64,000 nt of DNA from Eunapius fragilis (lineage: Eukaryota; Porifera; Demospongiae; Spongillida; Spongillidae): contig OY811974.1 of the NCBI GenBank assembly GCA_963681505.1, positions 10,531,961-10,595,960 of the forward strand, given 5' to 3'. The notes beneath the pieces are model-generated. The model did no database searches. It saw only the letters and a program-made list of their open reading frames with translations, and was not told the origin of the DNA. Shown one piece after another: positions 1-64,000 of this stretch (position 1 is the stretch's first letter; each line of letters opens with the position of its first letter). The position numbers and the translations under genes are program-made.

Positions 1-372
1 GCCCCGCCCACAACTCCTCCCGCTATCAACCCGATGACCTGGCTCTTGAGTTCATTGGCTGCAGGAACAGCAGTAGGACTTCCTGAAGAGTACGGGGAAG
101 GTGACAGCACCAGGGAGGAGTCCAATCGAAAGTGTGATGATGATGGTGATGGTGATGAGGTTGAAGGGAAAGGTGATTCTGTTGCTGAAAATGATGATTG
201 CATTGTTGAGGGGTATAGAGGATGACATCGTTGAGGGGTCCAGAGAGGATGACATCATTGGCTGCAGTGACGTTGATGCTTCTGATGTAGTGTTAGGGTT
301 TTCCCCTGAGGGGGAGGTGGCCCTGATGTCGTAGACAGTGAACTCTGCCTGTAGCAGAGCACTGCCATTGTC
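1..372 (-). pseudogene. Stalk/transmembrane exon of membrane-protein gene, copy A, frameshifted
   Basis: This is the exon equivalent to 35302-35753 and 43632-44083. It begins after a good acceptor (cctcctccccag at about 373-385 on the minus strand) and opens with DNGSALLQAEFTVYDIRA, then a Ser/Thr/Pro-rich stalk, and should end in the membrane segment (IGLIAGGVVGG at the window edge). Copy A carries an extra 25 bp at about 205-230, a tandem duplication of the Ser/Pro-coding stretch absent from the other two copies. It shifts the frame before the membrane helix, so as read the protein would lose its anchor. The 3' end of the exon and the cytoplasmic tail lie outside the window. Function unknown; the architecture suggests a single-pass surface protein. 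Confidence 0.6.
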
Positions 373-401
373 CTGGGGAGGAGGAAAAAGGAGCCAGGGG
401 T

Positions 402-740
402 GGGGCATGACAGGATGTGGAGGGAGGGAGGGTACAATGTATGGAGAGCAGGTAATGAGCTATGAGTAACATGCACAGTAGGTGTGTCCTGTGGCTAGAC
501 TGACAATGTGTGTACAATGTACCATGGGACAAGTGCATCACTAGCATGTCTGATGCACTAGGCCCTCACCATCAGTCAATACCTTTCACACTCTCACACC
601 CTCACCATCAGTCCACACCTCCACACCTTACCATCAGTCCACACCTCCACACCCTCACCATCCGTCCACACCTCCACACCCTCACCATCAGTCCACACCT
701 CCGCACCCTCACCATTCAGTCCACACCTCCACACCCTCAC
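402..740. repeat. Intron with 26-bp-type CACACCTCCACACCCTCACC repeats
   Basis: Positions about 575-740 hold six or so imperfect copies of a pyrimidine-rich unit (cacacctccacaccctcacc plus atcagtc). It lies between two putative exons of the minus-strand membrane-protein gene. Nothing coding is seen at 402-575. Confidence 0.7.
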
Positions 741-902
741 CTGACCTCCTTCATAGCTGATATGACATCTCCTGCAGCTATCACCAAGGAACCATTGTTA
801 GCGGTTACATAAAACTCCACCGCCGAGATGTTAGAAGAGTTTCTTGAGGCGCTGGTGATGATGACATCATATCCTGTTGTCAGGGCAACAGAGCCTACAG
901 AC
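741..902 (-). CDS. Ectodomain exon of membrane-protein gene, copy A
   Basis: An exon bounded by an acceptor (ccccctctcag, just above 902) and a donor (gtgagg, just below 741). It encodes about 53 residues including TGYDVIITSASRNSSNIS, FYVTANNGSLVIAAGDVISA and MKE. Two Asn-X-Ser/Thr sites (NSS, NIS) and another (NGS) fit an extracellular segment, and the motif F-x-V-x-A-x-NGSL resembles the start of the next exon (DNGSALLQAEFTVYDIRA), suggesting repeated small modules. The phase at the 3' end does not directly match the exon at 1-372, so a further exon or another splice site may be used. Family not recognised. Confidence 0.5.
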
Positions 903-1259
903 CTGAGAGGGGGGGCAGGGGGTATCAACGCACCTCACCATCCTCATATATGTTAAGCCCTAGGCACCCCCACCCTCCCAGTCCCTCCCTTTGGCACCCA
1001 CCCCTTCACTATACAGTAATAAGGTACTGTACATGTATATGTGTAGCTAATGAGGGAAACTTCTGGTAACTCCTCCTCCTTAAGGGTATCTCCTCGCTTT
1101 TTAGGGTAACCCCTTTAGAGGGTCTGGACCCCTTCAGAGTGTAACCCCTCCCCTTCAGAGTGTAACCACTCCCCAGGGTCACTCCTCCCCTTGAGATGGT
1201 CACTCCTCATTGTGAGGGTAACTACAATGGTTCTGAATGGATGGCACTGTACACATCAT

Positions 1260-1680
1260 TCACCCCATTGCTGTTCCAAATGTGTTACCATCTCACTTGC
1301 CCCACCCCCCATCACCCCTCCCCCAGGATTGCTGTCCCAAATGTGTTACCATCCCACTTGCCCCCTCTAGGAATGCTGTTCCAAGTGTGTTACCATGTTA
1401 CCATCCCACTTACCCCCCAGGATTGCTGTCCCAAATGTGTTACCATCCCACCTCCTCCCCCCACCCCCACATTTCAGTCCAATGTGTTACCATCCCACCT
1501 CCTCCCCCCACCCCCACATTGCTATCCCAAATGTGTTACCATCCCACCTCCTCCCCCCACCCCCACATTGCTATCCCAAATGTATTACCATCCACCTCCT
1601 CCCCATCCCCGCATTGCTGTCCCAAATGTGTTACCATCCACCTCCTCTCCCCACCCCTTACATTGCTGTGGTCCCATACT
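1260..1680. repeat. About 50-bp tandem repeat, pyrimidine rich
   Basis: Seven or eight imperfect units of gctgtcccaaatgtgttacc followed by a C-rich tail (atcccacctcctcccccc). The reading frames across it are low complexity and not taken as genes. It lies in the presumed intron between 902 and about 3850. Confidence 0.85.
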
Positions 1681-1885
1681 GCTTACCCATCAGTGCCGTA
1701 TGTGGTACATTCATGTGCTGAGCACGAGATGTTCACCACATGAGTCACGATGGCACTGAACGTCATGATCCTTCGCAACACCTAGAGTGAGAACAGGTCA
1801 TAGGTTTGGAGACTGACTGGAGCGATGGGAAGGGAAAGAGGGACAGGCCTAAGCACTATCGGATGCTGTGGCACGGCAGGCTAAT

Positions 1886-2823
1886 GTAGGGTATATACAT
1901 GTACAGCCTAATGTAGGGTATATACATGTACAGCCTAATGTAGGGTATATACATGTACAGCCTAATGTAGGGTATATACATGTACAACCTAATGTAGGGT
2001 ATATACATGTACAGCCTAATGTAGGGTATATACATGTACAGCCTAATGTAGGGTATATACATGTACAACCTAATGTAGGGTATATACATGTACAGCCTAA
2101 TGTAGGGTATATACATGTACAGCCTAATGTAGGGTATATACATGTACAGCCTAATGTAGGGTATATACATGTACAGCCTAATGTAGGGTATATACATGTA
2201 CAGCCTAATGTAGGGTATATACATGTACAGCCTAATGTAGGGTATATACATGTACAGCCTAATGTAGGGTATATACATGTACAGCCTAATGTAGGGTATA
2301 TACATGTACAGCCTAATGTAGGGTATATACATGTACAGCCTAATGTAGGGTGTATACATGTATAGCCTAATGTAGGGTATATACATGTACAGCCTAATGT
2401 AGGGTATATACATGTACAGCCTAATGTAGGGTATATACATGTACAGCCTAATGTAGGGTATATACATGTACAGCCTAATGTAGGGTATATACATGTACAG
2501 CCTAATGTAGGGTATATACATGTACAGGCTAATGTAGGGTATATACATGTACAGCCTAATGTAGGGTATATACATGTACAGCCTAATGTAGGGTATATAC
2601 ATGTACAGCCTAATGTAGGGTATATACATGTACAACCTAATGTAGGGTATATACATGTACAGCCTAATGTAGGGTATATACATGTACAACCTAATGTAGG
2701 GTATATACATGTACAGCCTAATGTAGGATGTATACATGTACAGCCTAATGTAGGGTATATACATGTAGAGCCTAATGTAGGGTATATACATGTACAGCCT
2801 AATGTAGGGTATATACATGTAAA
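1886..2823. repeat. 27-bp minisatellite, about 34 copies
   Basis: Nearly perfect head-to-tail copies of a 27-bp unit (cctaatgtagggtatatac plus atgtacag). Because 27 is divisible by three, long open frames with a 9-residue repeat run on both strands; these are a by-product. Variants (acaacc, gtatac, agagcc, aggcta) are scattered, which would allow array alleles to be tracked. It sits in the presumed intron of the minus-strand membrane-protein gene. Confidence 0.97.
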
Positions 2824-2919
2824 TGGTTCGGATACGTGTGCATTATATTATTCATGTTGGTTTTGCATGAACAATAATTTGGTAGGTGTTCATACGTGTA
2901 CATGAGGTATGATTGCTAT

Positions 2920-3690
2920 ATCTTTTAAACGGAGTCAAGTGAGCCTTGCACGAGGTCATCATCAAAGGAAGGTTTAAAGCTAACTGGAGAGGAGAAATTG
3001 GCCAGCACCTACGGTGATGCGCAAGCACCAAAGTGGTCTTGCCTTTAAAGAGAACGAAAAATCATAGCTGCCACATCTCACCCCCCATTTTCAAGGAAAC
3101 CAAACAATCTACCTTAAAAGGTATTACTGGGCTTCACTAGAGTAATGAATTCCCTAATGAGTCCTTTCAGGGCTTCAAGTCGTATGTATTTAGTGTGTGT
3201 TGTGAGCTAGTTAACCTCAAGAAGGACAACACATACGGACTTCAGACAAGGAAGGAGAAGCACATGTTAAGTCTTCAGCAAAGGGAAATCTGTCGCTAAC
3301 TTCCTGGATAAGTTTGATACTGGGGAGGTCACTGGAGCTTCAGGTGGTGCACTGCAATCTCCTAAATGATTTGGAAGCAGGACTAGTGGAGAGACAAGGA
3401 TTTGGATTGAGCTTGTTTCCTGGTGAATAAACTGTGGCCTCAGTTTAAATTCCCTAAATGCGTTTGCTCCATTTCTGGAGTAGTATGCTCAGAGGGTTCC
3501 TATACTTCCCACTTAAGGCAGCTGATCCCAACCATACAGGCCCAGTCCAAGAACTAGAAAGGGTGAAGAAAGCACTTTAAGGAAGGAACATTTCCATCAC
3601 ATTTGATGGAACAACCAGAATTTGTGAAGCCTTTGCAGTGGTTGCAGACTGCATCGATGAATAGTGGTCCTACATGTTTTACTTATCAAA
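2920..3690 (+). pseudogene. Decayed coding relic, probably transposase-derived
   Basis: Plus-strand frames broken by stops and shifts still read like protein: ANFLDKFDTGEVTGASGGAL at about 3297-3355 and ISITFDGTTRICEAFAVVAD at about 3592-3650. The phrase with FDGTT followed by EAFAVV resembles the catalytic-core segment of BED/hAT-like transposases, where an acidic residue precedes G-T-T; this is a weak, remembered resemblance. No terminal repeats were found. Confidence 0.35.
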
Positions 3691-3869
3691 AAAACTGTAT
3701 TCAGAAATTTTGATCCGAATGGATATCTAAAATTATCCTCCGCGGATATCCGAATACCGCTAGGGTAAAATTGCGCTAATCCCTAAAGAGGAAGAAGGGA
3801 GGGGAGGGATGGGGAAGAGAAGGTGTGGAGGACTCTGGGTAGCACGCACACACGCCTCCATCAGCTTGT

Positions 3870-3945
3870 TCTGTTCGGCCACCATCACGATGACACTGTT
3901 CACAGCCTCTGTCTTTGTCCCATTGGCAGTGATCACAGTGGTATT
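3870..3945 (-). CDS. Possible upstream exon of membrane-protein gene, copy A
   Basis: After an acceptor-like catgactccag the minus strand reads SNTTVITANGTKTEAVNSVI then VMVAEQNKLMEACV, followed by a donor-like gtgcgt. Two N-glycosylation sites (NTT, NGT) match the extracellular character of the exon at 741-902. Exact borders are uncertain. It may be the next exon up of the same gene; the first exon was not found. Confidence 0.35.
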
Positions 3946-4009
3946 ACTAGCTGGAGTCATGGAGACATGATGTATAAACCATATGCACACGTGCATGCAT
4001 GCACAACAT

Positions 4010-4237
4010 ACACGCACATATACACACACACACACATACACATATCCTACCTGAGGGACAGGGATTGGTATGCGTGTGCGCGCGTGTGTGTACATGCACA
4101 TGTACATCGTCACATATGCACTGTGTAAGGTATGATGTAATGGTTGATGACATGGTGTGTAAGGTATGATGTAATGGTGTGAAAAGTATGATGTAATGGT
4201 GTGTAAGGTATGATGTAAGTGTAAGGTATGGTGTAAT
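4010..4237. repeat. CA/GT tract and 20-bp gtgtaaggtatgatgtaatg repeats
   Basis: A CA-rich stretch and a GT/GC-alternating stretch (4010-4115) lead into about five imperfect copies of gtgtaaggtatgatgtaatg at 4126-4240. Confidence 0.8.
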
Positions 4238-4243
4238 GGTGTC

Positions 4244-4462
4244 CTGGGTGAAAAAATTACGCGTTGTGAGAAGTATTCAAGCAAATTTCCACGTTGCAAG
4301 AAGCCTGGGGACTGGTAATTACTTGTCCACCTTATCCAAATGCTATGAATTTGTTGAAAGCGTTGCCACTCGCGTGGCGTAAAAAGGGACATTATTCTAA
4401 TGTGACAACAGTCGTCGTTACCGTACTCATTAACGTCGCGCAACGCGTAATTTTTCACCCAG
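4244..4462. mobile_element. 219-bp inverted-repeat element (MITE-like)
   Basis: The ends are inverted copies of ctgggtgaaaaattacgcg extended by ttg, about 24 bp with one indel and one mismatch (4244-4268 and 4439-4462). No coding frame of note lies inside. It directly abuts the next element at 4463. No clear target duplication. Probably a non-autonomous DNA transposon; family not assigned. Confidence 0.6.
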
Positions 4463-5294
4463 CAGTGTTCATGTTGCCGCGATATATCGCGATCAAATTT
4501 TATATCGCGATTACGATTATATTTTATTATATCGCGATTACAAAGCGGAAATTTACGGATAAAATTACAGCGTACTAACAATAACACTATAAGAGTAGCC
4601 ATATTATTTTAGAGTTGTGACGCAGGAAGATACATTTTTATAGTCGTGCAGGAAGGTGACGCCATCTTTTCTTCGCAGTATGCTCTATGCGGTAGAAAAA
4701 CCCTTTCAGAGGGAACCGTGGTTGCAGCTAGATATTTTTTAGTCAATTCGGATACTAATGGATATACTGACTCATTCACATGACTAAATAACTGGTCTAT
4801 TTTTTTTTCTCAGCATGTTTGCTTGCAGATGCAACCGTTGTAACAGACGTAACAGAGATGCTGCAGTCGTCGGCCGATCGCTTGAATTATCGCTATGTAC
4901 ATTGTACAGTGAAAAACTAATACTAAAAACACATGCAGATAAAAACTTACTTTTTGCCCACAATCCTTAACCAAATCGATCCTATGCGTATGCAAAGAGG
5001 ATCATATTGGTGGTGGTGGTGTTGTGCCTTGAAAGTTGAAACCCACGTGGAGCACTTAATACAGACAACCCACGAAGAGGCTGAGTATTCCTTGTGTATC
5101 CCAAAATGCTCACACACGCCGCTTTCGTGCTTTTTGCGGTCCACAGGAACCTGATCTCTTTTTAGTGGTAATATTGCGGGTTTCTTTAAGAGTCGCCATG
5201 ATGACATGAAGTTATTAATCGAGATTAAAGGTTTTATATCGCGATATATCGCGATTAGGCGATTACGGCCAAAAACGTAATCGCGGCAACACTG
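4463..5294. mobile_element. 832-bp inverted-repeat element with TATCGCGATA palindromes
   Basis: It starts cagtgttc-atgttgccgcgat and ends with the inverse of cagtgttgccgcgatta. Both subterminal regions repeat the palindromic tatatcgcgat (4480-4545 and 5230-5262). The CAGTG start is typical of many hAT elements (established knowledge), but no 8-bp duplication could be matched. The centre (4560-5210) has only short, unconvincing frames, so the element looks non-autonomous. Confidence 0.55.
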
Positions 5295-5313
5295 TGACAC
5301 CCGGTATGTAGTG

Positions 5314-5393
5314 TAGTTCTTTGTTCTTGTGTGTGGTGTACTGTTCATGTTATAATTATAATATATACAACCACACACAAGAACGAAGAACTA
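5314..5393. repeat. 24-bp inverted repeat (hairpin) next to ACACT tract
   Basis: tagttctttgttcttgtgtg plus tggt at 5314-5337 pairs with 5370-5393, with one mismatch and a 32-nt AT-rich loop. A run of (acact)n follows at 5395-5425. Confidence 0.7.
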
Positions 5394-5429
5394 ACTATAC
5401 ACTACACTACACTACACTACACTCACACA

Positions 5430-7231
5430 CAAATGTCCTAAAGAACTACTACTCTGCCCACGATGGCCCTGGATAATGATCTAACTAGACACATGTTCAT
5501 TCTGCTGTAGATGTCAAACAGGGCAACAGATTTGGGGCGACCTTGGCCTCGGTGGATGGACAGTAAAGATGCCAGGCGTGAGAACACGTTTTGGGCTTCC
5601 TTCCCCAATGCCCAAAGGTCTCTATGGCCAGTGGGATGCACACCCACCCAAGCTCCTGACACCTAGCATCATTGGTGGAATGATTTTCACATTCTGCAGC
5701 ATGGGCTGCTGCCCCTAAGGAAGTACTGGCATCTCTTAAGGTGGCAGGAGTGAGGGGTGTAGTGACCGTTATATCAAAGGCAGCAGGCTTGCCTCTATCC
5801 CAACAACACAACAGCTGGATGTGTGTTGATATGATCTCCAGATAGGCCATATCTCACTTCAACCCATACAGGCAGGTGAGCTCAGTGGCAGAGTTTGGCA
5901 AAGGTGTCCCTAAGGTGGTTGTGACGGGTGACCGCATCTCCACCATGCCGGCACGAGGTTGCATGGTGGCATAGAGGGTCAGGTACTGCTTCAGGCAGAA
6001 GGGGCAAGAAGAAGCGGTTGATGTGTCGAGGCCTAGCTACCATCTGATAGCCACTTGGCACTAGCTCTTCTGAATCTAAGTGCATGTTCAAGCCTACAGA
6101 GGGGATGGCAGAGACCCAAGAACTTGCATGGGGGGCAGATAATGATAACATGCGAGCTTTGTTGGCTGGTGAAGCAGAAGAAACTAGAGCTTGGAACATG
6201 TGGGTGTCAAGTTTTAAAGATGTTGAGGGGGAGTGTTAAGCATTGCCTCCACAGTAAGAGAATCCTGTGGAGAAACCTGGGCGTTAAAATGGGAAACAGC
6301 TTGCTATAGGTGAATGTTGTCTGGGCTCCCTAAGTCTGAGGCTGCTAGTGAAGAGATAAAGGCAGCGCATGAGTGAAGAGAGAGCCGGGAGCGAATGCCT
6401 AGCCCACCTTGCTTAGGGCAAAGTTGAGCTTGATGCCACTGAGTGTCAGGCACATCTACTGCTAGGCAAGAAGCAAAGCAATGTCTCAACTCATCATCGA
6501 AGAGCTTTAGGGAGTCAGATCAGAGGCTTGTAGGTGTGGTTCTAGCTAGATGCACAAACTTGCAATAACCATCACACATGCAGAGAAGTGAAATGGCAAA
6601 GTGGAGGTCAACAGCAGAGACATCAGGTAAGGCTCCCAGCAAAGCCCTAAAAAGGCTGCGCTTCTCAGCAAAGAATCTGGAACAGTATATGAAGTCCCCA
6701 ATTGGTGACCCCAGGATCTCCAAATTAGGAAGGATGGAGAACTTTACTGTATCTGGAAAATGGGAGTTTGCCATTCTTGCTGAACATTTCACATTTGGAG
6801 AGATTGATGTGAAACCCTAAATGTGGTCCCAGCTCTTCAATCAAATGCAGGGCACACACTACTGCCAACCTCTCACCTGCAAGCACACACTACTGCCAAC
6901 CTCTCACCTGCAAGCACACACTACTGCCAACCTCTCACCTGCAAGCACGCCATCATCCAGATACCAAAAATTAAGACTTAGATCAAAGCAACCATCATCT
7001 GCTTCTATGCTGGAAACAAGCTTCCGAAGAACAAGAGCAAACAGCATTGGGGCCCAGCGGGTCCCCTTGCTGCACACCTGAATGTGACCTGATTGTACCC
7101 TTGGGGTGCCACAGAATGGAGTGTGAATCATAGCACCATGAATTATTATTACATGTAATAATCTCCGAACAGCGGGTGTACCGATTGCCTCCCGTGAAAG
7201 CATAGCTGCTGTCAAAATCCACCAACCACAA
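5430..7231 (-). pseudogene. R2-like non-LTR retrotransposon, RT to C-terminal part, broken
   Basis: Read on the minus strand from 7231 down, in several frames: reverse-transcriptase core GVQQGDPLGP (about 7075-7105), catalytic box WYLDDG (about 6950), then a thumb-like stretch, a zinc-knuckle region DPLCHHATSCRHGG with TRHNHLRD (about 5890-5970), and an endonuclease-like segment GKPAAFDITVTTPL (about 5740-5790). YxDD is the catalytic motif of reverse transcriptases; the C-terminal CCHC, RHN and D-T/V pattern matches the restriction-like endonuclease of the R2/NeSL class of LINEs (established knowledge). Several stops and frameshifts, plus a 31-bp triplication at 6852-6944, make it non-functional. 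The 5' part is missing. Confidence 0.7.
6852..6944. repeat. 31-bp unit, three copies
   Basis: Three perfect copies of gcacacactactgccaacct plus ctcacctgcaa inside the retrotransposon relic, between the RT catalytic box and the QQGDPLGP motif. Confidence 0.9.
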
Positions 7232-7341
7232 TCACAGCATCCAATGTGCCTACAGACAGTGTCTCAAGCTCACAGTCGCCTTTCTAGCATACTTCCTCAT
7301 TTCCTGATTCCCAGCAGCTGCCTTCCACTTCACTACATGTT

Positions 7342-8790
7342 GTGCGGTCTACGAATGCAAGTCCCACTCATTTTCGAATACAGCCTCAACCTAATTCAAC
7401 TGTACCTCTAACATACCCGTCGGACATGGAGTCACCACTGTCTTCTACACCTCCATCGCCCATTCTTCCTTCACCATCTTTAGTTGCCCAGCAGTTTCAT
7501 GATAAAACCCCGCTACCAGCATTAATCCCGGAGCCTAAATCACCAGGTGGGGGGCCCTCTCATTCTCCTAATCCTTCATGCTCCCACCATATCCACAATG
7601 AATGCCTCATACCATCATCATTGATATCAGAGCTACCCTACCTGGGAAATACCTTGCCTAATAATTCTTCTGCACAACCACACTGTTCATATATAGCCAC
7701 CTCCACATCATCATCATCCTGTTCTTATCCTTTTGTCTCTCCACCAATGCAGTCTCATTGTTTCCCACAGCCTTTGCTGTGCCATGATGATACACTCCCT
7801 CATTGTGATACTCAGGACCATCCTCAGGTAATGACACCCACTATGGTCTCTACTTCCCTCCCCTCAGGTCCAGCTCTAGGTTGTCTAGCTCTGCCTCCAG
7901 AACAGCAGGAATCACCTCCATCATTTCAGCCCTTTCCATAGGTCCAGCAGACCCTCGAGCATGTTGAGGTGGCTATCCCTGGATCAATTCCAAGCTCCAG
8001 GCCATGCGACACTGTTAGGATCTCAAATAGAAAACAGTGCATTGTTGCAGGATGCCAAGAGCTACTGGCCCCCACCATGTGGCAAAACCATATGACACTC
8101 CATGCCAGAGGCCTTTTCCCTGGTGCTGTTCCAAACTTTTGGTTGGAGGAGCAAGACATGCATTGTTGTGCATCCTGTCACCAGCTGGTTGCAAATTCAA
8201 GATCTTCCTCCCACTCCCAACGCTACAAAGGTAGAACTCCCCTAACTTCTAATCCAATGGATACTCCTCGGATATCAGGTAGCCAAAATCAGCCAAATAC
8301 ATACCTCCCCTCTTTTGAGGAGGTGTGTCAGCTTATCCTTCCAGCATTATGGTTCGTCCCCAAGGTATCAAGACCTTCATTTCTCTCAGCCACATTGAGA
8401 CAGGTTGTACTGGAGAACTCAGAACTAGCTTGGCACAAACTTTTCATGCTCCCAAAATGTGTTCTATCCTCACATAAATGCAGAGGACGCCACGATGTGC
8501 CCACGTCAGTGAACTTTCTATGCGACTTGTGGTACAAATATGATTTTGGAACTCTTTTGAACCTTGCCAGGCACAACCATCAGTCACATGACCAGGCAGC
8601 TAGAGACAACCAAGACCTGGTGGCGTAGGCTGTGTCATTGGGGAGAGCTGGTTTATTTTGTTAAACATGCAAAGCTCTAGAGTCAAAGGGGTTAGCCCCC
8701 AATAATGATGACACCTGTCAATTGCTGCAGTCTAAGCACCCAAGCTGTCCTCCACCTGCAGCGCTTGCTTCAAGTGCTCAACCTATTTCT
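7342..8790 (+). pseudogene. R2-like retrotransposon, N-terminal zinc-finger part, truncated
   Basis: A plus-strand frame opens at 7342 with a Pro/Ser-rich region, meets one in-frame amber stop at 7939-7941, and goes on in the same frame to 8628. After the stop come a C2H2-type finger (C-IVAG-C ... NH-MTL-H, about 8038-8100) and a second one (CASCHQLVANSRSSSH), then WHKLFMLPKCVLSSH and LWYKYDFGTLLNLA. Homology to the minus-strand copy at 11474-12312 continues past 8628 in another frame (SPNNDDTCQLLQSKHPSC) up to about 8785. N-terminal zinc fingers are typical of R2/NeSL-class elements, where they bind target DNA. The RT part is absent: the copy stops at the palindrome starting at 8791. Confidence 0.7.
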
Positions 8791-9079
8791 ACAAGTAATA
8801 AAAACATTCTCTACACGAGAAGGTTGGTGGTATATAGGAATCAAAGGTGAGATGGTGGTGTAAAAAGCAAGGGAACAAGGCTTCTGATTGAAAAGGAAAA
8901 ATGAAATAGACCTATATTAGCAGCATGTTGTCATATTTTAATGTGCGTGCTAATATAGGTCTATTTCATTTTTCCTTTTCAATCAGAAGCCTTGTTCCCT
9001 TGCTTTTTACACCACCATCTCACCTTTGATTCCTATATACCACCAACCTTCTCGTGTAGAGAATGTTTTTATTACTTGT
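8791..9079. repeat. Perfect 132-bp inverted repeat with 25-bp spacer
   Basis: 8791-8922 and 8948-9079 are exact reverse complements over 132 bp; the spacer is 8923-8947. It begins exactly where retrotransposon homology ends. It could be a foldback MITE, a recent inverted duplication, or an assembly foldback artefact. Confidence 0.95.
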
Positions 9080-9737
9080 TTCCTAAATTTTTCTGGTGCA
9101 TTTGGTATTGTACTTAGTTCTTGAAACGCATAGAATAAGGTAGCATAAACGTCAACTTGCGCGATCATGACAGGTTTATATTAGAATCTGCAACTCTGTT
9201 GAGGTGTGTACCAAATTTTACACTAGTCCCCAGACTATCTCCATTGAGGAGCAAAGGATTGATAAAGGTTAAAAACGAAGCCATATAATACAAAGAATAA
9301 ATGCACTCTAAGTAAACTGATCTCACGCTATAATCAGATAAACCATGCACCACAATACATGACCAAATTGACGTAAGCAACTTTGGCGTTATACACACAT
9401 TTCAAACAGCGCATATTACTGTAAAACGGAGAGACACAGTATCTCTACCGCTGTAACTAAACTATTCCTTCCATTTTAGCGATATACCATATGCATGCTT
9501 ATAATTTATCGATCCAACATTTATCGATGCCGTATAAACGTACCTTTGGGTGGTCGTTTTGTTGTTCCTTTCGGTACCGCGCTTGACATACGCACGTTTG
9601 GCAGATCTGGCAGCATCTGGGTCTTTCCACTTTTATATGCTCGAGTGGAATCAGAATTGTCCTCATGAGATTATATGGTAAAACCATCGAATTTGATAAC
9701 GCTGGTTATATTATACTGGTGCGTCATGAACATTGTG
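9080..9737. other. No feature recognised
   Basis: AT-moderate DNA with only short frames and no recognisable motif. Confidence 0.6.
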
Positions 9738-10189
9738 ATAGCTGATGTAATGTGCTATTTGTAGATCAACACCAAATAAGGTACTACTCGCTTCAGCCAA
9801 TTGCCCGATCGGTTAGGCGTCTAACAGATACCTGAAGATAACATGCGGACACATCCTGAAGCGATTGGTACACATGGCGTGCTTTACAAACGTTCCTGTC
9901 GTGAGTTATACTCTCCGGAAGGAAGAAGAAGAAGACGACGACGAAGGAGAAATTTTAGGTGGGACTGGGTACGGACGATGGGGACGAGTATTTTTGTTCT
10001 CTAAAAGTACACCGTCTTATGACATATGTATAACGCAGAACTGTTCTCCTTTTTGATATTGCTCGATAGCCACTAAAAGCGAAATGACCCGACTCTTGGC
10101 TGTCCCGCTAGACGCGAGTGACGTTTTTTTAATGACATTCATGATACTGCAGGATTCCTATATGGAACCTACTCGCGTAGGTTCCGATT
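9738..10189 (+). repeat. Dispersed hairpin-ended repeat, copy 1
   Basis: Closely similar, in opposite orientation, to 63094-63545, and more distantly to segments at 29683, 37843, 46113 and 46535. Shared landmarks in order: cgttcctgtcgtgagttat, gggactgggtacg, a ttctct box, gacata, an aaagc-aaatga-ccga box, tttttaatga, tcctatatgga, then a terminal hairpin at 10164-10185 (stem GGAACCTAC / GTAGGTTCC, loop tcgc) followed by gatt. A 63-residue frame (9865-10056; NVPVVSYTLRKEEEE then GTGYGRWGRVFLFSKSTPS) is also found in the 63-kb copy, so a coding ancestor is possible. Identity of the element is unknown. Confidence 0.7.
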
Positions 10190-11002
10190 GAACCAGATTG
10201 TAATATCATACTACGCTCTTTCCCAAAAGGCACTGCAGCAGGTCCCTCTGGTCTACGCATACAGCATTTGCTGGACGCTGCTCTCATCCCACTCCCAACA
10301 TCTATTTGTAATACACTCATAAATCCCCTGGCTGCAGGCAAAGCACCTCCCTTGGTGTCAAGGTTTTTGGCTGGAGGCAGGTTAATCAAGCTGAAAGATG
10401 GAAGCCTCCCAGACATTAGACCCATAGCAGTGGGAGAATCTCTAAGAAGGCTCACTGGAAAGTGCATCTGTGCTCTGGTCAAGAACAAAGCTTCTGATCT
10501 ATTCCAGCCTCTTTAACTGGGGGTCTTCTGCAGCTCAGGCTCTGAAAAGATTGTCCATGGCTTGAAAATGAGCATTCAGAAACACTGGATGGAAGAGGAC
10601 TTCGTGGTCTTCAAAACAGATATGCGAAATGCTTGTAATCTGGTTTCACGACAAGCAGTTCTAGACGAAGGTGCCATATTCTTTCCTGAACTTCTGCCTA
10701 GGGTTTCATGGTGCTATGGTACACACCCTCTGCTGTGGCACCAGCTTAGTCATCTTTCATCTGAGACCGGAGTGCAGCAGGGTGACCCCCTTGGTCCATT
10801 GCTCTTTTCATTGGTACTCCATAAGCTGATATCAAGCATAGACGCTGATGATGACTGCTTGCAAATGCTCTTTCAGGCTTGGTATCTTGATGATGGGGTC
10901 CTCACTGAAAGTCACTCAGCTGTGTTATGGGCCCTCTCTCTCATTGAGGAGCTAGGTCCTTCTTTGCGTAAGAGTAAGGGACCCAGGGGATCACCCTGTT
11001 GA
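10190..11002 (+). pseudogene. R2-like retrotransposon, RT fragment
   Basis: Plus-strand frames with small shifts: FPKGTAAGPSGLRIQHLLDA (about 10220-10275), VSRFLAGGRLIKLKDGSLPD and IRPIAVGESLRRL, then a second frame with GVQQGDPLGPLLFSLVLHKL (about 10763-10822) and WYLDDG (10879-10896). These are RT motifs of a LINE of the same family as 5430-7231. A stop separates the frames at 10516. The 3' half is cut at about 10985, where an inverted copy begins. Confidence 0.75.
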
Positions 11003-12850
11003 ACCCCTGACTCTGAACTAATTTGTCCTAGAGGGTGCCACAGTAAAAGATGTGATCCATAACACCAAGACACCCATGCATGGCAGAATTTCGGGGGAAA
11101 AGGTGGCACATTCCTCCACAACTGCCTGTCTAGATACAGCATTTTTCATGTCTACCTTGAATGCTACAAAGGCGTCATCAGACCAGTGCTTCTCTATACA
11201 GATCCACAGCCCATGGGTAACTTTTTTCTGCACCTGCACGACACGCTACACCAAATTGCAGAGGCTGAAAGAAATCAGCTGCCTTCACCTTCAGTAAAGC
11301 ACACATGCACTTTCCAACCAGCCTCCGTTAGGTTTCTCCCACAGCAATTGGCCTAATGTCAGGTGCACATCCCTCCTTGTTCTTGTTCAGAGCAATTAGG
11401 CTTCTGCCAGCCAAGAACCGAGACACTGAACTGCATGGGGGCCTTCCCTGCTGCAAGTATATTGATGACTGACCTACATGTAAGAGATGAGCATATGGAG
11501 GGATGTTAGCCACTCAAGCGGGTGTTGGACTCGCAAGCCGGAGGGAACAGCCACAGTGTCTTTAGAGAATGACTGCAGGACAGAGAGAATGTTGAAGTCT
11601 GGCTGCAGTGTAATCGTTTCCGTGGACAGGAGAACAGGAACTACTGGAGCAGCGCAGCTGGGGTGTTTTGCTTTCAAAAGTTGCCATGTGTTCTCATTGT
11701 TTGGAGCAATACCACTTGACTGCAGGATCGGACAAGCTTTCCCAAACATACCAGATCTGCCCAGTGAGATGGCCATGTCAAGGTTGTTAGTGCACTGGTG
11801 AATGAAAGAGATGCTCTGGTGGATGTGGCTGATTGCCCTGCCTTTAGCCAAGTTCCAAAGTGAACCCAGGTCATTGTCTATCCACATGTTGCACAAAGCA
11901 TCCACTAGGAGAGGCTTGTCATGACATCCCTGGCGGTGCCCATGTGATGGAAGAACACACTTTGGGAGCATGAAAAGTGTGAGCCATGCATCTTCCAAGT
12001 TCTCTTGAATGACACATCTCAAAGCTGATGACAGAGCTCGGGCAAACGCGGGCCTGGATCTTGATGGAATGAAGCGGAAAGTTGGATGATTAAGAAGGCA
12101 CAAATGTAGGGAGGGTGATGGAAGGGTAGAGCTTCCACAGGTGGATTGTCAACCAGCATGGGTGTGTCTTCTGAGCCTCGGGCAACAGCTGCCCTTCCAA
12201 CACACTTTTTGGAATGTGTGGAAAGCCTAGAATTGGAGACTAGCTGAACACAGAAGCGGCAGATGTAGAGGCCAGGTAATTGGCACATCACCAGGAAATA
12301 CACCTTGCGCATGAAACATCATGCGGGCTTTCCACATGGAGGGAGCAATCAATTTTGGGCACCCTTCAACAATACACTGCTGCATCCGTCACAGTCTAGT
12401 TGTCTGGCGACTGGGCTGAGTGCGAGTGAGGACTGGTGGCTGACTTTGAACACCCTGCCCTAACCCAAGTGTGGGCTGTGAAAGAAATGTGGGTCTGCTG
12501 GAAGCCCCAGAAGAGGCTCTGGGTGAGGGACCAGGATGCTGCTGTGGGGAAGGCAATGATTCAATCGCGGGGGGCACAGAGGGAGGCTGAGGACGTGAGG
12601 TCAACGAAGGTTGAAGCGACGCGGAAGATGAGGGTGGTGGCTGTGGGTTCGACGCTGGAAACACGGGCTGGATCTGAGGATGAGAATGTGAACCCAGCAG
12701 CTGTGATTGTGGCAGCTGTGTGTGTGGGCTGCTGTAACTGGGACCCTAGCAGATTGCTTAGAGCTGGGAGTTCAGTTGAAGGATGCCCGGGCAGCGTAAA
12801 AGAGGCGGCGTGCCGATTCCGTTTACGAGAACGAATATAGACCTTTTTCA
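10985..12850 (-). pseudogene. R2-like retrotransposon, N-terminus to RT, truncated
   Basis: Minus strand from about 12850: Pro/Ser-rich region, a zinc-finger-like ICRFCVQLVSNSRLSTHSKKC (about 12190-12250), then DAWLTLFMLPKCVLPSHGHR (about 11930-11990), SLGRSGMFGKACPIL, FSKDTVAVPSGLRVQHPLEW (about 11500-11560), SVSRFLAGRSLIAL, APDIRPIAVGET (about 11330), VAFKVDMKNA, and SESGVQQGDPLGP (about 10990-11030). It ends exactly there, before the YLDD box, meeting the tail of the opposite-strand fragment. Frameshifts are numerous. Together with 7342-8790 and 5430-7231 it lets the order of the full element be inferred: finger, RT, CCHC, endonuclease. Confidence 0.75.
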
Positions 12851-13644
12851 TCACATGACCAAGTTACATTAAACGTGACGTCATTTACGTAAGCCGCCAT
12901 CTTGGTGCACAGCTGGCATTGACATGACCATAGATTTATCTACGCAACGACTAATTCCGCTTCAGAAAACTGATGTCAAAGATATTATACGGAATATACT
13001 TCCTCTCAAGATACATCAGCAAGACTGCTATCGTTATAACGCGTACGTATAAGGCTCGGATAATCCGTTTTGCGTTCAGCTTGTATAGTAATTTCCCCTG
13101 CAGGCCGGCTTCGAGCAATTCGGTATCTTATTTTGTGCTGCAAACAAATTTCGAAGCAATTAATATATGCAGTTTAAAAATTAAGCCTATACAACCAGTC
13201 GTTAGCGGCTGCATGGCAGGCCTGTCAGAGACTAAATCTGGGTCTGTCATGCATGCACAAATATTTCAGTCGCTTTAGTTTTGATCCGGCAGGACCAAAT
13301 GAAAACGAGCGCCAGAAATATTCCGGCCGGGCTGAAATTGAGTACGATTTGTTCCACTTGAGTTTTGGTTCCAGCGTCGATCCGGGCCGAAGTCAGAAAC
13401 GACGTTTGGAGTAAGATACATATGAATGGGGAGATAACCTGCATGCATGTATATGTATAGAAGAGACCAATACGAAATTGTTCCTAGCGAACATGTACAT
13501 GTCTATAAGCTACAAGATTGGGTTCTGGCCAACTTCTGGGTATAGCCTTTCGCACATGCATGTGTTCTCGCTCCGCTTTCGGCAGTCAGTATTGGCACAT
13601 AAACATACACAAGCATCAGATGGGTGCATTTCAAGTAGAGAGCC

Positions 13645-13743
<99 letters not shown>

Positions 13744-14281
13744 TGTGTGTGCACGCGCGCGCACGCGTGGGCATGTGTGTGTGCACGACAAAGCGACACG
13801 TATCTGCCACATCCATTTGCGTATAAGCTCCTTTCGTGATGTTTCATATACGCTCATAGCTGATATCAGGTGTCATAACACGTCGCATACGTAAGGCTGC
13901 TTTGAAGCCGTTCGCAGTGACCAAGTTGTAGAGTCGGTATAACCAATCTTCGTTGAATTTGTTATACAGTGTAGCCAGCTGGCTCTCCGGATTGAACGGT
14001 ACTCAATATTTGCTAGCGTCGTCTTTATTATGCCTTGTCTTGCAAGAGCATCGAGGCAGCCGTCTCTTCGTCTTTGGCTGAGCTCGCGTTCACGTTCTCC
14101 TCCAATGTGGTTAACAATAGCAGATATTCGATGGAACGAGAGGTCTTTATTCTTTATCAATCACAGAACACTTGAAACACCAAGTTACTTCACACAATAC
14201 AATATTACCTGTGCACCAAGATGGCCGCCACCGGTGTTTCACGTGATCCAGTTAATTATCTTGTGACACATGAAAAAGGTC
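12840..14281. mobile_element. 1442-bp TA-flanked inverted-repeat element, non-autonomous
   Basis: The ends are inverted: gacctttttcat at 12840-12851 and its complement at 14270-14281. About 55 bp further in, both ends carry ccgccatcttggtgcacag (12891-12911 and 14209-14229 region). TA flanks both sides (12838-12839, 14282-14283), as expected for Tc1/mariner-like insertion, although the symmetry atagacc/ggtctat could simply be part of the repeat. No transposase-like frame is seen inside; it holds a long GT tract. Confidence 0.6.
13647..13760. repeat. (GT)n microsatellite
   Basis: About 50 GT dinucleotides, then a short gcacgcgcgcgcacgcg stretch. Inside the TA-flanked element. Confidence 0.98.
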
Positions 14282-14519
14282 TATTGCATGCCTGAAGTGG
14301 ATATAGCTGCACTTGAAAATACGCACGTAAAACAAATATATCAAATGACTGGGTTGCGCTGACGTACTTGAAGCTCATCTATTCTATTGCTGTAAAAACG
14401 CTGAATGCCTTGGTAGCTTCCTTTAAATATACCTTTACATCTGTAGCCATATTTTCCGACATTGTTAAATAATCGTTTAATTGGATGGTTTGTAAATTAA
14501 CAACAGCCTGGATACAACA

Positions 14520-14575
14520 TCCACCCCACCCCCCCCCCCCCCCCCCCCCCCCCCCCACCACCCCCCCCCACCCCA
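14520..14575. repeat. Poly-C tract
   Basis: An almost unbroken run of C, interrupted by a few A. Length is likely unreliable in the assembly. Confidence 0.97.
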
Positions 14576-14678
14576 ATCTATCCATTGTTTGCTTGTCATT
14601 ACTACATGGCCCGATCCAGTTGAAAGTGTCATATGCCCAACCTACCATTCATGCATATGGTAATTAGGTACCTCATCA

Positions 14679-16453
14679 CTACATGGAATATTTCAATACA
14701 GTGTTAGCACCACAGTTGGCTACATACAGACTACCACTTATAGGATCCAGAGCAACACCCTGGGGTTCATTGAGATTCCCAACTGTACTTGTGTATCTTG
14801 TTTCCCTGAGGATCAAAGATGGAGAGACAACTACCATCCATCACATCTCTCTTGATGGATATACCACATGGTCCACTGAACCTACCATCATCACTCCCAC
14901 CACTACCTATGGTTCTCTTCACATGACCACCTTGATCATACAAATGAATACAGTCATCTTTCCAACAGCCTTCACAGATTTCTTCACTGCCATAGATGGC
15001 TATATCATCAGGACTACCATTACAACTGATAATTTGCTGGGAGTTACATAAGGAGCTGTAGCTAGGCCTCACATCAAGGTCATGAGGACTGCCCTGTATA
15101 TGTTCATCATCCATTGTGATGAGGAGCTGGTGAGGACCAGCAGCCTGAGGGGTGAGGGTGATGGTGTAGGTACCATCTCCATGGTCCTCCACCTTTCCTG
15201 GGACAACTGCTCCATCATGTGACATGGGCCTCAGCTCAGCCTTCACCTGCAGACCACCATATGGGTACCTCTCTCCCACTGAGCTCGTGGTCTCCACTTT
15301 TACACTATACACTTTGTCCTTAATGGCTGCTGACTTAGAAGACCATATGCTTTGTGATGGAGATGAGGTCATTACATAACCAAACATGGAGAGTTCCTTC
15401 ATCAGAGAATCAGTTTGTAGGATCACATGTATGTCACTGGACTGACTGGCAGAGAGGGAAACTCTCCCAACCTTCTTCAGGGTGGTGTTCAGTTCAGTGG
15501 GTAGCAGGTCTCCAAGAGCTACCACCTCATGGTCAGTGTGGGTCTGGAGGATGTGGGAGGTCATCTCAGTGTAGCGACCAATCTCATCTTGTATCTTCAC
15601 TAACTGTTCCTTCTGGAGGGACAGAGCTGTTGTCTTGAAAAGTGAAATGGCCTCCAGCACTGACAACAGTGTCTTCTTCCTTTCCTCCATGGCTTGGTGG
15701 AGCTGTTCAAAGGCTTGGTTAATGAGCAGCGTGGCATTCTCTCTGGAAATCTCAACCTGTTCTTCAATCTTGTCTTTGTCACCAATGGCACTGGTCAGCT
15801 TTGAGGTCATTTCTTGTGCACACACAAGTGCTTCTCTCATTTCATCTCTGCAGACCTTTGCAATATTACACACCTCAGCAATCCTGTGGTTCTTGTGAAG
15901 GACTAAGGTACAGTCACTGCAGATCAGACAATGGCAGGTCTCACAGTAGAATTTTGATGCTAAATTTCCATGACAAGGTTGAGAGCAGAGATGTTCAGTT
16001 GGTGTCATGATGGATGGAAGCAGTCTGGCCGACTCCTGGTTTAGTCCTACCAACTGGTGATGCTGAAATATTTTACTGCTCTTGTGGTACTCATGACAGA
16101 AGGTACAGAGGAACTGACCACATGTACAACAGAACACCACTGCAGGCCCCTTGCCCCCATCAATACAAGCATCACATGACTTTTCACCACCACCGCCAAT
16201 CTTGGTCATGCATCCAGCCACCTCCACCTCAAAGCCAAGATGGAGGTTCTGATGTATAGCATTGACTCCACCCTCTGATATAGTGATACTTCTCTGACAG
16301 GTAGGACACTCCATCTTCTGCTTGTCCCCAGACCTCTCTATCTCCACATGCAGACACTGCCCACAGAAAGAGTGTAGACATGGAAGGATCCTAGGGTCTG
16401 TGTAGGGCTTAGAGCACAGCTGACATATGGTGTGTGGAAGGAAGAGGCCAGAC
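14679..16453 (-). CDS. TRIM-type RING/B-box/filamin/NHL protein, frameshifted near its 3' end
   Basis: After an acceptor (ttttccacag, just above 16453) the minus strand encodes a classic TRIM-NHL order. A RING finger comes first (CQLC ... CLHSFCGQCLHV ... CPTC), then B-box 1 (CDAC ... CCTCGQFLCTFCHEYH), B-box 2 (CSQPC ... FYCETCHCLICSDC ... H-KNH) and a coiled coil of about 120 residues. A filamin-type Ig domain follows (GDGTYTITLTPQAAGPHQLL, GSPHDLDV) and last an NHL start (GSDDGRFSGPCGISI). RING-TRIM proteins act as E3 ubiquitin ligases; NHL propellers bind RNA or protein. Here the main frame stops at 14767, while the neighbouring frame continues the NHL consensus (VGNLNEPQGVALDPISGSLY) to a stop at 14679. 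So a frameshift at about 14786 truncates the propeller, which in any case has only about two repeats rather than six. Either a decayed paralogue or an assembly error. The first exon was not identified. Confidence 0.85.
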
Positions 16454-16559
16454 CTGTGGAAAAATAACAGAAAAGATCCACTAGGTAATACATGCACACT
16501 AATGGTGTATATGAATTATTACCATTATTCAAACATACACCCCTACAGATAGATGACGA

Positions 16560-16800
16560 ACGTAACCCCCCCCCCCCCCCCCCCCCCCCGGGACAATATG
16601 TAAACCCCTGGACAGGCGTCCGTTTTGTCAACACCTCCCTGGACAGGCTTTAAAGTACACCCTGGACAAGCGTCTATTCGATTAAACCTACTTAGGACAA
16701 GCGTGGACTGGCATTTATACCACCACCACCCGGGACATAACTCCCCTGTTTACGAACACCCCCACCCCCCCCCCCCCCCCACCCCCCCCCTCCAGTGGAC
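16560..16800. repeat. Poly-C runs and degenerate GGACAGGCGT repeats
   Basis: Poly-C at 16566-16590 and 16760-16792. Between them are at least four spaced copies of ggacaggcgt or ggacaagcgt. No coding sense. Confidence 0.75.
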
Positions 16801-17144
16801 ACTATTTATTGTCATCTGTAGGGGTGTAAGCCCACTCCTGATCGCCCTGGGAGCGTGCTGTGTGTTTTAGTAGCTTACAGCCGTACTAATTTAAATGCAT
16901 GAATTTTTACAACACTGCGGTAAAGTTTTATCACCATTGCTTATTACCTCGCGTCATCGTGCTTGGACGATTTCAACGTCACTCGGCCCAATTTTTGGTC
17001 CGCTCCACACTCGTCACAAAGTGGTTCACCTGGATCGAGATCATTTTGGCACAGCACACACGTCGGTCGCTGTACAGATAACATGCTGTTGTGTTGCACT
17101 TGGGCTGACATCACTAAAGAACTTTACTATGGGGAATGATTGAT

Positions 17145-17254
17145 AGTGCTAAAAGTCGGTCACGCGCAGCGGTATGGATGTAATTAGTGCCAAAAGTCGG
17201 TCACGCGCAGCGCTATTGGGTGTGATTAGTGCCGAAAGTCGGTCACGCGCAGCG
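17145..17254. repeat. Three 41-42-bp spaced copies of a 27-bp motif
   Basis: agtgcyraaagtcggtcacg plus cgcagcg occurs at 17145, 17186 and 17228 with one or two changes, separated by variable 14-15-bp linkers (tatggatgtaatt, ctattgggtgtgatt). The motif is GC rich and CpG rich in an otherwise AT-leaning stretch. Confidence 0.85.
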
Positions 17255-17261
17255 CAGCGAC

Positions 17262-18085
17262 AGACGACGTAGCGCAGCATCTCGTGCCCAGAAATCATAT
17301 GTGTATCGAATATGTTATGCTGTGAATAACATTATTTGATGGTGGTCGGGCTGGCTGACATGGCCGTATACAGCTAGGTGTAGAAAGAAAGGAATGAAGA
17401 ATATATACAGCCCTACAGCATTCTTTGAACGAGGTGTCGCTACCAGTAACTGCATCGTTAGCCTTAACTAGCCACCCCCGCTACCGGTCATAACAAAGAG
17501 ATACTAATACATTGTAATGCTACGTCTGTTTATTATTCTATTTGATGCACATCCATGTATTTAATTAAGGCAACTGCATGGTGAATGATTTTGATCGATG
17601 TTGAATTGTGGTTACAGTATTATTTAGTTACATTGTGCATATTAAGTATTACTGCTTAACTTGGAATCTCAAATTTGTACCCAGGATTTTTTAAGAATAC
17701 GTTGTGTTGTGAACTGGTAGAAGTATCTTACGTGTAAGAGGGAAGGTGGGGGAGGGAGGATAATACAGCGTGTCTATGGCCTGAGAGAGGGTGGAGGAGG
17801 GGCCTATATTTGACAAGTTTGTGTAGCACTACCCCTCCCCAAGGTGGAAGTTCAGGCTATCTGAGTTCAATTGCCCCTGTAGCGGCTACGGGATACCAAG
17901 TATACGGAGAACCGGATTTATCTGAGCTGCTAGTTAATAAAACACACACGTGATTGTTTTTTTAGTGTAAGGGAGCTTTCACAAATGATGTCACGCTGAC
18001 CATATATATGTATGGTTCCCCCTATCGTGACTGGATTGGACATGATATATAGGGTATGTATGTATGATAACGATCACAGGGAAAA
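17262..18085. other. No gene recognised
   Basis: No frame or motif worth calling. It contains a purine-rich piece (17730-17800). Confidence 0.55.
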
Positions 18086-18089
18086 AAAC

Positions 18090-18420
18090 GCGTCGAATCT
18101 TATTTGATTGTGAGAATGATTTTACAGTTGATATATTTCATTTACTTATGATTTGAAATCAAATTAAGATTTATTTAGATTTTAAATCATACGAATGATT
18201 TCGTGTTTGATTTTTTTATCTGTTTTTGATTTCACGTAGATTTTTAATCCTTTGGCAAATCTAGTGTAGATTTTGAAAAGATTTTCTACTAGATTATGCT
18301 TGGAAAATGTACACCAAATCCTGTTTGATTATGCGCTGGATTTTACACATGATTGGCTTCAGATTGGGAATCAATGAGTGATTTTAAGAAATCCAACAAT
18401 ACATATGATTTAATATATTA
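18090..18420. repeat. Dense GATTT/AAATC motif block
   Basis: About 13 copies of gattt and 5 of its complement aaatc within about 330 bp, irregularly spaced, in AT-rich DNA just beyond the 3' end of the CACTA-like transposase relic. Dense short motifs in both orientations are known as subterminal repeats of CACTA elements; assignment here is inference. Confidence 0.55.
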
Positions 18421-18533
18421 TTATTAGTACATTTAGCCAGTCATTGTAGTTATGGCTTTCAACAATATACATGCTGCATACACAACAGTTCAACATAACT
18501 GCACACATTCATACATTGAAGTACATTGTTCAG

Positions 18534-20389
18534 TTACATCTCTGGTAGATTGGCAACATAATATGAAGATTTCTTCTCACCACGTACCAGGGTACAGCGA
18601 CTGATAAACCTTCGAGGACTAATGATCTTATCGTGTTGATAAAATGTAGCACTTACTAAATATAGGTTTGAGAATTTATCTTTCTCAGGTATCTTAAACA
18701 CCATCCAAGTTACATAAGCCAGTATTACATTTTGGAGGTTTCCATGCAGTGTCACTTTTATGCTTGATGCATATTTGGAAGTAGAATCTCACAATCCCAA
18801 AGTAAGGATGCAGTTCATTGCTGACAAACATTGCTTGTATCAATGCACCTCTATCAGTTGAATTATAATCAGATGAAAATAATTGTCCATTTACCCGGCA
18901 CCTTCCAAATTTATCAATTCTTGGAAATACATGCACTTCATCGTTGAACAAGTTGGTACAAAATAGTGTGATCTCCTGATGGAAACTGTCATCAACTTTA
19001 ACTTTAATCTTGCTGGGATGCAGCAATTCAATTGGCCAGTCAATAACGTCACCACGATCAATTGTTCTATAATACTCAAACATGTCCTCCCTTATTTGGG
19101 TAAGTTCGTTCAAGTGTTTCAGTTCATTATACTTAGTGGAATTATTTCTGTCCACACTAGTAAGTTCTATTAAAGCCTTAGACATAAATGTTTCATTCAT
19201 TGGTGTTAGAGGATCAGTATAACAGTTGAAACAGAACTGCTGTATCATTTTGTTTAATATTTGTATTTCAATGTTTCTGTTACTGTTTGGAATGTCCATT
19301 CATACGCTCATACCCAAAACACCAGTACCCATCTGGGGGGCCATAATCAGCAACAACATCAGGAAGGTGCAGTGCTAGATGGTACATGTAGTTAACTGAA
19401 ACTTCCACTTTCCATAGACCTTCTCAAATAGTTTGAGATGTTGGTAAAGCTTTGTATATAACATACATATGTCATCTTGGAGTAATGACGGCTTGATAAA
19501 AATCTCTACAATTTCACAGAGCAAGCAGAGACACTGATACAGGCTCACAGGTAGCAGCCCTGCAAAGCAAGGCCTGGCATAAATACACAGAAAGTTTTTC
19601 CACTGTTGTGCAGTCATGCCAGGAAGATCATCCTCATCTTTAATGCCAGTGGGAATTCGTCCTACATCATATGGTACTTTGACATGTTTGAAGATGATCC
19701 TGGAACTGTAACTTCTTGTCTTTAGGTAGAGAAGAAAGGCACAGTTTGATTTCGTTGTGTGCCATACCCCATAAGAATGTGTGCATAGGGTCCGTTATAG
19801 ACATTCGTACAATATCAAAGTATGGTAGCCTTATAAGTTCACTATACCAAACCCCATTCTTTTTTTGAATAGAAAGGGCTTCCGTTTTGTATTTAGCAAG
19901 CAGATATTCGCTGAAAATTATAGATATCCTTAAGAGCAAGGTACAAATCCATCTTAACATCATGGATGGAGGTGGGATGTGTTGTAAGTTGCCTTGACTT
20001 TCGTTGCTGCTTTTGGAAGGATTTGCAGATTCAGAAAAACTGGCCGAAGTTGCAGTGTCATCAACTGTCATGCATTTTATTAATAAATATTTTTTACTAC
20101 GATGTACTCACATACCTTGAAGTAATTGTTGTTGACATGAATACAGAACAGATTCATCATCATTTTCACCACAATCTAATTGAAATGCATTATATGACAT
20201 ATACATTATAATTGACATGAATAGTTCACGTATGCATGCAGCATATTTGAACACATAAATATTGTCATTGTTCAGTGTTATAAAATTACCTGCATGCTCG
20301 CCTTCTTCAATCACTTCCTCCTCTGTACAATCCATTGCACAGTACCCAGCATATGTAGAGACATTTTCAGCATCAACCACACAGCCCAT
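18534..20389 (-). pseudogene. CACTA/EnSpm-type (tnp2) transposase relic
   Basis: Minus-strand pieces line up with the tnp2 transposase of CACTA/EnSpm elements. LPYFDIVRMSITDPMHTFLW is at about 19770-19830 (tnp2 has a YFD..R....DPMHN box). MTAQQWKNFLCIYARP follows at about 19570-19617. Next comes a stretch read as LHLPDVVADYGPPDGYWCFG and YERMNG at about 19300-19375, then PNSNRNIEIQILNKM at about 19250-19290, matching the family's P-x-N-x-R-x-I-E-x-Q box. A frameshift just before PNSNRN (about 19298) and further breaks toward 18755 make it non-functional as read. The upstream part (20108-20389) is acidic and not clearly homologous. Terminal CACTA repeats were not found. Confidence 0.65.
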
Positions 20390-20575
20390 TCCTTAAAAAG
20401 TAATGCAACTCATTCAGGGATGTATTCATTTTTTGTTCAATCCTCCTTGCATAACATTAACCTGCACTATATCAACCTCCCCCCCCCCCCCCCCCATCCC
20501 CCTTTAAAAAAATTAATTCCCAAATAGAATGATCTCTTCAATGCATGTAGCTTTGGATACAACAGTAAAAGTGCA

Positions 20576-21190
<615 letters not shown>

Positions 21191-21479
21191 AAGTTTGTCA
21201 ACACACATGGAGACCCGGCCGTCTTTTCCCCCCAAACTTTAATTGACGGCCTGGGACGAGGCTAGGGTCGTGCCAATTCACAGAAAAAAGTTTTGTGTTC
21301 GCATCCTTGGATTGTGATCAATGTTCATGTTCCCAGGATGGAATGGCTTAAATCAACATTGTACCTTAGATGTGGTTAGCAAAGAAAACGGCAAACCTGA
21401 AAGCATGGATTAAATCCAAGGTCAAGGATGGGAACACGAAACCCTTCATGTGATATTTAAAATCTTGGTCAAGCCTGGT

Positions 21480-23380
21480 AATATGGCGACGAGGGTGGGA
21501 TACAAAGTAAAACTTGGCCTTTAGTGTCGGAGAATTGAGACGGGAGCATAGACAACTGAAGAAGTTATGTCGAACGGCTATAGCGCTCGAGCACTACTTT
21601 AAGGCTAAAATGATTGATGACTCGAGCTCCTTGCAGGAAAATGCTTTCCTAGCGTGCACTGGGCAGGGAAACTCACTTTTTGGGTTCCCTCAGCGCTCCG
21701 GTTAAAACTGAGGACAAGGAGTACGATGAACTAGTGACGCTTTTACTTACGCTATAAATGGCTTCCAAACCTCTGGTATTTGATGAGCGCTTTCGGTTCC
21801 ACAATCGCGATCAAAAAGAAGGTGAACCATCAACGAGTACGCAGAAATACAACGATGATCTGAACATTTTGAATTTGGCACTGGACTGAATGACACCCTA
21901 CAAGACCGACTGGTTTGCGATGAAGTCGTACAAAAATGCATGACTTCTAACGAAAGACAACATCACTTTTGACAAAGCGCTGCATGAATATGGCGACGGC
22001 AGCTGAACAAGCAAGCAAGGATGCAGCACAATTTCACGATACCACCAAGCTAGCCTTGAGGATGTCCGTGTAGTTTAGAGTGGTGGACGAGGGTGCACCA
22101 TGCAACGCAGCATGTGCAAGTTCAAGGATGCCCATGCAGTGTAGATTCTGCAAGAAAAAGTGCCACATATAGATCGCGTCTGCCGCAGCAAGATTTATCA
22201 AGGATTTGGTGGTCGTAATGACCCTTCACAGACACGGTTTAACAAATCTTATGATAAAATGCTGTAGAAGAGACACAAGATCGTCATGGTGGAAGGTTGA
22301 AAGATGCAAATGCAGCTAGACACGGGAGCATGCAGCTGTTCCCTCTTATCCTACAAAACTTACGAGGAGACTAGAAGCTGAGCCACCTCCCTTTAAAGAA
22401 GGCAGAGAAACAGTCGAAGACTAACACAGGAGAGGTCATCAGTCCAGAAGGGCAAGTTGTGGTCAAAGGGGAAGAAAAAAATTACACTCACACCTGCCAC
22501 TATTAGTGGTTGAAGGGTCAGGTCCTCCTCTGTTAGGACGTGACAGGTTAGCAAATCCTTTGGAACGGGGAGCAAACAAATACAGTGTCCACTCTAACAC
22601 AGGAAACAGAGAAACAGCTGAATGACCTCCAAATCAGGCATCAAAGTGTGTTTAAAGGCGTTCATGGCACCTTGAAGGAATTGAAGGCATAAGGGAAGGA
22701 GCTGTTCTGGTGTTCTGTCAAAGCCACCTATGAAGTACCTTTTGCAATAAGGGCAAAAGGTTGAAAATGATATTGAAAGACTTGAAAGCGAAGGGATCAT
22801 ACAACACCAGGAGTGAGTGGGCTACGCCCGTGGTAGCAATCTCCAAGCCTGATGGAACGGTACGACAGACTTTGTGTTTGTGGAGACGATATAACTAATA
22901 TAGGTGGACAAATACCCTCTGCCCACCATGACTGGGGGAGTGATATTTAGCACACTGGAGCATATCTACAAATGGGAAGTAAATGAAAAGATCCTGACTA
23001 TCTATTGCTTTTGGAGTGCTGCAATTTGGCAGCAAACTATGCATGGAGCAGATTTTGCAGGGTACCTAATGACACAATGTCTCCTTGGTTACATTGTCAT
23101 AACAAAAAAAGCCTGGATGACCATTCAACAAACCTGAACAGGTTTTAGAATGCCGGCCTGGCTGAGTATATGGTTTTACACTTAACACAAAGAAATGTGC
23201 CTTTTTCAAAAACAGCATTCAATTCTGTGACCATCGATTGATAGAGACAGAATTCAAAAAACACAGGACAAAATAGAGACCGTCAGTAGGGCACCAAGCC
23301 CTAAGAATGTGTCTCAACTACGTTCCTTTCAGGGATTAATCAACTACTACAACCGGTTTCTGTGGCAGACATCAGTACAG
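21480..23380 (+). pseudogene. Decayed Ty3/gypsy LTR retrotransposon (gag-pol)
   Basis: Plus-strand frames broken by many stops show the expected order. A zinc knuckle, CRFCKKKCHI, is at about 22142-22175. A protease D-T-G box, MQLDTGACSCSLLSY, is at about 22311-22355. RT follows with SKPDGTVR (about 22845), DKYPLPTM (about 22907-22930) and an active-site region without an intact YxDD, then the RT/RNase H linker LRSFQGLINYYNRF at about 23318-23362. The element is cut after that, with no RNase H, integrase or LTR recognised. Long inactive. No restored protein is given. Confidence 0.7.
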
Positions 23381-23570
23381 ACGGATAAATGACATCATGT
23401 TCTGATCTTACATCATGCACAATATGCATGGCATAGCGGTTTCAGCAAGTAGCTATAGGTGATTCTATATGCTTCATGCTTAAAGTTTATCAGATTGATC
23501 TTGAAATAACCTCTGTATTGTCATATTGATTAACCAGCTTATAACACACATGTTATGCATGCATATAACA

Positions 23571-24509
23571 TTATTTGTCTTCGGTTATTAATTCCGGCAT
23601 TGTGAAGTACTGAATTGGTGTCAAGCGGCGCACAGATTTCCTCTTCCAATAATGCCTAGCCACTGCAATATGAACAATAAGAGTTAAACCTGAGGTCATA
23701 CTCCACATGGAGATGGATGCTAATGACACGATTGCGACAGCTAAGGGTGGCGCATGTCCAGTGGAATAGGAGTACAGGTCGTATGTGAGTATTGGTATCA
23801 TAAGTAAGTTAAAAATCATTGGATAAGCTGCCAACGGGAATAAATGTTTAACAGCCTTTGAGAATGGGTCATTATCAGTCATCTGTTCATACTTGAACCT
23901 CGAAGAAGTACAAGCTCGGTGAGTCAGTTTTATCACCATGACAGACATGGCTACAGAACCAATTAATAGGATGCTAATTGCAGGAGCGTCCCATAGAACA
24001 AGTCTTTCAATAACAGCCGTGTTGTTGTCATTGAGCTCTTTATTGTTGATGTAGCACACTGTGCGCGTTGGGGAAAGTCCGTAGGAGTTGCTTATCAAGG
24101 GTAGTGACGCTATCACCGCAGGGACGAGCAGTGAGGTTACAATGTACATAACTTCAAACCTCTTCATGTTCTTGTGGAGCACTCCGAAGCAGAAGAGGTG
24201 AACGATTACCCACATGGTGAAGAGCAGCTTCATCCATTGGGTGTACATAAACAACCATCCCACGGCGGTGCATACCCGACCGTATACCTTCGGGTTCTCC
24301 GCGTAATTAATGAAAAGGATCTGAAAAGCTTCCACTGTCGCAAAAAGGAGAGATGCCAGCACCTGATAGAGAGCCAATCGGTATGTCAACTTTAAGTAAA
24401 GCTTGAATACGAACACCAAACTGGCTGCCAGTAGACACGCAAGGACAGAGACGCTGTTGATCACCGTGAAGAGAAGCTCAGTTTTAGAAACACCGCTGGA
24501 AGAATTCAT
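23571..24509 (-). CDS. Intronless seven-transmembrane receptor (GPCR-like)
   Basis: 312 codons, ATG at 24509, stop at 23571. A short N-terminus (MNSSSG, one glycosylation site) is followed by seven hydrophobic segments at roughly residues 12-36, 43-66, 82-106, 119-140, 168-190, 218-242 and 256-280, then a basic tail (HYWKRKSVRR). A Cys before helix 3 (GRVCTAVGW) and one in extracellular loop 2 (TRTVCYINN) could form the usual disulphide. Rhodopsin-class DRY and NPxxY are absent. Helix 3 (WMKLLFTMWVIVHLF) and helix 7 (SMWSMTSGLTLIVHI) recall cAMP-receptor-like or secretin-related families, but I cannot name the family. Likely a surface receptor signalling through G proteins (inference). Confidence 0.75.
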   Translation of the reverse strand: MNSSSGVSKTELLFTVINSVSVLACLLAASLVFVFKLYLKLTYRLALYQVLASLLFATVEAFQILFINYAENPKVYGRVCTAVGWLFMYTQWMKLLFTMWVIVHLFCFGVLHKNMKRFEVMYIVTSLLVPAVIASLPLISNSYGLSPTRTVCYINNKELNDNNTAVIERLVLWDAPAISILLIGSVAMSVMVIKLTHRACTSSRFKYEQMTDNDPFSKAVKHLFPLAAYPMIFNLLMIPILTYDLYSYSTGHAPPLAVAIVSLASISMWSMTSGLTLIVHIAVARHYWKRKSVRRLTPIQYFTMPELITEDK

Positions 24510-24622
24510 GTCATATGTTGTTGCTCATGTATGATCTCACAATACTTGTGTAGGTGTGGCATCAAGTGAATATGATTATGGCTAATATAAGATCTTGATC
24601 ACGTGGTTTTATTGCATGCTGA

Positions 24623-24755
24623 CACTGGCGGATACAGAGGGGGGGTTGAGATGATATTCACAATCAATTTTAACCATATATGGACTCAACAAAACCATAT
24701 ATGGTGAAAATTGATCGTGAATATGATCTCAACCCCCCCTCTGTATCCGCCAGTG
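24623..24755. mobile_element. 133-bp near-perfect palindromic MITE
   Basis: Arms of about 60 bp, with about three mismatches, begin cactggcggatacagaggg and meet at a 10-12-bp centre (actcaacaaaa). The end sequence CACTGGCGGATACAG resembles the CAGYGGCGGATCCAGG ends of the insertion at 38862-39353. No exact flanking duplication could be matched. Confidence 0.75.
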
Positions 24756-25525
24756 ATGCATCATATATGATAGCGACTGTGCATGGGCTATTATAACACA
24801 TAGCCCACAACTCGGTACCTGTCTTGGTATAGGCTTGATGACCGACCTTCACGGCTTCACCCAAAACGCGAAGCCCAACCAGAGATTTTATATTATCTCT
24901 GGGCCCAACTACGATTGTGTGTGTTATTTGATCTTGAATGGATCATGCATGCATTAATTGAAATCCATCCTCTTTTCGTTGTTATTACATTGCGTGACCC
25001 GACTAGCCACATACGTTGCACGTTATCTCTGATTAAAGAAGTGTTTCATGCAGGTCTGTGCAGCATGTCCACCTATTTATAGGTAGGCACTAAACTATAA
25101 TACCTACATTTGACTTGTACATGTCCAATCGATGCTGTCACCAACTAACAAGATATAAATGTTGTGACAACTAACCCGTGTGACGCTTAGTCCCGGTCTC
25201 CCCTACATAACAATTCAACATGTTACTAGAGCTAAAATTGTGTCGTGATATTTAAATATAAAGCTCGTTAGGTTCAAGTTGCAGCCCCAATGCAGGGGAT
25301 GGAATCACTGACAACCATGATGCCGCATGAGGAGCAGAAACAGATAATAGGCGAGCTCTGTCTGCCATAGAGGAATACCCCAACAAAGAGTTTAAAAGGT
25401 GGCATTCCAATTTCTTTGGCAGAGTTCGCTGTTCTTTTAATTTTATTTTATTTTTTACATGTAATGTGTTTTTATATATATTAAGAGGTCACATGTACAA
25501 CTTAAACACACACCACAAAGTCAAA
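24756..25525. other. No gene recognised
   Basis: Intergenic sequence upstream of the receptor; no motif called. Confidence 0.55.
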
Positions 25526-25529
25526 GGCA

Positions 25530-26160
25530 TTGATAAAATGGCCCTGGCATTGGCTTTTATCAGGGTCAAGTTCAATCTGCCCTAGATCTGGTTTGTTGTG
25601 ATGGACTTAGGCTGCCCCAGTCTAGTGGTTAGTCTACCTGCAAGTCTAGAGAGACTACGTTGAGCTTCTGGTCCCCAACTTCCAAAGTACTCTACCACCA
25701 GAGGGATGCAAACCCAACCTAACTCTCCACATTTTTGCATCATTACTGTGGTGCTTCCTCTGTTCTGCCTGCATTGCTGCTGAACTCGGTATCACACACG
25801 CTACTTGGAGGGTTTCTGAATTAAGCGGGGATGTGACACAAAGATCAAATATTATAATAATTTAATTTTTTACATGTAGCAATTATATAATGAACCTTTA
25901 CAATCACTGACAACAAACATGCCATAAACACCCTAAACCCTACCCACACACCAATTCACACTGTGAAGACTACCTTCAACCCATGTCCTCTGCATGCTGC
26001 AACCGACCGGGAGAGCAGGCTCTAGCATTGCATCGAACTAAGGTGAGGCTAAGCCTCTGGTAGATGGTTGTGATGGCCTTTGACTTGCTGCACTGCAACT
26101 GCAGGGCCAGCCGAGCTGCCAGGCGAGAGACTATGTATATATATAATGATATAATATTCA
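25530..26160 (-). pseudogene. R2-like retrotransposon C-terminal tails
   Basis: The minus strand of 25560-25830 reads HHSNDAKM, LHPSGGRVLWKLGTRS, TQSLSRLAGRLTTRLGQPKS. This parallels the extreme C-terminus in the 5430-5850 copy (NHSTNDAR ... GWVCIPLAIETFGHWGRK). 25976-26100 reads RLAARLALQLQCSKSKAITT, a similar last segment. Both are short broken pieces. Confidence 0.5.
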
Positions 26161-26179
26161 CAGAGTATAGCTGTAGAAG

Positions 26180-26520
26180 TTATGGATCACACACGGCAGC
26201 AGGCCCAACGGGGTACTGTCAGAGAAACTAGAGGAGTACCAGTTCTCTTTGTTGTTGGAAGCATCATCACCTGCCAACAAGGCTCGGCTGCTCTCCATGT
26301 CAACACCTCATGCTGCATCCTGGCTACTGGTCGCACCTTCTCCTGGCCTCGACCTGCACGTTAACCCTAATGAGCTGCAAATTTCCATCCAATGGTGGCT
26401 AGAGATAGACACGGCTAGAGGCTCCTCGTGCTCTCTGTGCCCTGGCTTAGCTCTTGACCACCTTGGCAACCACGCTACTACCTGTAAACGGGGTGGTGAT
26501 ACTAATTATTATTACATATA
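26180..26520 (+). pseudogene. R2-like retrotransposon zinc-knuckle fragment
   Basis: Plus strand: ASSPANKARLLSMSTPHAAS, then CSLCPGLALDHLGNHATTC followed by KRGG. This is the CCHC plus RGG segment that precedes the endonuclease in R2-class LINEs, and it is closely similar to 5890-6199 on the other strand. Cut off at 26510. Confidence 0.65.
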
Positions 26521-26639
26521 AACATCAGTATTTATATTTCCTACATACACAGTCAGGATGGATGAAGTCTCTCTTGCTAGGAGTGCCCTATTAATGGACT
26601 TGACCAAATGAAGGTTAAGCATGCCGTATATGTCCGTCA

Positions 26640-27030
26640 CCACTAATGCCTTTGGCCTGGGATGCAAGCCATGGAGAATATTCCTTGCGCAACCTCACCC
26701 CAGTTGCCATATGTTTCTACTGCCAAGGGGGTACACGCTCACCCTAGCTCTTGACATTTGGGGCTATTGGTCTGCATCTTTCGGTTCTCTGCGACAAGTG
26801 CTGCCACACCAATCACTTGACATGACTCCCCCATAGATAACAGGAGTGAGTGGAGAGGTCACTGTGATGTCAACTGCTGCAGGTCTACGCCTGTCCCAGC
26901 CTGTGACAAGCAAATCAGCAGGACATTGGTGATTGCGATCTCCTGTGAGACCATGACCCTTTTCTACAGCAACAGACAGGTGGGCTCGACGGAAGAAATC
27001 TGCAAGCACATGCACATCACGCAACCAGTT
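26640..27030 (-). pseudogene. R2-like retrotransposon endonuclease-domain fragment
   Basis: Minus strand: GHGLTGDRNHQCPADLLVTG, WDRRRPAAVDITVTSPLTPV. P-A-D followed 14 residues later by D-I-T-V fits the PD-x(12-14)-D catalytic pattern of the R2-class restriction-like endonuclease (established knowledge; residue roles inferred). It faces the preceding fragment tail to tail. Confidence 0.6.
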
Positions 27031-27119
27031 ATGATGTACAGCAACATCATTATTACGTTTGAAAATAGCTAGCTAAGGAACTGATTTCATTATATTGCAG
27101 AATAATCTTTGAGGAGGAT

Positions 27120-27195
27120 GGGAGCTCCCTAGCCAGGTGGCTTTGGCAGTTATAGGAGGGAACTCCCTAGCCAGATGGCTCTGGCAGTTATAGGA
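27120..27195. repeat. 38-bp direct duplication
   Basis: gggagctccctagccaggtg plus gctttggcagttatagga is followed at once by a second copy with four changes. Confidence 0.85.
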
Positions 27196-27199
27196 GGGT

Positions 27200-27735
27200 G
27201 CTCCGTTTTGGGCACTCCCTCAGCTACTTGATGGCAGTAATCACTGGTGCCACTTCCAAGCTACCAGGCCCCTAGCTAAACCCTCTGCTATATTTTTCTT
27301 CTGAATCCTCCAAAATCATTTGGCCTCTTTTTATAACTGATAGCCACATTCCGAGAATCTTCTTCTGCCTGTGAACCTATTCTTGGATGAATAAGACACA
27401 TCTGTTTACATAATCTACTCTGTAGAATAGGCGTGTGCTAGCAGCTCCTCATGTGTATGACTTGTGCCACAGATACAAACACGCGTGCAGACAGAAGTAA
27501 AATATATGCAGATGCAGATATACAAACACAAGCGCATGTACTCAAATGCACACACATGCATTCATATGAAAGGGGTATACTGACAGAGTTGTGCTTTTTT
27601 TTCACATAGTCACATGCAGGCACAGATACACGCACATATCCTAGTGCCTAAGGGAAGGTGCCTGTGGTGTGGTGTTTGAATGATGTAGTGTGTCAGAGTA
27701 TTGATACCTAGGGGGCACATCCCCCTCCCACACCC
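27200..27735. other. No gene recognised; left flank of tandem array
   Basis: Low-content sequence with CA/GT-rich patches, ending at the array boundary. Confidence 0.5.
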
Positions 27736-28222
27736 ACCTCCTTCCTGTGCCCCCCCCCCCCTTCCTTCCTAAATTCCTGGATCCGCCCCTGCATCCTTTA
27801 GGTGGTACTAACTCCACAGGTAACTAGTCTCTCTGATCTCCAATCCTGGATGCAATTTCTGTATGAAAAAAGCCATCAATCCCATGTGATATCTATGGAG
27901 GGAAATATATATTTGTCACTTCTAGGGTTTACATTGTTAGCCTGGGTTTGTGGAAAACCAGGATCAAGGGCTGGGTTGCACCCTGGACATTATGGCTTAT
28001 ATCTGTGAGGTGGTAATGCTTTTCACCAACACTCACACATACCACAGGCACCTTCCCTACAGTCCTTCAAGGTCACACATCATACGTACCCCTCCCGCGC
28101 GAAGCGCGGAAGCTTTTAGCAATATAGCAATACTGACACACATTCACAATGAAAAATTAGCACTTATCACTTAATAAAAAATCATGAAAGTACATGTACT
28201 ACTAATACTAGTAGGTAGCTAG

Positions 28223-28825
28223 TTTACGCATTTTTGTCATACAGTGAGGCGAAGCGCCTTCGTGGTTGCATTTGAATGAAGATTTCTACATCTTCATGTG
28301 CATTTACGATAAAATTATAATAAATGTTCATCATTGCTAATGAAGAAAGTCTTCCTTCACCCATACTGGAGCGGAGAAGGCTTTTCAATCTTCGAAAAGC
28401 AGAAAACGATCTCTCTGCTTCGCAACTTGTTACAGGTATTATGCAACCAATCGAAAATAAGCGGTTCAGGTTTGGGAAGGTGTCTTGGTCACAATTTACA
28501 AGGGATTGTATCAAGGTGCTGGGCACATCTTCCTTACACCTAGCCCACTTGTCCTTCTATATCTCAAGTACTACATACAAACCTTCGTATCGGGGCAAAT
28601 CGTCGTGGTACATATTCAAATTTTGAATGATGCTTTTTAAATCCTGTTGTTCAATGCTTACAATTTTAGCAGGAACTAGCTGTAATAAACCTTTAATGCT
28701 GGCTTTTGTATCTTCACTAAAGTGACTTTTTAGCTCAGCTAATACCTCATCAATGAAGGGTATGACTAAAGATAGCCTGTAAAAAGCAATAGCCGTATTG
28801 GCAGGATGGTTTGCTCTATGCAATT
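28223..28825 (-). pseudogene. hAT transposase C-terminal relic, unit 1
   Basis: Minus strand: ELKSHFSEDTKASIKGLLQL, then after an in-frame stop, FPNLNRLFSIGCIIPVTSC, EAERSFSAFRRLKSLLRSSM and GEGRLSSLAMMNI. This is the hAT C-terminal dimerisation region (ERxFSxxxxxK...R..M...RL..L), as in ZMYM1/DUF4371-type proteins. No catalytic core or zinc finger is present. Unit 2 lacks the stop seen here (EICKDKW instead), and unit 3 reads EIWKDKW. Confidence 0.7.
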
Positions 28826-29061
28826 GTTTGGCACCCTTTCCAAATCATTCCTGTAAGGACTCACGAGTATAAAAAGATGGAGAAAACAATGGCAGTGCGT
28901 GTACTCTTAAAGATCAATATGTGCCGTTAATTGTCTCATTGGTGTGCGCAAGCTATAAGTGGTGGCGAAGCGTTAATACTTCTTTCATACGCTACATCCA
29001 TTTACATCAGCAGTTACACGGTACGATTATGTAACATGAATATATAATTAGATGAACGGAA

Positions 29062-29112
29062 GGGGGGGGGGGGCACGTTCCCCCAGTGCCCCCCCCCCCC
29101 CCCCCCCTCCTA
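29062..29112. repeat. Poly-G/poly-C ended by GGATCCGCCCCTG-like word, unit 1
   Basis: A run of G, then cacgttccccc, a run of C and tcctagatccgcccctggg. The last word resembles an end of the CAGYGGCGGATCCAGG element family. Also at 37237-37300 and, shortened, 45580-45625. Confidence 0.6.
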
Positions 29113-29534
29113 GATCCGCCCCTGGGATGGGGGCATTATCACCCAACACCACACCATCATATGTCTGACATTGGTTACCAGAAGTGGAAAGAAATATGGG
29201 AAGCTAGAGTTCCATTTTGCCAGAAGAGTCCAACCACTACAGATGGTGAGTGCCTCCACATCACATCATAACACACATTGCCATACACCATCCATCCAAA
29301 CTGTACACCACAACTCACCAATAGTCCATCACACTAACACCAATGTAATATTATCTTGTAGGAGCAATCAGTTTCATGTATGTGTGGGCGGGTGTGATGT
29401 TGCACCTGCATTTTAAGCATTCTCAAATAGGCGCTGGCACTTTCAAAGTTACGTTTGTGTACTAATGAATAACTCTCCTTCTGTAAAGGGGAACTCATGC
29501 ATGTCATGTCGCTACTTATTCCTTCCTTCAATAG

Positions 29535-29682
29535 GTTACCAAGAGAACCGTCTGGTTACCATGCAAGGGAACCTTCTAGATACCAAGGGTACCTCTGGTT
29601 ACCAGGGAACCTACTAGTTACCAAGGGTACCTTCTAGCTACCAAGGGAGCCTTCTGGTTACCAGGGAACCTTCTAGTTACCA
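29535..29682. repeat. GGTTACCAAGGGAACCTTCTA-type repeats, unit 1
   Basis: Six to seven imperfect copies of a 20-22-bp word (ggttaccagggaaccttcta) next to the hairpin repeat. Equivalents at 37700-37840 and 45980-46110, with different copy numbers. Confidence 0.8.
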
Positions 29683-29957
29683 AGGTGTTCCTATCCCGAG
29701 TTATGCGTTGCCAAGAAGGAGACAATGTGCCGGGACTGGGTACGAGGACTGGCAGTACCCTTTTATTCTCTACAACCGGCAGTTCTATATGACATAAAAC
29801 AAAGACGAAACTGCTCATTTTTGACTTCTAGATCGATTGCTATAAAAGCTAAATGATCCGATCGTCGTGAGTCTTGTTAGAGACGGGTCGAGTATTTTTA
29901 ATGAGTTCATAGTCGGGGTCTAATCCTATATGGACGTTTCTAGCGAAACTTCCGATT
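29683..29957 (+). repeat. Dispersed hairpin-ended repeat, copy 2 (unit 1)
   Basis: It aligns with 9890-10189: ttcctatcccgagttatgcg, gggactgggtacg, a ttctct box, gacata, aaagctaaatgatccgat, tttttaatga, tcctatatgga. It ends with the hairpin at 29932-29953, stem GGACGTTTC / GAAACTTCC with one mismatch and loop tagc, then gatt. Confidence 0.75.
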
Positions 29958-31263
29958 GCATTCATGTGCACTGGAACATGGACACTCATCCACTTCTATG
30001 AGGTATTTTCTTACACCTCACTTCCCCTACCTCACTCCTCACTCTACCATCTTAACTGTGCTCCTTTATCCAAGGCGTGAAAGACCCACAAGCATATCTG
30101 CACGTAAAACCGGAGTTAAAATGGCGGCTGTGTGTCCATTCATCGGCGGTCATCTTGAGTTAACTTTATTTCAAATAGAATTCCAAATGATCTTAGAAAA
30201 AAAAAAGAATTGTAATGTTCATGCACTGCAATCAAGACAAAAGTTTAATTGCTATCTAATTACGACTGTTATAACTTGCAATCATGATTTTAGTACTTGG
30301 TATTTTTCGAACATTGGGCCTTTTATGATCATAGCACCTAGCTCAGCTCCACCCAATGCGACGATACGTACGCTTCAATTAGCACATATAATATAATGGG
30401 TCACTGCAGTTGACGCGGCTGTCTACAAGTTTATACTTAGAACTCTTATACCGACATGCAAACTCATAACATTTTGACGGAAACATTAAGTTTCTACAGC
30501 CATTGTGGCATTTGCATTTTAAATATAACTTGCTACAAGTTCCTTTTATCTACATGTGTATTCTATATATAGCTACACGCATGCAGTAGTAACGAGCACG
30601 AACATTTCTGTTCTCTAAAAGGGCATGACACGTAACCTATGGTAACCATATTATTAATATCTATGATGGAACCAACGCAAATCTGTTCTTGTTTGTGTTA
30701 TCGTTCGATGGCGACGAAGAAGAGGGAGATGATGCGTTCATGTTTTTAAAAATGACTTCATTGCATACTTCCGCGCGGCCGCAGGCTTCCGATTCGGTGC
30801 TACGTCAGCACGATTAGGTCACAGATGCACGTGTACGCGTACTCCATCGGCGCCGGCTCTGTTACATGCGGTAGACCACATCCTATATACAATAATCAGT
30901 GGCTTACAACTCGTTTTGATGGCGCGGCACGTTTATTCATTCATACTATGTTGCCGTTAAGTCATTGAAATACTAAGCATGTTTTGCACCAGATCCATGC
31001 ACATTGCGGCGACGACGGCATAGTGTATGGATGCAGAGATCACCTCTGATGATGCAACCAATTCAATAAGAGGGAGAAATATTATACTTGCATGGTCAAT
31101 GGTGTACATGTGAACACATTTTCTGTCGTCTATAGGGTAAAACCTATGTTTCTAGCCGTTCATGTTAAGCTAGCCCACGCATTGTTTAAATTATATTCAT
31201 ACTGTGTGGCAATGATGTCACACTTTCCTGTAATAATTATCATCTCTGGACTAAGAAAAAAAA
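29958..31263 (+). promoter_or_regulatory. Upstream region of cysteine-rich gene, unit 1
   Basis: No coding frame. The region is kept in all three units up to the ATG, which fits a promoter. A CRE-like tacgtcag at 30801-30808 recurs at 39428 and 47701, and a TATA-like ctatatatag lies at about 30570. No start site can be fixed; function is inference. Confidence 0.3.
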
Positions 31264-32028
31264 ATGAACTACTTTGTGCTTTTTCTTTTGACGTTGTTGG
31301 CGATAGCACAGCGCGCTGTCAGTACTGCTCCCAATCTGGGCGGGGACCACGAAGACAGGTCGGAGAGGCAGATCGCTATTCCGACAGCCGTCCCTAGCTC
31401 CTGCACCGCCAAGCTCTCTGACTTCAGTTACCCGTCGTCCTGCCCTAGCTACACGTTGGGGCAGTCGTTCTCGAGCTTTCTGGGGAGTTACTGTACGACT
31501 TTTTGCAAAAGCGAGTGTATCGACCCGTTCCTGAAGTACATGGAGGCGTGCAATCTAGACACCACTAACCTGAAGCGATACTGCGGCACTGCATCCAACG
31601 GACAGTTTTGCTGTACGCTTCTCACCACGGCGAGCGGTGCTCTGACCACGGTAGCTTTTTACACCACCTGCAATTCCGCCACTTGCTTCTTTTCGACGAC
31701 GATTACCAACGAATGCAGAAGTACATACGATAAGTTCGGCTGCTGCCTCGCCAACCTCAACAACGCCCTCGGATTTAACTACAACGGTTGGGGAAGCTGC
31801 AACCTGCCTTCTAGTAGTCCCTCCGAGTGCCTCTACGAGCCTTGGCCCCTCACCATCTCCAAGAATACACTCATTGCCATAGTGGCGGGGGGAGGAGGCG
31901 GTCTCATCTTGCTGTGTGTGGTCGCGTGCTGCTGCTGCCTCATCTGCTGCTGCTGCGTGTGCGGTACGAGAAAGAGTCGAGTGGTCACCATGACGACCAC
32001 CGGCACCAAGATGAAACCATTCGCTTAA
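31264..32028 (+). CDS. Small cysteine-rich single-pass membrane protein, copy 1
   Basis: An intronless frame of 254 codons. A hydrophobic N-terminus (MNYFVLFLLTLLAIAQRAVS) looks like a signal peptide. An ectodomain of about 180 residues follows with many spaced cysteines (SSCPSYTL, YCTTFCKSECIDPF, FCCTLL, FGCCLANLNNALG). Then come a membrane segment rich in Gly and Cys (IAIVAGGGGGLILL, CVVACCCCLICCCCVCG) and a short basic tail (TRKSRVV). The cysteine clusters at the inner membrane face are typical palmitoylation sites (inference). The start is the first Met after an A-run; the same start is kept in copies 2 and 3. Family not recognised. It lies opposite to the duplicated membrane-protein exons. 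Confidence 0.85.
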   Translation: MNYFVLFLLTLLAIAQRAVSTAPNLGGDHEDRSERQIAIPTAVPSSCTAKLSDFSYPSSCPSYTLGQSFSSFLGSYCTTFCKSECIDPFLKYMEACNLDTTNLKRYCGTASNGQFCCTLLTTASGALTTVAFYTTCNSATCFFSTTITNECRSTYDKFGCCLANLNNALGFNYNGWGSCNLPSSSPSECLYEPWPLTISKNTLIAIVAGGGGGLILLCVVACCCCLICCCCVCGTRKSRVVTMTTTGTKMKPFA

Positions 32029-32129
32029 AATATGTGTGTTTGCCCTTTACAGATACAGTACATTGATGACTCTCATGTGATTTTTTTTCATATACAACTT
32101 AAATTACTATAGTTACATTCAATGCTTCA

Positions 32130-32230
32130 TATTACCCCCCCCCCCCCCCCCCCCCCCCCCCCCATAAAAAATTGGGTTGGTTAGATATTCAAAGTCAGCC
32201 ACAGTGAGCAACTATTGCAGACAATGGGTT

Positions 32231-32305
<75 letters not shown>

Positions 32306-32588
32306 GTGCGTGTGTGTGATAGGCTGAGAATACTTTGTGATGACCTCAAAGTCCCCTGCAGCTACACAAGACAACATATCTCTGAAAACACACACACACC
32401 ATGGGCGTCGGACGGCATACATGTAGGTCCGGCAAATGAATGAATAATTACAGTGGGTGGAACCACTACTGGGATACCTTTCACGAAGCCAAATGGAAAA
32501 GTTGTTGTCTGGTATTAGACAACCCAAGGGGCATCCATGCATCCCTCTCACCCAGCTAAGGTGTATGAAGGAGCATTGCAAAAGTTCC
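32130..32588 (+). repeat. Poly-C plus GT-tract repeat family, copy 2 (unit 1)
   Basis: Poly-C at 32135-32163, then the family sequence ttgggttggttagatattc ... (GT)n at 32233-32300 ... ggctgagaatactttgtgat ... cacccagctaagg. It lies directly 3' of the cysteine-rich gene, as in unit 2 and at 59.5 kb. Confidence 0.85.
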
Positions 32589-33655
32589 TACACATGCTAG
32601 GGTCTGGGACGGAGCCCCAGAAGCTTTGCCAGTAGTGCATCATTAATGTCTAGAAATATCACTCACTCGTAAAATCAGCTAATACAAGTTAAGGTTAAGT
32701 AATATATTAACGCACTTTAGTGTTTATTCATTATACCATGCATGCAAGTTAATAAACACTCAACCATTATAGATATTACATGCACAGTGTAAGTAAAAAA
32801 TGCAAAAACTTCATGTAATTATAATTCTTATAAGTACATACGACATGCTTGGGTTACTGCAACCGTAACTGTTGTGTTTTTTCATGCAAAAATCCATTAT
32901 TCAGACGACTTCACTATTACATCATTCCACAAGAACAGGTCTAGTAACGAGACTCAATGTAATACATCAAGTTAAAAATGCCAGCCACTTCACTTCTCCG
33001 GCCTTTTGCCAGTTCAAAATATGTATGGATTTTTTTTTACAATGAACTGTACATGCGAGGATTACAATGGACACACAAGATGTGCTGATACTCCCACATG
33101 CATGTGTTGAAACATGTATATGACTGTGTGCATGTCAGTTGCATATAATAATTATATTATTGCACTGACTTGCTTGTATATGATTTTTATAATCAACACA
33201 ACTCACAGCATAAAGTTATGATCATGTGGAAATGCTGTATATCTATACACATATACAAAATAGAATTAGAAGAAACATTCATATGTGATAATTCTCAGAT
33301 AGCAACTGCTGCTTCAACCACCGCTAGCTAGGATGACCATAAACTAAAAATTATCGAATAGGGGGGCCAGCCGAGGCCTGACCGTATGATGCCCCCCCCC
33401 CCCTCCACTTCCATTGGGATAATAATTCAAATTTTTTTGGGAACCGCCAGATCAGCCGGATCGGTTCCGATGACCTTGTACACACCCTCATCTTACACCC
33501 TCTTTCTCTTTCAATTGCTGATACAAAGCAGGTAGTACAGATGTGCACAAACCAATGGAGGCTATGGGGTGTACACTTTATATTGTTTTAGGTTAGTCCT
33601 GTAATACAAACTTGTCCAGGGCAGTGGCCAACTCCTATCCATTTAATGCACACCT
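32589..33655. other. No gene recognised, kept between units 1 and 2
   Basis: AT-rich DNA with only short frames; repeated at 41200-42272. A poly-C run lies at 33394-33402. Confidence 0.55.
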
Positions 33656-33794
33656 TTAGTCCAGCTTCTCATATTCCACTACAATCCTTCCCTTCTTTTT
33701 GGGCTTCACTCCAATGTTGTCTGAATCATCTTCTGACCCAGTGTACTCTGTGAAGGAGATCTCCCTGTAGGGGTCTTGTTTGGCCCTCAGACGC
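33656..33794 (-). CDS. Cytoplasmic-tail exon of membrane-protein gene, copy B
   Basis: After an acceptor (ttgattgag) the minus strand reads RLRAKQDPYREISFTEYTGS, EDDSDNIGVKPKKKGRIVVE, YEKLD and a stop (33656-33658). Joined to the exon at 35302-35753 (ending ARCV plus CA before gtgagt), the frame is continuous, giving a single-pass protein with a 48-residue charged tail. Tyrosines in acidic settings (EYTGSEDD, VEYEKLD) could be signalling or sorting motifs (inference). Confidence 0.65.
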
Positions 33795-34159
33795 CTCAAT
33801 CAAAGGGGGTGTGGCACATGGCATGTGGGTGTGGTGGGACAAGACAAGCTGCATGTTATGTCTGTTCTAAGGTCATGTTCAAGTGTTCCACCTTCATATG
33901 CCCCATACATGTACATGTACATGCAGCCTTACAACCATCATATTTCTGACACCAGCCCCCAGCCTTTCCTTCTATCTTTAATACTAGTCCCCAGCCCCTT
34001 CATCACATTGAAGTAAGATGGCTGCACCACACATTGCTACATGTGCATCTGATGGCAAATAAACGTGATTACATGATGGTCCCATCCACTACACAATATC
34101 AGCTAGACAGTCAAAGTTAGGGAATGGTGCACTTCAGATGTGCACCACAAGGGTATGAA

Positions 34160-34604
34160 GTAAGGGTGATGTGATAGGGTGGTGTGATAGGGTGATGTGA
34201 TAGGGTGATGTGATGGGGTGATGTGATAGGGTGATGTGATAGGGTGATGTGATAGGGTGATGTGATAGGGTGATGTGATAGGGTGATGTGATAGGGTGAT
34301 GTGATAGGGTGATGTGATAGGGTGATGTGATAGGGTGATGTGATAGGGTGATGTGATAGGGTGATGTGATAGGGTGATGTGATAGGGTGATGTGATAGGG
34401 TGATGTGATAGGGTGATGTGATAAGGTGATGTGATAGGGTGATGTGATAGGGTGATGTGATAGGGTGATGTGATAGGGTGATGTGATAGGGTGATGTGAT
34501 AGGGTGATGTGATAGGGTGATGTGATAGGGTGATGTGATAGGGTGATGTGATAGGGTGATGTGATAGGGTGATGTGATAGGGTGATGTGATAGGGTGATG
34601 TGAT
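34160..34604. repeat. 13-bp minisatellite, about 34 copies (unit 1)
   Basis: Head-to-tail gggtgatgtgata, almost perfect. Open frames on the minus strand are a by-product of the period. The equivalent at 42780-43118 has about 26 copies with more variants. Confidence 0.97.
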
Positions 34605-34659
34605 TTTACATGCACAAATGTACATGCGCATGCCTATTACTTTTACATGATGCACCCCA

Positions 34660-35290
34660 CCGCTCCATATAATTCTACCCCATCACTCCATATAATGCTA
34701 CCCCATCACTTCATATAATGCTACCCCATCACTCCATATAATGCTACCCCATCACTCCATATAATGCTACCCTACCGCTCCAAATAATGCTACCCCATCA
34801 CTCCATATAATGCTACCCCATCACTCCATATAATGCTACCCCATCACTCCATATAATGCTACCCCATCACTTCATATAATGCTACCCCATCACTCCATAT
34901 AATGCTACCCCATCACTCCATATAATGCTACCCCATCACTCCATATAATGCTACCCCATCACTCCATATAATGCTACCCCATCACTCCATATAATGCTAC
35001 CCCATCACTCCATATAATGCTACCCCATCACTCCATATAATGCTACCCCATCACTCCATATAATGCTACCCCATCACTCCATATAATGCTACCCCATCAC
35101 TCTATATAATGCTACCCCATCACTCCATATAATGCTACCCCATCACTCCATATAATGCTACCCCATCACTCCATATAATGCTACCCTATAATGCTACACG
35201 ACCATTCCACATAATGCTACCATACCACTGCAAATAATGCTACCTTACCACTCCAATTAATGCTACCCTACTACTCCAAATAATGCTACC
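34660..35290. repeat. 23-bp minisatellite, about 23 copies plus degenerate tail (unit 1)
   Basis: ccatataatgctaccccatc plus act, repeated; the last 100 bp are degenerate (ctccaaataatgctacccta). With the 13-bp array it fills the intron between the two exons of the membrane-protein gene. The equivalent at 43160-43620 is shorter. Confidence 0.97.
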
Positions 35291-35301
35291 CTACTACTCA
35301 C

Positions 35302-35753
35302 TGGACACAGCGGGCGATGACCAACACCAATAGCACCATAGATATCAGAGCCCCGCCCACAACTCCTCCCACTATCAACCCAATGACCTGGCTCTTGAGT
35401 TCATTGGCTGCAGGAACAGCAGTAGGGCTTCCTGAAGAGTACGGGGAAGGTGACAGCACCAGGGAGGAGTCCAATCGAAAGTGTGATGATGGTAATGGTG
35501 ATGATGGTGATGGTGATGGTGATGGTGATGATGGTGATGGTGGTGATGGAGATGGTGAGGTTGAAGGGAAAGGTAATTCTGTTGCTGAAAATGATGACTG
35601 CATTGTTGAGGGGTCCAGAGAAAATGACATTGTTGGTTGCAGTGAAGTTGATGCGGACACTTCTGATGTAGTGTTAGGGTTTCCCTCTGAGGGGGAGGTG
35701 GCCCTGATGTCGTAGACAGTGAACTCTGCCTGTAGCAGAGCACTGCCATTGTC
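35302..35753 (-). CDS. Stalk/transmembrane exon of membrane-protein gene, copy B
   Basis: Bounded by a cctcctccccag acceptor and a gtgagt donor. It encodes DNGSALLQAEFTVYDIRA, a long Ser/Thr/Pro stalk (probably O-glycosylated, inference) with a run of SPSP from a GAT/GGT microsatellite, then KSQVIGLIVGGVVGG, a hydrophobic stretch and ARCV. The frame is open, unlike copy A. Exons upstream of this one (as at 741-902) are missing because the duplicated unit starts in the preceding intron at about 35892. So this copy is 5'-truncated unless a new first exon is used. Confidence 0.65.
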
Positions 35754-36381
35754 CTGGGGAGGAGGAAAAGAGGAGCCAGGGGTGGGGCATGACAGGCTAA
35801 GGAACAATGAGCATTATGTACAGGAGGTGTGTCTTGTGGCTAGACAATGTGTGTACAATGTACCATGGGACAAGTGCATCACCAGCATGTCTATACAGTA
35901 CCACACCCACCTCCTTCCTGTGACCCCCCCCCCCCCCCTCTCCCTAAATTCCTGGATCCGCCCCTGCATCCTTTAGGTGGTACTCACTCCACAGGTAACT
36001 AGTCTCTGATCTCCAATCCTGGATGCAATTTCTGTATGAAAAAAGCCATCAATCCCATGTGATATCTATGGAGGGAAAAATATATTTGACACTTCTAGGG
36101 TTCACATTGTTAGCCTGGGTTTGTGGATAACCAGGATCAGGGGCTGGGTTGCACCCTGGACATTACGGCTTATATCTCCTCTATGGTGTGAGGTGGTAAT
36201 GCTTTTCACCAACACTCACACATACCATAGGCACCTTCCCTACAGTCCTTCTAGGTCACACATCACACATCCCCCTCCCGCGCGAAGAGCGGAAGCTTTT
36301 AGCAATATAGCAATACTGACACACATTCATAATGAAAAATCACTCAATAAAAAAGCATGAAAGTACATGTACTACTAATAC

Positions 36382-36990
36382 TAGTAGGTAGCTAGTTTAC
36401 GCATTTTTGTCATACAGTGAGGCGAAGAGCCTTCGTGGTCGCTTTTGAATGAAGATTTCTACATCTTCATGTGCATTTACGATACAATTATAATGAATGT
36501 TCATCATTGCTAATGAAGAAAGTCTTCCTTCACCCGTACTGGAGCGGAGAAGGCTTTTCAATCTTCGAAAAGCAGAAAACGAACTCTCTGCTTAGCAACT
36601 TGTTACAGGTATTATGCAACCAATCGAAAATAAGCGGTTCAGGTTTGGGAAGGTGTCTTGGTCACAATTTACAAGGGATTGTATCAAGGTGCTGGGCACA
36701 TCTTCCTTACACCTAGCCCACTTGTCCTTACATATCTCAAGTACTACATACAAACCTTCGTATCGGGGCAAATCGTCATGGTACATATTCAAATTTTGAA
36801 TGATGCTTTTTAAATCCTGTTGTTCAATGCTTACAATTTTAGCAGGAACTAGCTGTAATAAACCTTTAATGCTGGCTTTTTTATCTTCACTAAAGCGATT
36901 TTTTTAGCTCAGCTAATACCTCATCAATGAAGGGTATGACTAAAGATAGCCTGTAAAAATCAATAGCCGTATTGGCAGGATGGTTTGCTC
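36382..36990 (-). pseudogene. hAT transposase C-terminal relic, unit 2
   Basis: Same relic as 28223-28825. In-frame stretch NMYHDDLPRYEGLYVVLEIC and FPNLNRLFSIGCIIPVTSC, but a stop follows PVTSC, and an extra T at about 36900 shifts the upstream part. Confidence 0.65.
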
Positions 36991-37842
36991 TATGCAATTG
37001 TTTGGCACCCTTTCCAAATCATTCCTGTAAGGACTCACGAGTATAAAAAGATGGAGAAAACAATGGCAGTGCGTGTAATCTTAAAGATCAATATGTGCCG
37101 TTAATTGTCTCATTGGTGTGCGCAAGCTATAAGTGGTGGCGAAGCGTTAATACTTCTTTCATACGCTACATCCATTTACATCAGCAGTTACACGGTACGA
37201 TTATGTAACATGAATATATAATTAGATGAACGGAAGGGGGGGGGGGGGCACGTGCCCCCAGTGGCCCCCCCCCCCCCCCCTCCTAGATCCACCCCTGGGA
37301 TGGGGGCATTATCACCCAACACCACACCATCATATGACTGACATTGGTTACCAGAAGTGTAGGAAGCTAGAGTTCCATTTTGCCAGAAGAGTCCAACCAC
37401 TACAGATGGGTCATGAGTGCCTCCACATCACATCATAACACACATTGCCATACACCATCCATCCAAACTGTACACCACAACTCACCAATAGTCTATCACA
37501 CTAACACCAATGTAATATTATCTTGTAGGAGCAATCAGTTTCATGTATGTGTGGGAGGGTGTGATGTTGCACCTGCATTTTAAGCATTCTCAAATTAGGC
37601 ACTGGCACTTTCAAAGTTACGTTTGTGTACTAATGAATAACTCTCCTTCTGTAAAGGGGAACTCATGCATGTCATGTTGCTACTTATTCCTTCCTTCAAG
37701 AGGTTACCAAGAGAACCGTCTGGTTACCATGCAAGGGAACCTTCTAGTTACCAAGGGTACCTCTGGTTACCAGGGAACCTACTAGTTACCAAGGGTACCT
37801 TATAGCTACCAAGGGAGCCTTCTGAGGGAACCTTCCAGTTAC

Positions 37843-38093
37843 CAAGGTGTTCCTATCCCGAGTTATGCGTTGCCAAGAAGGAGACAATGTGCCGGGACTG
37901 GGTACGAGGACTGGCAGTACCCTTTTATTCTCTACAACCGTGCAGTTCTATGACAAAAAAACAAAGACGAAACTGCTCATTTTTGACTTCTAGATCGATT
38001 GCTATAAAAGCTAAATGATCCGATCAAGTATTTTTAATGTATTCATAGTCGGGGTCTAATCCTATATGGACGTTTCTAGCGAAACTTCCCATT
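37843..38093 (+). repeat. Dispersed hairpin-ended repeat, copy 3 (unit 2)
   Basis: As 29683-29957, with a 20-bp deletion near 38027. Hairpin at 38068-38089 with the same stem as copy 2. Confidence 0.75.
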
Positions 38094-38861
38094 GCATTCA
38101 TGTGCACTGGAACATGGACACTCATCCACTTCTATGAGGTATTTTCTTACACCTCACTTCCCCTACCTCACTCCTCACTCTACCATCTTAACTGTGCTCC
38201 TTTATCCAAGGCGTGAAAGACCCACAAGCATATCTGCACGTAAAACCGGAGTTAAAATGGCGGCTGTGTGTCCATTCATCGGCGGTCATCTTGAGTTAAC
38301 TTTATTTCAAATAGAATTCCAAATGATCTTAGAAAAAAAAAGAATTCTAATGTTCATGCACTGCAATCAAGACAAAAGTTTAATTGCTATCTAATTACGA
38401 CTGTTATAACTTGAATCATGATCTTAGTACTTGGTATTTTTCGAACATTGGCCCTTTTATGATCATAGCACCTCAGCTCCACCCTATGCGACGATACGTA
38501 CGCTTCAATTAGCACATATAATATAATGGGTCACTGCAGTTGACGCGGCTGTCTACAAGTTTTTACTTAGAACTCTTATACCGACATGCAAACTCATAAC
38601 ATTTTGACGGAAACATTAAGTTTCTACAGCCATTGTGGCATTTGCATTTTAAAAATAACTTGCTACAAGTTCCTTTTATCTACATGTGTATTCTATATAT
38701 AGCTACACGCATGCAGTAGTAACGAGCACGAACATTTCTGTTCTCTAAAAGGGCATGACACGTAACCTATGGTAACCATATTATTAATATCTATGATGGA
38801 ACCAACGCAAATCTGTTCTTGTTTGTATTATCGTTCGATGGCGACGAAGAAGAGGGAGATG

Positions 38862-39353
38862 CAGCGGCGGATCCAGGGGGGGGGCACTCGGGGCACGTGC
38901 CCCCCCCCCCCCCCCCCCCCCTTCATTAATAAATTCATAACTTTTCGGGCCGCATTTTATAATATAGCTGCACGATTGCGCTGTCTATTGATATCCGCAC
39001 GCATGAACTCTACTACTGTACTATATCCCGGGCCCCCCGATACGCGATCATACTCCCCCCCCCCCCGCCCTTCGTATCGGGCCAGAAACCAACAGCACCC
39101 CCCCCCCCCCCCCCCCGCTCTTCGTTTTGGGCCAGAATCTGACAGCACCCCCCCCCCCCCCCCCCCGCTCCTCGTATCGGGCCATAAACCGACAGCACCC
39201 CCCCCCCCCCCCCCGCTCCTCGTATCGGGCCATAAACCGACAGCACCCCCCCCCCCCCCCCCGCTTTTCGTATCGGGCCAGAAGCCGACCCCACCCCCAG
39301 CCACACCCACCATCCGTGCCCCCCCCCCCCCCCAAAACCTGTATCCGCCGCTG
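38862..39353. mobile_element. 492-bp poly-C-rich inverted-repeat insertion, only in unit 2
   Basis: The ends are inverted: cagcggcggatccagg and its complement cctgtatccgccgctg. agatg flanks both sides (38857-38861, 39354-39358). Units 1 and 3 have the uninterrupted gagatgatgcgttcatg, so the empty site is seen directly. Inside are about five copies of a word like ctcgtatcgggccataaacc followed by gacagcac, each separated by long C runs. No transposase; probably a hAT-like non-autonomous element, but the 5-bp duplication is unlike the usual 8 bp. Confidence 0.85.
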
Positions 39354-39358
39354 AGATG

Positions 39359-39892
39359 ATGCATTCATGTTTTTAAAAATGACTTCATTGCATACTTCCG
39401 CGCGGCCGCAGGCTTCCGATTCGGTGCTACGTCAGCACGATTAGGTCACAGATGCACGTGTACGCGTACTCCATCGGCGCCGGCTCTGTTACATGCGGTA
39501 GACCACATCCTATATACAATAATCAGTGGCTTACAACTCGTTTTGATGGCGCGGCACGTTTATTCATTCATACTATGTTGCCGTTAAGTCATTGAAATAC
39601 TAAGCATGTTTTGCACCAGATCCATGCACATTGCGGCGACGACGGCATAGTGTATGGATGCAGAGATCACCTCTGATGATGCAACCAATTCAATAAGAGG
39701 GAGAAATATTATACTTGCATGGTCAATGGTGTACATGTGAACACATTTTCTGTCGTCTATAGGGTAAAACCTATGTTTTTAGCCGTTCATGTTAAGCTAG
39801 CCCACGCATTGTTTAAATTGTATTCATACTGTGGGCAATGATGTCACACTTTCCTGTAATAAATTATCATCTCTGGACTAAGAAAAAAAAAA
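39359..39892 (+). promoter_or_regulatory. Proximal upstream region of cysteine-rich gene, unit 2
   Basis: Near copy of 30730-31263, with the CRE-like tacgtcag at 39428-39435. The 492-bp insertion lies just 5' of it, so it may separate more distal control sequence. Confidence 0.3.
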
Positions 39893-40657
39893 ATGAACCA
39901 CCTCGTGCTTGTTCTTTTGACGTTGTTGGCGATAGCACAGCGCGCTGTCAGTACTGCTCCCAATCTGGGCGGGGACCACGAAGACAGGTCGGAGAGGCAG
40001 ATCGCTATTCCGACAGCCGTCCCTAGCTCCTGCACCGCCAAGCTCTCTGACTTCAGTTACCCGTCGTCCTGCCCTAGCTACACGTTGGAACAGTCGTTCT
40101 CAAGCTTTCTGGGGAGTTTCTGTGCGACTTTTTGCAAAAGCGAGTGTATCGACCCGTTCCTGAAGTACATGGAGGCGTGCAATCTAGACACCACTAACCT
40201 GAAGCGATACTGCGGCACTGCATCCAACGGACAGTTTTGCTGTACGCTTCTCACCACGGCGAGCGGTGCTCTGACCACGGTAGCTTTTTACACCACCTGC
40301 AATTCCGCCACTTGCTTCTTTTCGACGACGATTACCAACGAATGCAGAAGTACATACGATAAGTTCGGCTGCTGCCTCGCCAACCTCAACAACGCCCTCG
40401 GATTTAACTACAACGGTTGGGGAAGCTGCAACCTGCCTTCTAGTAGTCCCTCCGAGTGCCTCTACGAGCCTTGGCCCCTCACCATCTCCAAGAATACACT
40501 CATTGCCATAGTGGCGGGGGGAGGAGGCGGTCTCATCTTGCTGTGTGTGGTCGCGTGCTGCTGCTGCCTCATCTGCTGCTGCTGCGTGTGCGGTACGAGA
40601 AAGAGTCGAGTGGTCACCATGACGACCACCGGCACCAAGATGAAACCATTCGCTTAA
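39893..40657 (+). CDS. Small cysteine-rich single-pass membrane protein, copy 2
   Basis: 254 codons, same plan as 31264-32028: signal peptide (MNHLVLVLLTLLAIAQ), cysteine-rich ectodomain, Gly/Cys-rich membrane segment and a short basic tail. Changes from copy 1 cluster at the signal peptide and at YTLEQSFSSFLGSFCATFC (copy 1 has G, Y and T there); from about residue 75 on the two copies are nearly identical, which suggests recent duplication or gene conversion. The frame is intact. Confidence 0.85.
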   Translation: MNHLVLVLLTLLAIAQRAVSTAPNLGGDHEDRSERQIAIPTAVPSSCTAKLSDFSYPSSCPSYTLEQSFSSFLGSFCATFCKSECIDPFLKYMEACNLDTTNLKRYCGTASNGQFCCTLLTTASGALTTVAFYTTCNSATCFFSTTITNECRSTYDKFGCCLANLNNALGFNYNGWGSCNLPSSSPSECLYEPWPLTISKNTLIAIVAGGGGGLILLCVVACCCCLICCCCVCGTRKSRVVTMTTTGTKMKPFA

Positions 40658-40760
40658 AATATGTGTGTTTGCCCTTTACAGATACAGTACATTGATGACT
40701 CTCATGTGATTTTTTTTCATATACAACATAAATTACTATAGTTGCATTCAGTGCTTCATA

Positions 40761-40761
<1 letters not shown>

Positions 40762-40791
<30 letters not shown>

Positions 40792-40867
40792 ATAAAAAAT
40801 TCCACAAATTGGGTTGGATAGATATTCAAAGTCAACCACAGTGAGCAACTATTGCAGACAATGGGTT

Positions 40868-40926
<59 letters not shown>

Positions 40927-41200
40927 ATGTGTGTGATAGGCTGAGAATACTTTGTGATGACCTCAAAGTCCCCTGCGCTACACAAGACAACATATCTCTG
41001 AAAACACACACACACCATGGGCGTCGGACGGCATACATGTAGGTCCGGCAAATGAATGAATAATTACAGTGGGTGGAACCACTACTGGGATACCTTTCAC
41101 GAAGCCAAATGGGAAAGTTGTTGTCTGGTATTAGACAACCCAAGGAGCATCCATGCATCCCTCTCACCCAGCTAAGGTGTATGAAGGAGCATTGCAAAAG
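40762..41200 (+). repeat. Poly-C plus GT-tract repeat family, copy 3 (unit 2)
   Basis: Same as 32130-32588, with a shorter GT tract (40870-40922). Confidence 0.85.
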
Positions 41201-42272
41201 TTCCTACACATGCTAGGGTCTGGGACGGAGCCCCAGAAGCTTTGCCAGTAGTGCATCATTAATGTCTAGAAATATCACTCCCTCGTAAAATCAGCTAATA
41301 CAAGTTAAGGTTAAGTAATATATTAATGCACTTTAGTGTTTATTCATTATACCATGCATGCAAGTTAATAAACACTCAACCATTATAGATATTACATGCA
41401 CAGTGTAAGTAAAAAATGCAAAAACTTCATGTAATTATAATTCTTATAAGTACATACGACATGCTTGGGTTACTGCAACCGTGACTGTTGTGTTTTTTCA
41501 TGCAAAAATCCATTATTCAGACGACTTCACTATTACATCATTCCACAAGAACAGTTCTAGTAACCAAACTCAATGTAATGCATCAAGTTAAAAATGCCAG
41601 CCACTTCACTTCTCCGGCCTTTTGCCAGTTCAAAATATGTATGGATTTTTTTTTTACAATGAACTGTACATGCGAGGATTACAATGGACACACAAGATGT
41701 GCTGATACTCCCACATGCATGTGTTGAAACATGTATATGACTGTGTGCATGTCAGTTGCATATAATAATTATATTATTGCACTGACTTGCTTGTATATGA
41801 TTTTTATAATCAACACAACTCACAGCATAAAGTTATGATCATGTGGGAATGCTGTATATCTATACACATATACAAAATAGAATTAGAAGAAACATTCATA
41901 TGTGATAATTCTCAGATAGCAACTGCCACTTCAACCACCGCTAGCTAGGATGACCATAAACTAAAATTATCGAATAGGGGGGCCAGCCGGGGCCTGACCG
42001 TATGATGCCCCCCCCCCCCCCCCTCCACTTCCATTGGGATAATAATTCAAATTTTTTTGGGAACCGCCGGATCAGCCGGATCGGTTCCGATGACCGTGTA
42101 CACACCCTCATCTTACACCCTCTTTCTCTTTCAATTGCTGATACAAAGCAGGTAGTACAGATGTGCACAAACCAATGGAGGCTAGGGGTGTACACTATAT
42201 TGTTTTAGGTTAGTCCTGTAATACAAACTTGTCCAGGGCAGTGGCCAACTCCTATCCATTTAATGCACACCT

Positions 42273-42411
42273 TTAGTCCAGCTTCTCATATTCCACTACA
42301 ATCCTTCCCTTCTTTTTGGGCTTCACTCCAATGTTGTCTGAATCATCTTCTGACCCGGTGTACTCTGTGAAGGAGATCTCCCTGTAGGGGTCTTGTTTGG
42401 CCCTCAGACGC
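42273..42411 (-). CDS. Cytoplasmic-tail exon of membrane-protein gene, copy C
   Basis: Same as 33656-33794, frame intact. The acceptor reads ttgattaag instead of ttgattgag; both end in AG. Confidence 0.6.
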
Positions 42412-42779
42412 CTTAATCAAAGGGGGTGTGGCACATGGCATGTGGGTGTGGTGGGACAAGACAAGCTGCATGTTATGTCTGTTCTAAGGTCATGTTCAAG
42501 TGTTCCACCTTCATATGCCCCGTACATGTACATGTACATGCAGCCTTACAACCATCATATTTCTGACACCAGCCCCCAGCCTTTCCTTCTATCTTTAAAA
42601 CTAGTCCCCAGCCCCTTCATCACATTGAAGTAAGATGGCTGCACCACACATTGCTACATGTGCATCTGATGGCAAATAAACGTGATTACATGATGGTCCC
42701 ATCCACTACACAATATCAGCTAGACAGTCAAAGTTGGGGAATGGTGCACTTCAGATGTGCACCACAAGGGTATGAAGTA

Positions 42780-43118
42780 AGGGTGATGTGATAGGGTGGT
42801 GTGATAGGGTGATGTGATAGGGTGATGGGATAGGGTGCTGTGATAGGGTGGTATGATAGGGTGATGTGATAGGGTGATGTGATAGGGTGCTGTGATAAGG
42901 GTGATGTGATAGGGTGATGTGATAGGGTGATGTGATAGGGTGATGTGATAGGGTGATGTGATAGGGTGATGTGATAGGGTGATGTGATAGGGTGATGTGA
43001 TAAGGTGATGTGATAGGGTGATGTGATAGGGTGATGTGATAAGGTGATGTGATAGGGTGATGTGATAGGGTGATGTGATAAGGTGATGTGATAGGGTGAT
43101 GTGATAGGGTGATGTGAT
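42780..43118. repeat. 13-bp minisatellite, about 26 copies (unit 2)
   Basis: gggtgatgtgata with more variants (gtgctgtgat, ggtgatggga, aaggtgatg) than the unit 1 array. Confidence 0.95.
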
Positions 43119-43159
43119 TTTACATGCACAAATGTACATGTGCATGCCTATTACTTTTA

Positions 43160-43620
43160 CATGATGCACCCCACCGCTCCATATAATGCTACCCCATCAC
43201 TCCATATAATGCTACCCCATCACTCCATATAATGCTACCCCATCACTCCATATAATGCTACCCCATCACTCCATATAATGCTACCTGATCACTCCATATA
43301 ATGCTACCCCATCACTCCATATAACGCTACCCCATCACTCCATATAATGCTACCCCATCACTCCATATAATGCTACCCCATCACTCCATATAATGCTACC
43401 CCATCACTCCATATAATGCTACCCCATCACTCTATATAATGCTACCCCATCACTCCATATAATGCTACCCCATCACTCCATATAATGCTACCCCATCACT
43501 CCATATAATGCTACCCTATAATGCTACACGACCATTCTACATAATGCTACCATACCACTGCAAATAATGCTACCTTACCACTCCAATTAATGCTACCCTA
43601 CTACTCCAAATAATGCTACC
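43160..43620. repeat. 23-bp minisatellite, about 15 copies plus degenerate tail (unit 2)
   Basis: ccatataatgctaccccatc plus act, as 34660-35290 but shorter. Confidence 0.95.
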
Positions 43621-43631
43621 CTACTACTCAC

Positions 43632-44083
43632 TGGACACAGCGGGCGATGACCAACACCAATAGCACCATATATATCAGAGCCCCGCCCACAACTCCTCCC
43701 ACTATCAACCCAATGACCTGGCTCTTGAGTTCATTGGCTGCAGGAACAGCAGTAGGGCTTCCTGAAGAGTACGGGGAAGGTGACAGCACCAGGGAAGAGT
43801 CCAATCGAAAGTGTGATGATGGTAATGGTGATGATGGTGATGGTGATGGTGATGGTGATGATGGTGATGGTGGTGATGGAGATGGTGAGGTTGAAGGGAA
43901 AGGTAATTCTGTTGCTGAAAATGATGACTGCATTGTTGAGGAGTCCAGAGAAAATGACATTGTTGGTTGCAGTGAAGTTGATGCAGACACTTCTGATGTA
44001 GTGTTAGGGTTTTCCCCTGAGGGGGAGGTGGCCCTGATGTCGTAGACAGTGAACTCTGCCTGTAGCAGAGCACTGCCATTGTC
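43632..44083 (-). CDS. Stalk/transmembrane exon of membrane-protein gene, copy C
   Basis: As 35302-35753, frame open through the membrane segment (LIVGGVVGGALIYMVLLVLV) to the gtgagt donor. It carries a few replacements (SGENPNTT, LDSSTM, IYM). Upstream exons are again absent. Confidence 0.65.
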
Positions 44084-44740
44084 CTGGGGAGGAGGAAAAG
44101 AGGAGCCAGGGGTGGGGCATGACAGGCTAAGGAACAATGAGTAACATTTAAAGTAGGTGTGTCTTGTGGCTAGACAATGTGTATACAATGTACCATGGGA
44201 CAAGTGCATCATCACCAGCAGGTCTATACAGTACCACACCCACCTTCTTCCTGTGACCCTCCCCCCCCCCCCCCCCCCCCCTCTCCCTAAATTCCTGGAT
44301 CCGCCCCTGCATCCTTTAGGTGGTACTCACTCCACAGGTAACTAGTCTCTGATCTCCAATCCTGGATGCAATTTCTGTATGAAAAAAGCTATCAATCCCA
44401 TGTGATATCTATGGAGGGAAGTATATATTTGACACTTCTAGGGTTCACATTGTTAGCCTGGGTTTGTGGATAACCAGGATCAGGGGCTGGGTTGCACCCT
44501 GGACATTCCGGCTTATATCTCCTCTATGGTGTGAGGTGGTAATGCTTTTCACCAACACTCACACATACCATAGGCACCTTCCCTACAGTCCTTCTAGGTC
44601 ACACATCACACATCCCCCCTCCCGCGCGACGCGCGGAAGCTTTTAGCAATATAGCAATACTGACACACATTCATAATGAAAAATCACTTAATAAAAAAGC
44701 ATGAAAGTACATGTACTACTAATACTAGTAGGTAGCTAGT

Positions 44741-45335
44741 TTACGCATTATTGTCATACAGTGAGGCGAAGAGCCTTCGTGGTCGCATTTGAATGAAGAT
44801 TTCTACATCTTCATGTGCATTTACGATACAATTATAATGAATGTTCATCATTGCTAATGAAGAAAGTCTTCCTTCACCCGTACTGGAGCGGAGAAGGCTT
44901 TTCAATCTTCGAAAAGCAGAAAACGATCTCTCTGCTTCGCAACTTGTTACAGGTATTATGCAACCAATCGAAAATAAGCGGTTCAGGTTTGGGAAGGTGT
45001 CTTGGTCACAATTTACAAGGGATTGTATCAAGGTGCTGGGCACATCTTCCTTACACCTAGCCCACTTGTCCTTCCATATCTCAAGTACTACATACAAACC
45101 TTCGTATCGGGGCAAATCGTCGTGGTACATATTCAAATTTTGAATGATGCTTTTTAAATCCTGTTGTTCAATGCTTACAATTTTAGCAGGAACTAGCTGT
45201 AATAAACCTTTAATGCTGGCTTTTGTATCTTCACTAAAGCGATTTTTTTAGCTCAGCTAATACCTCATCAATCAAGGGTATAACTAAAGATAGCCTGTAA
45301 AAATCAATAGCCGTATTGGCAGGATGGTTTGCTCT
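44741..45335 (-). pseudogene. hAT transposase C-terminal relic, unit 3
   Basis: The longest open version of this relic: 131 codons from NMYHDDLPRYEGLYVVLEIW through EAERSFSAFRRLKSLLRSS to the stop at 44741. The upstream shift at about 45245 is shared with unit 2. Confidence 0.7.
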
Positions 45336-46112
45336 AAGCAATTGTTTTGCAGCAATTCTAAATCATTCCTGTAAGGACTCACGAGTATAAAAAGATGGAG
45401 AAAACAATGGCAGTGCGTGTACTCTTAAAGATCAATATGTGCCGTTAATTGTCTCATTGGTGTGCGCAAGCTATTAGTGGTGGCAAAGCGTTAATACTTC
45501 TTTCATACGCTACATCCATTTACATCAGCAGTTACACGGTATGATTACGTAATATGAATATATAATTAGATGAACAGAAGGGGGGGGGGGGGGCACGTGC
45601 CCCCGGGTCCCCCATAGATCCGCTTCTGGAATGGGGGCATTATCACCCAACACCACACCATCATATGACTCATGAGTGCCTCCACATCACAACCATGAGT
45701 GCCTCCACATCACAATAAACCACACATAGCCATACACCATCCATCCAAACTGTACACCACAACTCACCTATAGTCCATCACACTAACACCAATGTAATAT
45801 TATCTTGTAGGAGCAATCAGTTTCATGTATGTGTGGGCGGGTGTGATGTTGCACCTGCATTTTAAGCATTCTCAAATTAGGCGCTGGCACTTTCAAAGTT
45901 ACATTTGTGTACTAATGAATAACCTTCTGTAAAGGGGAACTCATGCATGTCATGTTGCTACTTATTCCTTCCTTCAAGAGGTTACCAAGAGAACCGTCTG
46001 GTTACCAAGGGAACCTTCTAGTTACCAAGGGTACCTCTGGTTACCAGGGAACCTGTTACCAAGGGTACCTTCTAGCTACCAAGGGAGCCTTCTGGTTACC
46101 AGGGAACCTTCT

Positions 46113-46384
46113 AGTTACCAAGGTGTTCCTATCCCGAGTTATGCGTTGCCAAGAAGGAGACAATGTGCCGGGACTGGGTACGAGAACTGGCAGCACCCTT
46201 TTATTCTCTACAACCGTGCAGGTCTATGACATAAAACAAAGACGAAACTGCTCATTGATCGATTGCTATAAAAGCTAAATGATCCGATCGTCGTGAGTCT
46301 TGTTAGAGACGGGTCGAGTATTTTTAATGAGTTCATAGTCGGGGTCTAATCCTATATGGACGTTTCTAGCGAAACTTCCGATTG
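46113..46384 (+). repeat. Dispersed hairpin-ended repeat, copy 4 (unit 3, first)
   Basis: Hairpin at 46358-46379 identical to copy 2 (GGACGTTTC-tagc-GAAACTTCC). Followed by gattgcattcatgtgca, then sequence not found in units 1 and 2. Confidence 0.75.
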
Positions 46385-46534
46385 CATTCATGTGCATCTA
46401 AAATGTTATCTAATTATGCGTCTTACTTATACCGTATAGTCGATTGTTTACCAAAATATAACATCGGCTATTTTATATGAAAGCGGCTCTTCCAGCCTAT
46501 TCTGAAGCTATTGGTGAAGTTTTCATTATTTAAA

Positions 46535-46799
46535 AGTGTTCCTATCCCGAGTTATGCGTTGCCAAGGAGGAGACCATGTGCCGGGACTGGGTACGAGGAC
46601 CTTTTGTTCTTTACAACCGCGCGGTTCTATGACATAAAACAAAGACGAAACTGCTCATTTTTGACTTCTAGATCGATTGCTATAACAAGGTAAACGATCC
46701 GATCGTCGTGAGTCTTGTTAGAGACGGGTCGAGTATTTTTAATGAGTTCATGGTCGGGGTCTAATTCTATATGGAAGTTTCTAGCGTAACTTCCGCTTC
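46535..46799 (+). repeat. Dispersed hairpin-ended repeat, copy 5 (unit 3, second)
   Basis: A second, more diverged copy about 420 bp on. Hairpin at 46773-46794, stem GGAAGTTTC / GTAACTTCC, loop tagc. The fourth pair is restored to A-T and a T-T mismatch lies at the eighth. Confidence 0.75.
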
Positions 46800-48241
46800 C
46801 GATTGCATTCATGTGCACTGGAACATGGACACTCATCCACTTCTATGAGATATTTTCTTACACCTCACTTCCCCTACCTCACTCCTCCCTCTACCATCTT
46901 AACTTTGCTCCTTTATATATCCAAGGCGTGAAAGACACACAAGCATACCTGCACGTAAAACCGGAGTTAAAATGGCGGCTGTGTGTCCATTCATCGGCGG
47001 TCATCTTGAGTTAACTTTATTTCAAATAGAATTCAAATGATCTTAGAAAAAACTTTTTAGAATTGTAAATTTCATGCACTGCAATCAAGACAAAAGTTTA
47101 ATTGCTATCTAACTACGGCTGTAATAACTGCAATCATGATTTTAGTACTTGGTATTTTTCGAACATTGGGCCTTTTATGATCATAGCACCTCAGTTCCAC
47201 CCAACGCGACGATACGTACGCTTCAATTAGCACATATAATATAATGGGTCACTGCAGTTGACGCGGCTGTCTACAATGGGGATCAAGTTTATACTTAGAA
47301 CTTTTATACGGTTCATCCGACATACAAACTCATAAAATTATGACGGAAACATTAAGTTTCTACAGCCATTCATATTGTGGCATTTGCGTTTTAAATATAA
47401 CTTGTTACAAGTTCCTTTTATCTACATGTGTATTCTATATATAGCTACACGCATGCAGTAGTAACGAGCACGAACATTTTTGTTCTCTAAAAGGCACTAG
47501 ATGCATGACACGTAACCATAGATACTACGGTAACCATATTTTTAATATCTATGTGGAACCAACGCAAATCTGTTCTTGTTTGTGTTATCGTTCGATGGCG
47601 ACAAAGAAGGAGATGATGCGTTCATGTTTTTTTTTTTTTAATGACTTAATTATATGGACCTGCATAATTTCCACGCGGCCGCAGGCTTCCGATTCAGTGC
47701 TACGTCAGCACAATTATAGGTCACGTGTACGCGTACTCCGGCTCTGTTACATGCGGTAGACCACATCCTACATGGTGGCTTACAACTCGTTTTGATGGCA
47801 TGCACGTTTATTCATTCATACTACGTTGCCGTTAAGTCATTGAAATACTAAGCACGTTTTGCACAGTCTGGTTTTGCACCATATCCATGCACATGCGGCG
47901 ACGACGGCATAGTGTATATGGATGCAGAGATCATGTGTATGACCTCTGATGGATGCAACCAATTCAAGAGAAAGAAATATTATTAATGCTTGCATGCATG
48001 GTCAGTGCTGTACATGCGAATTTAGTCCTCCCTCGTACCGGAAAATTAGAACACATTTTCTGTCGTCTATATATAGCTATAGGGTAAAACCTATGTTTTT
48101 AGCCGCTCATGTTTATGCTAGCCCACGCACTGTTCATACAGTGTGGCAATGATGTCACACTTTCCTACTTAAGTAACAATTTATATTAGATTATCATCTC
48201 TGGACGAAACAGAAAAAAAAAACAGAAAAGAAAACAGAATA

Positions 48242-48730
48242 ATGAACCACCTCGTGCTTGTTCTTTTGACGTTGTTGGCGGTAGCACAGCGTGCTGTCAG
48301 TACTGCTCCCAATCTGGGCGGGGACCACGAGGACAGGTCGGAAAGGCAGGTCGCTATTCCGACAGCCGTCCCTAGCTCCTGCAGCGCCAAGCTCTCTGAC
48401 TTCGGTTATCCGTCGTCCTGCCCTAGCTACACGTTGGGGCAGTCGTTCTCAAGCTTTCTGGGGAGTTACTGCACGACCTTCTGCCAAAGCGAGTGTATCA
48501 TCCCGTTCCTGCTGTACATGGAGGCGTGCAATCTAGACACCACTAACCTGAAGCGATACTGCGGCACTGCATCCAACGGACAGTTTTGCTGTACGCTTCT
48601 CACCACGGCGAGCGATATTCTCACCGCGGTGATTTTTTTACCAGACTTGCAATTCCATCGGATGCCTGGTGCCGGCTATTACCTCTCCATGGCCAGCAAT
48701 TGCGGACATGAATTATTTGAATTTCCGTAA
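48242..48730 (+). pseudogene. Cysteine-rich membrane protein, copy 3, front half
   Basis: It matches copies 1 and 2 for about 128 codons (signal peptide MNHLVLVLLTLLAVAQ, YCTTFCQSECIIPFLLYMEA, RYCGTASNGQFCCTLLTTAS). A one-base insertion in a T run (about 48650) then shifts the frame; in the shifted frame the family pattern goes on briefly (CNSIGCLVPAIT). Homology ends at about 48710 in tggccagcaattgcgg. As read it stops at 48730 without a membrane segment, so it could at best be secreted. The missing back half seems to be at 59110-59424. Confidence 0.75.
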
Positions 48731-50890
48731 TACGCGTAATAAAATCATTGTACAGGAAGTCTATGGGTAATTTCTATCAATCGCGCACAGTTTAGTACCA
48801 CAGACTTGTAGTAAAGTTTATAAACCCTACTACGATACAGGGACAAATAACACATTGTTTGTATATCTTCTGTTCTGTAAAAATTTGCCCTCTTCAATTT
48901 CAAAACCGGTTTTGTTTTACTGCATACATTTAATGGCTGGCATACTTTTGATCACTTTTTTCCCTTTCCTATTTTACCGCGTGACGATCTATTGCAGATT
49001 ATAAAGTGAATTCTGAAGACAAAGTTATTTGCATATTTATATGTTCAAATAGCATATCTACCCCATGTGCACGTCTATTTCTAGATTCAAGTATGTGAAT
49101 TGTAGTACCCCGTTCAAGCCATAAATTATTAAAATTGATTTAAACGTCATGACGTTGCCCTCTACCCGGCCAACTCTGAGACATGGCAGCATACATGCAC
49201 GACCCCGGTCGTGTGTCCGTGGAGTATGTTGGAACGATGTTTCCTAGCTTGGTACGTTTTTTTACGATAAGCTATAATATTAGTTAAAACTCAGCAACAG
49301 CCATCACCAAACAGCGAGACTAGGTTTTTTTTACGCAAAGTATAGGGTATACGTTATAACTGAAAGCTATGCAGCCTTCTCTGTAAAGATCACTCGCGTG
49401 CGTAGGATTTTGATCAAAACACGAAGTGTGCAAGCAACTTCCCACCGCACGTACGATCCATATGAATAGGGAAGTCCTAGCTGCTAGAACGCCACAGTGC
49501 ACCACACGCATCAACGCATAATTCCCACAAACGCGAAATGTAAGGCAACTCTTGTGCGATCGCGTGTCATAGGTTGTGCCTTCATAGTTGTACCACAATA
49601 TCTCAGCGAAGAACGCGCTTGTTTATGTGCCGATCGCGAGTCGATGGTGCATGGTTTCCTTCTCAGCACATACAACTCACTGCCCGATGGTGGAGTCACC
49701 AAGATTACATTATATTTATGGTACAGCACACGGCTGTTCCGTACGTGACAATAGGTTTTGAAATTAGATCGTAAGGATTGAATTACGGTATGTCTAAAAA
49801 AATGGCCGCCATAGAGCTCACTTAACTTCGGAGATTGCCTGCACTTGGCCTTTGGTACCAATGCGAAACCCAATAAGGAATTTATGTTTAGTAAACATCT
49901 AAAATATTTAAGGACTATTTGCGCAATCGAATACTATTACGACTACGATTTACTTGTGGCCACGCATACAGGCTCTTCTCAACACAACTAAAAATGCCAA
50001 GAGTTCGATTTCATACTGTAAAAAATTGCTCTTATTAAATGAGCTGTAAAATGCTCAGAAGAAAGAGAAAGGATCAATGAATCATTTGATGAATTCGGCA
50101 TCGTGCTACGCGCCTGCAAACTAGGCGTAAGAGCTCTTACAAAACCGTGAATAATTTACACACCGCGAGCAATCTACAGCCACAATGGAACCTAAGCACA
50201 AGTGTCAATTGGATGATTTGAGCTGGTTATGTGGTTGTAGGCCATCAAAACAAGCAACAATTCATAAAGAGCTACTGTCAACCTTTTATAATGACACACA
50301 AAAAGACAGTCCTGAGATCCTACAGCCATGCAAGTTATTCACGTTCAAGTGCTGATGAAGCATGTAACAGTTGCGTCACGAAGCCAAACACTTTTACAAC
50401 CACATGATTGGTGCAACTATGCCATCAGTACCTGTAAGGTAGTGTGCAATTTAAAAAAAGTTCTTTCACAATTCAGTCCTTCCTCCTTCACCATAAAGTA
50501 CGTGGTGTCCCCTTTTACGTGGCTCAATGGTGCAAACCTGAAGCATGTGGCAGTACCCAGGCCAGGCCAGTTGATACTGTACAACATATAGCACCACATA
50601 CAAAATTGTCATTTACACAGACAACCAATCCAATTCCCCTGCAACAGGTTTCTATGTGCCACATGCCTTCCATTTGACTGCTGCATTGTGTCATTGTACA
50701 ACATTACACTGAACAGCAAGAATCTTCAAGAATAATTAGATACTCCTGCATGATGGGGTGGTGTGTTGCAGGTCATGTGACAGAAGCCTCAAAGCTATCT
50801 AATATGTTGTACTGATGTAACCAGCCAAGAGAGGCAACTTGTCAGCAAGGTAGTGCAAAGGGTATTTGATACTTCCAAGGAGAGCTTCAT
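48711..50890. other. No gene recognised; left part of the 10.4-kb interruption
   Basis: Unique-looking sequence with only short frames; a 57-codon plus-strand frame begins at 50184 (MEPKHKCQLDDLSWLCGC) but nothing supports it. It separates the front half of copy 3 from the P-type transposon. Confidence 0.5.
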
Positions 50891-50919
50891 CAGAGATAAT
50901 ATATAGAGGGATTGGAAAC
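50891..50919 (+). repeat. Left terminal inverted repeat of P-type element
   Basis: 29 bp: cagagataatatatagaggg then attggaaac. One mismatch to the right repeat (g versus a at base 16). Preceded by gcttcat. Confidence 0.9.
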
Positions 50920-51029
50920 GAGGCCAATCAACACTAATTAACGCGCGCAATCCTCGAACGAATCCTTACAAGCGGTACGAATACATGTGTAGCACTTAGA
51001 ATTTTTTTACAACAGACACATAATATGGA

Positions 51030-54000
51030 CTAAATCGTTTTTCTCAAGCCTTTAGATTTCTGTGTGGTTTTTTGCTGGGCAACCTTCATCTTTTCTACCC
51101 ACGCACTGGCATAAGAAAAACCACGAACTGTGATCCACATTTTAGCTATCTTCTTAAGCAGTGCAGTGCTGCAATCACTGTCCCAAGAAACGCTGATTAT
51201 GGACCATAAAAAGAGAACGTCCTCACTTTCAGTTATCTGTACTACTACTTCATCCCCCAAGTGTGTTGGTTTGATCTTAAGATGGGAACGCAGCTCTAGC
51301 TCCATACTTAAAAACAGCTCGAAGGTCATGTCATTCACACATACCAGCCCACCACGGTTTAAGCTGTTAACCCAATCACTGGATGAAAGCCCTGCATCTC
51401 CATCACCAGATATAAGTTCATCCAGGCACAGGATACAATCTTTGTTAAGTGGGTTATCTGACTTCTTTTTCTTCTGTAGCTTTTTCTTAATAGCTCTGGG
51501 AACAAACCCAGCAGCATACCGAATACCATTCAGTTCTTCGTAGGTTAGGTTCATCTCTATATTCAGCTCATCTGGTGATCTGACTGGAAATTGCTCTTTG
51601 ATGAGCTCTTTGAAAGCATTATGCCCAACATACTGAAGAAATATTGGGGATGGAATAGCAATGCTTACACTGGTCTTGATGAATGTATACCATAGACTTT
51701 GGTAAGAATCTGAGGTCCGGATTTGATGGTACTTCTGCCAGATTGAAGGTTTGAACCCTTTCACGCTAGTATGTGATGCTAGGCAACTTGACAACAATTC
51801 CTTCAGTTTATTCTCAAATACTGCAATGTCTGATGAGTGATTGGGTGCCCATTGAAGTAATGATGTAGCTATCTTCAGAGCTAACTGTGCAGGTCTTGTT
51901 GTAAAATAGAAAGACTTTTCTGCTAGAAGTGCTTGGATGCCTTTCATCAGAATGCCATCTAATAATTATGTATGCATAGGAGTACACATTTAGATACATG
52001 TGCATGATTGTAGTATGATACACGTACCTGATGTGTGCATTACTGACGATTCCACCGTTGTCACTTGATTTACACTAGATGGCTTTCTTTTATGACGCAT
52101 AGGCATGGGTTGCTCCATAGGAAGTTCAGTATCACCACCTCGACAGTTTCCTCTTTTTATTCCTTGGCAGAATGAATTAACCACTCTTATAGCTTGGGTA
52201 TTCTTTGCAAACTCAGCAACATTCGGATTGTCGTGCACACCACCTCGTTGCCGCTGTGCCCCAAAAAAACGTTCAAGTGGGTCTTGACACAAACGTTGAC
52301 TCAAAAAGCATTGCACATCAGGAACAGTGAAAAGATACCTCACTAACTCAACAAACGACATGCCTATAGTGGCAAAAAAAAAATGTATACAAGTAACGAG
52401 GGCAAATACTTACATGTAACTTGGAGACCATATAATGTTTCTGCACTAATCAACATGTTGTTCTTCTGAGCCTTTGTAAACCCTTTCCTTAGCTTCACAG
52501 AATTCTCCCAGTCCTTCAAGTACCCTAAAAAGTCAGTCTCCAACCACTGCACAGGGTATAGAGAAGATAATATGTGATGATTATTGTTTTGTATAAAGAA
52601 ATGTACATGTACCTTTAGACGAACATCTGTACTTGAAGTATATGGAAGTTGAAAAGACTTCAAACCTCTGATACCATGTGAAAAGTTGTGGACATTCAAT
52701 GCATCAAAAAATTTGTCAGCCATGTTGACAAAATGAGATGTCTCAGAAGCCTCCTCGCCGCATACTAGAAGTAAACCTTTGGAAACTGTTTCACTTAGAA
52801 CCTACACAAAAAAAATTTATGTGCACATATATGTATAAATACAACACTTGTCAGAGCTTGCCTGTGCAGCTAGATCCACTCTCATTTTTGAGAAAGGTGT
52901 TAGGTGCACATGTTCATATTTGAGCTTTGGTATTATCCTTATGCCCACTCCTGGTGCTGTGTCGGTTTCATAAAGATGTTTGAGATGGTCCCATACTATT
53001 GGTTTTCCATTGCACTATAAAACAAAAAACTTACACTAAATTTTTTTTTTTTGCATTTTTGCTGTGTGTACTGGTCTCATTGCATTGATACTTACCCAGA
53101 GTCTTCTCTTGTACCAACAGTTTCGCATTGTTTTTACCAGATGCGGTGGATCCGATATGAAATAGAGGTGACGCTTGTCTTCAGAAAAAGGGTTATAAAC
53201 CTTATAAACAATGCCAGTTGCATCCGATGCATCCTTGTGCAGTCTCATCAACTTCCTGTTAGGTGAAGCTCCATCCATTGTAACGCCCATTACCTTTGCA
53301 ACAAAAATATAATGAATGGTATTGCAGACTAAACAGACATACATGTACCTTTAGTTCCATATTTTCCAAACGCTGCACAGCTTCCCAGAAGGGATCATAC
53401 ATATGGACACCACTCAGGTCAGTACAAGAAAACTGAACATAGGGAAACTGCAGTTTCGAAAAAATGCCTCGAACCATGAAGACGAGCACTGTCTTAGCAA
53501 GCTGGGGCTGGGTCGGGCCATCTTCCTCAAGTGAATTCTCAAATCTTGAGAGGTGATTGCTGATGTCTCCTAAATCTGTGAACCCAATAAGGTTACCTGA
53601 GTGTTTATCAAACACAAGATCCTGTCGTATGTGCATTTCATCAAGAAGTAAGAAGATGTGCTTCTCCCTCTCAGGACAGCGGTCAGGTTTAACAGCATCA
53701 ATTAACATCTGATCTGCTTCTGAAGAGAAACCCAGTGAGGCCTTTGTATAATGGGTATAGTCTCTCAGTGTCCTTTGTGAGGGCAGCTTTATACATCCAG
53801 ACTCCCGCAAGGCTTCATATGCACCACTCGATCTAAGCAGAGATAATATGAATTCTTATAAAAGCAATAAACAGAGGGAAAAAGTTTTATATACCTATTC
53901 GTACCTGTATCGCAAATAGAGACACCAACGAATCATCAATGGATGCCAGCGCATATTGCGCAAATGAGGTTTAGATGCTGCCTCTGCCTGCTGTTGCCAA

Positions 54001-55261
54001 AACACGTACTGGAATGAATCATGTGGCAGACCTTGAAAGTGAGTAATGGTGTCACTTGATGTTAAGGTATCTCGTATTAAATGATCAGATTCATCATCCA
54101 GTGTTATCCCCACATTCTCTGTTGCAGATGCAATCTTTTCTTTCAGCCTGCTCAGTTGTTGCCCAAGATTGCGATAGTTGTGATGAAGGTCATCTAGCCT
54201 GTGAACTAACTCAGGCAAAGACAGGAATCTGCACAAAACATTAGTTAAGATTAAGCTTAGGTATCTATGTATTTCACAATGTTTCTCACATACCGGTAGT
54301 TTTTGTGCCGAGTCTCAGAGTTTTCAGATTTGCTTCTGATTCTCCATCGTCGAGATCGCAAAGTTGATCGAAAGCTGGAATAAGGAGAACACCGAACTGA
54401 TTTACCAGCAAGGAGAACACAGCAGTCATTGTGTCGAACAGTAGGCTGGTTAGAAATAAGTGAATGATCCAAATATCCTGACCGTTGACCTACATAGGAT
54501 TTAAGGTAGAGGTTTAAACACCAATTACATTGTATGGCTACGCAATTACCTGAACAACCATACAGAGAAAACATTTGTTGGTACCACAGAGTCACAAGAT
54601 CCTGGTCAGGATTGCCTGCACAGAATGTTGTGTGGTCCAACCGTTCAAGAATCTTGAACACATTGTCAATGGAGTTGAGCAGTATTGGTAGTTCACTCAG
54701 CAACACACAATTATGAGTACTAAACTGCCTGTGTGTAGTGTGAACAGACCACTGCATGTCACTGTTGATTACCAGACACATTGCAATTACTGTTGCATGA
54801 TTCCTTTGCTCTATCAACTTCGATATAGAAAAGGACTGGGATCCATCAGATATGATAGGCACCCAGGATGGAGGGAGTGTGACCATTGATATTCTTTCAC
54901 TCAGCATGCTCAATGATTGTACCAAGCCACCAGTGAAATGGAACAAAGGGAAGGAGACACAGAGCGATTTCACTACTGTATGATCTGAAGCTTGATCATG
55001 ACCATGGTCAGGAGCTTTAGAAGGTTGTACAGATATTACCTCTGGAACAGGCAAGGACAAGGTTAGGCCTTCTGTAACAGGCACATATACTTGAGCGCGA
55101 GGAATTGCCACGACCAAACTCCCCCTTTTCTCCGCGTTCTTAATGTGCCGAAGCTTCAATTTTCTTCCGCCCATCACCTTTGAAGAAATGTACAGAACGA
55201 TTGGGACGTGGTTTACCTTTAAAAACATGTGATGGGCACACAACCAACATAGCTCTACCAT
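51030..55261 (-). CDS. P-element-type transposase, 10 exons, about 1217 residues
   Basis: Exons, minus strand: 55261-54550, 54489-54294, 54228-53905, 53832-53349, 53293-53096, 53014-52862, 52801-52613, 52546-52414, 52363-52028, 51958-51030. Introns are 50-81 bp; eight are GT-AG and one (52802-52861) is GC-AG. Exon lengths add up to 3654 bases with every junction in frame. RNase H-like motifs follow the P family. LLLDEMHIRQDLVFDK sits in exon 4 (Asp about 475), after GCIKLPSQRTLRDY. VTMDGASPNRK is in exon 5 (Asp about 579), and an inserted domain follows (YFISDPPHLVKTMRN; KMRVDLAAQ). DPLERFFGAQRQRGG is in exon 9 (Glu about 827). Exon 10 (LNGIRYAAGFVPRAIKKKL) is a long C-terminal part. The enzyme would cut and rejoin the element in the nucleus. 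No THAP finger is seen at the N-terminus; ATG at 55261 follows an in-frame stop, and a later Met (MGGRKLKLRH) is possible. Confidence 0.9.
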
Positions 55262-55725
55262 AATAATATATTAAAACCAGCTACCATCGTAACAAAAAGC
55301 CGTGGCTCCCCCAGAGAGTAAGGGTACCCAAAACATCATAGCGAGGTTTCTGAAGATGCTATACGCAAACAACATAGCGATGGGCACATACTAGACTATG
55401 AGCAGTAAATTCACAAATAATGACGTGGACAGTTTATTTAGATCGACGGATTCTCCCCCCAAAGTAAAAAAATGGCCATTTTTATTTTATTTTTTGGTTA
55501 AACAATGGCGCAAAATCGAATCTATAAGTACTCAATGAATCTTTAGTTGATCGTCTATCGACTACTGTATTTAAACTTGAGAAAGGATGTTTCATTACCT
55601 TGTGACATTCAAGACTTCAATTCAAGCCTACAATTCCGCCCCCTTTTTTGGTCAACGTAGGTGCGATTCACGCGTGCAAGGATAGGGCGCGCTAAAATTG
55701 CTAAAGTATATGGCGCACGTGATTT

Positions 55726-55754
55726 GTTTCCAATCCCTTTATATATTATCTCTG
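55726..55754 (-). repeat. Right terminal inverted repeat of P-type element
   Basis: Reverse complement of 50891-50919 with one mismatch; followed by gcttcat. Confidence 0.9.
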
Positions 55755-56110
55755 GCTTCATTCATATAAATTCTGCTGAAATTCTCCAAATGCCATCAGA
55801 GATGCCATTCACTTAATGATAGTACGTACAGTACACAACACAAGTACCATACAAAAACTTGGTGTGCATACCTGTCTATTTAAGTGGTTGTTTAGGTACT
55901 ACACTTGGTTTAATTGGTTTTGGTGAATGAGTAATACTCTACACCCCCCTAGCCTAAAGCCTGGGAACATCCCAGCACTTCCATTAAACCCCGATCTTAA
56001 AGTCTGGGGACTGAAAAGCCTCACCTCTATTTATTCAACCCAATCTAATAGACTCTGATCCCAAACATATTGACTCCTGATAAGGTTCCAGGTCAAACAT
56101 GTAGAAAAGG
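55755..56110. other. No gene recognised
   Basis: Flank of the transposon; nothing called. Confidence 0.5.
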
Positions 56111-56410
56111 ATGGTGGCAGGCTGTTTACAGCTAATTGCTAGCTACATTGCATACTCATCCCGTCTCCACCTGTACAGTGGCTGTACTTTGTACATGCAT
56201 TGCTGTGTTCTTGCTTATACATCAATGGCAGGAGGCATCCTTCGGGCTTCTACCCCTGACCTAGCCACCTTACCTCAACCAGTGTCATGGGGTGAGCTGA
56301 CTAAAGAGGACCAGCATCACCTCTTGGTTCCAGTCAGGCTCAGGGCAAGGGGTCAGCGCCCCTATGCACCCGACTTGCCTGCCCCCTTTTGGGCAAACAA
56401 TCAACTCTAA
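56111..56410 (+). CDS. Unassigned short frame, 99 codons
   Basis: The second half reads like protein (TPDLATLPQPVSWGELTKED, RLRARGQRPYAPDLPAPFW). W-G-x-L-T-x-E-D and P-x-P-x-x-W could be a small domain or an exon of an unknown mobile element. No splice sites were resolved. It could also be chance. Confidence 0.2.
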   Translation: MVAGCLQLIASYIAYSSRLHLYSGCTLYMHCCVLAYTSMAGGILRASTPDLATLPQPVSWGELTKEDQHHLLVPVRLRARGQRPYAPDLPAPFWANNQL

Positions 56411-59100
56411 CACAATTGGAATTAAACCAGAAAGCAAGCTATAGCATGCACGAGGAAGCATTCAGACAGCATTAATGTAATTCTTGTGAGCTATTCCTAA
56501 TAAGTCAGGCCATCAAGTGAGGACCATGCACATGTTAGAATGGGAATCTACATACCACTGTGTTCTAATGGGGGAGCAAGGTGCTTAACATGCTAAATTC
56601 AATTCGTCAAAACGCACCTACACTGGAATCAGAAATACTATTGCTTGGCTTAAAAACATTATGCAAGACCATTACATCACACATGTCAGCTGCAGTACCA
56701 CCGCCTAATAAAAGAAGAACGAATACATAACTCTCTATTATCATCATCTTATCCACAGGAGGTGCGTCATTAGAGAATCCAAAATGGCGCTATACTTCAA
56801 CCGACTATAATGGACAGACGAAGCCGCGTAGCAACGTAAAAGCTACTTGAAACGCAAGATCAAACCCTTTACTTTGTTCAAGGCGTTTCCTGTCGAAAAA
56901 TATAAGAGCAATTTTTAGAAAACATAAGCACCGTTGACCGCACCAGTTAAGACCTAGTGAGCGTTTTGCAGTGTGGCACGTGTTCGCCAAGGTATCATTG
57001 CTAGAAATTAGCACTGTCGGGTGGAGAAGTCCTTACTGCATATGTAGGTTGCGCTTTAAGTGAAAACTCCGACGATATCTTCATGTACACAGGCCTCTTT
57101 TAACCTATAGTCGTTGCTATGGAAGTAATGAGCCCTGTTGCTAGGTACTTAAAATTCATAGTGGGCGAGAACCTATTGTCCAAATTTCAATGTAATGTAA
57201 CAGCCGTGAGCACGCCACCATTAATTAGTTGCTGATGCCTTAATTGAGCTGGAGTACCGACTCGAAATAGAGACGGTTATTCCGTATTACTACCAGTTCT
57301 TTACTTCGGCTGGTGACTTTGTGGTGAGTATTATTGTTAATCTGACCTCTGTTGTTAGTACCTTTGGATGCTTTCAGGTATTTGTTTGAAGGCAAGGGAA
57401 CCCGACCATCATTTGGACAAGGCAAAAATTATGAAAAACATGACTTTGATCAGAAGTTCTTCCCTTCAAACTGGGACAAAGTATATACGATCATCTTGGA
57501 GATGGGTGTATGGTCCAATATCCTATACGTATCTGCAGCAAACTGAAATGGTCACCGCTTGTATATCATAAAGACGGCAACGGTATGCTGGTACCAAAGC
57601 CGAGGATCTTCTCTGAAGTTATCATGGTGTATGTAGTTAAAAAACGTTGAAGTTTTATATATGAGTACTTGTGATGGACACGCGTTCAGGAATTGATTCT
57701 CTGGCCGCGGCTAGACCATGCTGTGAATAAGGTCTATAAGTTGTCTGTACTTATGACCTATATGTATTGTCTCTCTTGTTACTCCTGTACTATATATTGT
57801 TTTGAATGAGCTCTGCATGCATGATGTTGCCTGCAGGAGTTCATAATGTTTGCCTTCAAACATCCATCGGCCTATGAATGTGACAAAATGGTACATGTAG
57901 CGGGCTTTTCCACAGTACTTTTCAATTTTGTGAATCTGATATGATGTTATAGCAACCAGTTATCTCAGGGTTTTACATGTAGCTGTTCATATGTGTGCAC
58001 GATATGACGCTTTCCTAAATTTGTTTTGTATATTTATCATAAATGTGCATCTCCTTGTAATCACACACGTTACACAACTGCTATGGACTTCCTTCCTATT
58101 TTCAACGCATCATATATTAACATTTGCTGTATGGTACAATGTATATTGTGGGATCTTGCTTTAACTTCGTGTTTTTATCCCCGAATCCCACGTTTATTAA
58201 GACCCGCTATGGATTTTTGCTGATATGACCAAATTGCACCAGCACATTAAAAACGATACAGATGGGGAAATAATAGTGAGCTAAATGTATACAACAGAAA
58301 TTTCTCCATGCACGCGCTGTTTGATAGCTTCGAACGCTTTGGCTTACGTACTCGAACGAAACGGTAAAACACCACTACCATTCTCATTCCCGCCGGATGT
58401 AGCGATCCCTCGTGTTAAAATATTCAATCGGTTATCATAATTAGTTCCACTATTGTGTCGCGTGAGAAATGCACGAAATGACTTGATATCTGGGAACTAA
58501 TTAAACGCTCAACTAAATTTGCGCATGGCATGTAGGATATAGTGTTTCGGCAACAACAAAAACATGTCAGGACTTGTTGTTATTATAGTCTGGCACGCAG
58601 AAATTTTAATTTGCGCACTTGCGCTGCATCAATCCACATAAGCGTAGGCGTACCGTAGCTGTATCGTTTTTATTTTTAGCAGAACGGAGGTTTGGCACAA
58701 TGTATCGTACTACATGATTTTAATGTTCTCGAGAGCAGAAGTCTCGTGAGCAGACGACACATCAATATTTAAAAGATGACGCGAGGTATTACATAATGAC
58801 ATACATTAATGAATATAATTAATTATGCTTGGTTGTAATTAATATATTTCTCTTGATTTTAGTTAATGGATGCTTTATGTTCTTTTCACTATACACGTAT
58901 ATTATAATCAGACCGATTTTTAGCGAATATTGAATGTGTTTGGAATTCAATTTGATAAAATTAGTTTTAGTTAATTGATTTGAATTAATAATTTCTTGTC
59001 TTGAAACATGATAAATCATTTTAAAATGTGACAAATTTATTGGTGAAATCAGAATTCTCAAATCTCTATCACAACTTTACATATTTACTCATGTCCTCCA
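56411..59100. other. No gene recognised; right part of the 10.4-kb interruption
   Basis: Short frames only; strongly AT-rich at 58700-59080. Confidence 0.5.
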
Positions 59101-59109
59101 TTTCTGGCC

Positions 59110-59424
59110 ATGCAATGCGGCACCACGTACAAGTCGTACGGCTGCTGCCTCGCCAACCTCAACAACGCCCTCGGAAATAACTACAACGGTTGGGGAAGCT
59201 GTGGCCTGTCGGCTCCCTCCGAGTGCCTCTACGAGCCCTGGCCCCTCTCCATCTCCAAGAATACTCTCATCGCCATAGTGGCGGGGGGAGGAGGCGGTCT
59301 CATCTTGCTGTGTGTGGTCGCGTGCTGCTGCTGCCTCATCTGCTGCTGCTGCGGGTGCGGTGCGAGAAAGAGTCGAGTGGTCACCATGACGACCAACGGC
59401 ACCCAGATGAAAACATTTGCTTAA
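59110..59424 (+). pseudogene. Cysteine-rich membrane protein, back half
   Basis: It opens with MQCGTTYKSYGCCLANLNNA, continues ECLYEPWPLSISKNTLIAIV, the Gly run, CVVACCCCLICCCCGCG and ends ARKSRVVTM ... KTFA. This is the last about 100 codons of the family, with distinct changes (GCG for VCG, ARK for TRK, NGTQMKTFA). There is no signal peptide or front half. The 3' flank (poly-C, GT-family segment) is the same as in units 1 and 2, so it is the displaced remainder of an array unit, most simply of unit 3. Confidence 0.8.
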
Positions 59425-59574
59425 TATATGTGTGTTTGCCCTTTATAGATACATTGATGACTCTCATGTAATTTTTTTTTCATATACAACATAAATTACT
59501 TTAGTTACATTCAGTGCTTCATATAACCCCCCCCTCCCCCATAAAAAAAAATTTTATTCCCAAATAGAGTGAAC

Positions 59575-59786
59575 TCTTTAATGCTTGTAGCTTTGGATAC
59601 AACAGTAAAAGTGCACGTATTGGGGGGGAGGGGGAGAGGGAGGGCATGTAGTTTAGACAATGCCCAATGGCAACTGTGTAAGTCACACTCTAATGCACAA
59701 ATTGGGTTGGTTAGGATATTCATCAAAGTCAGCCACAGTGAGCAGCCAATGGGTTTATATGTGTGTGTGTGTGTATGTGTGTGTGT

Positions 59787-59835
<49 letters not shown>

Positions 59836-59915
59836 TATAAGCTGAGAATACTTTATAGTGACCTCAAAGTCCCCTGCAGCTACACAAGACAACATATCAT
59901 TGAAAACACACACCC
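59575..59915 (+). repeat. GT-tract repeat family, copy 4, truncated
   Basis: It matches 20576-20965 closely (acaacagtaaaagtgcac, agggcat, caatgcccaatggcaactgt, ttgggttggttaggatattc, GT tract at 59758-59834, cctcaaagtcccctgcagct). It is cut off where the 24-bp minisatellite starts. Confidence 0.85.
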
Positions 59916-60546
59916 CACAGCTGTCCCTGCTACTGTTCCCACAGCTGTCCCTGCTACTGTTCCCATAGCTGTCCCTGCTACTGTTCCCACAGCTGTCCCT
60001 GGTACTGTTCCCACAGCTGTCCCTGCTACTGTTCCCACAGCTGTCCCTGGTACAGTTCCTACAGCTGTCCCTGCTACTGTTCCCGTAGCTGTCCCTGCTA
60101 CTGTTCCCACAGCTGTCCCTGCTACTGTTCCCACAGCTGTCCCTGCTACTGTTCCCATAGCTGTCCCTGCTACTGTTCCCACAGCTGTCCCTGCTACTGT
60201 TCCCATAGCTGTCCCTGCTACTGTTCCTACAGCTGTCCCTGCTACTGTTCCCACAGCTGTCCCTGGTACTGTTCCCACAGCTGTCCCTGGTACTGTTCCC
60301 ACAGCTGTCCCTGCTACTGTTCCCACAGCTGTCCCTGGTACTGTTCCCATAGCTGTCCCTGCTACTGTTCCCACAGCTGTCCCTGGTACTGTTCCCACAG
60401 CTGTCCCTGGTACTGTTCCCACAGCTGTCCCTGGTACTGATCCCACAGCTGTCCCTGGTACTGTTCCCACAGCTGTCCCTGCTACTGTTCCCACAGCTGT
60501 CCCTGGTACTGTTCCCACAGCTGTCCCTGGTACTGTTCCTACAGCT
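59916..60546. repeat. 24-bp minisatellite, about 26 copies
   Basis: cccacagctgtccctgctac plus tgtt. Variants (ggtac/gctac; cccata/cccaca) mix. Because 24 is divisible by three, frames on both strands stay open (for example a repeated AVPATVPT); these are not taken as genes. Confidence 0.97.
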
Positions 60547-60549
60547 GGG

Positions 60550-60650
60550 GGCAATTGAAATAAAAGTCCACAGGGAAAAGTGTGTGTGGGGGGGGGGGGG
60601 GGGGGGGGGACAATTGAAATAAAAGTCCACAGGGAAGAGAAAAAACAAAC
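60550..60650. repeat. Duplicated caattgaaataaaagtccac word around a poly-G run
   Basis: Two direct copies (60553 and 60611) of a roughly 34-bp stretch flank a poly-G tract. Confidence 0.85.
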
Positions 60651-61620
60651 CCCTTGCCTCCTCTTCATTGGAATGCTACAGCTTGATATGAAAGTTGGGC
60701 GGGGGGATGTGGGCCTACATTGACTTAAGCTCTAACAACCATTGCTATTACGTGCATATGCATCCCCAATACCAATCAACCAACACCTATCAATTTTTTG
60801 TAGTATTGTGCAGAACTCTCAATCCTGCCAGTACATTATCTAACCATTGGTTTTATACACCCTGATTTTATACACCCTGATATACATGTAGGAACTTATT
60901 TTCTGTACATGTACATTAATATGAAGTACATCCGCGTGTGGGCGTAGCCTAATTAGCGGTTTAACATATATCGATTCTTTACTAAATCAGCCAAACGAAA
61001 AGGCAGAGGTACAGAAACAGTTTCAAATGCATTTTCTTTACAAATGCCACCAATAGTATATTATGAACTTGTCAGACTGATCTGGAATTGCTTAGAAAAA
61101 AAGTGCACCTGCCGCGGCCCGTTAGCTAGGTTAGGTACTTGGATATTTTTTTCAGATTGATATTTTTGCAACAATTCGCATGGTTCTAAAAAGAGGAAAA
61201 AATGTGCATTCCAACGGTATATTAATTATCATATCATCTTTTTTCATTCGGTCAATACGGCAGCATAAAGCGGTACTTTTTAATGTATGGAATTGAATGA
61301 CCGCGCTAAAAAAAAAACTGTGCCGGTTTAACTATATTCACTTCACTGATCTTACTAAACATGCTACTGCAGCCAAATATATAAGGAGTAACTGCCACAC
61401 ATACCTGCATATAAAAATAGTTTTTAGAAGGTACTACAGCAGATATTATGCATAAAATTGCAGGCTGCTCATGGTAGCAATAAACAAATATATAACCAAG
61501 TGTGTATATATCATGTTCTCGGAAACACAATTTTACCATTCAATAAAAAAGGCATTTCACATGTCAGGAAAATCAGCAAAAATCATATCTCCAGTAATAT
61601 AGTCAATAAGCAGCTGTAAT
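60651..61620. other. No gene recognised
   Basis: AT-rich sequence without convincing frames. Confidence 0.5.
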
Positions 61621-61624
61621 ATGC

Positions 61625-62640
61625 ATATTTTTTCATCTTCCCCTTCTTCCTTGATGTCTTCCTGTGTCCAGTAACAGATGGTGGCTTTTGGAACTTTGCA
61701 AGTACTTCACCCGAGTTTCACTGAATTAGCCATTCTCTGCAACTCATCCTTCCTTTTAGCACAATTCTTACAATCAGTTCTTACATGAAGTGGAATAGGT
61801 AAAGGTGGATTGCACATTACATTTATCTCTGTATTCAAAACTGGTAAAGGAATAGCTACATCCTCAGCTGTGTCAATAGACCCAACTACCAGTACCATAG
61901 CTATCCCACTACCAGAGGAATAGGTACCCCACTACCGGTCCAATAGCTATCCCACTACCAGAGCAATAGGTACCACTACCAGAGCCATAGCTATCCCACT
62001 ACCAGTGCAATAGGTACCCCACTACTAGTACCATAGCTATCCCACTACCAGAGGAATAGGTACCCCACTACCATGCTGTAGCTCCCACTACCAGAGCAAT
62101 AGGTACCCCACTACATGTGCTGTAGCTACCCCACTACCAGAGCAATAGATACCCCACTACCAGTACCATAGCTATCCTACTACCAAAGATATAGGTACAC
62201 CACTACCAGAGCCATAGCTATCCCACTACCAGAGCAATAGGTACTCCACTACAAGTACCAGAGCTATCCTACTACCAGTGGAATAGGTACCCCACTACCA
62301 GTGCAATAGCTATCCCACTACCAGTGCAATAGCTATCCCACTACCAGAGCAATAGGTACTCATTGAGAAACACCTCTACTTCAGCCCAAGATTTTTTTAA
62401 AATTTTGACAGTATGATGTATTGCCCACCGCAACGCATCAGGTGTAGTGGTGACACTGCTTCCAGCAGAGTGCTCAAGAATTGATGCAATGATACTTCTT
62501 GTATTTTCTAAACGTTGCGATGCTATATTGGTGTGGATGTAAAACACTAGCCCCTTTTGTATCATGGGTGCTTGCAGTTCATTACGTTCATTCATTTCAT
62601 TTTTAAAACTGTGACTCTTCAAATCACCAGCAGTCTTCAT
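61625..62640 (-). CDS. Possible small minus-strand gene split by a minisatellite
   Basis: 62640 down to about 62358 encodes MKTAGDLKSHSFKNEMNERN, LENTRSIIASILEHSAGSS, LRWAIHHTVKILKKSWAEVE, VFLNE, then a donor-like gagtac. After the repeat block an acceptor-like ggatag precedes VLVVGSIDTAEDVAIPLPVL, LHVRTDCKNCAKRKDELQRM (61710-61900). A further basic piece (KPPSVTGHRKTSRKKGKMKK, about 61625-61685) is in another frame, so another intron or shift would be needed. C-x2-C within a basic setting might bind zinc or nucleic acid. Family not recognised. Confidence 0.35.
61895..62357. repeat. 23-bp repeat with alternating ataggtacc and atagctatc halves
   Basis: About 20 copies of ccactaccagagcaatag plus either gtacc or ctatc, the two forms tending to alternate (46-bp higher-order unit), with deletions near 62075. 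Confidence 0.9.
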
Positions 62641-63060
62641 TATCCATGCAACTACACATAGAACTGTTGAATAAAAATATAGAGTTTAATAAACATAGTA
62701 TTAAAACATGAATAATAAACTAACATTGCATGTTGCCTTGACAAATTTTGATTAAATTGGTTTGATTGATACGAGCACTGCGCTAAATCAGAATCTCGTG
62801 ATATGCAAGGCGCTGTTACTACATAAGCAGCAGAGTCTGAAAATTATCTAGCTAAAGAACCCACGGCAGCGAAAAGGTGCGTTTTAAATAGAACAAATCG
62901 TTAACACTCTCTACCTACAGGTCAGATACATATCTTAGTAACGTTAGGGCAAATAGGTATGACGTCCCACTGTTATTAAAGCTATTAGCTTTCACGATAA
63001 TTGCGTACCTTAAACCATATGAAGCCGTTCGTGGAGGCTTCGAGACAACACCCTGCGCAT
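62641..63060. other. No gene recognised
   Basis: Nothing called. Confidence 0.5.
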
Positions 63061-63093
63061 TGTCTGATTGCCCTCATATTTAAATGAGTAATC

Positions 63094-63545
63094 GGAACCT
63101 ACGCGAGTAGGTTCCATATAGGAATCCAACAGTATCATGAATGTCATTAAAAAAAACGTCACTCACGTCTAGCAGGACATTTAAGAATCGGGTCACTTCG
63201 CTCTTAGTGGCATTCGAGCGATATAAAAAAGGACAACAGTTCTGCGTTGTATTTGTGTCACAAGACGGTGTACTTTTAGAGAACAAAAATACTCGTCCCC
63301 ATCGTCCGTACCCAGTCCCACCTAAAATTTCTCCTCCGTCGGCTTCTTCTTCTTCTTCTTCCTTCCGGAGAGTATAACTCACGACAGGAACGTTTGTAAA
63401 GCACGCCAAGTGTACCAATCGCTTCAGGATGCGTCCGCAGGTTATCTTCGGGTGTCTGTTAGACGCCTAACTGTTCGGGCAATTAACTAAAGCGAATAGT
63501 ACCTCATTTGGTATTCGGTTAAAAATACCCAATTACATCAGCTAG
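63094..63545 (-). repeat. Dispersed hairpin-ended repeat, copy 6 (inverted)
   Basis: Reverse-orientation counterpart of 9738-10189, with the same hairpin (63094-63115, stem GGAACCTAC / GTAGGTTCC). Its frame is longer: 112 codons (63418-63080), NVPVVSYTLRKEEEEEE, GTGYGRWGRVFLFSKSTPS, FLYRSNATKSEV. The last part runs through the hairpin. Sequence beyond the gatt after the hairpin differs between copies, so the hairpin marks the element's end. Confidence 0.75.
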
Positions 63546-64000
63546 CTATTTTTAAATGCAATAATAGCCACGTGTCGTGGGCGTGATTCAAATTCTTAAT
63601 ACTCCCGTGGAAGAGGTATACGCACTGAATCCAAGAGCCTTTTCGGGTCCCTACGGCTCCATGTATAAATGTCCAACCATAATGCCAAATGGTTGAGAAA
63701 CGGAATGGAGCAGCGATAACGTTATAGGAAGGCTCCTGACGAATATTCAAGGTATCATTTTCTGCATGACGCCTGTGCGTTACTCTCAACTCTTATCATT
63801 CGTTACGCAGCTTGAAATGAAAGCCAAAACAACCATACACGTATACGTAAGTACCCGACACTATCGCATATTATAATTGTTTTGACCGAATTGATTTCTA
63901 TACTATAGCTTCTTATATAGCATAACTTTCGAATTCTGTCGGTGGAACTACATACGCGATTAGATACTACGGTATACAGTCTACAGCAGATAATGTGAAG
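63546..64000. other. No gene recognised
   Basis: Right edge; nothing called. Confidence 0.5.

Follow-up and report, generated by a model that had tools for sequence, protein, structure and literature searches.

P elements are a classic eukaryotic transposon, and a P-like element found in a freshwater sponge raises the question of whether its transposase is a single protein, as its predicted ten exons would have it, or whether the C-terminal domain (CTD) encoded by the last exon is a separable part, as related elements with that domain on the opposite strand would suggest. The element, a DNA transposon of the P superfamily, is 4,864 bp long and occupies positions 50891–55754 of the window, that is, of the whole 64,000 nt stretch that was analysed (C4:10531961-10595960, on chromosome 4 of Eunapius fragilis). 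A reading made earlier from this stretch alone (here, the sequence-only reading) had placed it in the P family and in a non-insect invertebrate; the host is a sponge (Porifera, Demospongiae, Spongillidae), and the core Pfam domains and an alignment of the protein to the Drosophila P transposase agree with the family assigned. The assembly, odEunFrag1.1 (GCA_963681505.1), is described in the part of the source available as 23 chromosomes and a 28.5 kb mitochondrial genome (PMC12616128), and the genome searched here comprised 218,937,333 bases in 24 contigs. Mitochondrial COX1, on contig 24, was read with TGA as Trp.

The boundaries are those proposed by the sequence-only reading. Comparison of the ends, and searches of the window and the genome with them, identified 29 bp terminal inverted repeats at 50891–50919 (plus strand) and 55726–55754 (minus strand) that are complementary at 28 of 29 nt, and the 7 bp target-site duplication gcttcat flanks them at 50884–50890 and 55755–55761. 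With up to three mismatches allowed, a 25-base piece of the end matched only the two ends within the window, and 100 shuffled versions produced no match. In the genome the 29 bp end was found 513 times with no more than one mismatch, and the reversed control was not found at all. Among the matches listed, 95 end places on C1–C4 were paired, giving 26 inward-facing pairs less than 10 kb apart, of which nine span 843–894 bp and three span 4,863–4,965 bp; short, internally deleted copies that retain both ends are thus common. Examples are L006, which has a 7 bp duplication, and L007, which does not.

Further copies sharing the same ends are numerous, so that one of the outcomes named by the sequence-only reading as counting against it, the lack of any second copy, did not occur; sites lacking the element were also found. 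Three near-identical copies were located: over approximately 4,860 aligned bases, 12 substitutions separate the window copy from that on C23, 10 from that on C7 and 17 from that on C1 (0.21–0.39 %), in line with the young insertion that had been supposed. The 7 bp duplications differ between the window, C23 and C1 copies and are also present at L043, L045, L046, L049 and L051, but none was found at C7, where the right end is altered, or at L052. With the flanks of the window copy joined across one gcttcat, 40 of the 78 candidate places were scored; 39 of these span the junction with 81–91 % identity, the remaining one being the window's own left flank. All five of the sites that were fetched are unbroken sequence with a single gcttcat, indicating that the element entered a copy of a dispersed repeat and generated an exact 7 bp duplication; these empty sites are paralogous and do not represent an empty allele. 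From these sequence comparisons the window copy is a recent insertion of a cut-and-paste transposon.

The transposase gene lies on the minus strand and runs from 55261 to 51030 in ten exons totalling 3,654 nt including the stop codon, with no internal stops and all nine junctions in phase, so that the exon structure proposed by the sequence-only reading holds. The introns are 50–81 nt long and are GT-AG in eight cases and GC-AG in one, intron 6 (52802–52861), the four near-identical copies all agreeing in this exception. When a spliced aligner was given the hand-assembled protein it returned identical boundaries, which serves as a consistency check only. The exon model has independent support because intron positions 303, 411, 572, 638, 689, 752 and 797 recur in diverged same-strand relatives, though shifted by one or two residues in L046 and L053; position 238 also recurs among the same-strand relatives listed. 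Two members of the window clade were left unassigned, the intron positions of L023 being shifted and the 3′ part of L047 unreliable. Exon 1 (54550–55261) includes an upstream in-frame ATG at 55261, from which the residue numbers used here (274, D475, D579 and E827) are counted, and a conserved ATG at 55174 (M-G-G-R-K), the more likely start; the relative L043 carries stops upstream of its equivalent. A 12 bp piece of the terminal repeat recurs in intron 3, among 13 loci looked at only in the four near-identical copies, and was set aside as family-specific or due to chance.

Three Pfam domains that make up the core of P transposases (PF21787, PF21788 and PF21789) each scored above the curated cut-off in the window protein, no other Pfam domain was reported in it at E≤1, and the Drosophila P transposase was its sole sequence match in the PDB at E≤1. 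The N-terminal part of the RNase H domain is in exon 4 (53349–53832), followed by exon 5 (53096–53293), the GTP-binding insertion domain in exons 6 (52862–53014) and 7 (52613–52801), exon 8 (52414–52546), for which there is the exon model, and the C-terminal part of the RNase H domain in exon 9 (52028–52363), which ends in a basic linker to exon 10. The sequence-only reading had picked out catalytic Asp, Asp and Glu motifs in that order, and these correspond to D475 in LLLDEM (53642–53640, exon 4), D579 in TMDGAS (53275–53273, exon 5) and E827 in DPLERFFG (52274–52272, exon 9). In HMM alignments, D230 and D303 of the Drosophila enzyme (DmTNP) correspond to D475 and D579 via a profile of relatives and E531 corresponds to E827 in a direct match, while SDPPH in exon 5 aligns to the D339(2)H motif. 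The three residues are conserved in 26, 24 and 24, respectively, of 26 aligned loci, a set that includes mutual near copies and predictions with stops or frameshifts. A catalytic D, D, E together with a [C/D](2)H motif is given as the signature of the P superfamily in the part of PMC8230255 available.

Exon 2 (54294–54489) encodes a Cys-x2-Cys motif, and exon 3 (53905–54228) a stretch that looks by eye like a coiled coil and the start of a putative helix-turn-helix (HTH) region. The P-type HTH domain PF12017 matched only the relative L060, scoring 22.5 bits (E 1.5e-4), just short of its cut-off of 23, and was absent from the hits of the window protein at E≤1. The THAP domain PF05485 was likewise absent from those hits, and a comparison of the hit lists by eye, with 150 of 271 THAP candidates scored, showed none next to the PF21787 loci. 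One candidate that was read, on C15, lies near a P-like end, but its frame is outside that end. The element is a member of the P superfamily by its core domains, catalytic signature, CTD and ends, and is neither a THAP-bearing P element or THAP9, as no THAP was found, nor like that of Drosophila in the length of its duplication.

Reading frames are open throughout in the window and C23 copies. The C1 copy has one stop and a frameshift caused by a 1 bp insertion, and the C7 copy a deletion across the intron 4 donor and a further 3 bp deletion. Though the sequence-only reading described the window copy as potentially active and perhaps still mobile, this is doubtful, as codon 274 (54382–54380), within the Cys-x2-Cys motif of exon 2, specifies Tyr in this copy alone and Cys in the other 25 of the 26 aligned loci; Cys is found in all three other close copies, including that on C7, and in all 23 of the more distant aligned loci. 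Since only the window copy departs from an otherwise invariant Cys, its enzyme is probably impaired by Tyr274 and not fully intact.

When the window protein was compared with the loci of its relatives, the homologue of exon 10 was found in many of them on the opposite strand. Pairing core and CTD matches by place used 72 of 102 core matches (those dropped were mostly second or short weak pieces) and 68 of 130 CTD matches. It gave 18 core loci with the CTD on the same strand, one of them (C20:808161) resting on fragments, 22 with it on the opposite strand, and 32 lacking a partner, some of which may have one among the dropped matches. Two loci first counted among the 32, L059 and L060, were found with a profile to have a diverged CTD on the opposite strand. 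In the clade that includes the window element the CTD is the last exon, on the same strand as the core, and in the split elements the CTD gene lies tail-to-tail with the core gene, the stop codons being −36 to 115 bp apart in the six loci L054, L055, L056, L058, L031 and L034 (L030, with an implausible value, and L036, L059 and L060, which could not be placed, are left out of this range). A single pair of terminal repeats encloses both genes in L054, L056, L058, L059 and L060, five of the six split elements examined, and the same five have 7 bp duplications, the boundary being moved by 2 bases in L059 and 6 in L060, and a 9 bp match one base in offering an alternative in L058. The sixth, L055, has weak ends, and no duplication was found there. 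Two split elements on different chromosomes, L056 and L058, align over 4,855 columns with only five substitutions and a single gap, the proteins of their second genes show no difference across 327 residues, and neither core has a stop or frameshift over the aligned stretch; being near-identical with both genes open, they indicate that the split form moved recently as a unit. L057 is a third near copy and is rearranged.

Exon 10 (51030–51958) encodes a helical domain. In structural models made from one fused and one split element, the best match of the CTD in both cases was the C-terminal domain of the Drosophila P transposase, and the part encoded by 51078–51554 superposes on residues 617–734 of 6p5a chain B, a match that was not significant in Foldseek alone. 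Sequence searches were less informative: the P transposase was not recovered when the PDB was searched with the CTD, one search yielding no more than weak matches to RGS10 (E ≥ 0.022), comparison with Pfam gave no convincing family, and no relatives of either the CTD or the core were confirmed in viral contigs. Based on the models, exon 10 is the CTD of the P transposase, an identity that was beyond the reach of the sequence-only reading. Between the same-strand elements of the window and L043 the dN/dS ratio is 0.14 for the CTD, with dS near saturation, and 0.08 for exon 4, and by this comparison of sequences the CTD evolves under constraint.

In the window clade the exon 9–exon 10 fusion is predicted to occur via intron 9 (51959–52027, phase 1). 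A phase 1 donor after Ser-Gly and a phase 1 acceptor just before the CTD are shared by the window element, L049/L050, L051 and L053, and in L042/L043 both occupy the equivalent position, following an exon 9 frameshift, these being the subfamilies that can be read there (L045 and L046 cannot).

On balance, the element is very probably a young cut-and-paste transposon of the P superfamily, with the CTD fused to the core here and the two split as convergent genes in relatives. The protein would bind the terminal repeats via the HTH and zinc-motif region, which is proposed because no THAP domain was found; cutting would be by the RNase H domain with its GTP-binding insertion, and the CTD would hold the cut strand and the target DNA, as in Drosophila. 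The window clade would join the CTD to the core through the predicted intron 9, and in the split relatives the CTD would join the enzyme in trans from its own convergent gene, which is plausible because in the Drosophila complex the CTD is tethered by a disordered linker and packs against another subunit. From the gene arrangement, the transposase of the split elements is most likely a two-subunit enzyme with the CTD joining in trans.

It might be argued that this is an ordinary inactive P element, that a CTD on the same strand is simply the usual P layout and that the split elements are damaged inversions. Indeed, the CTD lies within one protein in the Drosophila P transposase (PMC7776569, in the part available), the window copy lacks an otherwise invariant Cys, the C1 copy carries both a stop codon and a frameshift, and many relatives, both fused and split, have stops or frameshifts. 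Damaged inversions are, however, difficult to reconcile with an opposite-strand CTD at 22 of the 72 typed loci and at L059 and L060, spread across deep branches, with the terminal repeats and 7 bp duplications of five of the six split elements examined, or with the very recent movement of the L056/L058 family with both genes intact, and the mostly synonymous divergence of the CTD between the window element and L043 also counts against this explanation, which is very unlikely. Only slightly less improbable, and still unlikely, is that exon 10 is a second gene on the same strand that is not spliced to the transposase, so that the window element makes two proteins. Related elements do carry the CTD as a separate gene, an unspliced exon 9 would terminate at a stop of its own some 12 codons beyond the donor, and there is an in-frame Met near the start of exon 10 (LLDGILMKG). 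Yet the gap between donor and acceptor is only 69 nt, their place is shared by the subfamilies of the clade that can be read there, with phase 1 and the Ser-Gly donor in the window element, L049/L050, L051 and L053, and in L042/L043 there is no Met at the start of the CTD itself, though there is one upstream within the predicted intron.

How the fused and split forms came about depends on the root of the family. Three trees of the core were built, from 26 loci and a Drosophila segment, from the same set with L059 and L060 added and L041 and L058 removed, and without L041, L058, L047, L033, L023 and L035, and in these the same-strand loci occupy one side of a branch (support 100/98, 100/99 and 100/100). 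The CTD tree was too poorly resolved to decide (fused clade 54/88). The split layout may have arisen once from a fused ancestor, the window clade simply retaining the original state, and this has an appreciable chance of being correct, though somewhat less than even: the unrooted trees put all fused loci in one clade and the split loci across that branch, the canonical P transposase is fused, and with the Drosophila P transposase as outgroup, on long branches, a single split clade was not rejected (p-AU 0.273 and 0.155). Against it, the best trees nest the fused clade within the split loci, and when rooted on L059/L060, a root that is presumed, the remaining split loci as one clade were rejected (p-AU 0.001). 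Introns 303, 411 and 572 also form a nested series: the split loci lack 303 and 411, unless the noisy prediction for L033, which includes a 303, is counted, and only L054, L029 and L033 among them have 572, though serial loss would give the same pattern. With the root unproven, we lean slightly towards re-fusion of a once split enzyme in the window clade.

In the Drosophila melanogaster P element (6p5a, 6pe2) the RNase H domain likewise has the D, D, E residues, a D(2)H motif and a GTP-binding insertion, the CTD is helical with a basic last helix, and the terminal inverted repeats are short; its end also begins with CA, as here. Unlike it, the sponge element has no THAP that could be found, a 7 bp rather than an 8 bp duplication and a protein of approximately 1,190 residues encoded in ten exons, and many of its sponge relatives have the CTD as an opposite-strand gene. 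Galileo, a Drosophila member of the P superfamily, shares the 7 bp duplication, and the strand-symmetrised consensus of 14 duplications from the sponge, G-T-W-N-W-A-C, resembles its GTANTAC, whereas in Galileo the terminal repeats are long and a THAP domain is present (PMC4168063, in part), against repeats of 29 bp and no THAP identified in the sponge element. THAP9 and zebrafish Pdre have the same order of transposase core then CTD (PMC10983969, in part), and Pdre, in another non-insect animal, is mobile and, like the sponge family, has internally deleted copies (PMC7776569); THAP9 and Pdre differ in their THAP domain, 13 bp terminal repeats, 8 bp duplications and single fused protein (PMC7776569). 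In describing intact elements as known chiefly from insects, with THAP9 as the vertebrate case, the sequence-only reading omits the mobile Pdre elements (PMC10983969, PMC7776569).

In the parts of the literature available, P elements and THAP9 are described as one fused THAP-bearing protein, in insects, vertebrates, Ciona and sea urchins (PMC7776569, PMC10983969, PMC4168063). No description of a split P transposase was found in a limited search on sponge P elements and split or two-gene P elements, with most subscription journals and Repbase lying outside it, and the main text of the Ephydatia genome paper contains no word starting with 'transpos' and no 'P element'. The finding of THAP-less split and fused P-type families in one sponge, with recent movement in at least one family of either kind, makes the CTD a separable module. 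The split and fused pairs are thus material for examining the function of the CTD, domain fusion inside transposons and repression by the core alone, a truncated 66 kDa protein being a repressor in Drosophila (PMC7776569, in part). It is about as probable as not, if anything a shade below even, that much of this sponge's complement of P-type transposons uses a two-subunit transposase with the CTD supplied in trans from a convergent gene, and that the window family has re-fused, its CTD gene having been turned round and spliced on as the last exon. If true, evolution would here have taken an enzyme apart and joined it again, a natural experiment.

The P element in the window is housed in a copy of a dispersed repeat, whose sequence flanks the element at window positions 50774-50890 and 55762-55861. 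When the sequences on either side of the element were joined with a single gcttcat, at least 39 further places in the genome matched them, at 81-91 % identity. In intron 3 of the element, a 12-bp stretch (window 53838-53849) matches the terminal repeat without a mismatch; this stretch lies directly ahead of the splice acceptor and, among the 13 loci compared, is confined to the four near-identical copies.

Elsewhere in the window, a block of approximately 8 kb is repeated in tandem (27728-47983) as two long copies and a third, partial one that share 86-98 % identity, and the block has tandem arrays of its own, with units of 13 bp and 23 bp. Broken COX1-like stretches on chromosome 9 (G000 C9:9625139-9626160 and C9:9674219-9675257) are probably nuclear copies of mitochondrial DNA.

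Among the other P-like loci, L057 (G000 C5:3722500-3729000) is a rearranged split element, with the C-terminal domain in a separate gene on the opposite strand, and includes perfect inverted repeats of 130 bp and 69 bp. In L069, a THAP-domain reading frame (1202-1699) adjoins the end of the P-like element but lies outside it; genome-wide, 150 THAP matches were scored among 271 candidates.

The strand-symmetrised consensus of 14 duplications of P-like elements in the Eunapius fragilis genome is G-T-W-N-W-A-C, which is close to the GTANTAC of Galileo (PMC4168063).
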